The position numbers and the translations under genes are program-made. A stretch of DNA of 64,000 nucleotides, taken from the NCBI GenBank assembly GCA_003054495.1, contig CP028514.1, positions 484,501 to 548,500 on the forward strand, written 5' to 3'. Of the stretch, positions 1-64,000 are shown piece by piece (position 1 is the stretch's first letter; the number at the start of each line of letters is the position of its first letter). The stretch comes from Carboxydocella thermautotrophica. GTDB lineage: Bacteria > Bacillota > GCA-003054495 > Carboxydocellales > Carboxydocellaceae. Below the pieces are notes generated by a model. It made no database searches. It was not told the DNA's origin and saw only the letters and a list, made by a program, of their open reading frames with translations.

Positions 1-297
1 TTCATTGAGGGCGAATCGCTGCTTTTAATGCTGGATATGAAGGGTATCGCCGCTTCCAGTGGTTCAGCCTGTACTTCCGGTTCCCTGGATCCTTCCCATG
101 TCTTGCTGGCCATGGGGCTGAGCCATGAAGTAGCTCACGGTTCCCTCCGCCTGACCCTGGGCAAGGTCAATACAGAAGAGGATGTGGATTATGTCCTGGA
201 GGAGTTGCCGAAAATTGTACAGCGGCTGCGGGAAATGTCTCCCCTGGGGCCGGGAGTGACTATTGAAGCAAAGGAGTGTTATCATCATGTACACTGA
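1..297 (+). CDS. nifS/iscS: Cysteine desulfurase, C-terminal end (5' cut by window edge)
   Basis: The frame is open from the first base and ends with TGA at 295-297, so only about the last 98 residues are present. The piece carries the catalytic-cysteine loop SSGSACTSG followed by [11 protein letters not shown] and SLRLTLGK, which is typical of NifS/IscS enzymes. These PLP enzymes take sulfur from cysteine and pass it to a scaffold. The last 11 bases overlap the start of the iscU gene, so the two are translationally coupled in a sulfur-mobilisation operon. The PLP-binding lysine lies outside the window. Identification is firm; the choice between nifS and iscS is not possible from this fragment. 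Confidence 0.93.
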
Positions 298-664
298 GAA
301 AGTAATGGACCATTTCACCAATCCCCGCAATGTGGGGGAAATTCCCGATGCCGATGGGGTAGGGCAGGTCGGCAATCCTTCCTGTGGGGATATCATGAAA
401 ATTTTCATTAAAGTGGACAATGATGTGATTACAGATATTAAATTCAAGACCTTCGGCTGCGGGGCAGCAGTAGCTACCAGTTCCATGGTCACTGAGATTG
501 TCAAGGGCAAGACCATTCAGGAAGCCCTGCAGGTCACTAACAAAGATGTGGCTGAAGCTCTGGAAGGTCTACCACCCCAGAAAATGCACTGTTCCAACCT
601 GGCTGCTGATGCTCTGCACGCAGCGATCAAGGATTATCTGCAAAAGCAGGGACGCAGTGAGTAA
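287..664 (+). CDS. iscU: Fe-S cluster scaffold protein IscU/NifU-N
   Basis: This 125-residue protein has the three conserved cluster cysteines at residues 33 (GNPSCGD), 58 (TFGCGAA) and 102 (KMHCSN), with the partner aspartate at 35. It receives sulfur from the desulfurase encoded immediately upstream and builds Fe-S clusters in the cytoplasm. I chose ATG at 287 because AAGGAG lies 11 bases upstream and the protein then begins [10 protein letters not shown], as in the family; a TTG 24 bases earlier has no ribosome site. It is the short single-domain form, without the ferredoxin and Nfu domains of nitrogen-fixation NifU. Confidence 0.93.
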
Positions 665-666
665 GG

Positions 667-1008
667 ATGAAAAAAATCGAAGCCGTAATTCGGCCGGAGA
701 AACTGAATGAGGTTAAACAGGCATTAGAAGCCTACGGGATCAAGGGTATGACTGTCTCCCAGGTAGTAGGCTGTGGACTGCAAAAAGGGCGGACTCAGCT
801 TTATCGGGGTACGGAAATCAACCTCAACCTTTTACCCAAAGTGAAACTGGAACTGGTGGTACCCAATGCCTGTGTCGAAGAAATTATGAATGTTATACTA
901 AATTCTGCTTGCACAGGCGCCGTAGGTGATGGTAAAATATTTGTGACAGCAGTGGAAAATGCCATCCGGATTCGAACTGGAGAAGAAGGAGAGGCAGCTC
1001 TTACTTAA
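667..1008 (+). CDS. glnB: P-II family nitrogen regulatory protein
   Basis: A 113-residue P-II trimer subunit. P-II proteins bind ATP/ADP and 2-oxoglutarate and report nitrogen status to transporters, enzymes or sensor kinases. The sequence starts MKKIEAVIRPEKLNEVK and contains the T-loop KGRTQLYRGTEINLNLLPK. Residue 51, the tyrosine uridylylated in enteric GlnB, is isoleucine here (Tyr46 is kept), so control by uridylylation is unlikely. The gene starts three bases after iscU ends and is followed by a terminator-like hairpin and the amt remnant. Pairing with amt is usual for GlnK-type P-II proteins. Confidence 0.92.
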   Translation: MKKIEAVIRPEKLNEVKQALEAYGIKGMTVSQVVGCGLQKGRTQLYRGTEINLNLLPKVKLELVVPNACVEEIMNVILNSACTGAVGDGKIFVTAVENAIRIRTGEEGEAALT

Positions 1009-1053
1009 TAAGTTTTAACCCGGTGCGATGGGGTACCGGTTGAAAAAGGCGAT

Positions 1054-1104
1054 GACGCCGATAGGACAGTCAAGGTAGACTGTCTTGTCGGCGTTTGTTT
1101 TTTT
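1054..1104 (+). terminator. Strong hairpin with T-run between glnB and amt
   Basis: Two arms, about 1054-1071 and 1078-1094, pair over roughly 17 positions (ACGCCGA..GGACAGTC with GACTGTC..TCGGCGT) and are followed by GTTTTTTT. It has the form of a Rho-independent terminator. It lies 28 bases before the amt start codon, so it could end the isc-glnB transcript or act as an attenuator for amt. Confidence 0.8.
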
Positions 1105-1131
1105 ATTCCACGAGGAGGAGGAGAAAGGACA

Positions 1132-2307
1132 ATGGAGTTGAATTTGCAAAATCTGTCTGTGGGTCTGGATACTATCTGGGTTTTGCTGGCAGCAGCTCTG
1201 GTTTTCTACGGCCAAAGCAACGGCTGGTTTGGTAGGAGCGGCTTTTTCCTGCAGGGGGATTTCAGCTTTCTGGGCCTTAATATACCAGTCTCTGTTTTCT
1301 GGCTCTTTCAGGCTGCCTTTGCCGTGGCAGTGGCCACTATCGGCAACCAGCCATTGCTATTCCAGACCCAGCCGGCAGCCAGCGGGTAAATCAAGCCGGT
1401 CGCAACCGCACTGAAGAGATCAAATAAGCACTGAATTTCATCCGTTCTGCCACTGCACCTGATACGGCATAACCTGGGCATGCTGGATTTTGCCGGTTCC
1501 GCTGCGGTGCATGCCGTTGGCGGCTGGGCGTCCCTGGCGGCGGCGATGGTGCTGGGGCCGCGGCTGGGCAAGTATGGTAAGGATGGCACTATCAATGCCA
1601 TTCCTGGACATAATATCCCGCTGGCAGCACTGGGGGGCTTTATCCTCTGGTTTGGCTGGTTTGGCTTCAATGCGGGCAGCACTCTTTCCGCTTTGCACAA
1701 AGACATCGGCCTGATTGCTCTCAATACCAACCTGGCGGCAGCAGCCGGGGGTACGATGGGTTGTCTCTACACAATGTTCCGTTTTGGCAAGGCCGATGTC
1801 AGTATGGCTATTAACGGGGCCCTGGCCGGGCTGGTGGCTATAACCGCTGGTTGCGCCTATCTGGAACCGGCGGCTGCGGTAGCGGTGGGCCTGATTGCCG
1901 GCTTGCTGGTGGTGGAAGCTATTGGTCTCTTTGACCGCCTGCGCATTGATGATCCAGTGGGGGCTATTGCCGTCCATGGGGTTGGCGGCAGTTTTGGCAC
2001 CCTGGCGGTGGGCTTGCTGGCCAAAGACGGTGGCCTCTTCTATGGCGGTGGCTGGCATTTGTTCCAGGTGCAGTTGATTGGGTTACTGGCCGTTTCAGTC
2101 TTTGCTTTTGCTGCAACTTACCTGTTGTTCCGGCTGCTGGCTGCGACAATCGGCATCAGGGTAAGTGCCGAAGAGGAACTGGAGGGACTGGATATAGCCG
2201 AGCACGGCTTCCAGGCCTATAATGAACTGGTCAACGGTAGCTTCAGTACAGCAGCATTGCCATCAGTTCTGGCGGAAAGCTGGGTGGAAAAGGTAGAAAC
2301 CAATTAG
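1132..2307 (+). pseudogene. amt: Ammonium transporter amt, disrupted (deletion, inverted segment, frameshift)
   Basis: The upstream frame (1132-1389) and downstream frame (1480-2307, LDFAGSAAVHAVGG onward) are two parts of one Amt channel. Three lesions are visible. First, after LLAAALVF the text jumps to YGQSNGWFG, losing about 45-50 residues, including a membrane helix. Second, from about 1340 to 1470 the expected Amt text is on the opposite strand: the reverse complement reads VSGAVAERMKFSAYLI and then FSAVATGLIYPLAAGWVW. Third, those two pieces are two bases out of frame (an extra CT). The plus-strand reading of the flipped segment ends at a stop at 1387-1389. The C-terminal two thirds looks intact. 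A good ribosome site (GAGGAGGAGG) precedes 1132. A functional channel is unlikely; an assembly error is possible. Confidence 0.88.
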
Positions 2308-2315
2308 AGTATGTG

Positions 2316-2337
2316 CCGGCCTTCGGGCCGGTTTTTT
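2316..2337 (+). terminator. Rho-independent terminator after amt
   Basis: CCGGCC, a TTCG tetraloop and GGCCGG are followed directly by six T residues, nine bases after the amt stop codon. Confidence 0.93.
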
Positions 2338-2364
2338 GCTGGCAAGGTAAAGAAAATTTATGAT
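2336..2364 (+). promoter_or_regulatory. Candidate sigma-A promoter for the nucleotidyltransferase gene
   Basis: TTGCTG at 2336-2341, a 17-base spacer and TATGAT at 2359-2364, ending 40 bases before the start codon. The -35 box reuses the T-run of the amt terminator. Confidence 0.5.
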
Positions 2365-2404
2365 AAAATGAGGATAGTAATACAAAATCGAAAGGACTGG
2401 GAGT

Positions 2405-2740
2405 ATGTCAAAAGAGTCTATTTATTCTTTAGAGGACATAAAAAATAAACTTGAACCGATATTCAGGAAGTTTGGGTTAAAAAGAGCTGCTGTTTTTGGC
2501 TCTTATGCCAGAAAGGAAGCCAGCATGAGTAGCGATGTGGATCTGCTTGTTTTATTGGATGACACTTTTGAACTGGAAAAATACTTAAAATTCGAGGCAG
2601 CTGTTAAAAGGGCACTAAAGAAGAATGTAGATATTCTAGAATACAGATGTATTAACCCTGTTATGAGAGATGATATTTTAAAGGAGGCTATAGAAATTTA
2701 TGGAAACAAGAGACAGGAAAATACTCCTGGTAATTCTTGA
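2405..2740 (+). CDS. mntA: MNT-type minimal nucleotidyltransferase (MntA antitoxin-like)
   Basis: A 111-residue single-domain protein with the nucleotidyltransferase signature GSYARKEA followed by SDVDLLV (metal-binding Asp-x-Asp). In MntA/HepT modules such proteins antagonise a HEPN ribonuclease by adding AMP to it. The next frame overlaps it by 41 bases and encodes the remains of a HEPN partner, so the pair was once complete. The stretch 2345-2935 is clearly more AT-rich than its neighbours, which suggests horizontal acquisition. Start: ATG 2405 follows AAAGGACTGGGAGT. The enzyme looks intact; whether it still has a target is unknown. Confidence 0.8.
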   Translation: MSKESIYSLEDIKNKLEPIFRKFGLKRAAVFGSYARKEASMSSDVDLLVLLDDTFELEKYLKFEAAVKRALKKNVDILEYRCINPVMRDDILKEAIEIYGNKRQENTPGNS

Positions 2741-2916
2741 GGATATAGAAGACATTTATAAGGCACTAGATGAATTTAGTTGTGTTACGTAATATTGCCG
2801 CACATAAGTATGGAGCTATTAATTTTGTTGTAGTATGGAATATTATCAACAAAAATATCCCTATTTTCAAAAAAAGTATAATTAACATTTTAAAAGAAAC
2901 TGAGATACAGCAATAA
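2700..2916 (+). pseudogene. hepT: HepT/HEPN toxin (DUF86), truncated and frameshifted
   Basis: A frame starts at ATG 2700, inside the end of the nucleotidyltransferase gene, and reads METRDRKILLVILEDIEDIYKALDEF before a stop at 2790. Another frame from about 2780 to the stop at 2914-2916 reads VLRNIAAHKYGAINF followed by VVWNIINKNIPIFKK. RNIAAH is the HEPN ribonuclease motif R-x4-H. Intact HepT proteins have about 50-60 more residues between these parts, so the gene has lost its centre and its frame. It is therefore an inactivated toxin next to a surviving antitoxin-like gene. Confidence 0.78.
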
Positions 2917-2938
2917 AAACTTTAGTTGGAGGACTACA

Positions 2939-4165
2939 ATGCTAGTTTTACTGGTAGCTATCGGTACGGCCCTGCTGGGGGAAGTGAAAATTCAGCCTTT
3001 CGGGACGGCTTTTCGCTTTGGCCTGGGCAGTGTGTTCTTTCTGCTGGCCCTGATATTCTGGCGCCAGCTGCCATTGCGCCTGACCGGCCTGGTGGTGGGC
3101 CTGACCACTGTTGCCTGGCGGATAGGGCTGGCCAGCTATCACGGGCTAAGCTGGAGCGAGGCTTTGTGGCTGCATTTGCCGGCCCTGGCCTACTACCTGA
3201 CCCTGGTTTTCTTCTTGCATAATGCGGGCTGGGAGAGCAAGCGGGAACAGCCCCTGCAACTGGGGGGACTGGTGGCTCTGGCTGATGGCGGGGCCAACCT
3301 GGTGGAGATGCTGGTACGCACCGGTTTCAATCTGGAGCTGCTCACCCCCGGAAAACTGTGGGCCTTGCTGGTCGTAGCCGTGCTGCGGGGGTTAGCCGTG
3401 GTTTTGCTGGCCGATGTCCTGCTGCAGGAACGGCATCGGACCACCAGGGAAGTGGAAGAGGAACACCTGCTCAGGCGGTTACTGGTGGGGTCTAACCTGC
3501 ACATGGAGGCTTTTTTTCTGCGCAAATCCATGGCCCAGGTGGAAACGGTAATGGCGCGCAGCCATGAACTCTATCAGAAATTGAAAAATCGTCAACCGGT
3601 TCCTGATCCCCTGGCCAAAATGGCCCTGGATGTGGCCAAAGAGGTCCATGAAATCAAAAAAGATCTGAAACGGCTGGAAGAAGGCTTAAATCAGCTGCTG
3701 GCCGAAGAGCCGGTAACTGAGGTGCTGACGGTAGAGGAAATTCTGGAGCTGGTGGCAGCCACCAACCGGGCCTACGCCCAAACTCTGGGCAGGAAGATCG
3801 AAATACAGACTGAGGCGGAAGGACAGTATGTCACTGACCGTATTTATCCGCTGGTTTCCATCTTGAACAACCTGGTGCAAAATGCAGTGGAGGCCATGGA
3901 GGAAGGACAGATCATCCTGCGGGCCGGGCTGGTAGCGGGTAAACTGGAGCTGCTGGTAGCCGATAATGGCCCGGGGATTGCCCCCCGGGACCAGGAGCTG
4001 GTGTTTGAACCCGGTTTTACCACCAAATTTACCCCGGAAGGGCGGCCTTCCACCGGGATAGGGCTGACCCAGGTCCGGGATATGGTAGAGCATCTGGGCG
4101 GGGAGATCAGTTTGTCTTCCCAGCCGGGAACCGGAACCGTTTTTACTATAAAAGTACCCTTGTAG
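2939..4165 (+). CDS. Sensor histidine kinase, GlnK/CitA-like with GHKL ATPase domain
   Basis: 408 residues. The N-terminal 165 or so form several membrane helices (VLLVAIGTALLG, VFFLLALIFW, LVVAVLRGLAVVLLADVLL). A helical segment contains a likely phospho-accepting histidine in KEVHEIKKDLKRLEEG. The ATPase domain has the N box NNLVQNAVEAM, G1 box DNGPGIAP and G2 box STGIGLTQV. Start: ATG 2939 behind GGAGG. It sits 12 bases before a YcbB-type regulator gene, as in the Bacillus GlnK-GlnL pair that responds to glutamine. The downstream amino acid transporter genes support such a role, but the ligand is inferred. Confidence 0.85.
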   Translation: MLVLLVAIGTALLGEVKIQPFGTAFRFGLGSVFFLLALIFWRQLPLRLTGLVVGLTTVAWRIGLASYHGLSWSEALWLHLPALAYYLTLVFFLHNAGWESKREQPLQLGGLVALADGGANLVEMLVRTGFNLELLTPGKLWALLVVAVLRGLAVVLLADVLLQERHRTTREVEEEHLLRRLLVGSNLHMEAFFLRKSMAQVETVMARSHELYQKLKNRQPVPDPLAKMALDVAKEVHEIKKDLKRLEEGLNQLLAEEPVTEVLTVEEILELVAATNRAYAQTLGRKIEIQTEAEGQYVTDRIYPLVSILNNLVQNAVEAMEEGQIILRAGLVAGKLELLVADNGPGIAPRDQELVFEPGFTTKFTPEGRPSTGIGLTQVRDMVEHLGGEISLSSQPGTGTVFTIKVPL

Positions 4166-4177
4166 GGGAGGCGACAT

Positions 4178-5062
4178 ATGGGCGAATTCAAATTCATGAT
4201 TATCGATGACGACCGTATCTGCAGGCGCATGTTGAGTATGATCATCGAACAGGAAGGTTTAGGGGAAGTAGTCGGGGAACTGGAGACCGGGGAAATGGCC
4301 GATATGGTGGTGATGCAGGTCCGGCCCGATGTAGTGCTGGTGGACTTGTTGCTACCCGGTCAGGATGGGGTTGAGGTAGTAGCTGCCCTGAAAGAAAGAG
4401 GTTTTACGGGGGCCATTGTCATGATTTCTCAGGTGGAAAACAAGGAAATGGTGGCCGGTGCCTATCAGGCGGGCGTGGATTTTTATATCCACAAACCCAT
4501 CAACCGGGTGGAAGTGGTGTCGGTTTTGCAAAAAGTGCTGGCCAATTTGCGCCTGACCCAATCCCTGGCCCAGGTGCGCAATTCCCTGGCAGCATTGGAT
4601 TGGATGGTGGGCAACCAGCAACCGGAACGGAGCAGTGACAGGGAGAGCGGCAGCAAGAAAATGCGCCGGGTTTTGCGGGACCTGGGACTGGCGGGGGAAA
4701 TGGGCAGCCGGGAACTGAACTGGCTGGTGGAGATTTTGCGGGAGAAGGAAGAAGAAGGGCGCACTCCGGCCAACCTGCAGCTCAAAGAGCTATATCAGGA
4801 ATTGCAGGAACGCTACCGCCAGGAAACTGGAGAAGAGGTGGATCTGGGTACCCTGGAGCAGCGCATTCGCCGGGCAGTACACGAAGCTATGGAACATCTG
4901 GCCGCTTTAGGGGCGGAAGATTACCATGATCCTCTTTTTGAATACTATGCTCCCCGCTTTTTTGATTTTAACGAAGTACGGGCCAAATTGCGAGGAGAAA
5001 AGGGCAAGATCAACCTGAAAAAATTCATCATGGCCCTTTATGATGAGGTTACGCATCAATAA
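4178..5062 (+). CDS. glnL: Response regulator with YcbB/GlnL-type output domain
   Basis: 294 residues. An N-terminal receiver domain has the acidic pair in [11 protein letters not shown], the phospho-acceptor aspartate in [13 protein letters not shown] and the conserved lysine in YIHKPINR. After a helical linker, the C-terminal part ([19 protein letters not shown] to [13 protein letters not shown]) resembles the YcbB domain of Bacillus GlnL, a DNA-binding output that activates glutamine-use genes. It is coupled to the kinase gene upstream and ends in a terminator. A likely target is the adjacent amino acid ABC transporter; no operator could be identified by eye. Confidence 0.85.
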
Positions 5063-5097
5063 CTGGAGTATACAATGTAGGCTCCAGTTATTTTTTT
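5061..5097 (+). terminator. Rho-independent terminator after the two-component operon
   Basis: AACTGGAG at 5061-5068 pairs with CTCCAGTT at 5082-5089 and is followed by ATTTTTTT. The hairpin begins inside the stop codon of the regulator gene. Confidence 0.85.
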
Positions 5098-5145
5098 GTA
5101 GTTTTTTGTGGGCTGGTCACCAAAATGGAGCCAGAGGTGAGAGCA

Positions 5146-5868
5146 GTGATCAAGTTCAAGAATGTCAATAAATATTTCGGCAACCATCATGTCCTCAAGG
5201 ATATCAATCTGGAAATCCGGGAAGGGGAAGTGGTGGTGGTCATCGGCCCCTCCGGCTCAGGGAAGAGCACCATGTTGCGCTGTATCAACCAGCTGGAGAA
5301 GATTTCTTCCGGTGAATTGATAGTGGACGGTTTCCGGCTGGATGACCCAAAGGTGAATATAAATCTCTTACGGCAGGAAATCGGCATGGTTTTCCAGCAT
5401 TTCAATCTCTATCCTCACAAGACGGTGCTGGAAAATATCACTTTGGCTCCCATCAAGGTCAAAAAAATGGACCCCCGGGAAGCGGAAAAAATCGCCCGTT
5501 ACTATCTGCAAAAGGTAGGCATTGCTGAAAAGGCTGACGCCTATCCCAGCCAGCTTTCCGGTGGCCAGCAGCAAAGGGTGGCCATTGCCCGGGGTCTGGC
5601 CATGAAGCCGAAAATCATGCTCTTCGATGAGCCCACCTCAGCCCTGGACCCGGAAATGGTCAATGAGGTACTGGATGTAATGAAGTCCCTGGCCCGGGAG
5701 GGAATGACCATGGTGGTGGTTACCCATGAGATGGGCTTTGCCCGGGAAGTGGCCGACCGGGTGATTTTCATGGATGAGGGGCGCATTATCGAGGAAGGCA
5801 CCCCGGAACATTTCTTCAAAGAGCCCAAAGAGGAGCGAACCAGGCTCTTCTTAAGCAAAATTCTCTAA
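5146..5868 (+). CDS. glnQ: Polar amino acid ABC transporter ATP-binding protein
   Basis: 240 residues with Walker [11 protein letters not shown]-loop QHFNLYPH, signature LSGGQQQR, Walker [14 protein letters not shown] and the switch histidine in VVTHEMGF. It energises uptake of a polar amino acid, probably glutamine or glutamate. I place the start at GTG 5146 ([12 protein letters not shown]): GAGGTGA lies six bases before it and the resulting length matches the family. An in-frame ATG seven codons earlier lacks a ribosome site. It is the first gene of a four-gene operon with binding protein and two permeases. Confidence 0.93.
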
Positions 5869-5888
5869 AAACAAGGGAGGTTGAACCG

Positions 5889-6722
5889 ATGAAACTGAAA
5901 AAACTGATAGCATTGGCTTTCGCCGGGATCCTGTCTCTTGGACTGCTGGCCGGCTGCGGAGGCGGCGGAGAGCAGAAACAGGCGGAAAACCAGCCGGCAG
6001 CCGGAAAGGCTGGCAAACTGGAGCAAATCAAACAGCGGGGCAAATTGATTGCCGGTGTCAAGTATGATGTCCCCCTGTTTGGCATGCTCAATACCCAGAC
6101 CAACCAGGTAGAAGGCTTTGAAATCGACCTGATGAAGGAACTGGCCAAAAAGATTTTTGGTGATGAGAGCAAAGTGGAATTCGTCAAGGTTGAATCCAAA
6201 ACCCGGATTCCTATGCTGCAAAACGACCAGGTGGATATTGTGGCCGGTACCATGACCATTACTGAAGAGCGGAAAAAGCAAATTGACTTTTCCGATGTCT
6301 ATTTTGAAGCCGGTCAGTCCCTGCTGGTCAAGAAAGGCAGCTCCATTAAATCAGTGGATGATTTGAAAGGCAAGAAAGTAGCGACTGTCCAGGGTTCCAC
6401 CAGTGCCAAGAACATTCGGGCCAAGGCTCCGGAAGCCCAGGTGCTGGAATTCCCCACCTATCCCGAAGCCTTCCTGGCTCTGCAAAATGGCCGGGCTGAT
6501 GCTATGACCACCGATAACTCCATCTTGCTTGGTTTTGCCCAGCAGGATCCTAATGTAGAACTGGTAGGCGGGCTCTTTACTTCCGAACCCTACGGTATGG
6601 GCTTCAAGAAAGGCAATGATGACTTTGTCAAGTTTGTCAATGACTGGCTGAAGGAAATGAAGGACAGCGGCAAGTACGCTGAACTGTATAAAAAGTGGTT
6701 TAAAGAAGAACCCCCCAAGTAA
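5889..6722 (+). CDS. glnH: Amino acid ABC transporter substrate-binding lipoprotein
   Basis: 277 residues beginning with a lipoprotein signal peptide: MKLKK, a hydrophobic core and lipobox LLAGC, so the mature protein is tethered outside the membrane by a lipidated cysteine. The rest is an SBP_bac_3 fold (KLIAGVKYDVPLFG, GFEIDLMKELAKK, VDIVAGTMTITEERKK, KKVATVQGSTSAKN). Glutamine or glutamate/aspartate are the likely ligands given the family and the ATPase. Ribosome site AAGGGAGG precedes ATG 5889. A strong hairpin follows the gene and may raise its level relative to the permeases. Confidence 0.92.
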   Translation: MKLKKLIALAFAGILSLGLLAGCGGGGEQKQAENQPAAGKAGKLEQIKQRGKLIAGVKYDVPLFGMLNTQTNQVEGFEIDLMKELAKKIFGDESKVEFVKVESKTRIPMLQNDQVDIVAGTMTITEERKKQIDFSDVYFEAGQSLLVKKGSSIKSVDDLKGKKVATVQGSTSAKNIRAKAPEAQVLEFPTYPEAFLALQNGRADAMTTDNSILLGFAQQDPNVELVGGLFTSEPYGMGFKKGNDDFVKFVNDWLKEMKDSGKYAELYKKWFKEEPPK

Positions 6723-6728
6723 GCGGCC

Positions 6729-6754
6729 GGGGTCCCCTGCCCGGGGACCCCTTT
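6729..6754 (+). promoter_or_regulatory. Intercistronic hairpin between binding-protein and permease genes
   Basis: GGGGTCCCC at 6729-6737 pairs perfectly with GGGGACCCC at 6743-6751 around a five-base loop, followed only by TTT. It may stabilise the upstream message or partly terminate, giving more binding protein than permease. It lacks the long T-run of a full terminator. Confidence 0.7.
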
Positions 6755-6780
6755 AAATTGCACCGGAGGAGGTAGTTTGT

Positions 6781-7437
6781 ATGACCAACTGGGCAGATGT
6801 CTGGCAACGCTCGGATCAATTCTTCTCCGGGCTGGCCATTACCCTGCAGGTATCCTTGCTGGCCCTGGTTCTGGCCCTGGCGATTGGCGTAATTGTGGCG
6901 GTTTTGCGGGTTATCGAAAACCCGGTAACCCAGTTTATCGGCAAATGGTATGTGGAGTTTTTTCAAAATACACCCCTGGTAATTCAGGTCTTTTTCTTTT
7001 ATCAAGGACTGCCCTCTTTGGGGGTAAGCCTGTCGGAATTTACCTGTGGCACCCTGGGGCTGGGCATTTATACCGGTGCCTATATTGCCGAAGTGTTTCG
7101 GGCTGGCATCCAGTCCATTCCCAGAGGACAGTGGGAAGCGGCCCGCTCCCAGGGCTTCACTTATCTGCAAACCATGGGTTATATCATTCTGCCCCAGGCC
7201 TTGCGGGTAGCTTTGCCCCCGCTGGGCAACCAGGTGGTAAACCTGGTGAAAAACTCGGCCATTCTCAGCACCATTGCCGTTGCTGACCTGATGTATAATG
7301 CCAACCTGGTTTCTGCCGAAACTTTTATCGTTTTTGAAGTCTATATTTTTGCTGCCTTACTCTATCTGACTTTGACAATTCCCCTGAGTGCCCTGGTGGA
7401 ATACCTGGAACGCCGGGTAGCTCAAGGTTATCATTAA
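6781..7437 (+). CDS. Amino acid ABC transporter permease (first)
   Basis: 218 residues, His/Glu/Gln/Arg-type inner-membrane permease with about five helices. The cytoplasmic coupling loop reads EAARSQGFTYLQTMGYIILPQ, the EAA motif that docks on the ATPase. The N-terminal part has NTPLVIQVFFFYQGLP, standard in GlnP/GltJK proteins. ATG 6781 follows GGAGGAGG. It pairs with the next gene to form a heterodimeric pore, unlike systems using one permease twice. Confidence 0.92.
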   Translation: MTNWADVWQRSDQFFSGLAITLQVSLLALVLALAIGVIVAVLRVIENPVTQFIGKWYVEFFQNTPLVIQVFFFYQGLPSLGVSLSEFTCGTLGLGIYTGAYIAEVFRAGIQSIPRGQWEAARSQGFTYLQTMGYIILPQALRVALPPLGNQVVNLVKNSAILSTIAVADLMYNANLVSAETFIVFEVYIFAALLYLTLTIPLSALVEYLERRVAQGYH

Positions 7438-7451
7438 AGGAGGGCTGAAGG

Positions 7452-8117
7452 ATGACTACAAGTGGCTGGGCTCCCTTTCTGGATTTAAATAACCTGACCT
7501 TTCTGGCGGCTGGTTTGCGCTGGACCCTGGGGTTAGCCGCCCTGAGCATAGCCTTCAGTCTGTTTTTCGGTGTGCTGCTGGCTCTGATGCGCATTTCGGG
7601 CTGGAAGTTCCTGAGCGGGCCGGCCTATCTCTATATCCATGCCTTGCGCAATAGCCCCTTGTTGCTGATCATCTTTTTTACCTATTTCGCCTTGCCCCGG
7701 ATGGGGATCAGCCTTTCGCCCTTCTGGGCCGGGGTGGTGGCTTTGACCATCTTTACTTCTGCTCTGGTAGCGGAGATTTTCCGGGGTGGAATTCAGGCGG
7801 TGCCTAAAGGGCAATGGGAAGCGGCTCGCTCCCAGGGTTTCACCTGGGCCCAGACTATGGCTTATATTATTTTGCCCCAGGCTTTCAAGAAAATTATACC
7901 GCCCCTGGTCAGCCAGTTTACTTCCCTGATCAAGGATACTTCCTATTGTTTCATCATTTCGGTACCGGAGCTGTTCAGCCAGGGCCAGGTTTTCTTCAGC
8001 CGTTACAATAACCCGATGCAGACTTTGCTGGTGGAGGCAGTGATCTATTTTGTCATCTGCTATGCCCTGACTTCCTACAGCCGCCGCCTGGAACGCAAGT
8101 TGGCCTATGGCCACTGA
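7452..8117 (+). CDS. Amino acid ABC transporter permease (second)
   Basis: 221 residues, homologous to the preceding permease: HALRNSPLLLIIFFTYFALP, then EAARSQGFTWAQTMAYIILPQAFKK (EAA loop) and FTSLIKDTSYCFIISVPEL. It lies 14 bases after the first permease gene with ribosome site AAAGGAGGG. Two distinct permeases with one ATPase and one binding protein is the arrangement of glutamate/aspartate (GltI-JKL) and Bacillus GlnQHMP systems. There is no obvious terminator before mnmA. Confidence 0.92.
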   Translation: MTTSGWAPFLDLNNLTFLAAGLRWTLGLAALSIAFSLFFGVLLALMRISGWKFLSGPAYLYIHALRNSPLLLIIFFTYFALPRMGISLSPFWAGVVALTIFTSALVAEIFRGGIQAVPKGQWEAARSQGFTWAQTMAYIILPQAFKKIIPPLVSQFTSLIKDTSYCFIISVPELFSQGQVFFSRYNNPMQTLLVEAVIYFVICYALTSYSRRLERKLAYGH

Positions 8118-8129
8118 TTGTGGTATAGT
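8100..8129 (+). promoter_or_regulatory. Candidate sigma-A promoter for mnmA
   Basis: TTGGCC at 8100-8105, an 18-base spacer and TATAGT at 8124-8129, ending 20 bases before the mnmA GTG. The -35 box lies inside the last codons of the permease gene. Confidence 0.45.
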
Positions 8130-8149
8130 ATATCCTGAGGTGATTTGTA

Positions 8150-9262
8150 GTGAAACCCACAGTGGCGGTTGGCATGAGCGGAGGCGTGGACAGTTCGGTA
8201 GCGGCCGCTCTTTTAAAAGAGCAAGGATATAATGTTATCGGCATAACCCTGCAAATCTCCCCGCGGGAAATTGAAGATGAGGATTACGGGGGCTGTTGCT
8301 CTCTTTCCTCCATCAATGATGCCCGCCGGGTTTGTGACAAACTGGGGATACCCTTTTATGTCCTCAACTTTCGGGAATTGTTTGCTGAAAAGGTAATCGA
8401 TTATTTCTGTCAGTCCTATTTGCGGGGGGAAACCCCCAATCCCTGTATTGCCTGTAACAAGGAAATCAAATTCGAAGCCTTCCTGCGCAAGGCCCGGGCT
8501 CTGGGAGCTGACTATATCGCGACCGGCCATTATGCCCGCCGGGAATATGATGAACAGAGGGGGCGCTGGCTGTTGCGCAAAGGGGTGGATCAGCGCAAGG
8601 ACCAGTCCTATGTGCTGTACACCTTTACCCAGGAGCAGCTGGCCCATACCCTCTTTCCCCTGGGGGAAATGGTGAAGGAACAAACCCGGGAACTGGCCAG
8701 AAAGCTGGAATTGCCGGTGGCCAACAAGCCGGAAAGCCAGGAAATCTGTTTTGTGCCAGATGATGATTATGGCGCTTTTCTTGAGGAAAAGCTGGGTGAG
8801 CAAATCAAGCCTGGACCTTTCCTGGACCGCCAGGGCCGGGTGCTGGGACAACACAAAGGAATTGTCCATTATACCATTGGACAGCGGAAAGGGCTGGGCA
8901 TTGCCCTGGGTAAGCCCATGTTTGTGGTGGATATCGATCCGGAACGGAATGCAGTGATTCTGGGGGAAGCGGAGGAAGTGTATTCGGACCGGCTGGTTGC
9001 CGATGAGCTGAACCTGATTTCCCTGCCCGTCCTGAACCAACCTGTGGAAGTGGAGGCCAAAATCCGCTATGCTGCCCGACCGACACCTGCATTGGTACGT
9101 CCTCTGGGAGAGAAGGCTGGTAATGGGGAGCAGGTACTGGTGGAATTTAAGGAGCCGCAGCGGGCAATTACCCCTGGACAGGCAGTGGTGTTCTATCAAG
9201 GGGAGTATGTGTTAGGCGGTGGAGTAATTAGAAAACTTCCTCTGCAAATATGCAACCCATAA
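8150..9262 (+). CDS. mnmA: tRNA-specific 2-thiouridylase MnmA
   Basis: 370 residues. The enzyme activates U34 of tRNA-Lys/Glu/Gln with ATP and inserts sulfur. Visible are the PP-loop GMSGGVDSS near the N-terminus, the catalytic cysteine in ETPNPCIACNKEIKF and the second cysteine in SQEICFVPDDD. GTG at 8150 follows CTGAGGTGA. Sulfur comes from cysteine desulfurases such as the one encoded at the start of the window. It is monocistronic, with a candidate promoter upstream and a terminator directly after the stop. Confidence 0.95.
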   Translation: MKPTVAVGMSGGVDSSVAAALLKEQGYNVIGITLQISPREIEDEDYGGCCSLSSINDARRVCDKLGIPFYVLNFRELFAEKVIDYFCQSYLRGETPNPCIACNKEIKFEAFLRKARALGADYIATGHYARREYDEQRGRWLLRKGVDQRKDQSYVLYTFTQEQLAHTLFPLGEMVKEQTRELARKLELPVANKPESQEICFVPDDDYGAFLEEKLGEQIKPGPFLDRQGRVLGQHKGIVHYTIGQRKGLGIALGKPMFVVDIDPERNAVILGEAEEVYSDRLVADELNLISLPVLNQPVEVEAKIRYAARPTPALVRPLGEKAGNGEQVLVEFKEPQRAITPGQAVVFYQGEYVLGGGVIRKLPLQICNP

Positions 9263-9292
9263 AACTGCCGCAGTACCGGCAGTTTTTCTTTT
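9261..9292 (+). terminator. Rho-independent terminator after mnmA
   Basis: AAAACTGCCG at 9261-9270 and CGGCAGTTTTT at 9277-9287 form a tight hairpin overlapping the mnmA stop codon, with a T-rich tail. Confidence 0.88.
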
Positions 9293-9341
9293 TAAAACCC
9301 TTGCTTTCTGCACATACTAACAGAAACCGGAGGGATAAAGG

Positions 9342-9806
9342 ATGGCAAAAAATCTTTGCCGGGGCCGCCATCTGACGGGCTTACCCCTGTACAATCAAGC
9401 GGGAGAAATGCTGGGGCGAGTACGGGAACTGGCTGTGGATGAAGAGGGAAAACTGCGGGCGCTGGCTATTTCTGATGATAAATGGTTTACCTGGGAACAA
9501 ATTCTTGCTTGTACGGATGAGGGCATTAAAATCGCAGGGGAAGCCCTGGCGTCCTGTCCAGTACCCTGCCCGGCCTGGCTGGAACAAACTCTGCTCGATC
9601 AACAAAAACAGGAAATCGGACAGGTAGGGGATCTGATTCTGGATAAAACTACCGGAACTGTGCAGGGGATTGAACTGGCCCAGACTATTTTTGATGATTT
9701 GTGGCAGGGACGGCGGGAGATTCCATGGCAGCAATTGACCTGGGAAAATGGCTATCTGGTATGGTTAGAAAGTGAAAAAGCGGGTCAAACTATGAATGAA
9801 ACCTGA
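9342..9806 (+). CDS. PRC-barrel domain protein
   Basis: 154 residues with two PRC-barrel-like units. The first is residues 8-60 (LTGLPLYNQAGEMLGRVRELAVDEEGKLRAL) and the second residues 84-150 (IGQVGDLILDKTTGTVQGIEL). PRC barrels occur in RNA-processing and photosynthetic proteins and in sporulation proteins of the YlmC/YmxH type; the precise role is unknown. ATG 9342 is preceded by CCGGAGGGA. It heads a run of small genes (zinc ribbon, YtxH-like, AI-2E-type exporter) with short gaps, probably one operon. Confidence 0.7.
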   Translation: MAKNLCRGRHLTGLPLYNQAGEMLGRVRELAVDEEGKLRALAISDDKWFTWEQILACTDEGIKIAGEALASCPVPCPAWLEQTLLDQQKQEIGQVGDLILDKTTGTVQGIELAQTIFDDLWQGRREIPWQQLTWENGYLVWLESEKAGQTMNET

Positions 9807-9827
9807 AGAGAGAAAGGAGTCATTCTT

Positions 9828-10004
9828 ATGATTTGTCCCGTTTGTGGTGGAAAAAGCACCGGGAAAGTGGGAGTGGACCAGTATTATTGCTGGGATTGTT
9901 TTGTGGAGTTTCGCCGCCAGGGTAATGAAATCCAGGTTTACGATGTTGCGGAAGATGGTAGTCTCATGGCCTGGGAGGAAGAATTGGCCGAGCCCTATCT
10001 CTAA
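9828..10004 (+). CDS. Small zinc-ribbon protein, unknown function
   Basis: 58 residues starting MICPVCGGKS and carrying CPVC and CWDC pairs about 21 residues apart, enough for one zinc site. The acidic C-terminal half ends WEEELAEPYL. Ribosome site GAAAGGAG is eight bases before ATG 9828, and the next gene begins 15 bases after the stop with its own AGGAGG. The tight spacing and conserved cysteines argue for a real gene. It may bind nucleic acid or mediate protein contacts; no function is known to me. Confidence 0.75.
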   Translation: MICPVCGGKSTGKVGVDQYYCWDCFVEFRRQGNEIQVYDVAEDGSLMAWEEELAEPYL

Positions 10005-10019
10005 GAGGAGGTGTTTTCT

Positions 10020-10217
10020 ATGGCCAGAAGTTTCTGGAATGGGCTGGTTGCTGGAAGCGTGCTGGGAGCAATCATCGGTTTGGTAGCCGGACCACAGCTG
10101 AAACCCACTCCCAAACGGACTTTGCTGGGAAAAACCCGGCGGGTTACAGCCCGGGCAGCCAAAATGGTCAATGATGTGCGGGACGGTGTCAGGGATATCA
10201 AAAACATTCTGGACTAA
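10020..10217 (+). CDS. YtxH-like small membrane protein
   Basis: 65 residues: one N-terminal hydrophobic helix (FWNGLVAGSVLGAIIGLVAGPQL) followed by a basic, helical tail (KRTLLGKTRRVTARAAKMVNDVRDGVRDIKN). This is the layout of YtxH-type general-stress or envelope proteins of Firmicutes. ATG 10020 follows AGGAGGTG; the reading four residues longer would need a start inside the ribosome site. It lies between the zinc-ribbon and AI-2E-family genes. Confidence 0.72.
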   Translation: MARSFWNGLVAGSVLGAIIGLVAGPQLKPTPKRTLLGKTRRVTARAAKMVNDVRDGVRDIKNILD

Positions 10218-10232
10218 AACCGGTGATGGCAA

Positions 10233-11264
10233 ATGAACAGAGTTAAAATAATCGCCCGCCGCAGTTTCCTGATTGGAATGCTGTTGGCGGCGCTCTTTTT
10301 TTTCTGGACCATCAGAAAAGTTTTGCTGCTGTTTACTGGTGGCTGGCTGCTGGCCTATTTGCTGGGACCGCTGGTAGACAAGCTGGAAGAGAAGGGCTTG
10401 AGCCGTTTGCAGGCTCTGATTGTCCTCTATCTTGCCATGGCGACCCTGGTGCTGGCAGGCGCATTTTTTCTCCTGCCTGCTTTTCTGCGGGAACTCAGTC
10501 AGGTAGGGGAAGTATTGCCTCGGATCTGGACCAGATGGGAAGGTTTCTGGCAAACCTGGTTACAGCGCCTGGATGGAGCGGGCTTGCCGGCAGAAGTGCA
10601 GAAGGTTCTAAGTAGCCGTCTGGCCCTGGCGCAGAAAGAGGTGGAAGGCTGGCTGGCCCAGGGGGCAGCCGGAATTCTGGCTCTGGCCGGGGAAGTTGGC
10701 ACATTTTTGATTTTGCCTATCCTGGCTTTTTACTTTTTACTGGATTGGAACCAGTTGCTTCAGGGCTGGGAGCGATTGCTACCGCGGATCGCCCAATTCC
10801 ATGTAGCAGCTCTGCTGGCCGAATTGGACCAGATTATGAAAAAATTTATCAGGGGACATTTGTTGATTTGCTTGCTGGTAGGTCTGTTAACGGGTTTGGC
10901 CATGCTGCTATTAGGGGTTCCTTATGCACTTTTCCTGGGGGTAGTGGCTGGGATTCTGGACCTGATTCCTTTTTTTGGTCCCATTCTGGGCGGGATACCG
11001 GCAGTAGTACTGGCCTTGCAGATAAGCTGGTCCAAGGCAGTGGCAGCTACTCTGGCGATTCTGGTAATCCAGCAAATCGAAGCCCATCTGCTTTCCCCCA
11101 AAATTTTAGGGGATGCTTTGAACTTGCATCCCCTCACCGTTATTTTTGCCTTGCTGGCCGGTGGTGAACTGGCCGGGTTATGGGGGCTGTTGCTGGCGGT
11201 GCCGCTGACAGCTATGGGCAAGGCCATTTTACGTTATGTTTTTCTTTTACTGGTGGAGGAATAA
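10233..11264 (+). CDS. AI-2E family transporter (UPF0118/PerM-like permease)
   Basis: 343 residues, a polytopic membrane protein with two N-terminal helices, a soluble region of about 100 residues and a C-terminal membrane block. Recognisable stretches are GGWLLAYLLGPLVDKLEEKG, LPILAFYFLLDWNQL, LGVPYALFLGVVAGILDLIPFFGPILGGIP and NLHPLTVIFALLAGGELAG, all typical of the AI-2E exporter family. Members export autoinducer-2, sodium or unknown solutes, so the substrate here is open. Start: ATG 10233, although the ribosome site (CGGTGATGG) is weak. Confidence 0.85.
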   Translation: MNRVKIIARRSFLIGMLLAALFFFWTIRKVLLLFTGGWLLAYLLGPLVDKLEEKGLSRLQALIVLYLAMATLVLAGAFFLLPAFLRELSQVGEVLPRIWTRWEGFWQTWLQRLDGAGLPAEVQKVLSSRLALAQKEVEGWLAQGAAGILALAGEVGTFLILPILAFYFLLDWNQLLQGWERLLPRIAQFHVAALLAELDQIMKKFIRGHLLICLLVGLLTGLAMLLLGVPYALFLGVVAGILDLIPFFGPILGGIPAVVLALQISWSKAVAATLAILVIQQIEAHLLSPKILGDALNLHPLTVIFALLAGGELAGLWGLLLAVPLTAMGKAILRYVFLLLVEE

Positions 11265-11309
11265 TCAGCAGGGGCAGTTGGATAGCTCATTCCACTACCT
11301 CTTTATCGC

Positions 11310-11642
11310 TTAGCATTTGGGAAAAGAACAAGGAAAACACTCATGTTCGTGTTCTTCGGGTTCTCTGGTAGCTGCAATCAAAGTGGCGATGGCTTTTTCT
11401 TTGGCTGCACTGGCCAGGAGGAAGCTGTTGGCCAGCCGCACTACCTGAGCCAGTTGCTCGAAGTCACAGGCTTTCACCACCTCCTTACGCAAACGGTGAG
11501 CGATTTCGCAGAAAAGCTGGGCTTCACAGCGGGTAACGGGACCCTGGGTGCCGAGAATGCAGGGCAGGCAATGACGGGTATAGATGGCCTGATTGCAATC
11601 GGGACACTTATAATGGGGATTGTCATCACGTTCTTTGTTCAT
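11310..11642 (-). CDS. Cysteine-rich zinc-motif protein, separated from its ribosome site by a TnpB element
   Basis: 110 residues, MNKERDDNPHYKCPDCNQ onward, with CPDC near the N-terminus, CLPC about 13 residues later and a Cys-rich end (HECFPCSFPKC). The middle is helical (EIAHRLRKEVV, EQLAQVVRLANSF). I do not recognise the family. The start codon lies nine bases from the right end of a TnpB element, and the region directly upstream has only CCAGGT. The gene's original GGAGGT now sits at the far end of the element (13714-13719). Expression is probably reduced unless the element end supplies a substitute. Confidence 0.65.
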   Translation of the reverse strand: MNKERDDNPHYKCPDCNQAIYTRHCLPCILGTQGPVTRCEAQLFCEIAHRLRKEVVKACDFEQLAQVVRLANSFLLASAAKEKAIATLIAATREPEEHEHECFPCSFPKC

Positions 11643-11651
11643 TTTTCTGGA

Positions 11652-11896
11652 ACCTGGTTCAAAAAACTTGACTGTTTTTATCTCCAGCCAAGTTGGCCCC
11701 CAGACCAGGATTTCGCCTCCTTTCCGAATACTTGATTTGCCCCCGCGGGGCAGAGCGACAGGGGACCTCGGCCCGGGAGTTCCACCCGGACGGGAGTACT
11801 GCACCGGTTTATGCTGACCTCCCGGTGGGAGTATAACTCCGCCTCCCGCGTCCTGTTAGGACGCCTACCGGTTTCTCCGACACCGGCTAAACGGGG
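11652..11896 (-). ncRNA. Putative omega (guide) RNA of TnpB copy 1, element right end
   Basis: The 245 bases after the tnpB stop are nearly identical in both copies and do not encode protein. They are rich in self-complementary segments: GCGTCCT/AGGACGC, CTCCC/GGGAG and CCCCGCGGGG. In TnpB systems this region yields the guide-RNA scaffold, and the guide is the flank just outside the right end. Here that flank would read TCCAGAAAAATGAACAAAGA, which is the start of the zinc-protein gene. Function is inferred from the family; RNA ends were not determined. Confidence 0.55.
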
Positions 11897-13585
11897 TCAC
11901 CGTACGGACAGGGCCAATAACTTCAGGTCAGGCCAGACGGAGTTATACGCCTCCTGCTGACACGGAGCAAGCCCGTTATGCACAGAAAGCCTCTCCCCCA
12001 GCCGCCTCAAGCAGGCCCTGACCCCACGGGTCATCCCTTTTCCTTCCCCAGGTCTATCAGGATTAACCTTCCGGGTCAGGTTTTGCTTGATTTGCGATAC
12101 CAGTTGCCTGAGTTCTTCAGTCACCCGTTCCCTGAACCCCATTGCCCGACGACCTATAACCAGTGCCGCCGCGCAATGCACCGGAACGGCGTAACGTTTC
12201 ATATACTTCCAGTAACCTATGGTTGAAGTATGCCGGGGTGATACTAACTTGAAAGGCACCCCTTCTTTTGTCGCTCTCCGATACATTGCTCCTACCATTT
12301 TTGCAAATGGAAAGTTAGAAGCCATGCGGTTAAACTTTTTATTAGTGTCCAGTCTGTCTTTGCCAAAGTTCAGGTTTTCTAAAACAATGGGTTTGCCTGA
12401 AAAGAAAGCTATATCTACCACTACTCTGGCTAAAACGCCTATCAGGTAGCTACGCCGGAAGCTGGAAGCATGGGTTAAGTCTGGTATTCTGATATAAAGA
12501 AAGCCGTTCGGGTAAGGGATAACCTGAAACTCTCCTTCATACTTGCCCAGGTTGCCGGGATAAGGAACACTGAAGCCCTCCGGCCACGGCTCCGGTTGGC
12601 CGGAAGCGCTAACGTTACACAGGGCTACCCCATCAGGGTTTGTGTCTATAGCCAGACAACCTTTAGCAAAGTCCGGTTCCTGCACCCTGACCAGTTCAAA
12701 TGTCAAATGTACCAAATAGCGTCCTTCCAGGGTGCGGATCAGTTCTACCGCATAGGGTAACTTCATGGCCAGCCATATCTGCACCAGTTCCCGGTGTTTT
12801 TCCGGCAGCCACAACTTACCCTCAACCCTGGGGGCCTGGCTCATCCTGGGGCGACCAAGTTTATCTATGCCTGTCTGTTCAGAAAGGTGGGAGAGGGAAA
12901 CCGCCAGGCGGAAGTCCTGTCCGCCATAAAATATCTTAATGTTGGGGTTGCCTCCCTTGCTCTCGTCTCCCCGGGAGTAGAGGCGGTTCCTGCGGGCGTG
13001 CCGCCATTTTTCACGGGCGGCCCGGCCCTGGCAGACCTTTTCCCATAGCCTTCTGCCCCCAAAGACTACCTCTGGTATTGTACCCTTCTCCTGGTAATCC
13101 TTCAGTTCAGCCAGCCTTTTTGCCAGTGAAACCACCCGCTTGTTCCGCCCCTTGACTGCCAGGCGGAGCTTTTCAATAACTTCTGAAGCAGCCCCCTTTT
13201 CCTCTGCCTTCGCCAGTTTCCTCATAGCCAGGCTGAGTTTCTTCCTGGCCCGGCCCAGTTTCTTTTCTGTTTCTTCATTTTCTAACTTCAGCAGTTCTGT
13301 TTGGGAGTCCAGCAGGGCCTGTGCTTTAAGTCTGGCATCATCCGTATAGCGGGAGTTCAGCCCGAAAAGTTCTTGTCCTGACTTCTTGATTTCACGGCGG
13401 GAAGCACCTTCCAGGAGCCGGTTAAAGGCCCACCGCATACAGGCACAGAAGAGACGCATCTCCGTAGTCAGCGGGTCTTCTTCGCCCCTGCTCCACTTCG
13501 AAGACCGGTAAGTCGGGTAAATCTCCGGAAAAAACTCCCCGCACACAGTCATGCTAAATTTGTTCTTCTCGTGTTTCTTTGGCAT
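11897..13585 (-). CDS. tnpB: TnpB-family RNA-guided nuclease (IS1341-type), copy 1
   Basis: 562 residues. A basic N-terminal half includes a long helical, probably coiled-coil stretch (residues 85-170). The C-terminal RuvC-like half has motif I AIDTNPDG (Asp314) and motif II IVLENLNF (Glu403). Where canonical TnpB has a zinc finger (CxxC pairs) and a D-x-NAA third motif, this protein has SPRHTSTIGYWKYMK and VHCAAALVIGRRAMGFRE. The third acidic residue is therefore absent from its usual place; Glu486 is a possible substitute. It is longer than typical TnpB (about 400). It differs from copy 2 by about 20 substitutions and a four-residue gap. Confidence 0.88.
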   Translation of the reverse strand: MPKKHEKNKFSMTVCGEFFPEIYPTYRSSKWSRGEEDPLTTEMRLFCACMRWAFNRLLEGASRREIKKSGQELFGLNSRYTDDARLKAQALLDSQTELLKLENEETEKKLGRARKKLSLAMRKLAKAEEKGAASEVIEKLRLAVKGRNKRVVSLAKRLAELKDYQEKGTIPEVVFGGRRLWEKVCQGRAAREKWRHARRNRLYSRGDESKGGNPNIKIFYGGQDFRLAVSLSHLSEQTGIDKLGRPRMSQAPRVEGKLWLPEKHRELVQIWLAMKLPYAVELIRTLEGRYLVHLTFELVRVQEPDFAKGCLAIDTNPDGVALCNVSASGQPEPWPEGFSVPYPGNLGKYEGEFQVIPYPNGFLYIRIPDLTHASSFRRSYLIGVLARVVVDIAFFSGKPIVLENLNFGKDRLDTNKKFNRMASNFPFAKMVGAMYRRATKEGVPFKLVSPRHTSTIGYWKYMKRYAVPVHCAAALVIGRRAMGFRERVTEELRQLVSQIKQNLTRKVNPDRPGEGKGMTRGVRACLRRLGERLSVHNGLAPCQQEAYNSVWPDLKLLALSVR

Positions 13586-13713
13586 TCCTGATCAGCTCCC
13601 CGAAACCCTGCCGGACTTTGCTGCTTCTCCAATGGATAATAGTTCCATTTTTTTATTGTAGCAAAACAGTTAAATACAATCAATTATAGTCTAGTTTTCT
13701 GAAGCTGCTGCTT

Positions 13714-13719
13714 ACCTCC
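13714..13719 (-). promoter_or_regulatory. Orphaned Shine-Dalgarno (GGAGGT) flanking TnpB copy 1
   Basis: On the minus strand GAAGGAGGT directly abuts the left end of the element. If the element is removed it stands nine bases before the ATG of the zinc-motif gene at 11642. The 60 bases between it and the upstream glycosyltransferase stop also contain an imperfect dyad (CGAG..CTCG at about 13733-13747). Confidence 0.8.
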
Positions 13720-13782
13720 TTCGTGGGAATTGCGAGTATATTCTCGTAAAAAATATGGCTGGGGAAGCAGGAATATGCCTGT

Positions 13783-15273
13783 TTAATCCAGCCATTTCAG
13801 CAGACGGGGATTTGGGTCAAGGATAGATTGATACTGCTTAATATTGCCGAATTTTCCTTCCGGATCCAGAGTCAGATAGCGGTGGTACTTAGCTATGCGA
13901 TCCACCGGGCGGGCCCAGCCATAGTGCTTGATTCTGATAGCTGAGGCCAGGCCTGGTAACTCCGTGATATTTCTGGGAAAACGCCCGCAGTGCAAGGCAG
14001 TTTCCTGCCAGACATAGGGGAAAGAGGGAATATATCTAACCAGAAAGGGACGATAGGTCAGGTGGGCCTGCCAGTATTCATCTTCCCGGTAATGGTCTTC
14101 ATCCCACATATCATAGAGGCGGAAGGCAATCCAGTCATATTCAGTCTGATTTATTAAGCTGGAAAACTCGCTATATATACGGTCTTCGAAAACTTCATCG
14201 GCATCTAAAGCCAGGATCCAGTCAGGCTCAGTCTTGATGGTTTCCAGCCACTGTTGCTGGCGTAATACGATTTCATTGTGAAAGGAAGATTGGGATCGGC
14301 GAATCAGTTTTAAAGGGATACCCTGCAAGATTTTTTCACAGAGCTCCGGGGTTTCATCTTCGGAACCGTCATCAATGATTACGGCAGTATCAACCAGCGG
14401 GCGGGCCTGTTCTAAAACCCGGGCCAGATAGCGATTGGCTTCGTTACGTACCACCATGGAAAGGGTAACGCGGTTGTTGCTGTTTTTTCTTTGCCAGCCG
14501 GGGCGGGGGAAATTCCAGAGGGGCTGGTAGCTTTTTTTATATTCCTCAATTCGGGCCATGTCTGCTTCCCGGTAAAGGTGCAGGGCGGGAAACTGGGTAT
14601 CTACATAGAGAGGGAAACCGAGAACAGCAGCCCGGATGCAGAAATGACGATCTTCGCCCCAGTAATCCAGATTGGGAATAAAATTAAAATTAACACCGGC
14701 TGTTAGAGCCCGGTGGGAGATGAGGGTACAGGCCCCCAGCCCGCCCACCTGGTAAAGGCCGGGAACTTGCAGTCGTCGGAGAAATTCAGGACTTAACTGA
14801 TACTGTCCCCTTTCCCAGACCTGGGGAAGGCGAGGTGTCTCCGGTTGCCAGCAGGTCCAGAAAATCTCCGAGACGATGTCTTTTTCACAGAGATAGAGAT
14901 GCCGGAGGGTTAAGGGATGGAGGATTAGGTCGCTATCCACCAGAAAGACATGGGTGTATTCTTTTTCCAGTGCAAAATTGAGAATAAAGTTTTTTAAACT
15001 GGCTACAAATTTAATCAGCTCATCATTCCAGTGGTGAGTGGTAGTATTACAAAGATAAGGGGTGGAGTTGGGCGGGACCTGAGCGTAGAAGTAGGTAGAA
15101 CCTTCCCGGCGAAAACCCTGCAGTAACTGGCTGGAGAGAGGATCATCATTGTTATCAATGAGGAGGAAATCGGCGGTTAAACCGGTCAGATCCAGCTCCT
15201 GCAGGGAGCGCAGAAACTCTCGTAAAATAGCAGGTTTTTGCCGAATGGGACTGGCAATCAGAATCATAGCCAT
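13783..15273 (-). CDS. Two-domain glycosyltransferase (GT2-like)
   Basis: 496 residues with two GT-A domains. The N-terminal one (about 1-255) starts MILIASPIRQKPAILREFLRSL and has the Asp-x-Asp-like motif HVFLVDSDLIL. The C-terminal one (about 265-496) has LSMVVRNEANRYLARVLEQ, IIDDGSEDETPEL and the nucleotide-sugar motif ILALDADEVFED. No membrane segment or signal peptide is visible, so it should act in the cytoplasm. It overlaps the preceding gene by ten bases and is the last of four coupled genes. Acceptor and sugar are unknown; the divergent repeat proteins at 20.5-22.0 kb are candidate acceptors. Confidence 0.82.
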   Translation of the reverse strand: MAMILIASPIRQKPAILREFLRSLQELDLTGLTADFLLIDNNDDPLSSQLLQGFRREGSTYFYAQVPPNSTPYLCNTTTHHWNDELIKFVASLKNFILNFALEKEYTHVFLVDSDLILHPLTLRHLYLCEKDIVSEIFWTCWQPETPRLPQVWERGQYQLSPEFLRRLQVPGLYQVGGLGACTLISHRALTAGVNFNFIPNLDYWGEDRHFCIRAAVLGFPLYVDTQFPALHLYREADMARIEEYKKSYQPLWNFPRPGWQRKNSNNRVTLSMVVRNEANRYLARVLEQARPLVDTAVIIDDGSEDETPELCEKILQGIPLKLIRRSQSSFHNEIVLRQQQWLETIKTEPDWILALDADEVFEDRIYSEFSSLINQTEYDWIAFRLYDMWDEDHYREDEYWQAHLTYRPFLVRYIPSFPYVWQETALHCGRFPRNITELPGLASAIRIKHYGWARPVDRIAKYHRYLTLDPEGKFGNIKQYQSILDPNPRLLKWLD

Positions 15274-16592
15274 CCTTCTTCCTTCCAGAATAAATCAGAG
15301 AGCAAAGACCAGCAGGGGTCGGGACTGAAGACAGCTCCCAGGGCCAAATAGATAACTGCCTGGTAGCAGGGCAAGGCTTGCTGCTCCAGTTGCTTTAATG
15401 GCAAGAAGGCTTTCTGGTAAGCCAGAGACATAATATAGTAAAGTACCAGCCGGGTATCGTGCTGCCAGTTCAGGAATTGCAACAGGCGCAAACAGGAGTC
15501 AGGAGTATAAAGACAGAACCACTCATCCTGCCAGAGCCGGGGATGAGTCTGAGCCAGCTCTAGCAATCTTGTCAGGGGATAGAGATAAGTCGGCTGGCTC
15601 TGGAGGGCCGCCAGATAATAGCGAGCAGCCATGGCAGGTTGCTGACGGGCCAGCGCCATATCCCCCCGGGCCTGCTGGATTTGGGCCCGGGCCTCCGGAC
15701 AGCCCCTGGCTGCCAGGGTCAGCAGGGTTTCCGCAGCAGCATAATTATTTTGTTCCAGTTCCTGCAAAGCCAGGAGCAAATAAAGCTGAGGAGCCAGGGG
15801 GGCGTATTTTTCAGCATCAGCCCAATTGCCCAGCAGAAAATGGCAGTAACCTGCCCGCAGGGCCAGGTCAGGTAAGTAACCGGCACCGGTAGGGATGACT
15901 GCCAGGGCCTGTTCAAAATAATGCAGGGCGGTACGGGGATTAGCGGCGGTCAAATACTCACATCCCAGACTGTAAAGCAAAAAAGGGTCCTGCTTGTTCT
16001 GGGTCAGGGCCAGCTGGATTACCTGCTGGTTACGCTGACACTTTTGTTTTTGCTGGATTACTGCCGGGAGATAACCGTAATGGTAGATGGTGAGGGGAGC
16101 CTGACCAATGGCCTCCTTGCCGGCATGAGCGGCTATACTGGGCAGTACTTGTTCGTGGATTACCCCGCTGAAACGATAGTGAGGCCGGTTACGAAAAAGG
16201 CGGACAACCAGGTCCTGGCTGCGATACAGCCAGTTGTCTGGCTCATGCAAGTTAATAACCGGCAGGTAGAAGCCTTCATACAGACTGCCAGGCGCAGTCA
16301 AAAACCGCTGCAGCTGTTCTCTCCCCTGATGGATTAAAACCTCGTCGGCATCCAGCACCAGAATCCAGTCACCCCGGGCCTGCTCCAGGGCAAAGTTACG
16401 GGCCTGGCTGAAATCATGGGTCCAGGGACAGGAAAATAGGCGGGCAGAGAAACTGGCCGCAATCTCCAGGGTCCTGTCCGTAGAGCCTGTATCAACGATG
16501 ATGATTTCATCCACCAGTTCCTGGATTGAGGTCAGGCAGCGGGCCAGACAGTTTTCCTCGTTTTTAACAATCATGCAAAGGGAGAGCAACAT
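15264..16592 (-). CDS. GT2 glycosyltransferase with TPR-like tail (442 aa)
   Basis: The N-terminal GT-A domain has LSLCMIVKNEENCLARC, EIIIVDTGSTDRT, FSQARNFALEQARGDW and ILVLDADEVL, with a family-typical IHEQVLPS region. From about residue 200 the protein is a series of helical repeats resembling TPRs (ALHYFEQALAVIP, NNYAAAETLLTLAARG, MAARYYLAALQSQP). I chose ATG 16592 because GGAGGT lies eight bases before it; TTG 16598 would be only two bases away. The start is two bases after the previous stop. In SunS-like enzymes a related TPR region binds the protein acceptor. Confidence 0.83.
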   Translation of the reverse strand: MLLSLCMIVKNEENCLARCLTSIQELVDEIIIVDTGSTDRTLEIAASFSARLFSCPWTHDFSQARNFALEQARGDWILVLDADEVLIHQGREQLQRFLTAPGSLYEGFYLPVINLHEPDNWLYRSQDLVVRLFRNRPHYRFSGVIHEQVLPSIAAHAGKEAIGQAPLTIYHYGYLPAVIQQKQKCQRNQQVIQLALTQNKQDPFLLYSLGCEYLTAANPRTALHYFEQALAVIPTGAGYLPDLALRAGYCHFLLGNWADAEKYAPLAPQLYLLLALQELEQNNYAAAETLLTLAARGCPEARAQIQQARGDMALARQQPAMAARYYLAALQSQPTYLYPLTRLLELAQTHPRLWQDEWFCLYTPDSCLRLLQFLNWQHDTRLVLYYIMSLAYQKAFLPLKQLEQQALPCYQAVIYLALGAVFSPDPCWSLLSDLFWKEEGWL

Positions 16593-16594
16593 AA

Positions 16595-18355
16595 TCAATC
16601 ACCTCCGGCAATTAATGGGAGGCGATTCAGCCAGTACTGGCTGAGTTCCTGATAAAACCTGGCTACTTCCAGGGGAGGACTGGCAGCCAGCAGCCTGTTG
16701 CTGATTTCAATCATCCTTGTCAGAGCTGCCTGCCAGGCCAGCTCACGTACGGGGAAATTTTGTTGTTCATTGAGCCAGTTAGCCAGTCGTAGAGCCGGTT
16801 CCGAACAGCCGAGCCGACATAGGGTTTGATAAACCTGGACCGCTAAGTCCCTGGCAATTCCTTCCCCTGAAGGAGAAACGGATTGTTGCTCCAGTAGCCA
16901 GTTCAGGAGGGAAGCGTTAGCCTGGCCATCGGGAATGGAATTGAGTTCGGTCAGAATGGGAGTCAGTTCTTGCCGGGAGAGATATGCTGCCAGACAGGAC
17001 CAGATGAGAGCAGCAGGACGCCGGTGATTCTTTGCAGGTATCTGCTGGAAATAAGCCAGGGCCTTGCTAAACTCCCCTTCCAACATGGCCGCTTCTCCCA
17101 TTAACAGGAATTTATCAGCCAGTGCCACACAGGAAGTATTCTCAAGCAGTAAATTGAGAGCAGCAGTCTGAAAATGTTCCAGGAAAATCCGGCAAACCAG
17201 CAAGGTGGCTGCCGGGTTATTGAGGTTAAAATGGTAGTATAACCAGCGCAGGACGGTCAAACCATCAGCCAATTCCAGCCAGCAGGTTACCAGTTCCTTC
17301 AATGCTGGAGCGAAGGTAGGGTTATCCAGCAGAGCTTTAGTCCAGGCGATTACGGCCTGCCAGTGCTGTCGTAAAGCCCGGTAGGAAAGACCAAGATAGT
17401 AGAGACTGCGAAAACCGGTTACTCCCGCTCTGCTTGTGCCCCCGAAAGCTGGCCCGGTCCGGGCAAGAGCTGTCTGAAAAGCGCTGGCGGCCTGGCGGTG
17501 GTCGTCCAGAGCCCGGTAGCAGAGACCAAGGGCATAATGATAGTCGGGAAAATCGGGGTAGACCTTGATTTCAGCTTCCAGCATATTAAGGGCCTCCTGC
17601 CAGCGTTCCAGGGCGCTTAAACACTGGAAAGCGTTCATAACTGTAGCCGTACGGAACAGGATGACAGCCGGGGGTATTTGAGCCAGGGCCAGACTGAATT
17701 CTTCCCAGGCTGCTTGATAGTTTCTGATATAGAGATACTCAACTCCTAGATAATAGTGATAATAGGGATTGTCAGGCTGAGCAGCCAGGGCCCGCTGGAG
17801 GAGGTCAAGATTGCGCTGGTGCTTGTTCTGGCGGCGTTCCGGGAGATAGCCGCTATGAATAATCAGTGGTCCCTTGCTGGCGATTTCCGTTCGATAACCG
17901 GACGGAACCATGATCTGCTCGTGGATCTGACCCTGAAAGCGCATCCAGGGGTCCTGGCGAAAAAGACGCAATACCCAGGAGAGATGCCAGTCTGAGCCAT
18001 CAGGAACCAGGAGATTTTTTACAGGTAATAGATAGGCGTCTACACCACTGGCATTAGTTACCAGTTGAGGTAGAAAGGCGGCGGATTCAGGCTCCAGGTA
18101 TTCATCGGCATCCAAAACCAGAATCCACTCACCACGGGCTTGATCCAGGGCAAAATTACGGGCAGCGGCAAAATCATCCTGCCAGGGAAAAGTATAGATT
18201 TTATCGGTAAAGCGGGCGGCTATGGCCCTGGTGTCATCAGTGGAACCGGTATCCACCACAATTATTTCCGCAACCCAGGGCTGAGCAGAGCTGAGACAGG
18301 TGGCCAGGGATTCAGCCTCATTGCGTACGATTAGGCACAAACTGATATCAGCCAT
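16595..18355 (-). CDS. GT2 glycosyltransferase with TPR-like tail (586 aa)
   Basis: The GT-A domain comprises residues 1-200 (ISLCLIVRNEAESLATC, EIIVVDTGSTDDT, DFAAARNFALDQARGEW, ILVLDADEYLEP). It is followed by about 380 residues of helical repeats (DNPYYHYYLGVEYLYIRNYQ, DYHYALGLCYRALDDHRQA, FRSLYYLGLSYRALRQHW). There is no signal peptide or membrane helix. GAGGTG lies seven bases before ATG 18355, three bases after the previous stop. It is paralogous to its two neighbours, so the set arose by duplication and may modify the same or related proteins at different positions. Confidence 0.83.
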   Translation of the reverse strand: MADISLCLIVRNEAESLATCLSSAQPWVAEIIVVDTGSTDDTRAIAARFTDKIYTFPWQDDFAAARNFALDQARGEWILVLDADEYLEPESAAFLPQLVTNASGVDAYLLPVKNLLVPDGSDWHLSWVLRLFRQDPWMRFQGQIHEQIMVPSGYRTEIASKGPLIIHSGYLPERRQNKHQRNLDLLQRALAAQPDNPYYHYYLGVEYLYIRNYQAAWEEFSLALAQIPPAVILFRTATVMNAFQCLSALERWQEALNMLEAEIKVYPDFPDYHYALGLCYRALDDHRQAASAFQTALARTGPAFGGTSRAGVTGFRSLYYLGLSYRALRQHWQAVIAWTKALLDNPTFAPALKELVTCWLELADGLTVLRWLYYHFNLNNPAATLLVCRIFLEHFQTAALNLLLENTSCVALADKFLLMGEAAMLEGEFSKALAYFQQIPAKNHRRPAALIWSCLAAYLSRQELTPILTELNSIPDGQANASLLNWLLEQQSVSPSGEGIARDLAVQVYQTLCRLGCSEPALRLANWLNEQQNFPVRELAWQAALTRMIEISNRLLAASPPLEVARFYQELSQYWLNRLPLIAGGD

Positions 18356-18358
18356 AGC

Positions 18359-20341
18359 TTACACCTCAATTAGACAGGCTTCGATCCTGGCCAGCAGCTG
18401 AGCACATTCCTGGTGCTGGGGGCTAATTGCCAGTTCAGTACGCAGGACGGAGAGAGCCAGCTCCTGGTAAAGGCGGGCCAGTTCCCGGGCCACTCTAGGT
18501 TCATTGTAGCCCTGTTGATAGGCCTTGACCATAAACTGTTCGGCTTCCGCCAGCTTACCCTGTAACCAGCAACTTTTGGCCAGCAAATATTTCAGATACG
18601 GGTCCGGACTCTGACTGACCAGCTGCCGGGCCTGTTTTTCTGCCTGAGCTCCCCAGCCCTGTTGCAGGTATAATTCCACCCAGGCAAGATCGGGCTCCGG
18701 TGGCAACCAGGGTTTAAGCCGTTTCCTGGCTTGCCAGAATTTTTTCAGCTTTTGGTACTCTGCAATTTGGACCAGCAGTTCCCAGGCAGCCTGCTGCCAT
18801 TCGCCTTCAATAGCAGCAGAGCTGGTTGGCGGGAGATAGCCGTAAACCAGCAAGTGCAGCAGACAGGCAGTCGGGGAAAGGAACTGCTGCAAATTGCGGA
18901 GAGTTTGAAGGGCATGTTTCCGGTGACCATAAACCCAGTACCAGAGGATAAGGTGGTATTGAGCCGACAGAAAAAGGGAACCAGCCGGGGAAAGGCGGCC
19001 AAACAGAGATTGGGCGGCCAGGATATTACCCAGTTTCAGCTGACAGAGGCCAGCTAACCAGATGATATTCTCCGGACCGTCCTCCAGCTGGCTTAAAGCT
19101 TGTTCAAAACAGGCAAGGGCCAGCTGATAAGCTTTTTCATTGAATAACAGGCGGCCCAGTAACAAACGGGCAGAGGGCTCGGAAAAATCAAAAACCTTTT
19201 CCAAATCGGTCATAGTTTCCTGTGGATATTTGCGCGGTTCCAGAATGGCAATAATGCGGGCTAAAGCGGGAACCAGATTGGGATTGTGTTGAAGGGCAGT
19301 TAAGTAATACTTGAGTGCCCCTTCCCGGTCCTGAAAATATTCAGCCAGTTCTCCCAGATGGTAATTAACTTTATCCACCTGGCAGCTGTATACATTGGCA
19401 TAAAAGGCTGGCTGGGGTGGCAGTTGCAGACATTGACGAAAGCTGGTTATAGCCAGGGCCGGTTGTTTGAGCTCCTTTAAAACCAGTCCGTGGATAAAAT
19501 AAAGATCTCCCTGTTGGGGAAAGAGAGGACGCCATTCTTGCTCAATAAAATCCAGTAATTCCTGATAGTTTTTTAGATGTAAAAGACAGGAGGCAATGTA
19601 ACGGTAAAGCTTGGGGGCATAAAGTGCCTGGGGAGCAAGCCGGGATTGAACCAGGCGGAACTGGGATAACGCTTCAGTATATTCCCGGGCGCGGAAATAT
19701 TCCACTCCCAGGTGGAAACGGTTCAGAAGATGATCAGGGTTACTGTCTACTTCTTTCAACAGTAAGCGTAAATTGCGCTGCCGTTTGTCCTTGTTTTCGA
19801 TCTCTTCATCCAGATAGCCATAGTGATAAAGCACTATATCTTCAGCAATTTCGATTTTAGCGGTAGGATTGACGGCCAGGATGTTGTCACAAATTTGTTC
19901 ATGTACTGCCCCGGTAAAACGGTACTGGGGCCGGTTGCGGAAGAACCGGAATACCACATCAGCAGCTGTTAGTACTTCTGAGCCGGAATTGAAATAATTG
20001 ATGATTTTCAGCAAATAGCCTTCAACTTCGGTAGCTGAAATTTTGTTGCGCAGACAGGCAATACTGTCAGGATGCAGCTCTTCATCACCATCAATAACCA
20101 GAATCCAGTCCCCTGTGGCCTGTTGCAGGGCGAAATTGCGCACCTGACTGAAATTATCCTGCCAGGGCTGGATATATATTTTTTCCGTAAAACGGCGGGC
20201 GATTTCTAATGTGTTATCGCTGGAACCGGTATCTACGATAACAATTTCCTCCACTGCCGGTTTAATGCTGGACAAACAGCGTTCCAGGTATTTACCTTCA
20301 TTTTTTACTACCAGGCAGGCGGTGATGGTAGAATTGTTCAT
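18359..20341 (-). CDS. GT2 glycosyltransferase with TPR-like tail (660 aa), operon head
   Basis: The GT-A domain has TACLVVKNEGKYLERC, EIVIVDTGSSDNT, FSQVRNFALQQATGDW and ILVIDGDEELHP. Note DGDE where the paralogues have DADE. About 450 residues of TPR-like repeats follow (LLNRFHLGVEYFRAREYTEA, DLYFIHGLVLKELKQPAL, AEYFQDREGALKYYL). I start it at ATG 20341 (MNNSTITACLVVKNE), preceded by GGGGGGAT; a reading 29 residues longer lacks a ribosome site. It heads a four-gene operon transcribed away from the repeat-protein gene at 20469. A weak sigma-K-like match (AATAATATA, about 20379-20371) precedes it. Confidence 0.83.
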   Translation of the reverse strand: MNNSTITACLVVKNEGKYLERCLSSIKPAVEEIVIVDTGSSDNTLEIARRFTEKIYIQPWQDNFSQVRNFALQQATGDWILVIDGDEELHPDSIACLRNKISATEVEGYLLKIINYFNSGSEVLTAADVVFRFFRNRPQYRFTGAVHEQICDNILAVNPTAKIEIAEDIVLYHYGYLDEEIENKDKRQRNLRLLLKEVDSNPDHLLNRFHLGVEYFRAREYTEALSQFRLVQSRLAPQALYAPKLYRYIASCLLHLKNYQELLDFIEQEWRPLFPQQGDLYFIHGLVLKELKQPALAITSFRQCLQLPPQPAFYANVYSCQVDKVNYHLGELAEYFQDREGALKYYLTALQHNPNLVPALARIIAILEPRKYPQETMTDLEKVFDFSEPSARLLLGRLLFNEKAYQLALACFEQALSQLEDGPENIIWLAGLCQLKLGNILAAQSLFGRLSPAGSLFLSAQYHLILWYWVYGHRKHALQTLRNLQQFLSPTACLLHLLVYGYLPPTSSAAIEGEWQQAAWELLVQIAEYQKLKKFWQARKRLKPWLPPEPDLAWVELYLQQGWGAQAEKQARQLVSQSPDPYLKYLLAKSCWLQGKLAEAEQFMVKAYQQGYNEPRVARELARLYQELALSVLRTELAISPQHQECAQLLARIEACLIEV

Positions 20342-20405
20342 TTCTATCCCCCCTTTGCCTAAAACTATATTATTGTTTAAACCAAAGAAAGTTGCAGAAA
20401 AAGGT

Positions 20406-20434
20406 AACAATTTTTTTGAGCTTATCATAGTGTA
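20406..20434 (+). promoter_or_regulatory. Sigma-K-like promoter of the repeat-protein gene
   Basis: AACA at 20406-20409, a 16-base spacer and CATAGTGTA at 20426-20434 match the sigma-K consensus (mACm, 16-17, CATAnnnTA). The predicted start near 20441 leaves a leader of about 28 bases containing GGGAG. Sigma-K acts in the mother cell late in sporulation. Confidence 0.5.
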
Positions 20435-20468
20435 TATCAGCTATCTGATTAATTAGGGAGTGAAAGGT

Positions 20469-21143
20469 ATGCCGAACTATAAAGTTTTTCAGGATAATCC
20501 TGATTCACTAAAAATCAAGATATTCGGCAGCCAGAATCAGGCTATTAATACTGATAACTCTGGTAGTATAGTTATTACTTCAACGGGCCTGGCGGTTACC
20601 GGAAGTATTAATGTAGGTACAGTCACAGTCACTTCTACGGGATTGTCAGTGACTGGTGCAGTAGATGTAGGCACAGTAACTGTGACCTCGACGGGCCTGG
20701 CGGTTACCGGAAATATTAATGTAGGGACAGTCACAGTAACTACAGGATCAGGACAACTGGCCGTTTCTCTAGGTACTGGTCTGGTCAATGTCTCAATGAA
20801 TAATCTGGCAACTACAGATGTTACAGAAGTAATTGCCAATAATGCTTCTGTTACTGCCAGCGGCGCAACTGCCAGGCCGATTCTGGGTTACAATACCTGG
20901 ACATTTGCTGTCAAAAACAGCTCTACGGTGGCAAATGCCCAGGCGGTTGTTCAGCTACAACTTAGCGCAGTGGGAGCTGATGAGTCCGACTGGGTCAATG
21001 ATGGTAGTCCGGTCACTCTGAACCAGAACAGTGTGGCTTTTTTGGTTGGTTCCTACCAGGTCAAATATGCCCGAATTTATTACCGGGCAGTGAATGCAGC
21101 CAGTGCTGTAACCTTGAATATAACCTATCAGGCACAGGTTTAG
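20469..21143 (+). CDS. Thr/Val/Gly-rich repeat protein with DUF6385-like C-terminal domain
   Basis: 224 residues. After an N-terminal KVFQDNPDSLKIKIFGSQN come three tandem 18-residue repeats of the form TSTGLAVTGSINVGTVTV, a degenerate fourth, and a C-terminal beta-rich domain of about 110 residues (YNTWTFAVKNSSTVANAQ, KYARIYYRAVNAASAV). The pattern predicts a repetitive beta structure rich in Ser/Thr, a plausible glycan acceptor. No signal peptide or anchor is present. ATG 20469 follows GGGAG. The resemblance to the Firmicutes family DUF6385 is from memory. Divergent glycosyltransferases and a sigma-K-like promoter suggest a spore-surface protein, which is inference. Confidence 0.72.
   Translation: MPNYKVFQDNPDSLKIKIFGSQNQAINTDNSGSIVITSTGLAVTGSINVGTVTVTSTGLSVTGAVDVGTVTVTSTGLAVTGNINVGTVTVTTGSGQLAVSLGTGLVNVSMNNLATTDVTEVIANNASVTASGATARPILGYNTWTFAVKNSSTVANAQAVVQLQLSAVGADESDWVNDGSPVTLNQNSVAFLVGSYQVKYARIYYRAVNAASAVTLNITYQAQV
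20577..20738 (+). repeat. Three tandem 54-bp coding repeats
   Basis: Units at 20577-20630, 20631-20684 and 20685-20738 each encode 18 residues (TSTGL-A/S-VTG-xxx-VGTVTV). Units one and three share the unusual run ACGGGCCTGGCGGTTACCGG, while unit two differs at many third positions. Array length could change by slippage or recombination in multiples of 54 bp without a frameshift. Confidence 0.85.
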
Positions 21144-21159
21144 AACTTAATTTAGATAG

Positions 21160-21192
21160 GGCACTTTGTCTGAGCAGACAAGTGCCTGTTTT
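21160..21192 (+). terminator. Rho-independent terminator after the repeat-protein gene
   Basis: GGCACTTTGTCT pairs with AGACAAGTGCC around a short loop and is followed by TGTTTT, 17 bases after the stop codon. Confidence 0.82.
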
Positions 21193-21253
21193 CATGTTTA
21201 TCCGGGTCAGGATACAGGTTTTTATTAAAATGACCACTGGTGGTGAATAGCCA

Positions 21254-21553
21254 ATGCTATTGTATATACCGAATGTAATTGCTAATACTACTGAAAATTC
21301 CACCGGCCCGGTAGAAATCAGTGGCGCAAGTACTGTTACGGTTTTTCTCAAAAACCAGGGCTTATTCCCGGTTATCTGGTGGCTGGAAATCAGTCCGAAT
21401 GGAGAGGATTTTCTCAGGGAAAATATCCAGACTTCGACCAATCCTGGTTGTTTGCAAAGGCTGATATTATCCACTCCCGCTCCCTTTCTGAGAGTGAAAT
21501 ATAAGACAGAGTTTTGCCAGACCAGTTTTGATTTGTGGATTTATTACTTCTGA
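21254..21553 (+). CDS. Small beta-rich protein related to the DUF6385-like domain
   Basis: 99 residues, IPNVIANTTENSTGPVEISG onward, then a domain resembling the C-terminal parts of the flanking proteins: a hydrophobic strand pattern, WLEISPNGEDF, and an FLRVKYKT strand near the end, where the neighbours have an equivalent strand ending in a tyrosine motif. It lacks the 18-residue repeats. ATG 21254 follows GGTGGTG, a moderate ribosome site. The stop at 21551-21553 is 15 bases before the next gene. Function unknown; probably part of the same surface structure. Confidence 0.6.
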   Translation: MLLYIPNVIANTTENSTGPVEISGASTVTVFLKNQGLFPVIWWLEISPNGEDFLRENIQTSTNPGCLQRLILSTPAPFLRVKYKTEFCQTSFDLWIYYF

Positions 21554-21568
21554 TTGGGAGGGGAGAAA

Positions 21569-22033
21569 ATGAGCAAGCAGAGCAATTATTGTCCCAATGA
21601 GTTCAGGGTCCAGGTTTACGGAACCAGTACCTCCCAACCACTGAAAACCAATAACCAGGGGCAGTTGATTATAAAAAAAATTATTGAACCCATGAATGTT
21701 ATTCAGGTACCTGTTTTTGTTTCACAAAAACTACAGGGTGTGCAGGTAACGGGCATACCCCAAAAATGGTTGCAGCAGGATGTAGCTACATTGCGTGAAT
21801 ATAGTTATCTGTTGCATAATGTAGGCAGTGTCACTGTGGTAGCTACTTTGCTGATCGCTCCGGAGAGCACCGGTCCGTGGGTAACGGATGGGTTGGCCCA
21901 GGTACTTGAACCCGAGAAAGCTAAGGTGATGAATCCAAACTTTTTCTTGCGCTACCTGGCGGTGGAGCTGGTAAAAATTGATAATCAAGGTCCGGATGGA
22001 ATCGTGGATATATATTTTCAAGGTCATAGTTAA
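21569..22033 (+). CDS. DUF6385-like protein (154 aa)
   Basis: It starts MSKQSNYCPNEFRVQVYG, matching the KVFQDNPDSLKIKIFG start of the 20469 product, then NNQGQLIIKK, a short linker, and a C-terminal domain (YSYLLHNVGSVTVVATLLIAPES, FFLRYLAVELVKIDN). It has no Thr-rich repeats and no signal peptide. I start it at ATG 21569 behind GGGAGGGG; a TTG 15 bases earlier overlaps the ribosome site. It closes the three-gene set and is followed by a terminator. Confidence 0.68.
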   Translation: MSKQSNYCPNEFRVQVYGTSTSQPLKTNNQGQLIIKKIIEPMNVIQVPVFVSQKLQGVQVTGIPQKWLQQDVATLREYSYLLHNVGSVTVVATLLIAPESTGPWVTDGLAQVLEPEKAKVMNPNFFLRYLAVELVKIDNQGPDGIVDIYFQGHS

Positions 22034-22043
22034 GAAAAAGAAG

Positions 22044-22073
22044 AATCGCCCCTGGCAACAGGAGCGATTTTTA
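22044..22073 (+). terminator. Terminator after the DUF6385-like genes
   Basis: AATCGCCCCTG and CAGGAGCGATT pair around GCAA with one mismatch, followed by TTTAATT. It faces the converging cytochrome gene 47 bases away and may serve both directions. Confidence 0.82.
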
Positions 22074-22119
22074 ATTACTTTGTATTCGCCAGGCTCAACC
22101 CGGGCAAACTGCAACTTAA

Positions 22120-23484
22120 CTACAACTGCCTCAAAAAAGCCACCAGGTCCTTTTTCTCCTGATCACTCAGCTTCAATTCCAGCACCAGGTTGAAGAATTC
22201 CACCGTATCCTCGATGGTCAACAATCTCCCATCATGCAGGTAAGGTGGACTATCCTTTAATCCCCGTAACGGGAAAGTCTTGATAGGCCCTTCCGGACGG
22301 CCTTCATAGAAGCGCTCTACCTTCAGATCATGGGCCAGATTGTCGGTATAATAGGGAGCGGGATGGCACTTGCTGCAGCGGCCTTTGCCGAAGAAGATCT
22401 GCTCTCCCCGCAGTTCTGCTTCAGTGGCTTTGGCTGGATTGAGGCGACCATATTCATTCAGCTTGGGTGCGGGTGGGAAATCCAGCATGTTAATAAACTG
22501 GGCCATGTGCATTACCTGTTCCCGGGACAGGGGATTGATGCCCTTTTTGGCAGCAGCTACATGGTCGCCATCAAAATAGGCGGACCGCTGTTCAAATTCG
22601 GTGAAGTCCTCGACGGAACGCAGGGAACGCTTGGAACCGAATAGCTGCTGGATAAAGGTGCCGCGCAGGCTGGGAGTATCGATGCGGAAACGGGCTTCCT
22701 GGGGCCGGTTGTCAGGGTTAAGATGGAATTGACCGGTGGTGTGACCATTGACGTGACAGTCAAAACAGGAAACTCCCTGGCTGGGTTTTTCCGATTTGCG
22801 GTCATCGGTAGCATTGAACTGTTGCTGGGGAAAGCGGGTGACTAACAGGCGCAGGCCTTCCAGCTGGACGGGGGTGAGGATGTCCTTGAACAGCTCATAA
22901 AAATTGTCCAGGGTAATGACATGTCCTTTGGACACGTCTCCCAGTTCCGGTCTGGTGGTAAGAAATATGGCAGGCGGAAATTCGGGTAGATAAGCATCAG
23001 GCAGGTCGAAATCCACATCGAAACGGGTCAGCTCGGGAAACTGTTTTAACTGCACCGGGGGAAAGACCATACCGCCATTGGCCGGATGGGGATGGGGCAG
23101 AGGCAGATAGGGGAAAAGTCCTTTTTTCTTGATTTCCTCCGGGCTCATCTGGGCCAGCTCCTGCCAGGTCAGGCCCTTTTTCAGTCTGGCGGTGGGGCCC
23201 ACGGGAATGGGTTTGCCCCGGGACATGGTAACTTCCTTGGTGGTTTTTCCGGTCAGGTTATAGCGTTCTTCCAGCAATTTGCGCTGTCTGGCCATCACCT
23301 CCGGTTTTTCTTTTTTCTCCTTTTCCATGATCTCCTTGAAATTGCTGCGTTTCCAGGACCAGACATTCAGGGCTTTGCTGCCCGGGGTCAGAAAAGCCAG
23401 AGCTGCGGCTAGGAAGCCGATAGCCAGGATGCCGGCAGTTACTTTTAGTAAAAATCGTTTCAAACTGCGATAAGCCAGAAACAT
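22120..23484 (-). CDS. Di-haem cytochrome c peroxidase-like protein
   Basis: 454 residues with an N-terminal membrane anchor (KVTAGILAIGFLAAALAFL) and two c-type haem sites, CFDCH and CSKCH, in the C-terminal half. The spacing and LRGTFIQQLFG, LRGLKDSPPYLHDGR and LSREQVMHMAQFINML segments are typical of the MauG/CcpA di-haem peroxidase superfamily. A hydrophilic insert of about 130 residues precedes the first haem. It should act outside the membrane. ATG 23484 is preceded by GGGAGGGG; an upstream in-frame start would overlap the multicopper oxidase gene. The pair probably forms an operon for electron transfer or peroxide/metal chemistry. Confidence 0.85.
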   Translation of the reverse strand: MFLAYRSLKRFLLKVTAGILAIGFLAAALAFLTPGSKALNVWSWKRSNFKEIMEKEKKEKPEVMARQRKLLEERYNLTGKTTKEVTMSRGKPIPVGPTARLKKGLTWQELAQMSPEEIKKKGLFPYLPLPHPHPANGGMVFPPVQLKQFPELTRFDVDFDLPDAYLPEFPPAIFLTTRPELGDVSKGHVITLDNFYELFKDILTPVQLEGLRLLVTRFPQQQFNATDDRKSEKPSQGVSCFDCHVNGHTTGQFHLNPDNRPQEARFRIDTPSLRGTFIQQLFGSKRSLRSVEDFTEFEQRSAYFDGDHVAAAKKGINPLSREQVMHMAQFINMLDFPPAPKLNEYGRLNPAKATEAELRGEQIFFGKGRCSKCHPAPYYTDNLAHDLKVERFYEGRPEGPIKTFPLRGLKDSPPYLHDGRLLTIEDTVEFFNLVLELKLSDQEKKDLVAFLRQL

Positions 23485-23552
23485 AAAACCCCTCCCTTCG
23501 GACAATTTCCCTAACAATTTATGTCCGCCAGGCAGGGGATATGCGTTGAACA

Positions 23553-26500
23553 TCATTTTAATTTCAACAGGTTTTTCTTTTTCTCAGCATGTACTCGTAA
23601 AATCCCCCACATTCCCGCCTCGACATCCCAGCGTAAGACCCCCGCCCGGTAGAGATAATCCCCCGGCACTCTGAATCTGCCCCCGGCTTTTTCCCGTAAA
23701 TACAGGGTCCAGCTGTTGCCAATGCTCACTTTTCCCTGGCAGGCGATAATACTGGTCCCCAGAGTCCAGGTATGGCCGTGAATGAGGAAAGAGGTATTGC
23801 GGGGTTTGCTGGCAGCCATGCCGAAGTGAAAGACCAGGGGTTCACCGGTATAGGCTTCAAACAGGGGTGTTGCCGGGTCGCCATGAACAGCTGAGCTGAA
23901 GACCAGGGCCGGATCGGGGTTGAAGGCCAGTCGGTTAGCCAGCCGTTCACTGCGGTAATTGAAGGCTTTATGTCCCTGATCTTCAAAGTCCTCAACTTCC
24001 TGCGGGTCAGGTATCCGCTGACCCTGCTGATCAAAAAGTTCAATACCGTTGTGGGCAATGACTGCGAATTCCCGGTAGGGCGGTTGGCCAGGAGGATAGA
24101 TGAGTAAATGAGCGCCATGGCTGCGGGGTTTGCCGCTATAGGGATCAAGCCAGTAGGAACCTGGCGGTTCAACAATTATGGCTCCGAACAGCCCCCGTTG
24201 CCGGTGGTTGCGCAGGTCAGTCATACTGTAGAAGAAATGCAGGCCCGGGACGTCAGCATGAAAGCGGTAGAGCCGGGAAGCGCCGGGAGGGATAGTGCTG
24301 TCGGGATTAAAGCCGACGGCAGCGCCATCCTGTTCCGGACCCAGGTAGGTCAGGGTCTGGATGTGCAGGGAAACCCGGCTGGAGGCAGGCCAGGGTATTT
24401 GCAGGGGCACTTCCGGGAAGGTGGCTGAAGGCAGGTACTCCGGCAGTTTGTTGGTGAGGTGGATTTCCACCACTTCACCCAGGTTGGCCCGCAGCAGCAA
24501 GGGTTCGGGAACTAGCGTGCCCTGCCGTATGGCCGCCTCATCGTGAGCCAGAGCGAAAAGCAGCCCATTGGGATCATGATCACCAAAGCGGTTATACACA
24601 ATGGGGTGAGCCATGGCTACCACCTGGTAACGCCGCACCGGACCGGCTGGCAATGGCCGGATGGGAGCGGTCAGAGGCAGATATTGCCGGTCAGGCAACG
24701 GGTGCAAATGGGCAACCGGTCGGACATGGACCCGGAAAATACCCCATAGACCCAGCCAGAGGTCATCGATGCCGCCGAAATAATAGAGATAATCAGTACG
24801 ACGCTGGGCCCGGGCGGTGAAAAAGAAATTGAAGGCTTCCGAAATACCGATGGTCTGGCTGGAAGTACGGGGGGATGCCGGATCCCGGGGCTGACGGTGC
24901 CAGCGGTGGCCGTGTAAAATAAAGGAATGCTGTTCTTCCTGGGCCCCATCCAGCAGCCGGATGCGGACGGGATCGCCGGCATAGGCTTCCAGCAGGGGGG
25001 TATCGGGCTCGCCGTGCACCCGGGAGCTGAAGACATAAGACGGATCCCCGGGACGGAACAGAAATGGGGTACAGCGGTAGTTAATCCCCATTACCCCGGG
25101 GTCCTGGGGCGAATCAGGAAAAGGCGGCGGATTCAGGGGTTGCCCTTCCCGATCGAACAGCAGGGCAAAGTCATGGACAAAGAGGACGAATTCCCGGAAA
25201 TCCGGCAGGAAAGGGTTGTGAATGATGGCCCTGGTGCCGGATTTCAAGGGTATGCCGGTACCGGGATCGAGATAAATGGAATGAGGTGGCTCTACGATCA
25301 GGGCGCCGAAGACCCCGTGTTGCTGGTGCAGGTTGGCAAACTGATGGTCATGGAAAAAAACTGCATGCAATTCCCGGTCACAGTACCACTGGTAGACAAT
25401 GGTCTCACCATAGGGGGCGCTGCTGTCGTAATTCCAGCCATTAGCGGATCCGTCAGAACATTGAACATCGAATTTCACCAGATGGATATGGATGCCGGCT
25501 TCAGTGGTATGATGCCGGTTTTGAAAAGCATTGCCGCCCAGTTGCAGGGGGAATTTGTTGGTGAATTTCACCCGCACCACTTCACCGGCATTGGCCCGAA
25601 TCACCAGAGGTTCTGAGACTTTCTGGCCGGATAAAACAGCCTCTTCATCTTCGGCCAGTACGTACAGGCGTCCCTCCGGGTCATGCCAGCCCTGCTGATT
25701 GTAGACCAGGTCCCGGCTGATTCCGACAATCTCATATTCCCGTACCGGGGCATCGGGAGGGGCTGGATTGGCGAAAACCGCACCGGGCCGGGCATTGGCA
25801 GCAAAGGCCGCCTGTTCCAGCGGTGTCGGATCTCGTCCGCCGACTATGCCCAGAGGAGGAGCCGGGGGTTTCTGACCGAAAATGCCAGGAATAAAGAGGG
25901 GGAAGCCAGGGCGTTCCGGAGCAGGCGCTGGCGGCGGCTGGCGGTCAGGCAAAGGCTGCAGAGCCTTGATGGGGGTGCCATCGGGGTAGAAACGGCTGCC
26001 ATCTTCCAGCACATCATGGGTACGCCAGAGGCCCCACATACCATTATCGAAGTGAGGATAGAGATGACAGTGAAAAATAGCGTCTCCGAAGCTACGGGCC
26101 AGGCTGCCGGCACCGTGCAGGGGTTTGAAGGTATAGGTTTCCTGGGGGCTGATGCTGATCGAGTCGATGATGGGAGAGCGGGGATTATCCGGTTCCAGAT
26201 GCCACTGGTAGAGATGGAGGTGGAAGACATGGGTCTCCTTGATTCCGGCATGAATGAGATGGAAAACCGCCGGGTCCCCGATATAAGCGTGGAAAACAGG
26301 AGTGGCCGGATCACCGTGTACCCAGGAGCTCATCATACATTCCTCGCCGCTGCAGCCCCCGCGGGGGGGCCGAATGCGGCTGGGTTCGGAGCGATAACTG
26401 ATGGTATGCACTTCCACCACTGGCTCCGGATGCATGGGATCGATGATGGGGCCGCCATCAGCTGCCACGGCCGGGAATTCGTCATGGAAGAAGACGACAT

Positions 26501-27059
26501 ATTCCCGAAAGGAGGGACGTCCGGGCGGGTGAATATCGGCTGCGGTGCCACTGGGCAATTCGCCTCCCGTCTCGGGATCGGTCCAGCGGGAGCCGGGAGG
26601 TTCGACGATCAGTGCACCCCAGAGGCCATTGGCATTGCTGCCGGTCTCACTGCTGAGGGGGTTGGCCAGGTCATTGAACAGGTAGGCCCCTTCCCGGGGA
26701 CAGAACCAGCGATAGGTGCTAGAGCCACCCGATGGGGCCAGGGATGACTGGTTCAGGCCCACCAGGCTGCCGTCACTTGTCTGTATGGAATAGGCGGCTT
26801 TTTGGATATGCATGGAGACCGGGAAGGGAAGCTGGTTTTCCAGCAGCACTTCCACCCATTCGCCGGCACAGGCCCGGATGACCAGGGGCTGGACCAGAGG
26901 CACCGGTTGTCCGGGGTTGCTGGCAATTTGTTGCCGTAGCTCAGCTTCCCTTTCTTTCAGGACAAACATCATGCCATTGGGATTGTATTCTCCAGCCCTG
27001 TTGAGCACGATGGGCACAGAAAGAGCGACTACATGGTAGTAACGGGCAGGTGCAGACAC
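23553..27059 (-). CDS. Large six-cupredoxin-domain multicopper oxidase
   Basis: 1168 residues made of three related two-domain units (about 1-430, 431-830, 831-1168), each starting like YHVVALSVPIVLNRAGEYNPNG. The copper ligands lie at the junction of units one and two. HVFHLH and FHCHLYPHFDNGM (type 1 plus trinuclear ligands, about 279-343) come first; HIH and HDH (about 526-574) follow. The other units have lost them. This reverses the usual N- to C-terminal order. Size and architecture recall MnxG-type manganese oxidases of spores. No signal peptide. I use GTG 27059, six bases after GGGAGGG; ATG 27065 touches that site. A sigma-K-like promoter precedes it. Confidence 0.85.
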   Translation of the reverse strand: MSAPARYYHVVALSVPIVLNRAGEYNPNGMMFVLKEREAELRQQIASNPGQPVPLVQPLVIRACAGEWVEVLLENQLPFPVSMHIQKAAYSIQTSDGSLVGLNQSSLAPSGGSSTYRWFCPREGAYLFNDLANPLSSETGSNANGLWGALIVEPPGSRWTDPETGGELPSGTAADIHPPGRPSFREYVVFFHDEFPAVAADGGPIIDPMHPEPVVEVHTISYRSEPSRIRPPRGGCSGEECMMSSWVHGDPATPVFHAYIGDPAVFHLIHAGIKETHVFHLHLYQWHLEPDNPRSPIIDSISISPQETYTFKPLHGAGSLARSFGDAIFHCHLYPHFDNGMWGLWRTHDVLEDGSRFYPDGTPIKALQPLPDRQPPPAPAPERPGFPLFIPGIFGQKPPAPPLGIVGGRDPTPLEQAAFAANARPGAVFANPAPPDAPVREYEIVGISRDLVYNQQGWHDPEGRLYVLAEDEEAVLSGQKVSEPLVIRANAGEVVRVKFTNKFPLQLGGNAFQNRHHTTEAGIHIHLVKFDVQCSDGSANGWNYDSSAPYGETIVYQWYCDRELHAVFFHDHQFANLHQQHGVFGALIVEPPHSIYLDPGTGIPLKSGTRAIIHNPFLPDFREFVLFVHDFALLFDREGQPLNPPPFPDSPQDPGVMGINYRCTPFLFRPGDPSYVFSSRVHGEPDTPLLEAYAGDPVRIRLLDGAQEEQHSFILHGHRWHRQPRDPASPRTSSQTIGISEAFNFFFTARAQRRTDYLYYFGGIDDLWLGLWGIFRVHVRPVAHLHPLPDRQYLPLTAPIRPLPAGPVRRYQVVAMAHPIVYNRFGDHDPNGLLFALAHDEAAIRQGTLVPEPLLLRANLGEVVEIHLTNKLPEYLPSATFPEVPLQIPWPASSRVSLHIQTLTYLGPEQDGAAVGFNPDSTIPPGASRLYRFHADVPGLHFFYSMTDLRNHRQRGLFGAIIVEPPGSYWLDPYSGKPRSHGAHLLIYPPGQPPYREFAVIAHNGIELFDQQGQRIPDPQEVEDFEDQGHKAFNYRSERLANRLAFNPDPALVFSSAVHGDPATPLFEAYTGEPLVFHFGMAASKPRNTSFLIHGHTWTLGTSIIACQGKVSIGNSWTLYLREKAGGRFRVPGDYLYRAGVLRWDVEAGMWGILRVHAEKKKNLLKLK

Positions 27060-27089
27060 AGGCATCCCTCCCGCTATTTGTTCCTTCTC

Positions 27090-27118
27090 TATATTATGGA
27101 CCGCCGGTCAAATGAGTG
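27090..27118 (-). promoter_or_regulatory. Sigma-K-like promoter of the multicopper oxidase gene
   Basis: On the minus strand CAC(T) at 27118-27115, 16 bases, then CATAATATA at 27098-27090 fit the sigma-K consensus. The last -35 base does not. The predicted start is about 24 bases before the GTG codon. Confidence 0.48.
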
Positions 27119-27120
27119 CT

Positions 27121-27153
27121 TTGACACCTTTCTGGCTTTATGCCCATAAAATA
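27121..27153 (+). promoter_or_regulatory. Promoter of the 52-residue gene, sigma-K-like or sigma-A-like
   Basis: CACC at 27125-27128, 16 bases, CATAAAATA at 27145-27153 is a full sigma-K match. The same stretch also offers a perfect TTGACA (27121-27126) 18 bases before CATAAA, so sigma-A use cannot be excluded. Confidence 0.5.
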
Positions 27154-27180
27154 TAGCAAAAAAGCCCGGAGGTGGGCAAA

Positions 27181-27339
27181 ATGGGCCATAATGATGACTG
27201 TAGCAAAGACAAACTGAAAGTGAAAATTCGCCAGTCGGAGGACGGGCGAAAGAAAAAAATCAAACTGGAAAATGACTTTATGTCCATCAGTATCCGTATT
27301 AAGGATGCTAAAGTTGATGTGGACTGCGATGGAGATTAA
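27181..27339 (+). CDS. Small charged protein of 52 residues, unknown function
   Basis: MGHNDDCSKDKLKVKIRQ, then KKKIKLENDF and ISIRIKDAKVDVDCDGD. It has two cysteines, alternating charged and hydrophobic residues that suggest beta strands, and no membrane segment. GGAGGTGG lies eight bases before ATG 27181, and a promoter candidate precedes it. It is transcribed divergently from the multicopper oxidase gene with promoters 36 bases apart, so the two may share regulation. I do not recognise a family. Confidence 0.6.
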   Translation: MGHNDDCSKDKLKVKIRQSEDGRKKKIKLENDFMSISIRIKDAKVDVDCDGD

Positions 27340-27359
27340 TGCAAATATTGTCCATAAAA

Positions 27360-27388
27360 TTGCAACTTTTAAAAAATGAGTCTTTAAT
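27360..27388 (+). promoter_or_regulatory. Candidate sigma-A promoter for the GGDEF/EAL gene
   Basis: TTGCAA at 27360-27365, 17 bases, TTTAAT at 27383-27388. The leader of about 60 bases holds nothing else evident apart from the ribosome site. Confidence 0.4.
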
Positions 27389-27458
27389 CACAAGGATTTA
27401 TTAGAATTGTAGCGAAGTATTAAAAATAAAAAATGGCAGCATGAGGAGAGCGAACAGG

Positions 27459-29255
27459 ATGAAAGAAAAAGAAAGAGAAAATCTAATAGACATGGCTTTA
27501 GCGGAGAATACTGCTGGTAGTCTGGCCCGAGCCACTGGTCAGGCTTTTTTCCAGCAGCTTGTTTATTATCTGGCCCGCTTGTTGAAAATGAGCCATGTGC
27601 TGGTGGGTGAATATTTACCGGAAACTAACCAGGTGCGCACTGTTGCCGTTTGGGCTGAAGGGTTGGCCTGGGATAATTTCTGCTTTAATCTGAAGGAACT
27701 CCCCTGTGCCAGGCTGATGGCAGGACAGTTTTGTTGCTGCCCGCAGGGGTTGAGCCAGGCTCCGACATTCCCTCTCCTGAAGGGAAAGTTAGAAAGCTGT
27801 GTTGCTGCTCCCCTTCTTGATGCTGAAGGGAGATTGCTGGGGCTCTTGCTGGCCCTGGATCGTCAGCCTCTACGGGATCAGCAAGTGGTAGAAAAAGTGC
27901 TAAAGATTTTTACCATGCGGGCTGTATTGGAACTGGAACGCCTGCAACTGGAGGAAAAATTGCGGCAAATGGCTTACCGGGACCCGGTGACGGGTTTACC
28001 AAACCGGCGCTGGTTTTGTGAGCAGCTGGCCCAGGCTTTAGAACTGGTAAGGCTAAACCTGGACACGGTGGCGGTTATGTTCGTGGACCTGGACCGGTTG
28101 AAATTTGTCAATGATACTCTGGGCTTTCTGGCGGGAGATGAATTGCTGTTGCAAACAGCCCGGCGCCTGCTGGAGAGCGGGGGAGAAAAGCTGCGGATTG
28201 CTCGTCTCAGCGGGGATAAATTTGCCGTCCTGGCTCAGGGGATTGGGACAGAGAAGGAAGCGCTGGAGCTGGCCCGCAGGCTGATTAAAATTATGGCAGA
28301 GCCGTTTAAGATCAAAGGGGAAAAAATCTATACTTCCGTCAGTATCGGGATTACCCTGGCTCCTCAGCAGGGCATTGATAAAGAGGAATTAATGAGGCAG
28401 GCGGATACCGCCCTGTTTGAAGCCAAGGAACAGGGTCGCAATCTTTGCCGGGTCTTTGATCGGGACATGGGGGCCAAAAGCCTGGAAAACATGCAGCTGA
28501 AAGCCGATCTGGACCAGGCCCTGGCGCAGAAGGAATTAAGCCTGCATTATCAGCCCCAGGTGCTGGTGGAAAACGGTCAGTTGATAGGAGTGGAAGCATT
28601 ACTGCGCTGGCAACATCGGGACAAAGGTCCCATCAGCCCCGGCGATTTTATTCCCCTTGCCGAAGAAAGCGGCCTGATTGTTCCCATCGGGGAATGGGTA
28701 CTCTACCAGGCCTGCCGGCAAAACCGGCTCTGGCAGGAAGCGGGGCTTTCTTCCCTGCGGGTGGCAGTTAACATTTCCGCCCGCCAGTTTCTTCAGGATG
28801 ATTTTGTACCCATGGTCAAGGGAATACTGAAGGAAACCGGCCTGGATCCCCGCTGGCTGGAGCTGGAGATTACTGAAAGCACCGCTATTAAAGATGTAGA
28901 GCGAACCATTGATATTCTCAAGGAACTGCGAGAACTGGGGATTCATGTAGCCATCGATGATTTCGGTACGGGTTATTCTTCCCTCAGTTATTTGACCCGT
29001 TTTCCTTTAACTGCCTTGAAGATAGACAAGTCCTTTATCCGTCAGGCACCTCATCATCCCAGTGACACTACGGTGGTAACCGCTATTATTCGCCTGGGAC
29101 AGGCCCTGAATTTACATGTAGTGGCGGAAGGGGTGGAAACCCGGGAACAGCTGGAGTTTCTGCGGGAAAGCCAGTGCCACCTGGCCCAGGGTTTCTACTT
29201 TGGCAAACCCTTACCACCGGGGGAAATTGTGCCCTTGCTGCTGCGCCGCATTTGA
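27459..29255 (+). CDS. GAF-GGDEF-EAL cyclic di-GMP protein, probably a phosphodiesterase
   Basis: 598 residues: an N-terminal GAF-like sensor (about 15-160, [18 protein letters not shown]), a GGDEF domain (170-330, [14 protein letters not shown]) and an EAL domain (345-598). The GGDEF active site reads SGDKF, so diguanylate cyclase activity is doubtful. The EAL site looks complete: [49 protein letters not shown]. No membrane helix is present. I start at ATG 27459 because GAGGAG fits it; the ATG 18 bases earlier has no ribosome site. It likely degrades c-di-GMP, with GAF and GGDEF as sensory modules. Confidence 0.88.
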
Positions 29256-29301
29256 CATTGCTTGCCAGAACCCCTATGATGGTAAAAGGGGGGGGAGCAA
29301 G

Positions 29302-30210
29302 ATGTTTGACCGGGAGAAAGGGAGAATAAAAGTAATCTTTGGTGAGCGCGGGGCCAATTTTCCTTACAGTAACAACCTCTACCTGGAAGGCAAGGAAGTC
29401 AAGGCTCTGGTGGATGCCGGGGCCGGAGAGGAAAAACTGCAGGCCCTGAAAGCAAGGTTGCCGGTAGAGCGGGTCTATCTGACCCACTACCATTTTGACC
29501 ATGTAGTCTATACCTATTTGTTTAAAGAACAGGCGGAAATCTGGAGTAATCCCATCGATGCCCCTAATTTACTGGATTTACGGCAGCTGGTGCGCACTAT
29601 TGGGATAACCTGGGCCCTAGGAGAGGAAAAAGTAGCGGCCTGGCTGGCGGATTTGCAGGCTGATCGGATCAAGGGACAGAGTCTGGCTCCCTGGGGTCGC
29701 CAGGAATGGCTCTGGTCCACCGGCCGAGTTGATGGGACCTATCCTTATGGAGAACCGATGGACCTGGGGGATTTACCCCTGGTCTTCCTGCATACACCGG
29801 GCCATACTGCCGGCATGGCCTGTCTCTGGTTCCCGGAGGAGAAACTGGTCTTTACTGCTGATGTGGATCTGACGGAATTCGGGCCCTGGTATATGGGGGA
29901 AGATGGGGACATCACCGCCTACCGGCAGTCGGCTCTGGCTTTGCTGGAACTGCCGGCAAAATACTATCTTACCTCGCATGTACCTGAGCTATTGAGTAAA
30001 GATGAGTTTTATCGGCGTTTAAAGGAATACTTGCAAATTATCGACCATAAACATGAAAAAATCCTGACTCTCTGGCGTCAGGGTCTTTCGGTAGCTGAAA
30101 TCGCAGTCCAGGGGATTTTTTATCCTGCCCGTTTCCAGGTGGATCCCTGGATCAATGCCTGGGAACAGTTGACCATCCGCAAACATCTGCAGCTGGCAGA
30201 AGGGGAATGA
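29302..30210 (+). CDS. MBL-fold metallo-hydrolase
   Basis: 302 residues with the metal motif THYHFDHV (HxHxDH), TPGHTAGMACLW and FTADVDLTEFGPWY, giving a two-metal beta-lactamase-fold hydrolase. The C-terminal 80 residues (LKEYLQIIDHKHEKILTLWRQG and DPWINAWEQLTIRKHLQ) resemble the helical tail of glyoxalase-II/LACTB2-like members. Its substrate is unknown. ATG 29302 follows GGGGGGGAGC; a longer reading from 29200 would overlap the previous gene. The gene ends within a few bases of polX, so the two are likely cotranscribed. Confidence 0.85.
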   Translation: MFDREKGRIKVIFGERGANFPYSNNLYLEGKEVKALVDAGAGEEKLQALKARLPVERVYLTHYHFDHVVYTYLFKEQAEIWSNPIDAPNLLDLRQLVRTIGITWALGEEKVAAWLADLQADRIKGQSLAPWGRQEWLWSTGRVDGTYPYGEPMDLGDLPLVFLHTPGHTAGMACLWFPEEKLVFTADVDLTEFGPWYMGEDGDITAYRQSALALLELPAKYYLTSHVPELLSKDEFYRRLKEYLQIIDHKHEKILTLWRQGLSVAEIAVQGIFYPARFQVDPWINAWEQLTIRKHLQLAEGE

Positions 30211-30212
30211 AG

Positions 30213-31931
30213 ATGGATAAAAAACAGGTAGCCCATGTGCTGGAAGAAATCGGCAAGTTGCTGGAACTGAAAGGGGAAAACCCCTTTAAGGCCCGGGCTT
30301 TTTACGGCGGGGCCCGCATTGTGGAGACCCTGACCGAAGACCTGAACCAGCTGGTTGACAGCGGCCAGCTGGAAGAAATCAAAGGTATCGGCAAGAGCCT
30401 GGCGGAACAAATCCGGGAGCTGGTAGTAGAGGGGCGGTCCTCTGCCTATGAAGAACTGCGGAATGAGTTTCCGCCAGGCGTGCTGGAAATGCTGGCGATA
30501 CCCGGACTGGGCCCGAAAAAAGTGGGAACCTTATACCGGGAGCTGGGAATCAGTAATCCCGGGGAACTGGAATATGCCTGCCGGGAGAATCGGCTCCTGA
30601 CCCTGCCGGGTTTTGGGGCCAAAAGCCAGGCCAATATTCTGGCCGCTATCGAGAAACGGCGGGAATATGCCGGGCGCTGGCGCTGGGCTGAGGCCAATGT
30701 CATCGGCTTTGACTTGCTGGCCGAGCTGCGTCTGTTGCCTCAGGTTAAGCGCGCCGAGATGGCGGGCAGCTGGCGCCGTTTACTGGAAGTGGTCAAGGAT
30801 CTGGACCTGGTGGTGGAACTGGCCCCGGGTACTGACTGGCAGCAATTCCGGGCAGCTCTGGAGCAACTGTCCCTGGTCAAAGCGGTATCAAGTGGCGGCG
30901 AAAACAAGCTGACTCTGGAGCTGATGTCTGGTATCAACTGTGACCTGCGGCTGGCCAAAGGAGAGGAATTCGCCTGGACCTGGCTCCATTTCACCGGCAG
31001 CAAGGAACACAATACTCTCCTGCGCCAGCGGGCCAAAAAACAGGGCTTAAAGCTCAATGAATACGGCCTGTTCCAGGAAGAGAAACCGGTAGCCGCTGCT
31101 ACTTCTGAGCGTGAGGCCTATGCAGCCCTGGGCCTGCCTTATATCCCGCCGGAGCTGCGAGAGGGTCTGGGCGAGATTGAAGTGGCGGAAAAGGGGCAGC
31201 TGCCAGAACTGGTGAACCTTTCTGATCTGAAGGGAGTATGGCATGTCCATACCAATTACAGTGATGGCATCCACACCCTGGCGGATATGGCTGAGGCCGC
31301 CCGCAGGCTGGGCTGGAAATTTCTTGGTATCGCTGACCACAGCCGCTCTGCTCATTATGCCCACGGTCTCTCCCTGGAGGATATCCAGCGCCAGCAGCGG
31401 GAGATTGATGTCCTCAACCGTAAGTGGCAGGAAGAAGGCATAGATTTTCGCCTCTTGAAAGGGATAGAAGTGGATATCCTGCCTGATGGTGGGCTGGATT
31501 ATCCTGATGAGGTGCTGGCCAGCTTTGATTTTGTTATCGCTTCTGTCCATTCCGGTTTTAAACAGGATGAAAAGCTGATGACCCGGCGCCTGCTGCGAGC
31601 TCTGGAGCATCCAGCGGTCACCATGCTGGGCCATCCCACGGGCAGATTGTTGCTGGCCCGGCCAGGGTATCCGGTGGATCTGGAAGAGATTTTGCAGGCT
31701 GCTTCCCGCTATGGCAAGGCCATTGAACTCAATGCCAATCCCTATCGCCTGGACCTGGACTGGCGCTGGTGCCGCCGGGCCCGGGAGCTGGGAGTTAAAA
31801 TCGCCATCAATCCCGATGCCCATCGCCGGGAAGAACTGGGCTATGTCATTTATGGGGTCAATATCGCCCGTAAAGGCTGGTTAACTGCAAAGGATGTCCT
31901 GAATAGCCAAATCCCTCCTTGGAAAAGCTAA
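30213..31931 (+). CDS. polX: PolX-type DNA polymerase/3'-5' exonuclease with PHP domain
   Basis: 572 residues. An N-terminal helical 8-kDa-like domain contains two helix-hairpin-helix turns (IKGIGKSLAEQIREL, IPGLGPKKVGTLY). The polymerase palm carries GSWRRLLEVVKDLDLVVE, keeping the GS and Asp-x-Asp metal site. The C-terminal PHP domain (from about 345) has HVHTNYSDG, GIADHS, KGIEVDI, ASVHSG and NPDAHR. Bacterial PolX works in base-excision and gap repair. I start at ATG 30213, seven bases after AAGGGG; ATG 30207 overlaps the upstream stop but is too close to it. Confidence 0.92.
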   Translation: MDKKQVAHVLEEIGKLLELKGENPFKARAFYGGARIVETLTEDLNQLVDSGQLEEIKGIGKSLAEQIRELVVEGRSSAYEELRNEFPPGVLEMLAIPGLGPKKVGTLYRELGISNPGELEYACRENRLLTLPGFGAKSQANILAAIEKRREYAGRWRWAEANVIGFDLLAELRLLPQVKRAEMAGSWRRLLEVVKDLDLVVELAPGTDWQQFRAALEQLSLVKAVSSGGENKLTLELMSGINCDLRLAKGEEFAWTWLHFTGSKEHNTLLRQRAKKQGLKLNEYGLFQEEKPVAAATSEREAYAALGLPYIPPELREGLGEIEVAEKGQLPELVNLSDLKGVWHVHTNYSDGIHTLADMAEAARRLGWKFLGIADHSRSAHYAHGLSLEDIQRQQREIDVLNRKWQEEGIDFRLLKGIEVDILPDGGLDYPDEVLASFDFVIASVHSGFKQDEKLMTRRLLRALEHPAVTMLGHPTGRLLLARPGYPVDLEEILQAASRYGKAIELNANPYRLDLDWRWCRRARELGVKIAINPDAHRREELGYVIYGVNIARKGWLTAKDVLNSQIPPWKS

Positions 31932-31949
31932 CCCGGGGAGGGATTTTTT
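31911..31949 (+). terminator. Hairpin with T-run at the end of polX that also contains the next ribosome site
   Basis: ATCCCTCC at 31911-31918 (in polX) pairs with GGAGGGAT at 31937-31944, followed by a run of six T ending at 31949. The right arm is also the only Shine-Dalgarno of the gene starting at 31950. Folding would therefore stop transcription or hide the ribosome site. Confidence 0.6.
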
Positions 31950-32156
31950 ATGCTTAATTGCATAATCCTCTTGTTAATTATGGTGGTGATTATAGGACCG
32001 GATGCTTATCAATACTGGCATCTGGGTCAGCATAAAGAAGTCTGGGTTATGTTAGGGTTAACTTTTTCTGCCTGGTTACTGGGAGTAGTGATTATCTTTA
32101 AACTGGCAGAACCGCTGATTGATGCCTTCTTTGATCTTATTCCGGAAAGGTGGTAG
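31950..32156 (+). CDS. Small two-helix membrane protein upstream of the germination genes
   Basis: 68 residues with two hydrophobic segments, CIILLLIMVVIIG and WVMLGLTFSAWLLGVVIIF, and a C-terminal AEPLIDAFFDLIPERW. GGGAGGG is seven bases before the ATG. It ends seven bases before the gerA start, so it probably belongs to the germination operon. Small membrane subunits (GerD- or GerX-like) accompany some germinant receptors, but I see no clear homology. A weak sigma-G-like match (TGAATA, 18 bases, AAAGCTA at 31900-31930) precedes it. Confidence 0.62.
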   Translation: MLNCIILLLIMVVIIGPDAYQYWHLGQHKEVWVMLGLTFSAWLLGVVIIFKLAEPLIDAFFDLIPERW

Positions 32157-32163
32157 CCAGTTT

Positions 32164-33618
32164 ATGAAAAAAACAGGGAATTGGCGTAAACTGGGCAAAA
32201 ATGCGGGTCAAGACCAGACCAATTTTCAGTTACAGGGTCAGCCTGTTCAAGATAGTACTATTATTATAGAGTGGCTTAGCTGTCCTGATGATCTGGTAGT
32301 CCAGAGTATTAAATGGCAAGGGGCTGAAGCCAGAGTCCTTTACCTGGAAGGTTTGGTGGAAAAAAGTCAACTGGCCAGGCTGTTAGCTGCGGAACGGGCA
32401 GGGCCGGATTTGCGTAAAAGTGCTGATATTACAGAAATTGCCCGGGAGCTTCTCAATGGACGTACAGTCCTCCTGGTAACAGGGGAAAAAGAAGCCTGGC
32501 TGTTAGCGACTTCTGGCTGGGAACACCGTCAGCCGGAGCAGCCATTAGCGGAAATGGTACTTCGGGGTGGACGGGAAGGCTTTTGCGAAGTATTAAAAAC
32601 TAATCTGGCTTTAGTACGACGTAGATGCCTCGATCGGCAGCTAAAAGTCAAATATATATCAATAGGAAGTGAACATCAGGTTAAAATCGCTTTTCTTTAT
32701 CTGAATCATTTGGTCAGCCCATCCCTGGTTCGGGAAGTAGAGGGACGCTTGCGTCAGGTTCGGTTACGCGGAATATGGGATAGTGGTATGCTGGAAAGGT
32801 GGCTGGCCGACCGGCGCTGGTCCCCTTTTCCCCAGGTGCTGGCAACTGAGCGACCAGACCGGGTCGGGGCAGCTTTAGCCGAAGGGAGAATTGCCCTGCT
32901 GGTAGATGGGTCGCCGTTTGTCTTAATCGTACCTGGTTTATTTACTGATTTTCTCTTTTCGGCTGAAGATTATTATATTCACCCGATCCTGGCTACCAGC
33001 GTACGCTGGATTCGGGTTTTATCCTTCATGATTGCTTTGTCATTGCCGGCTTTATATATTGCACTCACTACCTTTCATCAAGAAATGGTCCCCACTTCCT
33101 TAATGTTATCGATTGCCGCCGGACGCAGTGGTGTACCTATGCCTGCCTTTGCAGAAGCAGTGATGATGGAAGTTGCGATCGAGCTGATTCGAGAAGCCAG
33201 TTTGCGTTTACCTGGGCCAATGGGTAATACCCTGGGAGTAGTGGGAGCACTGGTTATCGGGCAGTCAGCTGTCCAGGCCGGCCTGGTTGGGCCCATTCTG
33301 ACTATTATCGTAGCCTTGACGGCTTTAGCAACTTTTGCTATTCCCAACTATTCCCTTGCCTTTAGTATTCGGTTGTTGCGATTTTTAGTTATGCTGGCAG
33401 CGGCAGTCATGGGGGGATTTGGCCTAACGCTGGCCCTGGGTTTGATTTTGGCTTATATATTGCAAATGGAGGTCTATGGTATACCTTATGCCTTGGGCCT
33501 GTTTCCTTCATCGTGGCGGGTGTGGGATGATCATCTGCTCTGCATCGGAGGAGAGGCTGCGGGTCAGGAACGCTTTCCTTTTAAAGGTGAGGTGGGCAAA
33601 GGGGAGGAACAACAATGA
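32164..33618 (+). CDS. gerA: Spore germination protein, GerA (A-subunit) family
   Basis: 484 residues. The soluble N-terminal half contains IIEWLSCPDDLVVQSIKW, FCEVLKTNLALVRRR, KIAFLYLNHLV and LAEGRIALLVDGSPF. The C-terminal half has about five to six membrane helices (FMIALSLPALYIALTTF, SAVQAGLVGPILTIIVAL). These are hallmarks of GerAA proteins, part of the inner-membrane nutrient receptor of spores. ATG 32164 follows AAAGGTGG. The stop overlaps the next gene by four bases (ATGA), giving translational coupling. Confidence 0.93.
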   Translation: MKKTGNWRKLGKNAGQDQTNFQLQGQPVQDSTIIIEWLSCPDDLVVQSIKWQGAEARVLYLEGLVEKSQLARLLAAERAGPDLRKSADITEIARELLNGRTVLLVTGEKEAWLLATSGWEHRQPEQPLAEMVLRGGREGFCEVLKTNLALVRRRCLDRQLKVKYISIGSEHQVKIAFLYLNHLVSPSLVREVEGRLRQVRLRGIWDSGMLERWLADRRWSPFPQVLATERPDRVGAALAEGRIALLVDGSPFVLIVPGLFTDFLFSAEDYYIHPILATSVRWIRVLSFMIALSLPALYIALTTFHQEMVPTSLMLSIAAGRSGVPMPAFAEAVMMEVAIELIREASLRLPGPMGNTLGVVGALVIGQSAVQAGLVGPILTIIVALTALATFAIPNYSLAFSIRLLRFLVMLAAAVMGGFGLTLALGLILAYILQMEVYGIPYALGLFPSSWRVWDDHLLCIGGEAAGQERFPFKGEVGKGEEQQ

Positions 33619-35837
33619 CCGTTTGGCAGTTGTTCTGGTTAGAAACAATAGCAGGAATGGGCTTTTATTTTGTTACAATTCCCCGTACTTTAGTGGTATT
33701 GATGCAGTCAGGGGCATGGTTGGCTCCTCTGGGAGCAATCGTTTTGTTAGCCCCTTTCTTGTTCTGGTTAGTGCGAAGGATACCCTGGGGCAGCAGTATC
33801 AAGCTTGGACCAGGGCTGGCATTGGTAATTCTGGGTCTAACCATGATAGAGGGGGCAGTTACTTTACGCCGTTACGGAGAATTCATCAATACTGCCATAA
33901 TGCCGGAAACCCCGATACTGGTTATCGTGATTTTGACATTGATACTGCCAGTTGTCTTAGCTCGTGGTGGGTTAAAGCTGATTGTTCGCTTTAATTTTTT
34001 GTTAACACCGATATTTATTTTAGCAACAGTCATAGTATTTATGTTATCCGCTCCTGACTTTGATCCCTTTCGCTTAAAACCCCTGTTTTTTATTGAATTT
34101 TCCGCCTTTATCAAAGCAGTAATCTTTATGATGGGCTTTACTTTAAATATGTTACCCTTGTGGTTTTTGAGTGAGTATTTTAAGATAAAGAAAGAATATG
34201 AGCACTGGTTAATCTGGGCCGGAATGCTAATGCCAGCCTTGCTTATCAGTCTTACCTGTACGCTGGTGGTGGGAATTTTTGGTTTATATACAGTACAACG
34301 TTTATTTTGGCCGATGTTGGATGTAGTTAAAAATATTTCTCTTGGGGGTTTTATTGAACGGATTGAAGTGGCTTTTCTAATGCTCTGGTTTCAAAATGCG
34401 GTGATTAGGCTCGCTTTACTGTTGTATATCGGGGCCTGGGCTGTGGGACGGCTATTTCAGCTGAAGAATGATCGAATGCTGGTATGGCCTTTAGCATTCT
34501 GGCAACTGGGCCTGGCCATGTTGCCTACTGATGCGGTACAGGCAGTACTTAAGATCGATACAGTGCATTTTTGGTTAATTTTACTACTCAGTCCCTGGTT
34601 GTGCTGGTGGCTGGCCCGCCCTAAACTGAATAGCAAAAGGATTTTAAGCCTGTTAATAATCTTTATGATGTTAATCAATCAGGGCTGTTGGAACCGCAAA
34701 GAAGCAGAAAAAATCCAGTATGCCTTAGCTGTGGGAGTAGATCGGGCACCGGATGGTAAAGTGTTGATAACTGTACAGATGCCTTTGCTGGATAAACTGA
34801 AAGCAGAGAAAGGGGCCGAGGGGCATAAGAGCTGGACTATTATCAGTAATGGGGAGACTACCTTTGAAGCGGTTCGCCACCTGATCATGGCTACAGGGGC
34901 GAAATTGTTTTTCTCCCACATGCAGGTTCTAGTGATCGGGGAAGATGCGGCCAGGGAGGGAGTAGACCAAATTATCGATTTTTTCAGCTCTGATCATGAA
35001 TTACGGGGTACACCCTATGTTTTGGTTGCTAGAGGCAAGGCTTACCAGGTACTGCAAAATGCTCCTCCTTATACACCCCTGCCGGCGACTTTTCTTAAAG
35101 ACCAGGTGGAAAAAGTTGCTTCTGGTACTTCTGGTACTGTAAAAGTGAAAATGGGAGATTTTCTTGCTGCCCTGGCCAGCCAGGGAGCACAGGCACCGCT
35201 GGCGACAGCGGTTGAGCCACTGAGCTGGCAAAAATACAGCCGGGAGGTTTTAGGGCTGGAGGTAGAACAACGGGGGGAATTATTGCCGGAAAGAGTACTC
35301 TATATGGCTGGGGCAGCCTTTTTAAAAGGTACACGGCTAGCAGGCTGGCTGGATGCCAGAGAGACCCGGGGGGTATTGTGGGTTAAAGGCAAGGTACAGA
35401 GCGGGATTATCGTTGCACCCCAGCCAGGAGGAGGAAAAATTTCCTTTGAAATTATTCGGATAGAAAAAAGACGGCTCAAGCCTGGCTGGCGAAATGGTAA
35501 ACCCTATTATCAATTAGAGTTGGAGGTGGAAGGCAATCTCGGGGAAAAAAGCGGATTTACCAACCCGGCTACTGGTCCGAATGTAAAGCAATTGGAACAG
35601 CACTTAACCAGAATGATACTTCAGGAAATTCAACTGGCCTGGAACAAACAACGCCAGACCCGAGCCGATATATTCGGTCTGGGGGCGGCGCTAGCTGCTG
35701 AAAAACCGGAAATTTGGGAAAAAGTGAAAGAGCGGTGGAGTGAAGTAATGCCCACCGCTCATCTGGAATTGAAGATTAAAGTAAGAGTACGGCGTTTATC
35801 TACCACTATTTATAGTCCCTGGGCGAAAGGGAAGTAA
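33615..35837 (+). CDS. gerBC: Fused germination protein: GerAB-type permease plus GerAC-type lipoprotein domain
   Basis: 740 residues in one uninterrupted frame. Residues 1-340 form an endospore germination permease of about ten helices (QLFWLETIAGMGFYFVTIPR, YGEFINTAIMPETPI). Residues 345-740 are a Ger(x)C protein. Its signal-like helix ILSLLIIFMMLINQGC places the normally lipidated cysteine at residue 358, followed by WNRKEAEKIQYALAVGVDRA and, at the end, ELKIKVRVRRLSTT. B and C subunits are usually separate genes. No ribosome site or plausible start lies between them here, so this is a fusion, unless an indel in the sequence hides a stop. Its 3' end overlaps the converging glcF gene by 32 bases. 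Confidence 0.88.
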   Translation: MTVWQLFWLETIAGMGFYFVTIPRTLVVLMQSGAWLAPLGAIVLLAPFLFWLVRRIPWGSSIKLGPGLALVILGLTMIEGAVTLRRYGEFINTAIMPETPILVIVILTLILPVVLARGGLKLIVRFNFLLTPIFILATVIVFMLSAPDFDPFRLKPLFFIEFSAFIKAVIFMMGFTLNMLPLWFLSEYFKIKKEYEHWLIWAGMLMPALLISLTCTLVVGIFGLYTVQRLFWPMLDVVKNISLGGFIERIEVAFLMLWFQNAVIRLALLLYIGAWAVGRLFQLKNDRMLVWPLAFWQLGLAMLPTDAVQAVLKIDTVHFWLILLLSPWLCWWLARPKLNSKRILSLLIIFMMLINQGCWNRKEAEKIQYALAVGVDRAPDGKVLITVQMPLLDKLKAEKGAEGHKSWTIISNGETTFEAVRHLIMATGAKLFFSHMQVLVIGEDAAREGVDQIIDFFSSDHELRGTPYVLVARGKAYQVLQNAPPYTPLPATFLKDQVEKVASGTSGTVKVKMGDFLAALASQGAQAPLATAVEPLSWQKYSREVLGLEVEQRGELLPERVLYMAGAAFLKGTRLAGWLDARETRGVLWVKGKVQSGIIVAPQPGGGKISFEIIRIEKRRLKPGWRNGKPYYQLELEVEGNLGEKSGFTNPATGPNVKQLEQHLTRMILQEIQLAWNKQRQTRADIFGLGAALAAEKPEIWEKVKERWSEVMPTAHLELKIKVRVRRLSTTIYSPWAKGK

Positions 35838-37080
35838 GCAATTCCACCGGGTGTTTCACCAGTACCGGCAGTCCCTGCTGCCGCAAGCCATGGCTGATTT
35901 GCAAAATACAGCCTGGACAGGGAGTGACCACTACCTGAGCCCCACTCTGGCGGATATTGGCTACCTTTTCCGCCAGGATAGTCTGGGACAGCTGATAGTT
36001 GGTGGCGAAAAAGGTGCCGGCCCCCCCGCAACAGCGGTCAGCCTGAGCCATTTCCCGCACTTCCACTCCCGGCAGCTGCTGCAGGAACAGACGCAGGGCG
36101 GCTTTTTGTTTCAGGCCCCGGGCCAGGTGACAGGGGTCATGGATGGTTACAGTCAGGGGTAATGTACTGGAAGCGGTAATTTCCCGCAGGCCTTGCTCGG
36201 CCAGGAAAGCGGTAACTTCCCGCGTGCGCTCAGCCCAGGTACGGGCGGTGGCTGCCAGTTCAGTACCGGCCAGCAGCTGGGGGTATTCCTTTAAAGCTGC
36301 GCCACAGGAGGCACAATCACTGACTACCCACTGAGCCCCGGCGGTTTCGATTTGCTCTAGTACCCTGGCCGCCAGGCTGACAGCGGTATCACGGGCGCCG
36401 TTACCCAGCTGGGGCATACCGCAGCAGTTCAGCTCCGGACTGATTACCACATCAAAGCCCTGCTGACTCAAGGCCTTTACTGTGGCCTGGGCGATGTGGG
36501 GAAAGAGCATGTCAGTTGCACAGCCGAGGAAATAATAGACCCGGCCCCGCTTTTCTCCCTGAGCAGGAGTCACTGTGGGCAGCAGCTGACGGGCCCGTTG
36601 CCTGGGGACGGTGGTCAGGACGGCTTCCGCCTGCCCTAGAGAGCCGGGCAGCAACCGGGTCAACCCCAGCCCCCGGGCCAGGCTGCGGATACCCAGATGC
36701 TGATAGGCCTTGAGCAGCTCACCGGCCAGAGAGAGAAAACGGGTTCTGGGCCAGAGCTTGCCGAAGAGCTGGCGCTTGAATTTATAATACCCTTTCTTGG
36801 CCAGATGGCTGCGGGCGATACTGACATAGCGATGCACGGGAATCCCGGAAGGGCACTCCTGACTGCAGGCTTCACAGAGCAAACAGGCTGTGAGCTGGCC
36901 GGCCATTTCCTCCGACAGGGGCAGTTTTTCCTTGTGCAGCATTTCGGTCAGAAACACCTTGCCCCGGGGAGCGGCCGACTCCTTGCCCAGCACAGCAAAA
37001 ACGGGACAGACGGAACGGCACTGGCCGCAGCGCACGCATTTTTTCAGCTGATTTAACAGTTCCGGTTCATGGGCCAGCAT
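35806..37080 (-). CDS. glcF: Glycolate/lactate oxidase iron-sulfur subunit
   Basis: 424 residues. N-terminal pair of 4Fe-4S sites: CVRCGQCRSVCP and CLLCEACSQECP. The C-terminal half has two CCG domains (FLGCATDMLFPHI with ELNCCGMPQLG; HDPCHLARGL with DRCCGGAGTF). This is the GlcF/LldE-like partner that passes electrons from a flavin oxidase to the respiratory chain. It follows glcD with no gap (TAA then ATG). Its last codons overlap gerBC on the other strand. Confidence 0.9.
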   Translation of the reverse strand: MLAHEPELLNQLKKCVRCGQCRSVCPVFAVLGKESAAPRGKVFLTEMLHKEKLPLSEEMAGQLTACLLCEACSQECPSGIPVHRYVSIARSHLAKKGYYKFKRQLFGKLWPRTRFLSLAGELLKAYQHLGIRSLARGLGLTRLLPGSLGQAEAVLTTVPRQRARQLLPTVTPAQGEKRGRVYYFLGCATDMLFPHIAQATVKALSQQGFDVVISPELNCCGMPQLGNGARDTAVSLAARVLEQIETAGAQWVVSDCASCGAALKEYPQLLAGTELAATARTWAERTREVTAFLAEQGLREITASSTLPLTVTIHDPCHLARGLKQKAALRLFLQQLPGVEVREMAQADRCCGGAGTFFATNYQLSQTILAEKVANIRQSGAQVVVTPCPGCILQISHGLRQQGLPVLVKHPVELLTSLSPRDYK

Positions 37081-38505
37081 TTAGCTCTCCTCCTCAGGCA
37101 GCAGCACTTTCCCCGGATTCATGATATTTTTGGGATCCAGAGCTTTTTTAACTGCCCACATAGCTTTGAGGGCGGAACCGTGTTCCAGCCGTGCATAAGG
37201 AGCGCGGACCAGGCCGACGCCATGCTCACCGGTGGTGGTACCGCCCAGTTCCACGGCCAGACGGTGGATAGCATCAGCCAGACGGTGGGCCTGTTCCACT
37301 TCTGCCGGGTTTTCCGGGTCGATGACCGGGGCGGTATGGAGGTTGCCATCTCCGATGTGGCCATAGACCACCACCTTGACCCCGAATTCTTCCCCCAGGG
37401 CCTGAATGCGGCGCAGCGCCTCGGTTACCTGGGTAAATGGAACCGAAATATCTTCCCCGTGGAAAATCCGGCTGCCATCAGGGCGAACACGGGCAGCGGC
37501 AGTTGCCACCACGCCACGGGCGCGCCAGAGATCAGCCATGCGCTTGGGTTCAGTGGCCCATTCGATGCGCAGGGCCCGCTGTCCCACGATTTGCTGAATT
37601 TGTTCTCCTTCCCAGGCTACACTGGCGGGATTGCCATCCACTTCAAAGATCAGGATGGCCTGGGCATCCACCGGCAGATTCAGTTCCGGGGCGAATTCAC
37701 TTACCGCCCGGATGGCGGAATTATCCATAATTTCGATGCCGGAAGGCAGGATACCGGCGCGATAGACGTCCAGGACAGCGGCAGGAGCATCTTCCAGGTT
37801 GGCGAAAACCGCCATGGCTATGCCCCGGCCTTTGGGTTTGGGCCAGAGGCGCAGGCGGATATTGGTGATCACACCCAGAGTGCCTTCCGAGCCGACAAAA
37901 ACCTTGGTCAAATTGAGGCCGGTAACGCTTTTTACCGCTTTGGAACGGGTGCCACCGGTAATAATCACTTCCCCGTTGGGCAGAACCACTTCCAGGCCCA
38001 GGACATAGTTTTCTGTGGCTCCGTATTTGACCGCCCGCAGGCCACTGGAATTATTGGCTACCATGCCTCCGATGGTGCACATACGGGTACTGCCAGGGTC
38101 AGGGGGAAAGAAAAGTCCATAGGGAGCCAGGGCTTCATTTAGCTCAGCGTGAATGACACCCGGGCGTACCCAGACCTGCATATTGGCGGCATCGATTTCT
38201 TCGATGGTTTTCCAGCGGCTCAGGTCCAGTACGATTCCCCCTTTAACAGGAACACAGCCACAGGTTTCCCCGGTTCCGGCTCCCCTGGGGGTGACGGGAA
38301 TTTCATGCTGCCAGGCCAGTTTCATAATGGCAGCGACTTCAGAAGTAGAGGTCGGGAAAACCACCAGATCAGGTAAAAAACTTTTTTCCCGGGCTAGAAA
38401 AGAACTGTCATAAGAATAGTAAGCCAGCTCCAATGGGCTGGTGAGCACTTTCTCATGGCCAAGCATCCGGATAATTTCTGTTTGGATTTGTTGGGCTAAG
38501 GCCAC
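37081..38505 (-). CDS. glcD: FAD-linked oxidase, glycolate oxidase/D-lactate dehydrogenase catalytic subunit
   Basis: 474 residues of the VAO/PCMH flavoprotein family: VVFPTSTSEVAAIMKLAW, TPRGAGTGETCGC (FAD pyrophosphate loop), GSTRMCTIGGMVANNSSG, VFVGSEGTLGVIT, and the C-terminal substrate/metal region YGHIGDGNLH and TTGEHGVGL. It oxidises a 2-hydroxy acid such as glycolate or D-lactate. The GTG start at 38505 is preceded by GGGAGGGA. The LarA-type racemase gene on the other side of the TnpB element suggests D-lactate, but glycolate cannot be excluded. Confidence 0.9.
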   Translation of the reverse strand: MALAQQIQTEIIRMLGHEKVLTSPLELAYYSYDSSFLAREKSFLPDLVVFPTSTSEVAAIMKLAWQHEIPVTPRGAGTGETCGCVPVKGGIVLDLSRWKTIEEIDAANMQVWVRPGVIHAELNEALAPYGLFFPPDPGSTRMCTIGGMVANNSSGLRAVKYGATENYVLGLEVVLPNGEVIITGGTRSKAVKSVTGLNLTKVFVGSEGTLGVITNIRLRLWPKPKGRGIAMAVFANLEDAPAAVLDVYRAGILPSGIEIMDNSAIRAVSEFAPELNLPVDAQAILIFEVDGNPASVAWEGEQIQQIVGQRALRIEWATEPKRMADLWRARGVVATAAARVRPDGSRIFHGEDISVPFTQVTEALRRIQALGEEFGVKVVVYGHIGDGNLHTAPVIDPENPAEVEQAHRLADAIHRLAVELGGTTTGEHGVGLVRAPYARLEHGSALKAMWAVKKALDPKNIMNPGKVLLPEEES

Positions 38506-38666
38506 CCCGGTTCCCTCCCACGTATATTGAGTCTTATCTTAAAATATTATACGACTACAGCACTCCTCCTGTCTGCCCTAAATGAATAAGTATACAGTAT
38601 TTTGCAAGTCTTGCTCTTTTCTCTGGTTCTGCGATTGGATAAGATGGAAGGTAGAGGGATGGAGGT
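38506..38666. promoter_or_regulatory. Divergent glcD / larA control region, now split by the TnpB element
   Basis: Before insertion this stretch plus eight bases (40741-40748) formed the whole intergenic region. On the minus strand TATAAT (38551-38546) is a likely -10 box for glcD, with no good -35. The plus-strand promoter for larA must lie here too but is not clear by eye. The last six bases, GGAGGT (38661-38666), are the former larA ribosome site. Confidence 0.5.
38661..38666 (+). promoter_or_regulatory. Orphaned Shine-Dalgarno (GGAGGT) flanking TnpB copy 2
   Basis: GGATGGAGGT abuts the element's left end. Excision in silico places GGAGGT eight bases before the TTG start of larA at 40749. 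It is the same hexamer as beside copy 1. Confidence 0.8.
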
Positions 38667-38794
38667 AAGCAGCAGCTTCAGAAAACTAGACTATAATTGA
38701 TTGTATTTAACTGTTTTGCTACATTAAAAGTATGGAACTATTATCCATTGGAGAAGCAGCAAAGTCCGGCAGGGTTTCGGGGAGCTGATCAGGA

Positions 38795-40495
38795 ATGCCA
38801 GAGAAACACGAGAAAAACAAATTTAGCATAACTGTGTGCGGGGAGTTTTTTCCGGAGATTTACCCGACTCACCGGTCTTCGAAATGGAGCCGGGGCGAAG
38901 AAGACCAGCTGACTACGGAGATGCGTCTCTTCTGTGCCTGTATGCGGTGGGCCTTTAACCGGCTCCTGGAAGGTGCTTCCCGCCATGAAATCAAGAAGTC
39001 AGGACAAGAACTTTTCGGGCTGAACTCCCGCTTTGTCGATGACTCCAGACTTAAAGCACAGGCCCTGCTGGACTCCCAAACAGAACTGCTGAAGTTAGAA
39101 AATGAAGAAGAAAATGAAGAAACAGAAGAGAAACTGGGCCGGGCCAGGAAGAAACTCAGCCTGGCTATGAGGAAACTGGCGAAGGCAGAGGAAAAGGGGG
39201 CTGCTTCAGAAGTTATTGAAAAGCTCCGCCTGGCAGTCAAGGGGCGGAACAAGCGGGTGGTTTCACTCGCAAAAAGGCTGGCTGAACTGAAGGATTACCA
39301 GGAGAAGGGGACAATACCAGAGGTAGTCTTTGGGGGCAGAAGGCTGTGGGAAAAGGTCTGCCAGGGCCGGGCCGCCCGTGAAAAATGGCGGCACGCCCGC
39401 AGGAATCGCCTCTACTCCCGGGGAGACGAGAGCAAGGGAGGCAACCCCAACATTAAGATATTTTATGACGGACAGGACTTCCGCCTGGCGGTTTCCCTCT
39501 CCCACCTTTCTGAACAGACAGGCATAGATAAACTTGGTCGCCCCAGGATGAGCCAGGCCCCCAGGGTTGAGGGTAAGTTGTGGCTGCCGGAAAAACACCG
39601 GGAACTGGTGCAGATATGGCTGGCCATGAAGTTACCCTATGCGGTAGAACTGATCCGCACCCTGGAAGGACGCTATTTGGTACATTTGACATTTGAACTG
39701 GTCAGGGTGCAGGAACCGGACTTTGCTAAAGGTTGTCTGGCTATAGACACAAACCCTGATGGGGTAGCCCTGTGTAACGTTAGCGCTTCCGGCCAACCGG
39801 AGCCGTGGCCGGAGGGCTTCAGTGTTCCTTATCCCGGCAACCTGGGCAAGTATGAAGGAGAGTTTCAGGTTATCCCTTACCCGAACGGCTTTCTTTATAT
39901 CAGAATACCAGACTTAACCCATGCTTCCAGCTTCCGGCGTAGCTACCTGATAGGCGTTTTAGCCAGAGTAATGGTAGATATAGCTTTCTTTTCAGGCAAA
40001 CCCATTGTTTTAGAAAACCTGAACTTTAGCAAAGACAGGCTGGACACTAATAAAAAGTTTAACCGAATGGCTTCCAATTTTCCATTTGCGAAAATGGTAG
40101 GAGCAATGTATCGGAGAGCTGTAAAAGAAGGGGTGCCTTTCAAGTTAGTATCACCCCGGCATACTTCAACCATAGGTTACTGGAAGTATATGAAACGTTA
40201 CGCCGTTCCGGTGCATTGCGCGGCGGCACTGGTTATAGGTCGTCGGGCAATGGGGTTCAGGGAACGGGTGACTGAAGAACTCAGGCAACTGATATCGCAA
40301 ATCAAGCAAAACCTGACCCGGAAGGTTAATCCTGATAGACCTGGGGAAGGAAAAGAGATGACCCGTGGGGTCAGGGCCTGCTTGAGGCGGCTGGAGGAAA
40401 AGCTTTCTGTGCATAACGGGCTTGCCCAGAGTGAGCAGGAGGCGTATAACTCCGTCTGGCCTGACCTGAAGTTATTGGCCCTGTCCGTACGGTGA
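38795..40495 (+). CDS. tnpB: TnpB-family RNA-guided nuclease (IS1341-type), copy 2
   Basis: 566 residues, about 96 percent identical by eye to copy 1, with an extra Glu-rich ENEE stretch near residue 105. RuvC motifs I (AIDTNPDG) and II (IVLENLNF) are intact. The third region reads VHCAAALVIGRRAMGFRE instead of a D-x-NAA motif, and no zinc-finger cysteine pairs are present. Both copies are full length with no stops, so selection or recent spread has kept them open. Start ATG 38795 follows GATCAGGA, a weak ribosome site shared by both copies. Confidence 0.88.
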   Translation: MPEKHEKNKFSITVCGEFFPEIYPTHRSSKWSRGEEDQLTTEMRLFCACMRWAFNRLLEGASRHEIKKSGQELFGLNSRFVDDSRLKAQALLDSQTELLKLENEEENEETEEKLGRARKKLSLAMRKLAKAEEKGAASEVIEKLRLAVKGRNKRVVSLAKRLAELKDYQEKGTIPEVVFGGRRLWEKVCQGRAAREKWRHARRNRLYSRGDESKGGNPNIKIFYDGQDFRLAVSLSHLSEQTGIDKLGRPRMSQAPRVEGKLWLPEKHRELVQIWLAMKLPYAVELIRTLEGRYLVHLTFELVRVQEPDFAKGCLAIDTNPDGVALCNVSASGQPEPWPEGFSVPYPGNLGKYEGEFQVIPYPNGFLYIRIPDLTHASSFRRSYLIGVLARVMVDIAFFSGKPIVLENLNFSKDRLDTNKKFNRMASNFPFAKMVGAMYRRAVKEGVPFKLVSPRHTSTIGYWKYMKRYAVPVHCAAALVIGRRAMGFRERVTEELRQLISQIKQNLTRKVNPDRPGEGKEMTRGVRACLRRLEEKLSVHNGLAQSEQEAYNSVWPDLKLLALSVR

Positions 40496-40740
40496 CCCCG
40501 TTTAGCCGGTGTCGGAGAAACCGGTAGGCGTCCTAACAGGACGCGGGAGGTGGAGTTATACTCCCACCGGGAGGTCAGCATAAACCGGTGCAGTACTCCC
40601 GTCCGGGTGGAACTCCCGGGCCGAGGTCCCCTGTCGCCCTGCCCCGCGGGGGCAAATCAAGTATTCGGAAAGGAGGCGAAATCCTGGTCTGGGGGCCAAC
40701 TTGGCTGAAAATAAAAACAGTCAAGTTTTTTGAACCAGGT
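40496..40740 (+). ncRNA. Putative omega (guide) RNA of TnpB copy 2, element right end
   Basis: Nearly identical to the copy 1 right end. Palindromic segments include GCGTCCTAACAGGACGC (about 40526-40542) and CCCCGCGGGG (about 40642-40651). The tip TCAAGTTTTTTGAACCAGGT contains a small TCAA/TTGA hairpin. The adjacent guide would be GGACTGTCTTGGAAGTAAAA, which spans the larA start. Inferred from TnpB biology, not from a known RNA family. Confidence 0.55.
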
Positions 40741-40748
40741 GGACTGTC

Positions 40749-42011
40749 TTGGAAGTAAAACTGGCTTATGGAAAGGATAAACTTCAGGTTGAGCTGAATC
40801 CGAAGGGATATTGCCAGATTATTACACCCAGATCTTTGCCGGGAGTGAGTGATCCTCTAGCTGAGATCAGCCGGGCGCTGGCTGAGCCCATTGGAACTTC
40901 GCCTCTGGCAGAGCTCCTCAGGAAGCGGCAGCCGCAAAAGGTTGTAATTGTTGTCAATGATGTTACCCGGCCCACACCCTATGAGGTGATGTTGCCACCG
41001 CTGGTAGCTGAGCTGGAAAGGGCCGGGATCGGGGATGAACAGGTGACCCTGGTGGTGGCGACCGGGAGTCACCGGGCCAATACGGAAGAAGAAAATCGGG
41101 CCAGCTTTGGGGAAGAAATTTGCCGGCGTTTTAATATCATTAGCCATGACTGTGACCGGGATCTGGTAGCCATCGGACGCCTGTCCGATGGACAAGAGCT
41201 GGTTATTAACCGTCTGGTGGCTGAAGCGGATTTTATCATCACCACCGGCCTGATTACCATGCATTATATCGCCGGGTTCTCCGGTGGCCGCAAATCCATT
41301 CTCCCCGGGGTGGCAGCTCGCAATCTGATTCAGTACAATCACAGCCTCATGACCGATCCCCGCGCCTGTGCCGGCAACTGGCGCACTAATCCGGTCCACT
41401 GGCTGATGCTGGAGGCCGCGCGCCTGGTGGGTGTGGATTTTATCCTCAATGTAGTGACCAATGAGAAAAAGGAAATCGTGCAGGCAGTGGCCGGTGACCT
41501 GGAACAGGCCTGGCTGGCCGGAGTGGAAACCTGCCGCCAGATGAGTATGGTCACAGTACCTCGGGCCGCTGATGTGGTGCTGGTCAGTGCCGGTGGCCAT
41601 CCCAAGGACATCAATCTCTACCAGGCCCAAAAGGCCCTGGAGGCAGCGGCAGCTGCCACCCGGCCGGGCGGAACCATCATCCTGCTGGCCCGCTGCAGGG
41701 AAGGACTGGGCGAACATACTTTTGAAAAATGGATGCTGGAAGCAGAGACTCTGGAAGATATTTTCCGCCGTTTTGAACAGGGGTTTGTCCTGGGCGGACA
41801 CAAGGCCTATGCTATCGCCAGGGTCTTACAGGAAAAACAGGTAATTTTAATCTCAGATCTGGGAAAAGAGTTGACGGAGAGCCTCTTTATGCGTTATGCT
41901 GACAGTATCCCGACTGCACTGCTGCAGGTAGAAGAACAATACGGACAGGATTATTCCCTGCTGGTTATTCCCGATGGCAGCCAGGTGCAGCCGGAAGTTG
42001 CTTCAGCATAG
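40749..42011 (+). CDS. larA: LarA-family nickel-pincer racemase (lactate racemase-like)
   Basis: 420 residues of the DUF2088/LarA family. Motifs at the expected order are VVNDVTRPTP, VATGSHR (catalytic His), TMHYIAGFSGGRKSILPG (His and the Lys that binds the cofactor), YNHSLM and SAGGHPKDINLYQAQKAL. The family racemises lactate or epimerises related 2-hydroxy acids using a nickel pincer nucleotide made by LarB, LarC and LarE; none of those is in the window. It starts with TTG 40749. The region before it now belongs to the TnpB element and offers only CCAGGT, so translation is probably weak. Confidence 0.88.
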   Translation: MEVKLAYGKDKLQVELNPKGYCQIITPRSLPGVSDPLAEISRALAEPIGTSPLAELLRKRQPQKVVIVVNDVTRPTPYEVMLPPLVAELERAGIGDEQVTLVVATGSHRANTEEENRASFGEEICRRFNIISHDCDRDLVAIGRLSDGQELVINRLVAEADFIITTGLITMHYIAGFSGGRKSILPGVAARNLIQYNHSLMTDPRACAGNWRTNPVHWLMLEAARLVGVDFILNVVTNEKKEIVQAVAGDLEQAWLAGVETCRQMSMVTVPRAADVVLVSAGGHPKDINLYQAQKALEAAAAATRPGGTIILLARCREGLGEHTFEKWMLEAETLEDIFRRFEQGFVLGGHKAYAIARVLQEKQVILISDLGKELTESLFMRYADSIPTALLQVEEQYGQDYSLLVIPDGSQVQPEVASA

Positions 42012-42021
42012 GAGGCAGAGC

Positions 42022-42540
42022 ATGGAAATCATACGCTGGTCAGAAATGTTAAGTCCCATTGGGCCGCTGGTCCTGGTCAGTACGGAAAAGGGGCTCTGTC
42101 GCCTGGTTTTGCCGGGAGAAGGACAGGCTACTTTGCTGAACTGGTTAAATCGGAAATGGACTGAGGAGATAGTGGTGGAACGCAACCTCAAAGTCCACCA
42201 GCAGGCAATAGAACAGCTGGGCGCTTATTTTGCCGGAGAGCTGCAACAATTTGACCTGCCGCTGGATGTAAGTGGTAGCCCATTCCAGCTGCAGGTCTGG
42301 CAGGAACTGCAGAAAATCCCCTATGGCGAAACTCGAACCTACCAGGAGATCGCTACCAATATCGGCAAACCGCGAGCAGTCAGGGCCGTGGGACAGGCCA
42401 ACAACAGAAACCCCATACCCGTCATCATCCCCTGTCACCGCGTAATCGGCAAATCAGGGGCACTGGTTGGGTATGGGGGTGGACTGGAGGTCAAGCTCTA
42501 TTTGCTGGGCCTGGAAGGGGCCCCGGGTTTTAGTGGCTAG
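42022..42540 (+). CDS. ogt: Methylated-DNA--protein-cysteine methyltransferase
   Basis: 172 residues with the active-site PCHR (IPVIIPCHRVIG) and the DNA-binding helix RAVGQANNRNPIP. It removes methyl groups from O6-methylguanine in a suicide reaction. ATG 42022 follows AGGAGGC, ten bases after the larA stop, so it is probably cotranscribed. The stop codon shares its CTAG with the stop of the converging exonuclease gene. Confidence 0.94.
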   Translation: MEIIRWSEMLSPIGPLVLVSTEKGLCRLVLPGEGQATLLNWLNRKWTEEIVVERNLKVHQQAIEQLGAYFAGELQQFDLPLDVSGSPFQLQVWQELQKIPYGETRTYQEIATNIGKPRAVRAVGQANNRNPIPVIIPCHRVIGKSGALVGYGGGLEVKLYLLGLEGAPGFSG

Positions 42541-43271
42541 AGCAGGTTGCGCCAGTGCAAGAGGCTGAGCAAGTCACCCACGGTTTTGATTCCCCGTTGC
42601 TGAAATTCCTGCAGAAAAGTCAAAAACAAGCGGCTGGTGATCAGCGCATCCCCCAGTGCCGTATGGCGCAGGGGGGTTTTTATTTGCCAGGCGGTACAGA
42701 GGCTATCCAGGGTATAGGAACTGCGATAGGGCTGCAGGGCCATGGCCAGAACTACCGTATCGAGGATAACTGGCTTGAATTTGGTTTTTAAAGCTTTTTT
42801 CAACTGGATATTAATAAAAGCCAGGTCAAAATCGGAATTATGGGCGATCAGCATCCGGTTCCCGCAGAAGTCAAGGAAACGGTTGAAGACCGTCAGAAAA
42901 TCATCGGCCTCAGCCACCATTTCATTATCGATACCGGTAATCTGGGTGACCAGCGGTGGAATGGGACGACCGGGATTGACCAGCTCCTGAAAGGAATGTT
43001 CAGGGCAGATTTCACCATTTTTGATTAGAACAGCACCGATAGAGGTGATGGTATCACCGCTAAAGGGATACAACCCGGTGGTTTCCAGATCAAAAACAAC
43101 AAATTCCATTTCCCGTAGCGGTTTTTGGGGATTGTGGCGCTGTTCCTGGAATTTCTTCAATTTTTCCTTAACCTCGGTCAAAATCAGGGAGTCACAGGCT
43201 CTATCTCCTCCCGCAGTTTCAAATCCCATCAATCGGGAGGTGCGGCCTAACCACGCGCGTAACATCATCAT
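42537..43271 (-). CDS. DEDDh 3'-5' exonuclease (DnaQ/PolC-like)
   Basis: 244 residues. Exo I VVFDLETTGL, Exo II LIAHNSDFDLAF and Exo III with HTALGDA give the DEDDh active site. An N-terminal extension of about 55 residues is charged. Three consecutive ATG codons (43271, 43268, 43265) follow AGGGGGT; spacing favours the second or third. It starts seven bases after the CBS/DUF294 gene, a pairing common in other bacteria. The role is probably nucleotide or DNA turnover. Confidence 0.88.
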   Translation of the reverse strand: MMMLRAWLGRTSRLMGFETAGGDRACDSLILTEVKEKLKKFQEQRHNPQKPLREMEFVVFDLETTGLYPFSGDTITSIGAVLIKNGEICPEHSFQELVNPGRPIPPLVTQITGIDNEMVAEADDFLTVFNRFLDFCGNRMLIAHNSDFDLAFINIQLKKALKTKFKPVILDTVVLAMALQPYRSSYTLDSLCTAWQIKTPLRHTALGDALITSRLFLTFLQEFQQRGIKTVGDLLSLLHWRNLL

Positions 43272-43278
43272 CTACCCC

Positions 43279-45183
43279 CTACCCGGCATGAAAAACAGTA
43301 CCAGTAAAGCTCTGCAGTTTATCGACGGCCAGCATGGCATAACGCAAAGTGGCCGCTTCTTTTTTAGGCAACTGATTGGGATTGATCCAGTTATCGGCTT
43401 CCAGTCCCTGCTCCAGTTTCTTAAGGTTGGTTTTCAGGCGCAGGGTCATCAGGATTTTATAGGCAGTGGAATAATACTCACTATCCTCGGGGTTGAAAAT
43501 ATTGCGCTGTTCCATGATTTTCAAACGCCCCAGGGTACTGGTTTCGTCAATGCCCCATTTGAGGGCAAAAATCCGGGCACAATCCACCATATGCACACAA
43601 ACCGCCCGCTTTAAATCGATTTCATTTTTATGCTCCCCGTGCTTTTCCGTAATGAATTGCCGGAAAAACCCCAGGGGCACTTTGTATTCCAGATCATCCT
43701 TGGCCAGAAAATGGAGCAGAACCGGATAATCCTCCACCCGGCGATGGACAAAATGGCGCAAATCCTGGGCCAGTTCCTTTTTGCCGTAGACGGGGCGGAA
43801 ATCCAGGAAAATGGTGAGTTTGCGCACTATTTCCGGTACCGGCTGAGCGATCCAGCTGGTGACATCCAGGTACCACTGGCGCAGGGGTTTGGTCCACTCC
43901 GGATTGGAGGCCATGACATTGCCCTTGCAGCGGGCAAAGCCACAGGCGACCAGGCCATTGACGATTTTCTCCCCCAGGGTAAGAAAATAGTTCTGAGCTT
44001 CCTCGGCCAGGTTGGCCGGGACATCGGCATAGATAATGCCATTATCCTGGTCAGTGCGCAGGACCTGTTCCTTGCGGCCGCCACTGCCCATGGTGATAAA
44101 ACAGTAAGGGACAGGAGGGGTACCCAGACCGGCCTGGACCATTTCCTCTTCCGCCAGCTGAATGACTTTGGCGGTGAGCCGGTCATAGAACTCACTCATA
44201 ACCACGAAGATTTCTTCAATAGGGGCATTTTCAGCCAGCAAACCCACCAGTACCTGATCCACTTCCCGGGTGGCCTGGACCAGATCGTCCAGGTTGCGGG
44301 AGGTTTCAATGGTATCGACAGTAGTGAGGGCGCCGGAGCTGCGGGCCCGAATCAGATCCCGCATGGAGATAATCCCGAAAAGATGGCCCTGGTCTACCAC
44401 AGCCAGATATTTGACTTTATTTTTGACCATGGCCAGCAAGGCCTCGGAATAAAAAGCATCAGGAGGCAGGGAAACCAGCTGGGTGTTCATTACCATATCG
44501 GCGGTAATATCCCCGGTTTGCGGACAGCCCTGGGCCAGCACTTTAGCTACCAGGTCCCGGTCGGTGACGATTCCCACCGGCCGCTCCTGACCATCCACCA
44601 CGACCAGAGCCCCGATATTGCGCTCCGCCATGAGCTGAGCTACTTCGGTGACGGTCTGGTTGGCGCGGCAGGTCAGAACCGGGCTGGTCATGATTTCCGA
44701 CAGCCGCTTGCGAAAAGGCTGGGTTTCCAGGTTGCCGGCCAGATAACTCTGTTCGGCAACCACTTCTTCATAAATTACCCGCATCCGCTCTAAAAGGGTT
44801 TGGGTAAAATAACCGGCGAATTTAGGATAGTTTTCCAGCAGACTTTCAAAAACTTCCCGGGGCATAAGCAAGCAGATACAATCCTCTACTGCTCGCACAG
44901 AACCGGGATAGGGCTTGTCATTGAACAGGACCGTTTCCCCGAAGAAATCCCGGGGCTGACGCAGTCCTACCACGTTGTCTTCTCCTTTTTCATTGGTCAG
45001 GACTACTTCGGCCAGGCCATTGGTAAGAATATAGAGGACAGCGCGGGAGGGTTCACCCTGTCGGAAGATATAGGTGCCTTTGGGATAAAGCCGGGATTCG
45101 CATTTGACTAAAGCTGCCTGCAATGCTTCCGGGGGCAGCAAGCTAAAGGGTTGAGCTTCGTGCAAGATAGAAAGGTATCCCAT
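43279..45183 (-). CDS. Cyclic-nucleotide-binding, CBS-pair and DUF294 nucleotidyltransferase-like protein
   Basis: 634 residues: a cNMP-binding domain (15-125; YPKGTYIFRQGEPSRAVLYIL, FFGETVLF), two CBS motifs (about 160-280; VTDRDLVAKVLAQG, GIISMRDLIRARSS), a DUF294 domain with MGSGGRKEQVLRTDQDNGIIY (GS..R..D-x-D, nucleotidyltransferase-like) and a helical C-terminal domain. It likely senses an adenine nucleotide and modifies or binds a target. ATG 45183 is preceded by GGAGGAGG; a longer reading has no ribosome site. It forms an operon with the exonuclease gene. Confidence 0.87.
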   Translation of the reverse strand: MGYLSILHEAQPFSLLPPEALQAALVKCESRLYPKGTYIFRQGEPSRAVLYILTNGLAEVVLTNEKGEDNVVGLRQPRDFFGETVLFNDKPYPGSVRAVEDCICLLMPREVFESLLENYPKFAGYFTQTLLERMRVIYEEVVAEQSYLAGNLETQPFRKRLSEIMTSPVLTCRANQTVTEVAQLMAERNIGALVVVDGQERPVGIVTDRDLVAKVLAQGCPQTGDITADMVMNTQLVSLPPDAFYSEALLAMVKNKVKYLAVVDQGHLFGIISMRDLIRARSSGALTTVDTIETSRNLDDLVQATREVDQVLVGLLAENAPIEEIFVVMSEFYDRLTAKVIQLAEEEMVQAGLGTPPVPYCFITMGSGGRKEQVLRTDQDNGIIYADVPANLAEEAQNYFLTLGEKIVNGLVACGFARCKGNVMASNPEWTKPLRQWYLDVTSWIAQPVPEIVRKLTIFLDFRPVYGKKELAQDLRHFVHRRVEDYPVLLHFLAKDDLEYKVPLGFFRQFITEKHGEHKNEIDLKRAVCVHMVDCARIFALKWGIDETSTLGRLKIMEQRNIFNPEDSEYYSTAYKILMTLRLKTNLKKLEQGLEADNWINPNQLPKKEAATLRYAMLAVDKLQSFTGTVFHAG

Positions 45184-45284
45184 CGGCGCCTCCTCCTTCC
45201 TCTTTCTTAGTTTCAATATAAAGGGAGGACGGAGTGGACGGCAAGAAATTTGCGGTGAAGGGGAGAGAAATGCAGGCGGAAGGT

Positions 45285-45318
45285 CGAAAACAGCCGTTTC
45301 CCGCCGGGGAAACGGCTG
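45285..45318 (-). terminator. Terminator after the aconitase gene
   Basis: On the minus strand AGCCGTTTCCCC pairs with GGGAAACGGCT and is followed by GTTTTC. It lies 23 bases past the aconitase stop. Confidence 0.82.
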
Positions 45319-45339
45319 TCCTTCTTCCTGAATGGTGAC

Positions 45340-47256
45340 TCAGACGTAGTTAAGCAGTCCACCAGCCAGCAGGATGGCCCGCTGGCGGGGGGTAAGGTCT
45401 ACCAGCAAGGGGATGGTCAAATTTTTATTTTCCACGATCAGATTTATTTCTTCGGCTCCGGCGCCAATCCGCTCAACCAGTTCGGGCAAGCGGATAATAT
45501 CCCCCTGTTCAATAGCCTCATAGTCTTCTGCCCGGGCAAAAGTCAGGGGCAGGATGCCGAAATTGATCAGATTGGCCCGGTGGATACGGGCGAAGGACTG
45601 GGCAATCACTGCCCGTACTCCCAGGTACATGGGGGCGAGAGCGGCATGCTCCCGGCTGGAGCCCTGGCCATAGTTCTGGCCGCCCACCACAACGCCACCG
45701 CCTTTAGCCAGGGCCCGGGCGGGAAATTCGGGATCCACCTGGTGGAAGACATACTGGCTGATGGCCGGGATATTGGAACGCAAAGGCAGGATTTTGGAGC
45801 CGGCCGGCATGATGTGGTCGGTTGTGATGTTATCCCCTACCTTCAACAAGACCTCACCGCGGTATTCAGCAGGCAGCGGCTGGCCTTTGGGCAGGGGCTT
45901 AATATTGGGGCCCCGCCGTACCTCAACGGTTTCCGGCGCCGCTGCCGGGGGGATGATCATGCTGTCATCCAGCAGGAACTTTTCCGGTAAGGTCACTTCC
46001 GGATATGCGCCCAGTTCCCGTGGGTCAGTTAATTGGCCGGTCAGGGCGGCAGCAGCGGCTACTTCCGGACTGGCCAGATAGACCTGGGCATCTTTGGTGC
46101 CACTGCGCCCTTCAAAGTTACGGTTAAAGGTGCGCACTGATACGCCTGCAGAAGGAGGAGCCTGGCCCATGCCGATACAGGGCCCGCAGGTGCATTCCAG
46201 CAGGCGCACTCCGGCGCTGAGCAGGTCAGCCAGGGCGCCATTCTGGGCCAGCATAGTCAGCACTTGCCTGGAACCAGGACTGATCACCAGACTGGTGCGG
46301 GGATGGATCTTCTTACCCCGCAGGATAGCAGCTACCCGCATCAGGTCTACGTAAGAGGAATTGGTACAGGAACCGATGGCCACCTGGTCCACCGGGAGAC
46401 CAGCTATTTCCCGCACCGGAACTACTTTATCCGGGCTGTGGGGACAGGCGATCAGGGGTTCTAGGGCAGAAAGGTCAATAGTCAATTCCTCATCATAGAC
46501 CGCATCGGGATCAGCGCTCAGGGGTACCCAGTCCTCCTCCCGGCCCTGGGCGGCCAGGAAGGCCCGGGTGATTTCATCACTGGGGAAGATGGAAGTGGTG
46601 GCCCCCAGTTCGGCTCCCATATTGGTGATGGTGGCCCGTTCCGGTACCGTCAGGGTTGCTACCCCCGGGCCGGTATATTCCAGAATCCTGCCCACTCCGC
46701 CTTTGACGGAGAGACGGCGCAGCACTTCGAGAATGACATCCTTGGCACTGACCCAGGGGGAAAGGCGGCCCAGCAGCTCGACTTTGACCACTTTGGGCAT
46801 AGTCAGATAAAAAGGTTTGCCCGCCATGGCCACCGCTACATCCAGGCCTCCGGCCCCGATGGCCAGCATGCCGATGCCCCCGCCGGTGGGGGTATGGCTG
46901 TCAGAACCCAGCAGGGTTTTGCCGGGTTTGCCAAAACGCTCTAAATGAACCTGGTGGCAGATACCATTGCCGGGACGGGAAAAATAAATACCATGTTTGG
47001 CGGCAATGGTCTGCAAAAACAGATGGTCATCGGCATTTTCGAACCCGGTTTGCAGGGTGTTGTGGTCCACATAACTTACGGACAGCTCGGTTTTGACCCG
47101 GGGCACGCCCATGGCTTCAAATTGCAAGTAGGCCATGGTACCGGTAGCATCCTGGGTCAGGGTCTGGTCGATTTTGATGGCTATTTCCTGGCCAGGCACC
47201 ATTTGGCCTTCCACCAAATGGGCGGCGATGATTTTTTGAGTCAGATTCATGCCCAT
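45340..47256 (-). CDS. acnA: Aconitate hydratase
   Basis: 638 residues. It isomerises citrate and isocitrate in the TCA cycle and needs a 4Fe-4S cluster bound by cysteines in GSCTNSS and CTCGPCIGMG. Other family marks are LLGSDSHTPTGGGIGML, TTDHIMPAG, GGQNYGQGSSREHAALAP and FARIHRANLINFG. It belongs to the shorter aconitase group (about 640 residues) common in Clostridia, not the 900-residue AcnA. GGAGGTG lies eight bases before ATG 47256. A transcription unit of its own. Confidence 0.94.
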   Translation of the reverse strand: MGMNLTQKIIAAHLVEGQMVPGQEIAIKIDQTLTQDATGTMAYLQFEAMGVPRVKTELSVSYVDHNTLQTGFENADDHLFLQTIAAKHGIYFSRPGNGICHQVHLERFGKPGKTLLGSDSHTPTGGGIGMLAIGAGGLDVAVAMAGKPFYLTMPKVVKVELLGRLSPWVSAKDVILEVLRRLSVKGGVGRILEYTGPGVATLTVPERATITNMGAELGATTSIFPSDEITRAFLAAQGREEDWVPLSADPDAVYDEELTIDLSALEPLIACPHSPDKVVPVREIAGLPVDQVAIGSCTNSSYVDLMRVAAILRGKKIHPRTSLVISPGSRQVLTMLAQNGALADLLSAGVRLLECTCGPCIGMGQAPPSAGVSVRTFNRNFEGRSGTKDAQVYLASPEVAAAAALTGQLTDPRELGAYPEVTLPEKFLLDDSMIIPPAAAPETVEVRRGPNIKPLPKGQPLPAEYRGEVLLKVGDNITTDHIMPAGSKILPLRSNIPAISQYVFHQVDPEFPARALAKGGGVVVGGQNYGQGSSREHAALAPMYLGVRAVIAQSFARIHRANLINFGILPLTFARAEDYEAIEQGDIIRLPELVERIGAGAEEINLIVENKNLTIPLLVDLTPRQRAILLAGGLLNYV

Positions 47257-47300
47257 CTTGCCACACCTCCGTTTTATCTAAGGAAAAGGGTAACATAAAG

Positions 47301-47330
47301 AAAAGCCCGGTGTCTATAACACCGGGAAAA
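47301..47330 (-). terminator. Terminator after the lipoprotein gene
   Basis: CCCGGTGT and ACACCGGG form a perfect eight-base stem (47306-47313 with 47319-47326). On the minus strand it is followed by CTTTTC; the opposite strand has only a short T-run. Confidence 0.78.
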
Positions 47331-47354
47331 GTATACAATATATCGCTTGTGCTT

Positions 47355-47858
47355 TTAAACTTTGCCGGGAGGTGCCTGCAGACTGACGGTAAATTTATGA
47401 CCAGCCTGATCCTCGTAGAGGACTTTATCCACCTGCTGGTCTCTGGGAATCTCAAACAGCAGGAGACCACCACCGCGGTAATGGGGCGGCAGGTCCATGG
47501 CTTTGAAGGCCCCTTTGCCGGTAATGGCAGTGCGGGCTTCCGAATACTGATAGCTCTTGCCGTCTTCGGTGATGATGGTAACGAATTCCGGCTTGATGTT
47601 CAGGTCCTGGTCGCTGTCATTGGTAATAGCGGTAAAAAGGCCAATTACCACTTTGCCTTCCTCAGCGGGCATCAGCTCAGGACTGAAATATTTGGGCTTC
47701 TGGCTCACTTCCAGGGTAAGGGGGCCCTGCACCAGTTTAATATGACCGGATTTTTCTTCCCTGTTGCTGGCATGAGGCGGCACCTGCGGCTGAGTGCTGG
47801 CACAGCCCCCGAGAAGCAGTGCAGCTGCCAGGAAGGAAAGGAGAAGGATTTTTTTCAC
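47355..47858 (-). CDS. Lipoprotein with DUF4352-like beta domain
   Basis: 167 residues. The signal peptide MKKILLLSFLAAALLLGGC has lipobox LGGC, so the mature protein is anchored on the outer face of the membrane. The rest is an immunoglobulin-like beta domain (VVIGLFTAITNDSDQDLNIKP, EFVTIITEDGKSYQY, LLLFEIPRDQQVDKV), as in DUF4352 and telokin-like lipoproteins. Function unknown. The start has a plausible GGTGAAAG ribosome site. Confidence 0.8.
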   Translation of the reverse strand: MKKILLLSFLAAALLLGGCASTQPQVPPHASNREEKSGHIKLVQGPLTLEVSQKPKYFSPELMPAEEGKVVIGLFTAITNDSDQDLNIKPEFVTIITEDGKSYQYSEARTAITGKGAFKAMDLPPHYRGGGLLLFEIPRDQQVDKVLYEDQAGHKFTVSLQAPPGKV

Positions 47859-47961
47859 AAACTTTCACCTGCCGTGTTAGATTTATACCATCACTAGTAT
47901 TCCACGCCCGATTATTTTTTCCTGCTGGCGGGAAAAATATTGACAAAGGAGGGTGATTGCC

Positions 47962-48192
47962 ATGAGCGACTGGCAGGTGGATTTACGGAATCTCCACGGT
48001 CAGAAAAAAGTGGAACGGGTCAAAGAAGTAGTCAGCCAGGTGGGGCCGGTGGACACCCTGAATATTGTCTTTGACCGGGTAGACCCGGTCTTCACCGATG
48101 AAGTGGTGGATATCCTGGAGGAAAACGGTTTCGCCTGGCAACCCAAAGGCAGTGAAGAGGGGTATTATATTCAGGCCAGAAGGCTGCACTAG
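47962..48192 (+). CDS. Small alpha/beta protein of 76 residues, unknown function
   Basis: MSDWQVDLRNLHGQKKVERV, then VDTLNIVFDRVDPVFTDEV and VDILEENGFAWQPKG. The beta-alpha-beta pattern with a central helix suggests a ferredoxin-like or TusA-like fold, but no catalytic cysteine is present. AAGGAGGG precedes ATG 47962 at good distance; a GTG nine bases earlier falls inside the ribosome site. It converges with the Fe-S protein gene, with one base between the stops. Confidence 0.65.
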   Translation: MSDWQVDLRNLHGQKKVERVKEVVSQVGPVDTLNIVFDRVDPVFTDEVVDILEENGFAWQPKGSEEGYYIQARRLH

Positions 48193-48193
48193 C

Positions 48194-48874
48194 TTATTCT
48201 GGCAAAAGGGGACAGCTGGCAATACATATTCCGCAGCGTTTACCGGCGTTCACTACGAAAATGTAGTGGGCGCATTTTTCTTTATTGATGGTCCAGCCGG
48301 TGGTCGGATTATACTGGCCTTCCCAGCCCTGCAGGGCCCCGGCCGGGCACTGCCGGACACAGGCCTGGCACTGACTGCAAAGGTCGGGTCGGGCCGGGTT
48401 AGCCACCTGAAGCGGAGTATAAGGGGCAGAGGTAATCACCGCTGCCCAGCGCTGGGCCGGGCCATAGGCAGGGGTCAGAATCAGGTTGTTGAGGCCGAAA
48501 AAGCCCAGACCGGCCAGGACGGCAGCGTGTTTAAGGGAAAAATCCGCCTTCAGACGCCCATAATCGCCGATGGCTGCTTCTGAGCTGATGGGCAGGGCCT
48601 GGTGGCCCAGTTGCTGGAGTTGCCGGGCCAGCTGATAGGCAGCGTGAGTCAGATGCCAGTTGGCCATTTCGAATTCTACCATGTACTGGTTGCGGGTTTT
48701 CGGCAGATAGCGAATTGGTGTCGGATTCAGACTTCGAGCGATTACAATAACCTGCTGCGCGGTAGGCAACAGGTCCTGGGGTTTAAACCCCGGGGGAGCC
48801 TGGTCAAAGGCGGAGACAGGGGCAGTACCGTAAAGGTCCACGTCCAGGCGGGACAGGAGTTGCTCTAAGTCCAT
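48194..48874 (-). CDS. Iron-sulfur protein related to epoxyqueuosine reductase (short form)
   Basis: 226 residues. The N-terminal half is QueG-like (VIVIARSLNPTPIRYL, AANW-like helix, YGRLKADFSLKHAAVLAGLGFFGLNNLILTPAYG). The C-terminal half has two ferredoxin cysteine clusters, CSQCQACVRQCP and CGICIASCP. It lacks the C-terminal HEAT region of true QueG and is more like the 4Fe-4S proteins linked to corrinoid metabolism in anaerobes. ATG 48874 follows GAGGTG at six bases. Redox partner unknown. Confidence 0.82.
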   Translation of the reverse strand: MDLEQLLSRLDVDLYGTAPVSAFDQAPPGFKPQDLLPTAQQVIVIARSLNPTPIRYLPKTRNQYMVEFEMANWHLTHAAYQLARQLQQLGHQALPISSEAAIGDYGRLKADFSLKHAAVLAGLGFFGLNNLILTPAYGPAQRWAAVITSAPYTPLQVANPARPDLCSQCQACVRQCPAGALQGWEGQYNPTTGWTINKEKCAHYIFVVNAGKRCGICIASCPLLPE

Positions 48875-48956
48875 ACTTATCACCTCTGCACAGGGTTTTT
48901 AATTAATTTTAAGCCAGCCCCTCTCGTATGGGCAATCTTCCTGCTCTCAAATGTGT

Positions 48957-48962
48957 TATAAT
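48957..48962 (+). promoter_or_regulatory. Likely -10 box for uvrC
   Basis: TATAAT, 19 bases before the uvrC start codon. No good -35 is visible at 17 bases upstream. Confidence 0.4.
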
Positions 48963-48981
48963 GGGGCTGGGAGGAGAGAAA

Positions 48982-50823
48982 ATGCGGCCTGAATTGCAAC
49001 ACAAACTGGAACATTTGCCGGAACAGCCTGGAGTCTATCTGATGAAAAATGCCGGGGGGCAGGTTATCTATGTTGGCAAGGCACGGGTTCTGAAAAACCG
49101 GGTGCGCTCTTATTTTCAATCCACTGCCAACCAGACGGAAAAGGTCAGGGCCATGGTGGAACAGATTGCTGACCTGGAATATATCATCACCGATACCGAA
49201 GTGGATGCCCTAATGCTGGAATGCAACCTGATCAAGAAATATCGCCCCCGTTATAATGTTCTGCTCAAGGATGATAAACACTACCCTTATATAAAGGTTA
49301 CAGTTCAGGAGCAATATCCCCGGGTGCTTTATGTCCGCAAGGTCGAGCGCGACGGGGCCCGTTACTTTGGCCCCTATGTCCATGCCGGGGCGGTTAAGGA
49401 GACTTTGCATTTACTGAAAAAACTCTTTCCTCTGCGTTCCTGTCCGGGTAGCACCTTGACGGAACGCAGCCGCCCCTGTCTGCAATTTCACATTCGCCGC
49501 TGTTCAGCTCCCTGCAGCGGGGAGATCAGCCGGGAGCAATACCTGCGGACGGTGGAAGATGTATTGTTGTTTCTGGAAGGGAAATACGGCCACCTGATCA
49601 AACAATTGCAACAGGAGATGAACGAGGCGGCGGAAAAATGGGATTTCGAACGGGCTGCCCGTTTGCGGGACCAGATCAAGGCCCTGGAGATTCTGGGCGA
49701 AAAACAGAAGATGCTCACCCCTGGCGGCGGGGATCGGGATGTGCTGGCGGTAGCCCGGGGAATCTGGGAAACCTGCGGGGTGATTTTGCTGATCCGCCAT
49801 GGTACTTTACTGGGGCGGGAGGTGTTTTTCCTGGGAGATACCCAGGGATATAGCCGGGAGGAAATCATGGCGGCCCTGGTCAAGCAATACTATAGCCAGG
49901 CCCAGTTTATTCCCGGGGAAGTGATTCTGGCCGAGGGGGTCCCGGAAGAGGAAAGAGAAGTGATTGAACAATGGCTGCAGGCCCGACGGGGGAAAAAGGT
50001 GGAACTGCTGGTGCCCCGGCGGGGGGAGAAAAAAGCCCTGACGGAAATGGCCCACAAAAATGCCGTTCAGGAACTGGAACTGAAGGAAGCGGCCATTCTG
50101 AAAGAGCGGGAAACCAGAGAACAGGGGTTGAAGGAACTGGCTCAGGCCCTGGGACTGGCAGCTCCACCCCGGCGCATCGAGTGCTATGATATTTCCAACA
50201 CCCAGGGTAGCGAATCGGTAGGGTCGATGGTGGTTTTCCTCGATGGGAAACCTGCTCCTGAATGTTATCGCCGTTTCAAAATCAAGACAGTAATCGGTCC
50301 CGATGATTTTGCTTCCATGGCTGAGGTGCTGCGCCGGCGGCTGGAACGGGCCCGCAAAGGGGATGAAAAATTTGCTCAGCTCCCGGATTTGCTGATTGTC
50401 GATGGGGGCAAAGGTCAGCTCGCTGTTGCCCGGCGGGTAATGGAGGAGCTGGGATTTGGCCATATCCCTACCTTTGGCCTGGCTAAAGAAGAAGAATGGC
50501 TGTTTGCTCCCCACCAGTCTGAGCCCATCATCCTGCCACGGCAGTCCCAGGGGCTCTACCTCCTGCAGCGCATCCGGGATGAAGCCCATCGCTTTGCCCT
50601 GACTTACCACCGCAAATTGCGGACTCAGCGCAATTTGCGGAGTGTGCTGGAAGAAGTGCCGGGTATAGGCAGCAAGCGCAAACAGGCTTTATACAAACAT
50701 TTCGGCTCTCTGGCCAAAATCCGGGCGGCAACGGTGGAGGAGCTGGCAGCTGTCCCTGGTATGAATCAGCAGGTGGCCCAGGCTTTGTGGGAATGGCTGC
50801 GGCGCTGGGAGGCCGAGAATTAA
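48982..50823 (+). CDS. uvrC: Excinuclease ABC subunit C
   Basis: 613 residues. GIY-YIG nuclease domain for the 3' cut (PGVYLMKNAGGQVIYVGKAR), UVR motif (AAEKWDFERAARLRDQIKALE) that contacts UvrB, RNase-H-like domain for the 5' cut (CYDISNTQGSESVGSMVVF, LIVDGGKGQL) and a C-terminal helix-hairpin-helix pair (EVPGIGSKRKQALYKHF). Start ATG 48982 follows GGGAGGAG; the ATG further upstream at 48928 lacks a site. Nucleotide excision repair. Confidence 0.96.
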   Translation: MRPELQHKLEHLPEQPGVYLMKNAGGQVIYVGKARVLKNRVRSYFQSTANQTEKVRAMVEQIADLEYIITDTEVDALMLECNLIKKYRPRYNVLLKDDKHYPYIKVTVQEQYPRVLYVRKVERDGARYFGPYVHAGAVKETLHLLKKLFPLRSCPGSTLTERSRPCLQFHIRRCSAPCSGEISREQYLRTVEDVLLFLEGKYGHLIKQLQQEMNEAAEKWDFERAARLRDQIKALEILGEKQKMLTPGGGDRDVLAVARGIWETCGVILLIRHGTLLGREVFFLGDTQGYSREEIMAALVKQYYSQAQFIPGEVILAEGVPEEEREVIEQWLQARRGKKVELLVPRRGEKKALTEMAHKNAVQELELKEAAILKERETREQGLKELAQALGLAAPPRRIECYDISNTQGSESVGSMVVFLDGKPAPECYRRFKIKTVIGPDDFASMAEVLRRRLERARKGDEKFAQLPDLLIVDGGKGQLAVARRVMEELGFGHIPTFGLAKEEEWLFAPHQSEPIILPRQSQGLYLLQRIRDEAHRFALTYHRKLRTQRNLRSVLEEVPGIGSKRKQALYKHFGSLAKIRAATVEELAAVPGMNQQVAQALWEWLRRWEAEN

Positions 50824-50830
50824 CAATATA

Positions 50831-50860
50831 GGCAGGAAATCGCCGGCAAGTGCCGAATTT
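50831..50860 (+). promoter_or_regulatory. Sigma-H-type promoter
   Basis: GCAGGAAAT, 11 bases, GCCGAATTT (-35 element ending at 50840, -10 element 50852-50860) match the sigma-H consensus RnAGGAwWW, 11-12, RnnGAATww. It lies 36 bases before the holin-like gene. Sigma-H serves entry into stationary phase and sporulation. Confidence 0.6.
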
Positions 50861-50895
50861 CTTAAGGATAAAACAGTTGAGCGGGAGGTGAAAAG

Positions 50896-51234
50896 ATGAC
50901 CGGTTTGTTAATTCGCTGGGGAATCAATGCTCTGTCCTTGATGCTCACCGCCTATTTGATTGAAGGGATTGAAGTGCGTGGTTTCGGTGCGGCTTTGATC
51001 GCAGTGCTGGTGCTGGGCATAGTCAATGCAGTGATCAGGCCGCTGGTGCTGTTATTGACTCTGCCCCTCAATATCCTGACTCTGGGGATTTTTACCCTGG
51101 TGGTCAATGGCATGATGCTCTATCTGGTAGGTTCAGTGGTGAAAGGATTTGATGTAGCCGGTTTCATTCCGGCTTTGCTGGGAGCGATTGTGTTATCATT
51201 TATCAGTTCCATTGCTAATGCTCTGGTGGAGTAG
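50896..51234 (+). CDS. Phage holin-like family IV membrane protein (PF04020 type)
   Basis: 112 residues with four hydrophobic segments: WGINALSLMLTAYLI, FGAALIAVLVLGIVNAVIRP, LTLPLNILTLGIFTLVVNGMMLYLV and FIPALLGAIVLSFISSIANAL. Despite the family name these proteins are widespread chromosomal envelope proteins and need not be holins. GGGAGGTG precedes ATG 50896. It heads a run of genes reaching to hprK and follows a sigma-H-like promoter, suggesting induction in stationary phase. Confidence 0.82.
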   Translation: MTGLLIRWGINALSLMLTAYLIEGIEVRGFGAALIAVLVLGIVNAVIRPLVLLLTLPLNILTLGIFTLVVNGMMLYLVGSVVKGFDVAGFIPALLGAIVLSFISSIANALVE

Positions 51235-51245
51235 GAGGAATTATC

Positions 51246-52046
51246 TTGGTAAAATTAATAGCAATCGATCTGGATGATACCCTCTTGCGAACTGACTGTA
51301 CTATTTCCCCCCGGGCCCAGGCGGCTATTAAGGCCGCCAGTGCCCGGGGGGTGGCGGTAACTCTGGCCACGGGCCGGATGTACCGTTCCGCCCGGCCCTA
51401 TGCCCTGGAACTGGGACTGGATCTGCCCTTGATCACCTATCAAGGGGCTTTGATCAAATCCGGGCTGAGCGGGGAAGAGCTCTGGCACCGCCCCCTGCCG
51501 CCGGAAATGGCGGCGGAAATCATCACCCTGGCCCGGGAAGAAGGGATTCATGCCAATATCTATCTGGATGACCACCTCTATGTGGAAAAGGCGACAGCAG
51601 AGGCAGAAGCATACAGTCAACTGGCCCGGGTTCCCTACACGGTGGAAGAGGATTTGCGGGGCAGGATTCTGGCCAGCGGTCAGGGACCCAGCAAAATTCT
51701 GCTCATCGCTGAACCGGAACGGCTGGACCAGCTGGCGGCAGCCTTGCGCCCCCGCTGGCAGGGCAAAGTGCAGCTGGCCAAATCCAAGGATCATTATCTG
51801 GAGTTCACCCATCCGGAAGCCAGTAAGGGCCAGGCCCTAATTGCCCTTTGCCGCCATCTGGACCTGGAGTTAAAGGACGCCATGGCTATCGGGGACAGTT
51901 TCAATGACCTGGATATGATTGAGCTGGCAGGGATCGGGGTGGCCATGGGCAATGCCAAACCGGAAGTCAAGGCTATCGCCGATTATGTCACTCTGGCCAA
52001 TGATGATGATGGAGTAGCAGAGGCAATTCACCGTTTTGTCTTGTGA
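51246..52046 (+). CDS. HAD-superfamily phosphatase, Cof type
   Basis: 266 residues. Motif I AIDLDDTLL with the nucleophilic Asp, motif II TLATGRMYRS, the lysine in LAKSKDHYLEF and motif IV AIGDSFNDLDMIELAG. A type IIB cap sits in the middle, as in the Cof/YcsE group that hydrolyses sugar phosphates or flavin nucleotides. The start is TTG 51246, with AGGAGGA eight bases before it. Substrate not predictable. Confidence 0.9.
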   Translation: MVKLIAIDLDDTLLRTDCTISPRAQAAIKAASARGVAVTLATGRMYRSARPYALELGLDLPLITYQGALIKSGLSGEELWHRPLPPEMAAEIITLAREEGIHANIYLDDHLYVEKATAEAEAYSQLARVPYTVEEDLRGRILASGQGPSKILLIAEPERLDQLAAALRPRWQGKVQLAKSKDHYLEFTHPEASKGQALIALCRHLDLELKDAMAIGDSFNDLDMIELAGIGVAMGNAKPEVKAIADYVTLANDDDGVAEAIHRFVL

Positions 52047-52105
52047 AAAAAGACGGTTTTCGATAGAATGGAATGGAATACTGAAGCAGTGAGGGGGAAG
52101 TAAAA

Positions 52106-52369
52106 ATGGCAAAGGTTACAGTCGAAATCACCAATGAAATGGGCTTACATGCCAGGCCGGCAGCCCTGTTTGTCCAGACTGCCAGCCGTTTCAAAAGTCA
52201 GATCAAGGTGAGCAAAGACAATCATGAAGTTGATGGCAAGAGCATTCTGGGTTTGATGACCCTGGCGGCCAAGAAGGGAAGCTATTTGACCATTGAAGCC
52301 CAGGGCGAGGATGAAGAGGCTGCGGTGGAGACTCTGGCCCAGCTGGTTGCAGGTGGATTTAATGGTTGA
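52106..52369 (+). CDS. ptsH: HPr phosphocarrier protein
   Basis: 87 residues with the PTS histidine in MGLHARPAALF and the regulatory serine in GKSILGLMTLAA. HprK phosphorylates that serine for carbon catabolite control. His15 is present, so this is HPr and not the Crh paralogue. It overlaps hprK by eight bases. Enzyme I and PTS permeases are not in the window, so its main local role may be regulatory. Confidence 0.93.
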   Translation: MAKVTVEITNEMGLHARPAALFVQTASRFKSQIKVSKDNHEVDGKSILGLMTLAAKKGSYLTIEAQGEDEEAAVETLAQLVAGGFNG

Positions 52370-53285
52370 ACTTAAAGTACGGGATCTGATCAAGGCCCTG
52401 GGCCTTGAGGTATTAAGCGGAGAAGAGGAGTTAGGGCGCAAGCTGAAGGTGGCGGACATCAATCGGCCGGGCCTGGTGCTGGCCGGCTTTTTGCAGCATT
52501 TTGACCATCAGCGCATTCAGGTACTGGGTACTACCGAGTTTGCCTACCTGGGCACCCTGCCAGCCGAAGAAGCCTGGCAGCGCTGGAATGTTTTGCTGAG
52601 TCTGTATTTTCCCTGCCTGATTATTACCAGGGGCATTGAAATCGAGCCAACCTGGCTGGAAGCGGCCCGGGAAAAGAGGATCCCCCTGTTGCGCACTCCG
52701 CAACCAACTACCAGTTTTATCAGTCGACTTACCGATTTTCTTGAAGAAAGACTGGCTCCCAGTGCCACCATCCACGGGGTGCTGGTGGATGTCCATGGCG
52801 TTGGGGTCCTGATTACCGGGGAAAGTGGCATTGGCAAGAGTGAGACAGCTCTGGAACTGGTGAAAAGGGGCCATCGCCTGGTTGCTGATGATGCGGTAGA
52901 AGTGATTAAAATCGGGGAACGCCTCTCGGGACGGGCGCCGGAGGTGGTCAGACATCTGCTGGAGATTCGCGGCCTGGGGATTCTGGATATCCGGACTCTC
53001 TTCGGGGCAGGGGCAGTGCGGATCGAGCAGACCATTCATATGGCTATCCGTCTGGAAGAGTGGCAGGAAGGTAAATATTATGACCGCCTGGGCCTGGATG
53101 AGGAAAAAGTTAAGCTGCTGGGCAATGAAATCCCCGGGATCACTATTCCCGTTCGTCCTGGACGCAATATTGCCAGCATCATTGAAGTGGCCGCCATGAA
53201 TTTCCGGCTCAAGCTGCTGGGCCATAATGCGGCCCTGGAATTGACCCGGCGGCTGGCAGCCCTCTCCTTGCATGAGGGGGAATAA
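52362..53285 (+). CDS. hprK: HPr kinase/phosphorylase
   Basis: 307 residues. The Walker A is GESGIGKS, with the catalytic region HRLVADDAVEV and the C-terminal signature LEIRGLGILDIRTLFG. The enzyme phosphorylates Ser46 of HPr at high fructose-bisphosphate or ATP and reverses this at high phosphate. The start ATG 52362 lies inside the end of ptsH behind AGGTGG. Location just before a LacI-controlled maltodextrin locus fits a role in catabolite control. Confidence 0.95.
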   Translation: MVELKVRDLIKALGLEVLSGEEELGRKLKVADINRPGLVLAGFLQHFDHQRIQVLGTTEFAYLGTLPAEEAWQRWNVLLSLYFPCLIITRGIEIEPTWLEAAREKRIPLLRTPQPTTSFISRLTDFLEERLAPSATIHGVLVDVHGVGVLITGESGIGKSETALELVKRGHRLVADDAVEVIKIGERLSGRAPEVVRHLLEIRGLGILDIRTLFGAGAVRIEQTIHMAIRLEEWQEGKYYDRLGLDEEKVKLLGNEIPGITIPVRPGRNIASIIEVAAMNFRLKLLGHNAALELTRRLAALSLHEGE

Positions 53286-53286
53286 T

Positions 53287-54279
53287 ATGCGACGTTTTTC
53301 TGTGTTTCTGGTGTTTTTCCTGCTGTTAGGGCTGGCAAGCAGCAAGTCGGCAGCTGCTAATGCAGTCCCGCGGCAGGTGCTGTTTCAAATGGAAGATCCC
53401 CGGGGGGATGACCGGGGCCCGGGAACCTATGTCTATCCAAAGGGACCGGTATTTGATCCCCGGCATGGGCTCTATGACCTGACCACCTTTCGCGTGGAAG
53501 TGGATGATTCCAGTTATTATTTTTATTTTACCTTTGCCGAAAAGCTGTCCAACCCCTGGGGAGCGCCGGAAGGGTTTAGTCATCAGCGGATTGCTCTTTA
53601 CATAGACAGCCAGCCCAATCAAGGCCGTTCTGAAACCTGGCGGGAAGGGGCCTATGTGGACTTTGACCCCCGCCATGGCTGGGAGTACTTTATCGATGTT
53701 ACCGGCTGGCATAAAGGGGCGGTTTATTACTGGAACCAGCGCAAGACTGAACCAGGACGGCGCCAGGGCCTGCTGTTCCGGCGGGCAACAGATGGGAAAA
53801 CGGTAGAGGCTGTCATCCCCAGGGAGGCCCTGGATGAGCATCCCGAGACCTGGTATTATTATGTCCTCATCGGCAGTCAGGATCCCATCGGTCCCGATGG
53901 CTGGCGGCCTGTACTGGCCAAAGCTACGGAATGGCAATTTGGTGGGGGTACCGATACCAATCTGGACCCCAATGTTCTGGATGTTCTGGCTCCGGCCGCG
54001 GGTGAAAACTCTCAGAGCAGTCAGCTGGGCTCTTACAGTGTGGAAAAACAGCGACTGGCAGTGGTTAAGCCTGTCCACCCGGAACAGCCGGTGAGCATAA
54101 AAAAATACACCTGGTATGATCGCCTGGTACTGGCAGTTAGAGAAAAAGGGAATGCTATTCTGAAAAAATATCCCTGGAACATTTATTTTCCGGTCTATGT
54201 TGCAGCTATCCTGGCGTTTTTGATACTGTTGCTGCTGATCGGGTTCAATCTGGCCAACTGGCGGCGGAGGCGGAAATAG
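53287..54279 (+). CDS. Surface protein with glucodextranase/DOMON-like domain
   Basis: 330 residues: signal peptide (MRRFSVFLVFFLLLGLASSKSAAA), a beta-rich domain of about 215 residues (FQMEDPRGDDRGPGTYVYP, YDLTTFRVEVDDSSYYFYF, RIALYIDSQPNQG) like the C-terminal DOMON-type module of glucodextranases and pullulanases, then a C-terminal membrane helix (FPVYVAAILAFLILLLLIGF) with a basic tail. It should be displayed on the outer membrane face and may bind alpha-glucans for the adjacent transporter. ATG 53287 follows GAGGGGGA; no enzymatic domain is present. Confidence 0.78.
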   Translation: MRRFSVFLVFFLLLGLASSKSAAANAVPRQVLFQMEDPRGDDRGPGTYVYPKGPVFDPRHGLYDLTTFRVEVDDSSYYFYFTFAEKLSNPWGAPEGFSHQRIALYIDSQPNQGRSETWREGAYVDFDPRHGWEYFIDVTGWHKGAVYYWNQRKTEPGRRQGLLFRRATDGKTVEAVIPREALDEHPETWYYYVLIGSQDPIGPDGWRPVLAKATEWQFGGGTDTNLDPNVLDVLAPAAGENSQSSQLGSYSVEKQRLAVVKPVHPEQPVSIKKYTWYDRLVLAVREKGNAILKKYPWNIYFPVYVAAILAFLILLLLIGFNLANWRRRRK

Positions 54280-54315
54280 GATGGATACGGTTCAGCGGCA
54301 GTACAGCAATACGGG

Positions 54316-54345
54316 GGCTTCTGAGAGAAGCTCTTTTTTATTTTC
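54316..54345 (+). terminator. Terminator before the LacI-type regulator
   Basis: GCTTCT (54317-54322) and AGAAGC (54326-54331) with a GAG loop, followed by TCTTTTTTA. It closes the transcript coming from hprK and the surface protein gene. Confidence 0.75.
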
Positions 54346-54348
54346 CTC

Positions 54349-54377
54349 TTGTCAAATCGTTTTGAAAGGGGTATAAT
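54349..54377 (+). promoter_or_regulatory. Sigma-A promoter of the maltodextrin operon
   Basis: TTGTCA at 54349-54354, exactly 17 bases, TATAAT at 54372-54377. Five of six and six of six matches make this the best promoter in the window. Confidence 0.85.
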
Positions 54378-54391
54378 AAAAACAAAGCTGG

Positions 54392-54419
54392 GCAAACGAT
54401 TGCACATGCAAACGTTTGC
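54392..54419 (+). promoter_or_regulatory. Pair of LacI-family operators
   Basis: GCAAACGATTGC (54392-54403) and the perfect palindrome GCAAACGTTTGC (54408-54419) have centres 16 bases apart, downstream of the -10 box and overlapping the expected transcription start. They fit autorepression by the regulator encoded at 54435, and possibly CcpA-like control. Confidence 0.75.
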
Positions 54420-54434
54420 TTAGGAGGTGGATAT

Positions 54435-55466
54435 GTGGCGCCAACAATAAAAGATGTAGCTAAACTGGCAGGGGTGAATCCATCTACTGTTTCAAGAGTG
54501 CTGGCCAATAACCCCAAAATCAGTGAGGAAACCAGGCAGCGGGTTTTGCAGGCCATGAAAGAGCTGGGGTATCATCCCAACCTGGTAGCCCGCAATCTGG
54601 TGACACGCAGTACGGAAACTATTGGCCTGGTTATGCCCCGGGCTGCCGAAGAGGTATTCCTCAACCCATTCTTTCCGGAAGTAATCCGTGGCATCAGTTC
54701 GGTGGCCAGGCGGGAAGGCTATGACTTGCTGCTGGCTACCGGGGAAACGGAACAGGAGGAAAAGGAAGCGGTTCTGCGCATGGTCAGAGGGCGCAGAGTA
54801 GATGGCGTAATCTTGCTGGTATCCCGGGTTGATAACCAGCTGGGGGCGGAATTACAGGCCCGCAAGTTTCCTGCGGCTCTGGTGGGCAAGCCGTTGCATG
54901 ACTGGGATATGTGCTGGGTTGATAATGATAATATCGAAGCTGCTTATCAGGCCACAGCATATTTGCTGGGATTAGGACACCGGCGGATCGGCTGTATTAT
55001 CGGGTCGCTGGAGTTTGTAGTCAGCCTGGATCGTCTGGATGGGTATAAAAAGGCTCTGCAGGAGTTCGGGGTCGGTTTTGACCGCAGTCTGGTAGCCCAT
55101 GGTGAGTATACCCAGGAAGGGGGAGAGCGGGCCATGCTGGAACTGCTGGACCGGCATCCTGATTTGACGGCTGTTGTTGTGGCGGATGACCTGATGGCTT
55201 TCGGTGCTATCCAGGCGGTTAGGGAACGGGGGATGAAAGTACCGCGGGATGTTTCAGTAGTGGGGTTTAATAATGTCCCTATGGCCCGGTTTACGGCTCC
55301 GCCTTTAACGAGTGTGGAGATTTTTACCTATGAGCTGGGAGTGCGGGTAACGGAACTCTTGATCGAGAAGATACGCAACCCGGCCCGGAAAGCTGGACAT
55401 GATTTTATCAGGACCGAACTGGTGATTCGCAAATCCTGTGCTCCGGCAAAGGAGGCTAAAAACTGA
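54435..55466 (+). CDS. LacI-family transcriptional regulator (MalR-like)
   Basis: 343 residues. The N-terminal helix-turn-helix and hinge read PTIKDVAKLAGVNPSTVSRVL and LGYHPNLVARNLVT. The periplasmic-binding-like sensor domain has IGLVMPRAAEEVFLNPFFPE and DLTAVVVADDLMAFGAIQAV. The start is GTG 54435 behind AGGAGGTGG. It sits first in the operon, behind its own operators, and its stop overlaps the start of the ATPase gene by one base. It most likely responds to maltose, maltodextrin or a phosphate signal of glycogen use. Confidence 0.92.
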   Translation: MAPTIKDVAKLAGVNPSTVSRVLANNPKISEETRQRVLQAMKELGYHPNLVARNLVTRSTETIGLVMPRAAEEVFLNPFFPEVIRGISSVARREGYDLLLATGETEQEEKEAVLRMVRGRRVDGVILLVSRVDNQLGAELQARKFPAALVGKPLHDWDMCWVDNDNIEAAYQATAYLLGLGHRRIGCIIGSLEFVVSLDRLDGYKKALQEFGVGFDRSLVAHGEYTQEGGERAMLELLDRHPDLTAVVVADDLMAFGAIQAVRERGMKVPRDVSVVGFNNVPMARFTAPPLTSVEIFTYELGVRVTELLIEKIRNPARKAGHDFIRTELVIRKSCAPAKEAKN

Positions 55467-56566
55467 TGGCTCAAGTGATTTTGCGCAATGTTTACAAGCG
55501 CTATGGCGAAGTGGAGGTTGTTTCCAACTTTAATCTGGAAATCAAGGATCAGGAGTTTGTAGTTTTTGTGGGACCATCAGGCTGCGGCAAGTCTACTACC
55601 CTGCGTATGATCGCTGGACTGGAGGATATATCCGCAGGGGAGCTGTATATTGGCGACCGTCTGGTCAATGAACTGCCCCCTAAAGACCGCGATATTGCCA
55701 TGGTTTTCCAGAATTATGCTCTGTATCCGCATATGAATGTTTATGATAACATGGCTTTTGGCCTGAAACTGCGCAAATTGCCGAAAGACGAGATTGACAG
55801 GCGGGTGCGAGAAGTGGCGAAAATCCTGCAAATCGAGCACTTGCTGGACAGAAAGCCGAAAGCTTTGTCAGGTGGTCAGCGCCAGCGGGTAGCTATGGGA
55901 CGCGCTATTGTTCGCGAACCGGCTGTTTTCCTGATGGACGAGCCTCTTTCCAACCTGGATGCCAAGTTACGGGTACAGATGCGTGCGGAAATCACCCGTT
56001 TGCATCAACGACTGAAAACTACCACTATTTATGTTACCCATGACCAGACAGAAGCCATGACCATGGGTGACCGGATTGTGGTGATGAAAGATGGCGTCAT
56101 TCAGCAGGTAGACACCCCCATGAACCTTTATCGCCAGCCGCGGAATAAATTTGTGGCTGGATTTATCGGTAGTCCCAGCATGAACTTCCTGAAGGTGGTA
56201 GTAAAAGAGGAGGAAGGAAACATTTGGCTGACTGCACCGGGACTGAAATTGAAGGTGCCTGAGGGTAAGCAGAACGGAATCAGAGCCTATCCTGGTAAAG
56301 AAGTGATTATGGGCATCAGGCCGGAACATATTCATGATGAACCGGTAGCACTGGAAACCTACCCTGACAGTCAACTGCAGGCACCTGTTGAAGTGGTGGA
56401 GCTGTTAGGGGCGGAAATATACCTGCATCTTAAGGTAGGCGAACAGGAGGTGACAGCCCGGGTGGCGGCACGCCAGCCTTACCGCATGGGGGATAAGGTA
56501 ACTCTGGCGGTAGACATGAACCACCTGCACTTGTTTGATCCTGACACTGAACTGGCCATTTTATGA
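55466..56566 (+). CDS. msmX: Sugar ABC transporter ATPase, MsmX/MalK type
   Basis: 366 residues. Walker A GPSGCGKST, Q-loop QNYALYPHM, signature LSGGQRQR, Walker B AVFLMDEPLSNLDA, switch VTHDQTEAM. The C-terminal TOBE/regulatory region (from about 235, GFIGSPSMNFLKVVV, IMGIRPEHIHDE) is typical of carbohydrate importers. In Firmicutes one MsmX often serves many transporters; here it is inside the operon, so it is probably dedicated or at least co-regulated. Confidence 0.92.
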   Translation: MAQVILRNVYKRYGEVEVVSNFNLEIKDQEFVVFVGPSGCGKSTTLRMIAGLEDISAGELYIGDRLVNELPPKDRDIAMVFQNYALYPHMNVYDNMAFGLKLRKLPKDEIDRRVREVAKILQIEHLLDRKPKALSGGQRQRVAMGRAIVREPAVFLMDEPLSNLDAKLRVQMRAEITRLHQRLKTTTIYVTHDQTEAMTMGDRIVVMKDGVIQQVDTPMNLYRQPRNKFVAGFIGSPSMNFLKVVVKEEEGNIWLTAPGLKLKVPEGKQNGIRAYPGKEVIMGIRPEHIHDEPVALETYPDSQLQAPVEVVELLGAEIYLHLKVGEQEVTARVAARQPYRMGDKVTLAVDMNHLHLFDPDTELAIL

Positions 56567-56589
56567 ATGATTTGAAGGAGGACAGGGAT

Positions 56590-57873
56590 ATGAAGGGAAT
56601 TGTGAAAAGCCTTAGTTTAGGACTGGCTACTGTATTGCTGGCATCCAGTTTTGTCACTGGCTGTGCCAAAAACGAAGAGCCCAGGACCGGGAATAAGCCG
56701 GGTGGAGAAAAAGTTACCATCAGTTTCTGGCATACTTTTAACCAGGAAGAAACCCAGACTATTAATGAAATCGTGAAGGAATTCGAGGCCCAAAACCCGG
56801 ATATCAAGGTGGACATGCAAGCTGTTCCCTTTGCGGATGCGCAGAACAAATTTAAAGTGGCGGCCCAGGCAGGGAATGCTCCCGATGTTTTCCGGGCTGA
56901 AATAGCCTGGACACCTGAATTTGCCGCTCTCGGCTATCTTGCTCCTATTGATGATTTAATCAAGCCTGAAGATAAGGCAGATTACCTGGAAGCGCCTTTC
57001 AACTACAATGTATATAATGGCAAAATATGGGGTGTACCCCAGGTAACCGATGCCCTGGCGCTGCTCTACAATAAACGCATGTTGAAGGAAGCCGGGGTTG
57101 AACCGCCGAAAACAATGGACGAGCTGGTTAAAGTGGCTCAAAAACTGACCGACAAGCAGAAAGGGCGTTATGGCTTTTTCTATCGCGGAGATGCTTACTG
57201 GTATCAGCCCTTCATGTGGGCCTTTGGTGGTGGGCTGATCGATTCTAAGGACAAAACCATTCTGGTCAATACTCCCGGGGCAGTTAAAGGCTTGCAGTTT
57301 ATGATTGATTTACGGGATAAATACGGGGTAGTTCCCAAAGAAATCGATTTTGCCAACGACTATGACAATATGCAGGTGGGCTTTAAAACCGGTAAATATG
57401 CTATGATTTTAAATGGTCCCTGGGCAACTTCCGATCTCCTCAGCGGTCCTGAATTCAAGGATCCTGATAACCTGGGCATTGCGCCCATCCCTGTCGGTCC
57501 AGAAGGTAAAACCGGTTCTCCTGTCGGTGGACATAACTATGTGATTTCTGCTAATACCAAAAACCGGGAAGCAGCGTATAAATTTATCGAATTTATCAAC
57601 TCCAGGGAAGCTCAGGCTAAATTCGCTGTTAAAAATAATCTGTTGCCTACCAGGAAATCCGCTTATGAATTGCCGGAAGTCAAGAACAACCGGATTGTTT
57701 CTGATTTTAAAGCAGTGATTGAAAAAGCTACCAACCGGCCGGTAATTCCTGAAGGCGGTCAAATCTATACTGACTTTACTCCCAATTATCAGGCCGCATT
57801 GAAAGGACAAAAGACTCCACAACAGGCCCTGGATGATGTAGCAGCCGCCTGGAAGAAATTGCTGAACAAGTAG
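56590..57873 (+). CDS. malE: Maltodextrin-binding lipoprotein of an ABC importer
   Basis: 427 residues. Lipoprotein signal peptide with lipobox SFVTGC, then an SBP_bac_1 fold: ISFWHTFNQEETQTINEIVKE, DVFRAEIAWTPEFAALGYL, WGVPQVTDALALLYNKRML, YAMILNGPWATSDLL. Aromatic residues in the binding face (Trp, Tyr in the YWYQPFMWAFGGG stretch) fit an oligosaccharide. AAGGAGGA precedes ATG 56590; the longer reading begins inside the msmX stop. Substrate inferred from the linked glucosidases. Confidence 0.92.
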   Translation: MKGIVKSLSLGLATVLLASSFVTGCAKNEEPRTGNKPGGEKVTISFWHTFNQEETQTINEIVKEFEAQNPDIKVDMQAVPFADAQNKFKVAAQAGNAPDVFRAEIAWTPEFAALGYLAPIDDLIKPEDKADYLEAPFNYNVYNGKIWGVPQVTDALALLYNKRMLKEAGVEPPKTMDELVKVAQKLTDKQKGRYGFFYRGDAYWYQPFMWAFGGGLIDSKDKTILVNTPGAVKGLQFMIDLRDKYGVVPKEIDFANDYDNMQVGFKTGKYAMILNGPWATSDLLSGPEFKDPDNLGIAPIPVGPEGKTGSPVGGHNYVISANTKNREAAYKFIEFINSREAQAKFAVKNNLLPTRKSAYELPEVKNNRIVSDFKAVIEKATNRPVIPEGGQIYTDFTPNYQAALKGQKTPQQALDDVAAAWKKLLNK

Positions 57874-57926
57874 AGGCCAACTGCTGTTGGCCTCTCCCCT
57901 TCCTTGGCGAGAAGGAGGTTAAGTCA

Positions 57927-58835
57927 ATGAATAAAAAGCTGAGCCAGAGCTGGCTGGCCTATCTGTTTCTGACCCCGGCTCTACTGGCCATGGCTGTACT
58001 GGTCTTTTATCCCTTGATTCTGGGTATATCCTATAGTTTCACTGATATGAATCAGTATAACATGGGCAACCAGTTTGTCGCCCCTTCATGGAAATGGGTG
58101 GGGCTGGCCAATTATCGCAAACTTCTGGGCAATTTGAACTCCGAGTTCTGGGATGTAGCTCTTAACACTCTTATCTGGACCTTTACCAATGTTTTTTTCC
58201 ATTTTGTCATAGGTCTGTTTCTGGCTTTGCTGCTCAATCGCAAGCTCAAGGGCAGAGCTATTTACCGCATGTTAATGCTTATTCCCTGGGCGGTGCCCTC
58301 TTTTGTATCCGCCTTTTCCTGGAAATGGATGTTTAATGCCGAGTACGGTATAATAAACCTGATGCTGGGTAAATTGGGAATTGAACCGATCGCCTGGCTT
58401 TCCAACAAGTGGACAGCCATGTTTGCGGTAATTATCACCAATATCTGGCTGGGCGTCCCCTTTATGATGGTAACCCTGCTGGGGGGCTTACAGTCCATAC
58501 CCAGAGAACTATATGAAGCGGCAGAGGTGGATGGCGCTTCCAAATGGCAGCAATTCCTGAATATCACTTTACCCCTGTTGAAACCGGTAGCATTTACTGC
58601 TACGCTGCTGGGGGTCATCTGGACCTTCAATATGTTTAATGTTATTTATTTAATAACCGGTGGCGGCCCCTACAAACAGACGGAGATTTTAGTTACCTAT
58701 GCTTATCGGGAAGCATTTATGAACTGGAATTTCGGGATTTCGGCAACTTATGGTGTGATAATCCTGAGCTTTTTGCTGGCTTTCAGCTTTTTCTACAATC
58801 GCCTGCTCAAGAATGCGGGAGAGAAGGTGTACTGA
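57927..58835 (+). CDS. malF: Maltodextrin ABC transporter permease MalF
   Basis: 302 residues with about six membrane helices, starting SWLAYLFLTPALLAMAVLVFYPLI, and the EAA loop IPRELYEAAEVDGASKWQQFLNITLP. It lacks the long periplasmic loop of enteric MalF, as usual in Firmicutes. AGAAGGAGG precedes ATG 57927. The stop overlaps the malG start by one base. Confidence 0.92.
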   Translation: MNKKLSQSWLAYLFLTPALLAMAVLVFYPLILGISYSFTDMNQYNMGNQFVAPSWKWVGLANYRKLLGNLNSEFWDVALNTLIWTFTNVFFHFVIGLFLALLLNRKLKGRAIYRMLMLIPWAVPSFVSAFSWKWMFNAEYGIINLMLGKLGIEPIAWLSNKWTAMFAVIITNIWLGVPFMMVTLLGGLQSIPRELYEAAEVDGASKWQQFLNITLPLLKPVAFTATLLGVIWTFNMFNVIYLITGGGPYKQTEILVTYAYREAFMNWNFGISATYGVIILSFLLAFSFFYNRLLKNAGEKVY

Positions 58836-59680
58836 TGAAGAAAAAAACAGCAAAACGCTGGGTTGATTTGCTGGTACACATAATTCTGGCTCTGGCCTCC
58901 ATAATTTCTGTCTTTCCGGTGGTATGGGTGCTTTCTACCTCCTTCAAACCGGAAAGCGAAGTTTTCAGCAATGTTATTCGCTTTATACCCGAACATCCCA
59001 CTCTGGACAATTACCGGTACATTTTAACTTTCAAAAATCATATCTTTTTGACCTGGCTGGTCAACTCGGCGCTGATCGCTTTTCTTACCACCCTGGTCGG
59101 AGTGTTCCTGGCTGCAACTGCCGCCTATGCCTTCAGCCGCTTTGAATTTCTGGGTAAACAAACCGGGCTTTTTTCTTTCCTGGTTGCGCAAATGTTTCCC
59201 GGTTCCCTGTTGATTGTGCCATTATATAATATTATTAAATCCTATGGGCTCTTAAATAGCTATACCGGTCTGGTGCTGGCTTATTCTACCGTCAGCCTGC
59301 CCTTTTGTGTCTGGATGTTAAAAGGATTTTTTGATACAATTCCGGTGGAGCTGGAAGAAGCGGCTCGGGTAGACGGTCTGACTCCTTTCGGTACTTTCTG
59401 GCGGATTGTACTGCCCTTATCTCTGCCGGGCCTGGCAGTAACAGCCTTTTATTCCTTTGTAACAGCCTGGAATGAGTTTATGTATGCCCTGACTTTCATG
59501 AACAGGGAAGAACTCTACACTTTACCTGTTGGTTTAAGGACTTTTGTCAATGAATTCAATACTGACTGGCATTATATGTCGGCAGGAGCTATTCTGATTA
59601 CCGTGCCAGTAGTGATCTTCTTTTTCTGGGCCCAAAAATACCTTATTTCCGGTCTGACTGCCGGTGGAACCAAAGGTTAA
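58835..59680 (+). CDS. malG: Maltodextrin ABC transporter permease MalG
   Basis: 281 residues, six helices, EAA loop TIPVELEEAARVDGLTPFGTFWRIVLP, and a C-terminal FFFWAQKYLISGLTAGGTKG typical of MalG, whose tail inserts into the ATPase dimer. It forms the pore with MalF. The next gene begins 17 bases later with GGAAGGAG. Confidence 0.93.
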   Translation: MKKKTAKRWVDLLVHIILALASIISVFPVVWVLSTSFKPESEVFSNVIRFIPEHPTLDNYRYILTFKNHIFLTWLVNSALIAFLTTLVGVFLAATAAYAFSRFEFLGKQTGLFSFLVAQMFPGSLLIVPLYNIIKSYGLLNSYTGLVLAYSTVSLPFCVWMLKGFFDTIPVELEEAARVDGLTPFGTFWRIVLPLSLPGLAVTAFYSFVTAWNEFMYALTFMNREELYTLPVGLRTFVNEFNTDWHYMSAGAILITVPVVIFFFWAQKYLISGLTAGGTKG

Positions 59681-59697
59681 GGGAAGGAGTCGCAGTA

Positions 59698-61635
59698 ATG
59701 GAAAGGAAACCCTATTTGATGAGTGCTGTAATCGGGAATTCCCGTTTGCTTGCTTCTCTGGGCAAGCGGGCGGAACTGGAGCGCCTGTTCTGGCCCCGTA
59801 TCGATACACCCCAGAATATTGGCCGCAACTGGCTGGGGCTGGCTATCGATGGCCAGCCCCGGACTAGCTGGTTCCATGAAGACCAGTGGCAGAGCCACCA
59901 GTATTATCTGCCGGACAGTGCAGTCCTGGTCACCGTCTTGCAGGGGAGCGAGAATAGCATCAAGGCCGAAATTACTGATTTTGCTGTCCCAGGCCGGGAT
60001 TTGCTGGTGCGCCATCTTCAGGTCACTAATACCGGTGCAGCAGATCAGCGCTTGCGCTTGCTGCTGTTTTCTCAGCTGCAAATCGGGGAATATGGGCGTT
60101 ACCATACCACCATTTTCCGCCCGCAAGCGGAAGCGCTCTGGCAGTTCAAGCAAAATTACCATTTTCTCTGGGCAGCAGACCGGCCAGCTCAGCAATTCCA
60201 GTGCGGTGGCGCTATGATGAATGCCGACAATGGCCAGCTCTCACCTGTTATGCATGCCATGGCGGCCGATGGGGCGATGGCCTGGGATCTGGGGCTTTTG
60301 GCCCCCGGGCATAGTAATGCCATAACGATTTTCCTTTCCCTGGGGCCTTCCTATGAGCTGGCTTTAGCTCAGCTGGAAAAGGCACGGGAAGAAGGCTATG
60401 CAGCTTTGCTGGCTGCTACCCGCAGCTACTGGAAAGGATATTTGGCCCAGGCTAAACCGGTGCAGACAGGGGATGAGCGTCTGGATGCCCTCTATCGCCG
60501 TTCCCTGATAGTTTTTTCCCTGATGACTGATGCGGAACATGGTAGCATGATCGCTGCTCCTGAATTTGATGAGGATTTTACCCGCTGTGGCGGTTATGCC
60601 TATTGCTGGGGCCGGGATGCTGCCTTTATCACTTATGCCATCGACCGGGCCGGTTATAAGGAAGCTGCCGCCCGTTTTTACCGCTGGGCAGCAAAGGCCC
60701 AGAATGCAGATGGTTCCTGGGAGCAGCGCTATTACCTGGATGGAGCGATTGCACCAAACTGGGGTCTTCAGATCGATGAAACCGGCTCGGTACTTTGGGG
60801 CATGTGGCAGCATTATGCTCTTTACCGGGAACGGGCCTTTCTGGCAGAAATGTGGCCCTCATTCAAGAAAGGGGCGGAGTTCCTGATAAACTTCAGGGAT
60901 GCAGAAACCGGTCTGCCGCAACCCAGTTTTGATCTCTGGGAAGAACGCTGTGGGGAACACACCTATTCGGCGGTAGCAGTCTGGGCTGGTTTAATGGCCG
61001 CTGCTGATGCTGCAACTACTCTGGGCTATCAGGAGGAAGCGGAACGCTGGAGACAGGCAGCAGAGGAACTGGGCCAGCGGATTCAGGAAAAGCTCTGGCA
61101 TCCCGGCTATAACCGCTTTTTGCGGGGAGTCAAGCTCTGTGTCAACCGGGAAGAGTATCAATGGCGCACTGGCCAGGGAGAAAAGGGAGTTATCCTGCCA
61201 GGAGAGCGGGGACAGATGATTTACTGCCTGCAGGAAGATGCGGTGGTGGATGTCTCTTTACTGGGGTTGACAGTTCCCTTTGCCTTCCTGCCACCGGATG
61301 ATCCCCGCGTGGAAGCCACGGCGCAAGCAGTGGAGCAATTCCTGACCTCACCCAGGGTGGGAGGAATCAAGCGTTACGAGAATGACCATTATATCGGGGG
61401 GAATCCCTGGATTCTCTGCACCCTCTGGCTGGCCCAGTATCATGGGGCCCGGGGCAATTACCAGCGGGCCAAAGAGCTGCTGTACTGGGCTGTTGACCAC
61501 CAGACTGCTACCGGCTTGTTGCCGGAACAGGTGGATCGGGAAACTGGTCAGCCAGCCTGGGTAGTACCCCTGACCTGGTCCCATGCCATGCTGGTCTTAA
61601 CGGTGCTGGATCTGCTGGAAAAAGGTCAGTTTTAG
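59698..61635 (+). CDS. GH15 glucoamylase-like glycoside hydrolase, intracellular
   Basis: 645 residues. An N-terminal beta-sandwich (about 1-250) precedes an (alpha/alpha)6 barrel. The barrel has CWGRDAAFITYAIDRAG, the general-acid glutamate in FDLWEERCGEHTYS and the base glutamate in TGLLPEQVDRETG, both as in clostridial GH15 glucoamylases. It has no signal peptide, so it should release glucose from imported maltodextrins or glycogen in the cytoplasm. It is in the transporter operon. Related enzymes include isomaltose- or trehalose-specific members, so specificity is not certain. Confidence 0.88.
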   Translation: MERKPYLMSAVIGNSRLLASLGKRAELERLFWPRIDTPQNIGRNWLGLAIDGQPRTSWFHEDQWQSHQYYLPDSAVLVTVLQGSENSIKAEITDFAVPGRDLLVRHLQVTNTGAADQRLRLLLFSQLQIGEYGRYHTTIFRPQAEALWQFKQNYHFLWAADRPAQQFQCGGAMMNADNGQLSPVMHAMAADGAMAWDLGLLAPGHSNAITIFLSLGPSYELALAQLEKAREEGYAALLAATRSYWKGYLAQAKPVQTGDERLDALYRRSLIVFSLMTDAEHGSMIAAPEFDEDFTRCGGYAYCWGRDAAFITYAIDRAGYKEAAARFYRWAAKAQNADGSWEQRYYLDGAIAPNWGLQIDETGSVLWGMWQHYALYRERAFLAEMWPSFKKGAEFLINFRDAETGLPQPSFDLWEERCGEHTYSAVAVWAGLMAAADAATTLGYQEEAERWRQAAEELGQRIQEKLWHPGYNRFLRGVKLCVNREEYQWRTGQGEKGVILPGERGQMIYCLQEDAVVDVSLLGLTVPFAFLPPDDPRVEATAQAVEQFLTSPRVGGIKRYENDHYIGGNPWILCTLWLAQYHGARGNYQRAKELLYWAVDHQTATGLLPEQVDRETGQPAWVVPLTWSHAMLVLTVLDLLEKGQF

Positions 61636-61650
61636 GGATATAATAAAGTC

Positions 61651-61684
61651 AGGCTGGGCTAAACTAAGCTCAGCCTACTTTTTA
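61651..61684 (+). terminator. Hairpin after the glucoamylase gene
   Basis: AGGCTGGGCT and AGCTCAGCCT pair with a small bulge and are followed by ACTTTTTA. It may partly end the operon before the debranching gene, whose ATG is 15 bases further on. Confidence 0.65.
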
Positions 61685-61698
61685 CAGGTGGTGATATA

Positions 61699-63669
61699 AT
61701 GCTCCATTTTCCCAAAAGCCAGCTGGCTGATTTAGACCAGGCTCTAAATAAGGAATGGCTGGTGACCAATGGTCTGGGCGGTTTTGCGGCTTCCACTATT
61801 ACAGGCTGCAATACCAGGCGCTATCATGGATTATTAATCGCTTCCCTTAATCCCCCCACCCAGCGCCTGCTGCTGTTGAGCAAGCTGGAGGAAAAGGTGA
61901 TCTGGCGGGGTAAGGAGTACCTGCTTGGGGTCAATGAGACGACGGGAGGTTTTTATCCCCAGGGGCAAAACTATTTGTTGCAGTTCAGCCGGGAACCATT
62001 GCCCCGTTTCCTCTATGCCATTGAGGACCTGTTGCTGGAGAAAATCGTCTTTATGATCCATGGTCAGAATACCACTGTTGTTCGCTATCGGGTCTGGAAT
62101 GGGAGCGGGGAAAAGGTAGAAATACGGATAACCCCCTTAGTCAATTGCCGGGACTATCATGGGAATGTGCGGCGCTGTCCCTGGCCCTGGCAGCGGGAAG
62201 ATGGGCCGGAACAGGTCAGGTTACAGGCCTGGCCGGAGGCTCCTGCCCTTTATCTGCGCGGACAAAACTGTCGCTGGCAAGCCGGTCCGGGCTACTGGTT
62301 CGAGAATATGGTCTACCGCATAGAGCAGGAACGGGGGCTGGAATCTGTTGAAGACCACTACATGCCAGGGGAGTTTATAGCTCAGCTGGACGGAGATGGA
62401 GAATTGGCCATTCTGGCTTCAGTCGAACCGATAGCTGAAATGCCTTCCGCCCGCCTGTTACAGGTTCGGGAAGAAAAGCGGCTTGCCGCCCTCCTGGAAC
62501 AGGCAGGCTATCAGCATCCAATGCTTAATGCCCTTGTGCTGGCGGCAGACCAGTTTATTGTCCGCCGGGCCAGCACCGGCACGGCCACTGTGATTGCCGG
62601 CTATCCCTGGTTTACCGACTGGGGCAGGGATACTATGATCGCCCTGCCGGGCTTGACCCTGGTCACCAGGCGCTTTGAAGTAGCCAGGGAATTGTTGCAG
62701 ACATTTGCCCGCTATTTGGAGGAAGGGCTGATCCCCAATCGTTTTCCTGATGGCGGGGAACGGCCGGATTATAATACGGTGGATGCGTCTCTCTGGTATT
62801 TCCAGGCAGTTTTTAAATATCTGGAATATACTGGTGACTATTCTTTTGTTTACAAGGAAATTTACCCCGTTTTACGGGAAATTCTGGCTTGGCATCAACG
62901 AGGAACCAGGTATAATATTAAAATGGATGAGGACGGCTTGTTGACTGCCGGCAGTCGTGGCACCCAGTTAACCTGGATGGATGCCAAAGTCGGGGACTGG
63001 GTGGTAACCCCCCGGGAGGGCAAAGCGGTGGAAATCAATGCTCTCTGGTATAATGCCCTCAAGATTGCGGCGGAGCTGGCTCGCAGGCAAGGAGAAAGCG
63101 CCAGGGAGCTGGAGGAATTGGCCAGGTTAGCTGCCAGCAGTTTTAATGCGAAATTCTGGTATGCCGAGGGCGGCTATTTGTATGATGTGATTGATCCCGC
63201 AGGCAACCCTGATCCAGCCTTGCGGCCCAATCAGATCCTGGCGGTAAGTTTACCCCATCAATTGCTGGATCCTATTCGCCAGAAACTGGTGGTGCGGGCG
63301 GTTTGGCGGGCCTTGTATACCCCTTACGGGCTGCGCAGCCTGGCGGCAGATCATCCCCGGTATCAGAGTACATACATCGGTGACCGCTGGAAAAGGGATG
63401 GAGCCTATCACCAGGGAACGGCCTGGAGCTGGTTGATTGGCCCTTTTTTGACAGCGCTGCGAAAAGTGCACAACTATGATGCCAGCAGCCGGGAAATAGC
63501 TGAAAAATTGCTGGAGCCCTTCCGGGGCCATCTATTCGAAGCAGGTGTTGGTACCATTTCCGAAATTTTTGATGGTGACCATCCCCACACTCCCCGGGGT
63601 TGTTTTGCCCAGGCCTGGGGAGTAGCGGAAGTGCTGCGGGCATGGGTGGAAGAGATCATGCAGAGATAG
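61699..63669 (+). CDS. Amylo-alpha-1,6-glucosidase (glycogen debranching enzyme, GDE family)
   Basis: 656 residues. The N-terminal GDE_N domain has EWLVTNGLGGFAASTITGCNTRRYHGLL. The C-terminal (alpha/alpha)6 GDE_C domain has GYPWFTDWGRDTMIALPGL, IPNRFPDGGERPDYNTVDASLW and WMDAKVGDWVVTPREGKAVEINALWYN. This enzyme removes alpha-1,6 stubs from glycogen or limit dextrins. Cytoplasmic, no signal peptide. ATG 61699 follows ACAGGTGGTGA. It completes a pathway of import, end-wise hydrolysis and debranching. Confidence 0.92.
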   Translation: MLHFPKSQLADLDQALNKEWLVTNGLGGFAASTITGCNTRRYHGLLIASLNPPTQRLLLLSKLEEKVIWRGKEYLLGVNETTGGFYPQGQNYLLQFSREPLPRFLYAIEDLLLEKIVFMIHGQNTTVVRYRVWNGSGEKVEIRITPLVNCRDYHGNVRRCPWPWQREDGPEQVRLQAWPEAPALYLRGQNCRWQAGPGYWFENMVYRIEQERGLESVEDHYMPGEFIAQLDGDGELAILASVEPIAEMPSARLLQVREEKRLAALLEQAGYQHPMLNALVLAADQFIVRRASTGTATVIAGYPWFTDWGRDTMIALPGLTLVTRRFEVARELLQTFARYLEEGLIPNRFPDGGERPDYNTVDASLWYFQAVFKYLEYTGDYSFVYKEIYPVLREILAWHQRGTRYNIKMDEDGLLTAGSRGTQLTWMDAKVGDWVVTPREGKAVEINALWYNALKIAAELARRQGESARELEELARLAASSFNAKFWYAEGGYLYDVIDPAGNPDPALRPNQILAVSLPHQLLDPIRQKLVVRAVWRALYTPYGLRSLAADHPRYQSTYIGDRWKRDGAYHQGTAWSWLIGPFLTALRKVHNYDASSREIAEKLLEPFRGHLFEAGVGTISEIFDGDHPHTPRGCFAQAWGVAEVLRAWVEEIMQR

Positions 63670-63687
63670 AAAGGGGAGATCCCGGCC

Positions 63688-64000
63688 ATGCGTTGGTTGG
63701 TGGATTTACATTGCCATAGTGTTGCCAGTGGCCATGCTTACAGCACCGTGCAGGAAATGGCCAGGGCAGCTGCTGACAAGGGGTTGAAAATGTTTGCTTT
63801 GACCGATCATGGTCCAGCCATGCCGGGGGGGCCCCATCTTTATCATTTCGGTAACCTGCGGGTATTGCCGGAAACCATTTACGGGGTGAGAGTATTAAAA
63901 GGTGTGGAGGCTAACATTATCGGGCTGGATGGGACCCTGGACCTGCCAGACCAGTATCTGGCCAAACTGGAGATTGTGCTGGCCGGTTTTCATACCTACT
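63688..64000 (+). CDS. PHP-domain hydrolase, YcdX-like (3' end outside window)
   Basis: The first 104 residues are present: MRWLVDLHCHSVASGHAYST, then FALTDHGPAMPGGPHLYHF, VLKGVEANIIGLDG and LAGFHTY. The metal-binding HCHS, TDHGP and GVEAN motifs identify a YcdX-type PHP phosphatase or phosphoesterase. AAGGGGA precedes ATG 63688, 18 bases after the debranching-enzyme stop, so it may be cotranscribed. Its substrate is unknown. Confidence 0.88.
   Translation, partial: MRWLVDLHCHSVASGHAYSTVQEMARAAADKGLKMFALTDHGPAMPGGPHLYHFGNLRVLPETIYGVRVLKGVEANIIGLDGTLDLPDQYLAKLEIVLAGFHTY

Follow-up and report, generated by a model that had tools for sequence, protein, structure and literature searches.

The TnpB elements of Carboxydocella thermautotrophica very probably represent one multicopy IS607-family element whose insertion target, GGAGG, is the core of the host Shine-Dalgarno (SD) sequence. 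That an IS607 lineage takes the SD core as its target and that its copies occupy translation-start regions is real and strongly supported; it is also apparently unreported. In the literature on TnpB or IS607 combined with Shine-Dalgarno, ribosome-binding site or GGAGG, as far as it can be read without subscription, we found neither a report of insertion at ribosome-binding sites nor a paper linking the purine-rich target-adjacent motifs (TAMs) of IS607 elements to SD cores. The words 'ribosome' and 'start codon' do not occur in the main text on ISFba1-type elements (PMC11061315).

The window, that is, the whole analysed stretch of 64,000 nucleotides, contains two near-identical copies, which were read and aligned and have both ends in common. 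Copy 2 (TAAGCAGCAG...GAACCAGG; 38666..40739, + strand), delimited by the alignment of the copies and by empty-site boundaries, directly follows a GGAGG (38661..38665, +) that would have been the SD core of larA before insertion; empty sites are known at three other copies. The larA gene (40749..42011, +; Pfam Lar_N and LarA_C) begins with a TTG at 40749, 9 nt past the right end. Copy 1 (11653..13714, - strand) is flanked on its left by the GGAGG at 13715..13719 (-; CGAAGGAGG), and the ATG (11642-11640) of a gene encoding 110 aa with zinc-ribbon-like cysteines (11310..11642, -) lies 10 nt past its right end; a Pfam search with this protein gave no match. The original prediction that both copies sit directly behind GGAGG and directly before a start codon is thus borne out. 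The tnpB genes of copies 2 and 1 encode 566 aa (38795..40495, +) and 562 aa (11897..13585, -), respectively. Upstream of tnpB, copy 2 carries a weak promoter-like TTGATT-N17-TACATT (38697..38725, +), which was read directly and was not flagged by a consensus scan; TTGACT-N17-TACCAT occupies the matching place in several relatives.

Is this position peculiar to two copies, or is it a property of the element in the whole genome? Copies in the 2.74 Mb genome of C. thermautotrophica were located through the protein and through each of the two ends of the element, and the junctions were fixed place by place. This gave 19 right ends, along with left junctions that could be read in 18 cases and one more left junction (L076) that is truncated. 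The left flank was GGAGG at 16 of the 18 readable junctions and GAAGG and GGTGG at the other two. Downstream of every right end (19/19), an ATG, GTG or TTG in the same orientation was found at a distance of 6-11 nt, opening an intact ORF of at least 79 codons. The 19 insertions precede 19 different genes, none being intragenic (0/19), and must therefore have arisen independently, which extends the earlier claim of independent insertions at one functional position from two copies to 19 genes. Besides larA, the genes 3' of the copies include, by NCBIfam names, pssA, prmA, pth, ruvB, rlmB and spoIIIAG, as well as those for an ArsR regulator, a cytidine deaminase, an NAD(P)H-hydrate dehydratase/epimerase, a ParA-type ATPase and an FtsK/SpoIIIE translocase; the product of one more contains an S1 RNA-binding domain and is, in our own reading, Tex-like. 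The downstream genes are mostly conserved, and their frames are intact.

Another important question is how often GGAGG would lie at such a position by chance. Background rates were obtained from ~203 kb of element-free sequence of the same genome, in which 103 of 518 GGAGG sites (~20%) were followed by a start codon at that spacing with such an ORF; the chance of 19/19 at this rate is 0.199^19, or ~5e-14. A rough gene call on the background sites (n = 502) assigned 76 to ribosome-binding sites, 377 (~75%) to the interior of genes and 49 to other positions, so that ribosome-binding sites account for ~61% of GGAGG outside genes by a call that misses short genes. These proportions bear on an explanation whose chances we put a little below even, namely, that insertion is specific only for GG or GGAGG and blind to genes, with the start-site pattern being pure survivorship after intragenic copies have been purged. 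Three quarters of the sampled sites indeed lie inside called genes, where insertion would break the gene, and some insertions of relatives (see below) are not at starts. However, if survival is limited to sites outside genes, 19/19 has a probability of ~8e-5, to be read cautiously since the gene call misses short genes, and the observed concentration is thus somewhat above what the target and selection alone predict. In addition, insertions persist ahead of probably essential genes such as pth, so the position itself must be tolerated. The preferred reading, in which the SD core is the target, probably has to be supplemented by selection against intragenic insertion to account for the concentration at start sites: strong SDs would be a major source of GGAGG in non-coding sequence, while copies inside genes would be lost. 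Scaled from the ~203 kb sample, the genome holds roughly 7,000 GGAGG sites, ~15-20% of which precede genes, and insertion at these leaves protein sequences intact. Many other insertion sequences, by comparison, either depend on a rare site or do damage to genes.

Relatives of the element were identified by name in Fervidicola, Thermovorax, Desulfovirgula and several MAGs, and others were found by a kinship search. All 20 closer relatives have GGAGG as their left flank (two of them, from Thermovorax and Fervidicola, representing one shared insertion), as do 13 of the 14 members of the ~60% identity clade, and the right ends read GAACCAGG almost throughout. At 42 of 58 distinct sites, a start codon lies 3' of the insertion, whereas no such start codon was detected at the other 16. 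The comparison of related genomes thus agrees with the expectation that most left flanks would be GGAGG and most right ends would stand ahead of a start codon; as for the proposal that the ribosome-binding site is the target, its GGAGG core stands, and recognition of the ribosome-binding site as such is not supported, because the 16 insertions lacking such a start codon indicate that the pentamer is what is targeted and that it suffices. A mechanism that recognizes a functional state of the ribosome-binding site beyond the pentamer, such as mRNA or DNA lying open where translation begins, is distinctly improbable. That start sites are commoner among the insertions than in the non-coding GGAGG supply would fit it, and so would the strength of the SDs at insertion sites (mean predicted anti-SD pairing of -11.2 kcal/mol compared with a gene median of -7.0 kcal/mol), but requiring GGAGG already predicts strong pairing, some insertions of relatives are at a GGAGG that is not near a start, and IS607 elements recombine at the level of DNA, through a GG core (PMC6188088).

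The exact boundaries of the element are GGAGG / T(A/T)GCAGCAG ... GAACCAGG / N, without target duplication. The host base 3' of CCAGG varies among the 19 right flanks in the C. thermautotrophica genome (T in 12, G in 3, A in 2 and C in 2). A phylum-wide search brought up another C. thermautotrophica genome (G107), in which empty sites were sought with the joined flanks of 18 sites as queries. Three uninterrupted matches were obtained, each an exact empty site with GGAGG joined to the start region; they read AAGGAGG+GCTGGTTGGTG, AGGAGG+ATTGACATG and AGGAGG+TGTTTGAAATG. Two of the three are 100% identical to the query over 800 bases spanning the joint, and the sole difference in the third is three adjacent bases ~55 nt downstream of the joint. 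The joined flanks therefore equal the empty sites exactly at the junction, with GG at both ends of the element and in the target. Since two empty sites carry G or A where the occupied sites have T after GGAGG, this T is element sequence. In the original prediction, the coordinates and the joined sequences were right, the latter because the host base after CCAGG happens to be T at both window sites, while the assignment of T to the left flank and to the right end was wrong. Its expectation for empty sites was confirmed at three other loci but not at the two window sites themselves: the copy 1 site had no match in G107, and the two halves of the copy 2 site matched separately, each on its own contig, with no empty allele seen. 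Most of the remaining sites also match G107 only as separate halves, as would be expected if G107 carries the element at these sites as well. A further candidate was that GGAGG belongs to the left end of the element itself, as its near invariance across all copies might suggest. The three empty sites, in which GGAGG is joined to the downstream flank, refute this, and the exceptions GAAGG and GGTGG in C. thermautotrophica also point to host sequence, so we regard this candidate as virtually impossible.

The family to which the element belongs is revealed by its relatives, in which ~540 bp of additional sequence between the left end and tnpB encodes a protein with MerR-type HTH and Resolvase domains, that is, an IS607 TnpA (in the relative L091, 89.9 bits for Resolvase and 53.1 bits for MerR). 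In copy 2, what is left is a tnpA remnant (MELLSIGEAAK...; 38732..38794, +) and then, in comparison with L112, an internal deletion of ~540 bp; the C. thermautotrophica copies are thus tnpA-deleted IS607 derivatives with only a remnant of tnpA. Membership in IS200/IS605 was rejected on the basis of the serine recombinase tnpA of the relatives and of the search with the Y1 (HUH) transposase profile PF01797, which found no match in the C. thermautotrophica genome. IS607 elements recombine at GG, in a DNA-based process without target duplication (PMC6188088), and both junctions fit such a crossover; GG is present at both ends because the element is IS607 rather than IS200/IS605. The sole Resolvase-family gene of the C. 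thermautotrophica genome belongs to a different, canonical, single-copy IS607. This element, considered as a candidate helper or for comparison, has a tnpA that shares 37% identity with that of the relatives, and its ends could not be fixed. An Rfam search of positions 38500-41000 gave no match at E <= 1, so neither a group I intron nor RAGATH-18 was recognized, and the element was classed neither with the IStrons nor with the IS607 TnpBs that have RAGATH-18 RNA 3' of tnpB. The group B IStrons (GG-target, e.g., BcISt1; PMC4227781) are nevertheless its closest parallel in the literature, as they insert after GG-ending sites with U as their first base and have often lost the tnpA part. Splicing keeps IStrons from doing harm, and of the 202 IStron insertions in a survey, 58% are intragenic (PMC4227781), in contrast to the present element, with no intron match and no intragenic copy among 19.

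The TnpB protein scores 95.1 bits against NCBIfam guided_TnpB, just below the curated cut-off of 100, and 37.8 bits against TIGR01766, above the cut-off of 32; all 21 aligned members match both. These members lack the zinc finger and have D318 and E407 without exception, while the third RuvC residue, normally Asp, appears to be an invariant His (H474), as assigned by motif. The structure model reaches a pLDDT of 67 overall and <50 around H474. A fold search with this low-confidence model returned Cas12m2 as the best match, followed by other Cas12 proteins, with low TM-scores, and a sequence search of solved structures gave no relevant match; the fold search supports placement in the Cas12/TnpB superfamily only, and no finer assignment. 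TldRs are nuclease-dead TnpB regulators, and Cas12m proteins are non-cleaving effectors. The present protein resembles both in belonging to a TnpB/Cas12 superfamily lineage with altered RuvC residues, as well as in the Cas12m2 match of its low-confidence model; it differs from them in that D and E are kept, the third residue alone appears to be His, and the gene lies inside a mobile element. Judged from sequence, DNA cleavage by this D-E-H clade is uncertain.

The region 3' of tnpB (40496..40739, +, in copy 2) is conserved in the alignment and structured (fold z = -2.46), and we consider it a putative reRNA scaffold, although it matches no Rfam family. The terminal ACCAGG (40734..40739, +) is complementary to a CCTGGT ~50 nt upstream (40683..40688, +), and both arms are invariant in the right-end alignment. 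Because neither arm ever varies, the pairing has no covariation support; the adjoining stem shows a few compensatory changes. By analogy with the reRNA architecture of IS607 (PMC10711439), the predicted guide segment would be 40740..40759 (+), covering the host leader and the first larA codons. Known systems provide partial parallels. Elements of the ISFba1 type, which are IS607 with RAGATH-18 reRNA (PMC11061315), likewise combine an IS607-type TnpB with a structured right-end RNA, putative in our case, and have a purine-rich TAM (AGGAG/GAGGG) beside the left end, where the present element has its GGAGG flank. Their TnpBs are DNA-cleaving proteins of 390 aa on average that work with RAGATH-18 RNA (PMC11061315), whereas the protein described here has 566 aa, a D-E-H RuvC site and no zinc finger, and the right end matches no Rfam family. 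With ISXfa1, also an IS607 (PMC10711439), the element shares a GG-core crossover and, as predicted features in our case, a G-rich TAM (GGG in ISXfa1) and a right-end guide RNA; in ISXfa1, however, the nucleotide flanking the right end does not vary and belongs to the scaffold, while here the base after CCAGG varies. Since other IS607 TnpBs use AGGAG or GAGGG (PMC11061315) or GGG (PMC10711439) as TAM, it is reasonable to infer that GGAGG also serves as the TAM of this TnpB.

These data can be combined into the following scheme. TnpA would join the element, in the form of a circle, to the second GG of the target, and the element settles immediately 3' of the pentamer in the orientation of the gene. 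The right end would then make a guide RNA whose guide is the host segment from the SD to the start codon, and with GGAGG as the TAM, TnpB would recognize the empty allele. A broader reading is possible, but we lean against it as a whole: this IS607 TnpB lineage would use the SD core as both target and TAM, a safe harbour that places copies before rather than inside genes; its guide RNAs would read host translation-start regions, which the D-E-H TnpB may bind rather than cut; and the same logic could cover all IS607 TnpBs with AGGAG-like TAMs. The guide RNAs would thereby carry host translation-start sequences, and the GGAGG target recasts the purine-rich TAMs of other IS607 TnpBs, which resemble SD cores.

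What remains of the start site once the element is inserted? Originally, the right end was taken to be CCAGGT, sharing AGGT with the target and partly replacing the SD. This was not supported, as the T is a host base, the predicted pairing left behind is near-random, and the end is complementary to the invariant CCTGGT. The mean predicted anti-SD pairing falls from -11.2 kcal/mol at empty sites to -4.1 kcal/mol at occupied ones, with medians of -3.0 kcal/mol for random 16-mers and -7.0 kcal/mol for window genes. An adaptation of the right end to rebuild a working SD and keep translation going is accordingly improbable; in its favour, the element ends in AGG, which together with a host T gives AGGT, and the downstream ORFs are intact in 19/19 cases, but the occupied sites pair little better than random, and ACCAGG is invariant at non-start insertions too. 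The CCAGG end is better explained by the GG crossover core and the pairing with CCTGGT than by SD mimicry. The pth gene is generally essential, and translation of the downstream genes must therefore persist. Under the preferred reading of GGAGG as the insertion target, these genes are probably translated from a weakened start and transcribed by read-through, either from the element or from upstream. In the left ends of the relatives, the TTGACT-N17-TACCAT motif could supply such transcription.

Most of tnpA, the gene of an IS607-type serine recombinase in the element's relatives, is missing from the own-genome copies with a complete left end (L071-L086), where it persists as a remnant, located at 38732-38794 in copy 2 of the window. 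Compared with L112, a relative with full-length tnpA, approximately 540 bp of the tnpA region are absent from the window copy. The distance from the left end to tnpB is equal in most own-genome copies, while the diverged copy L079 has a tnpA deletion different from that of the others. No cognate TnpA gene is left in this genome, although the element is multicopy. A separate canonical IS607 occurs as a single copy (G000:C1, about 2193005-2195100; L138, L237); its tnpA (219 aa) shares 37% identity with tnpA of the element's relatives, and its tnpB (475 aa) has CxxC motifs and the usual Asp. Judging from the sequence alone, the downstream neighbours of this IS607 appear to be a stretch resembling signal-recognition-particle RNA and a dnaX-like gene.

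The tnpB genes of the element (38795-40495 in copy 2; 11897-13585 in copy 1) belong to a clade in which, according to alignment A1, the RuvC D-E-D is apparently replaced by D-E-H, with His474 invariant in 21/21 aligned members, and the zinc finger is absent. These proteins may be nuclease-inactive or may use a non-standard site.

The putative reRNA region of copy 2 contains AAAGGAGG ~65 nt upstream of the right end (window 40660-40690), and the frame starting from the CTG codon after it is open up to the end of the element. This arrangement could have a bearing on translation into the host gene.

Decayed copies were also identified: a solitary left end (L088, 4001-4046) and two truncated copies (L086 and L087), in both of which the right end is preserved to the base, ahead of a start codon. 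In Thermovorax subterraneus and Fervidicola ferrireducens (L097 and L098), the insertion site and flanks are common, so either this copy is older than the split of the two lineages or the genomes are near-identical there. Comparison of the occupied cytidine deaminase site (L075) with the empty site in a second same-species strain (L192) revealed three differing adjacent bases, GCA vs AAC, ~55 nt downstream of the junction within the cytidine deaminase gene; identity was complete over the remainder of 800 bases.
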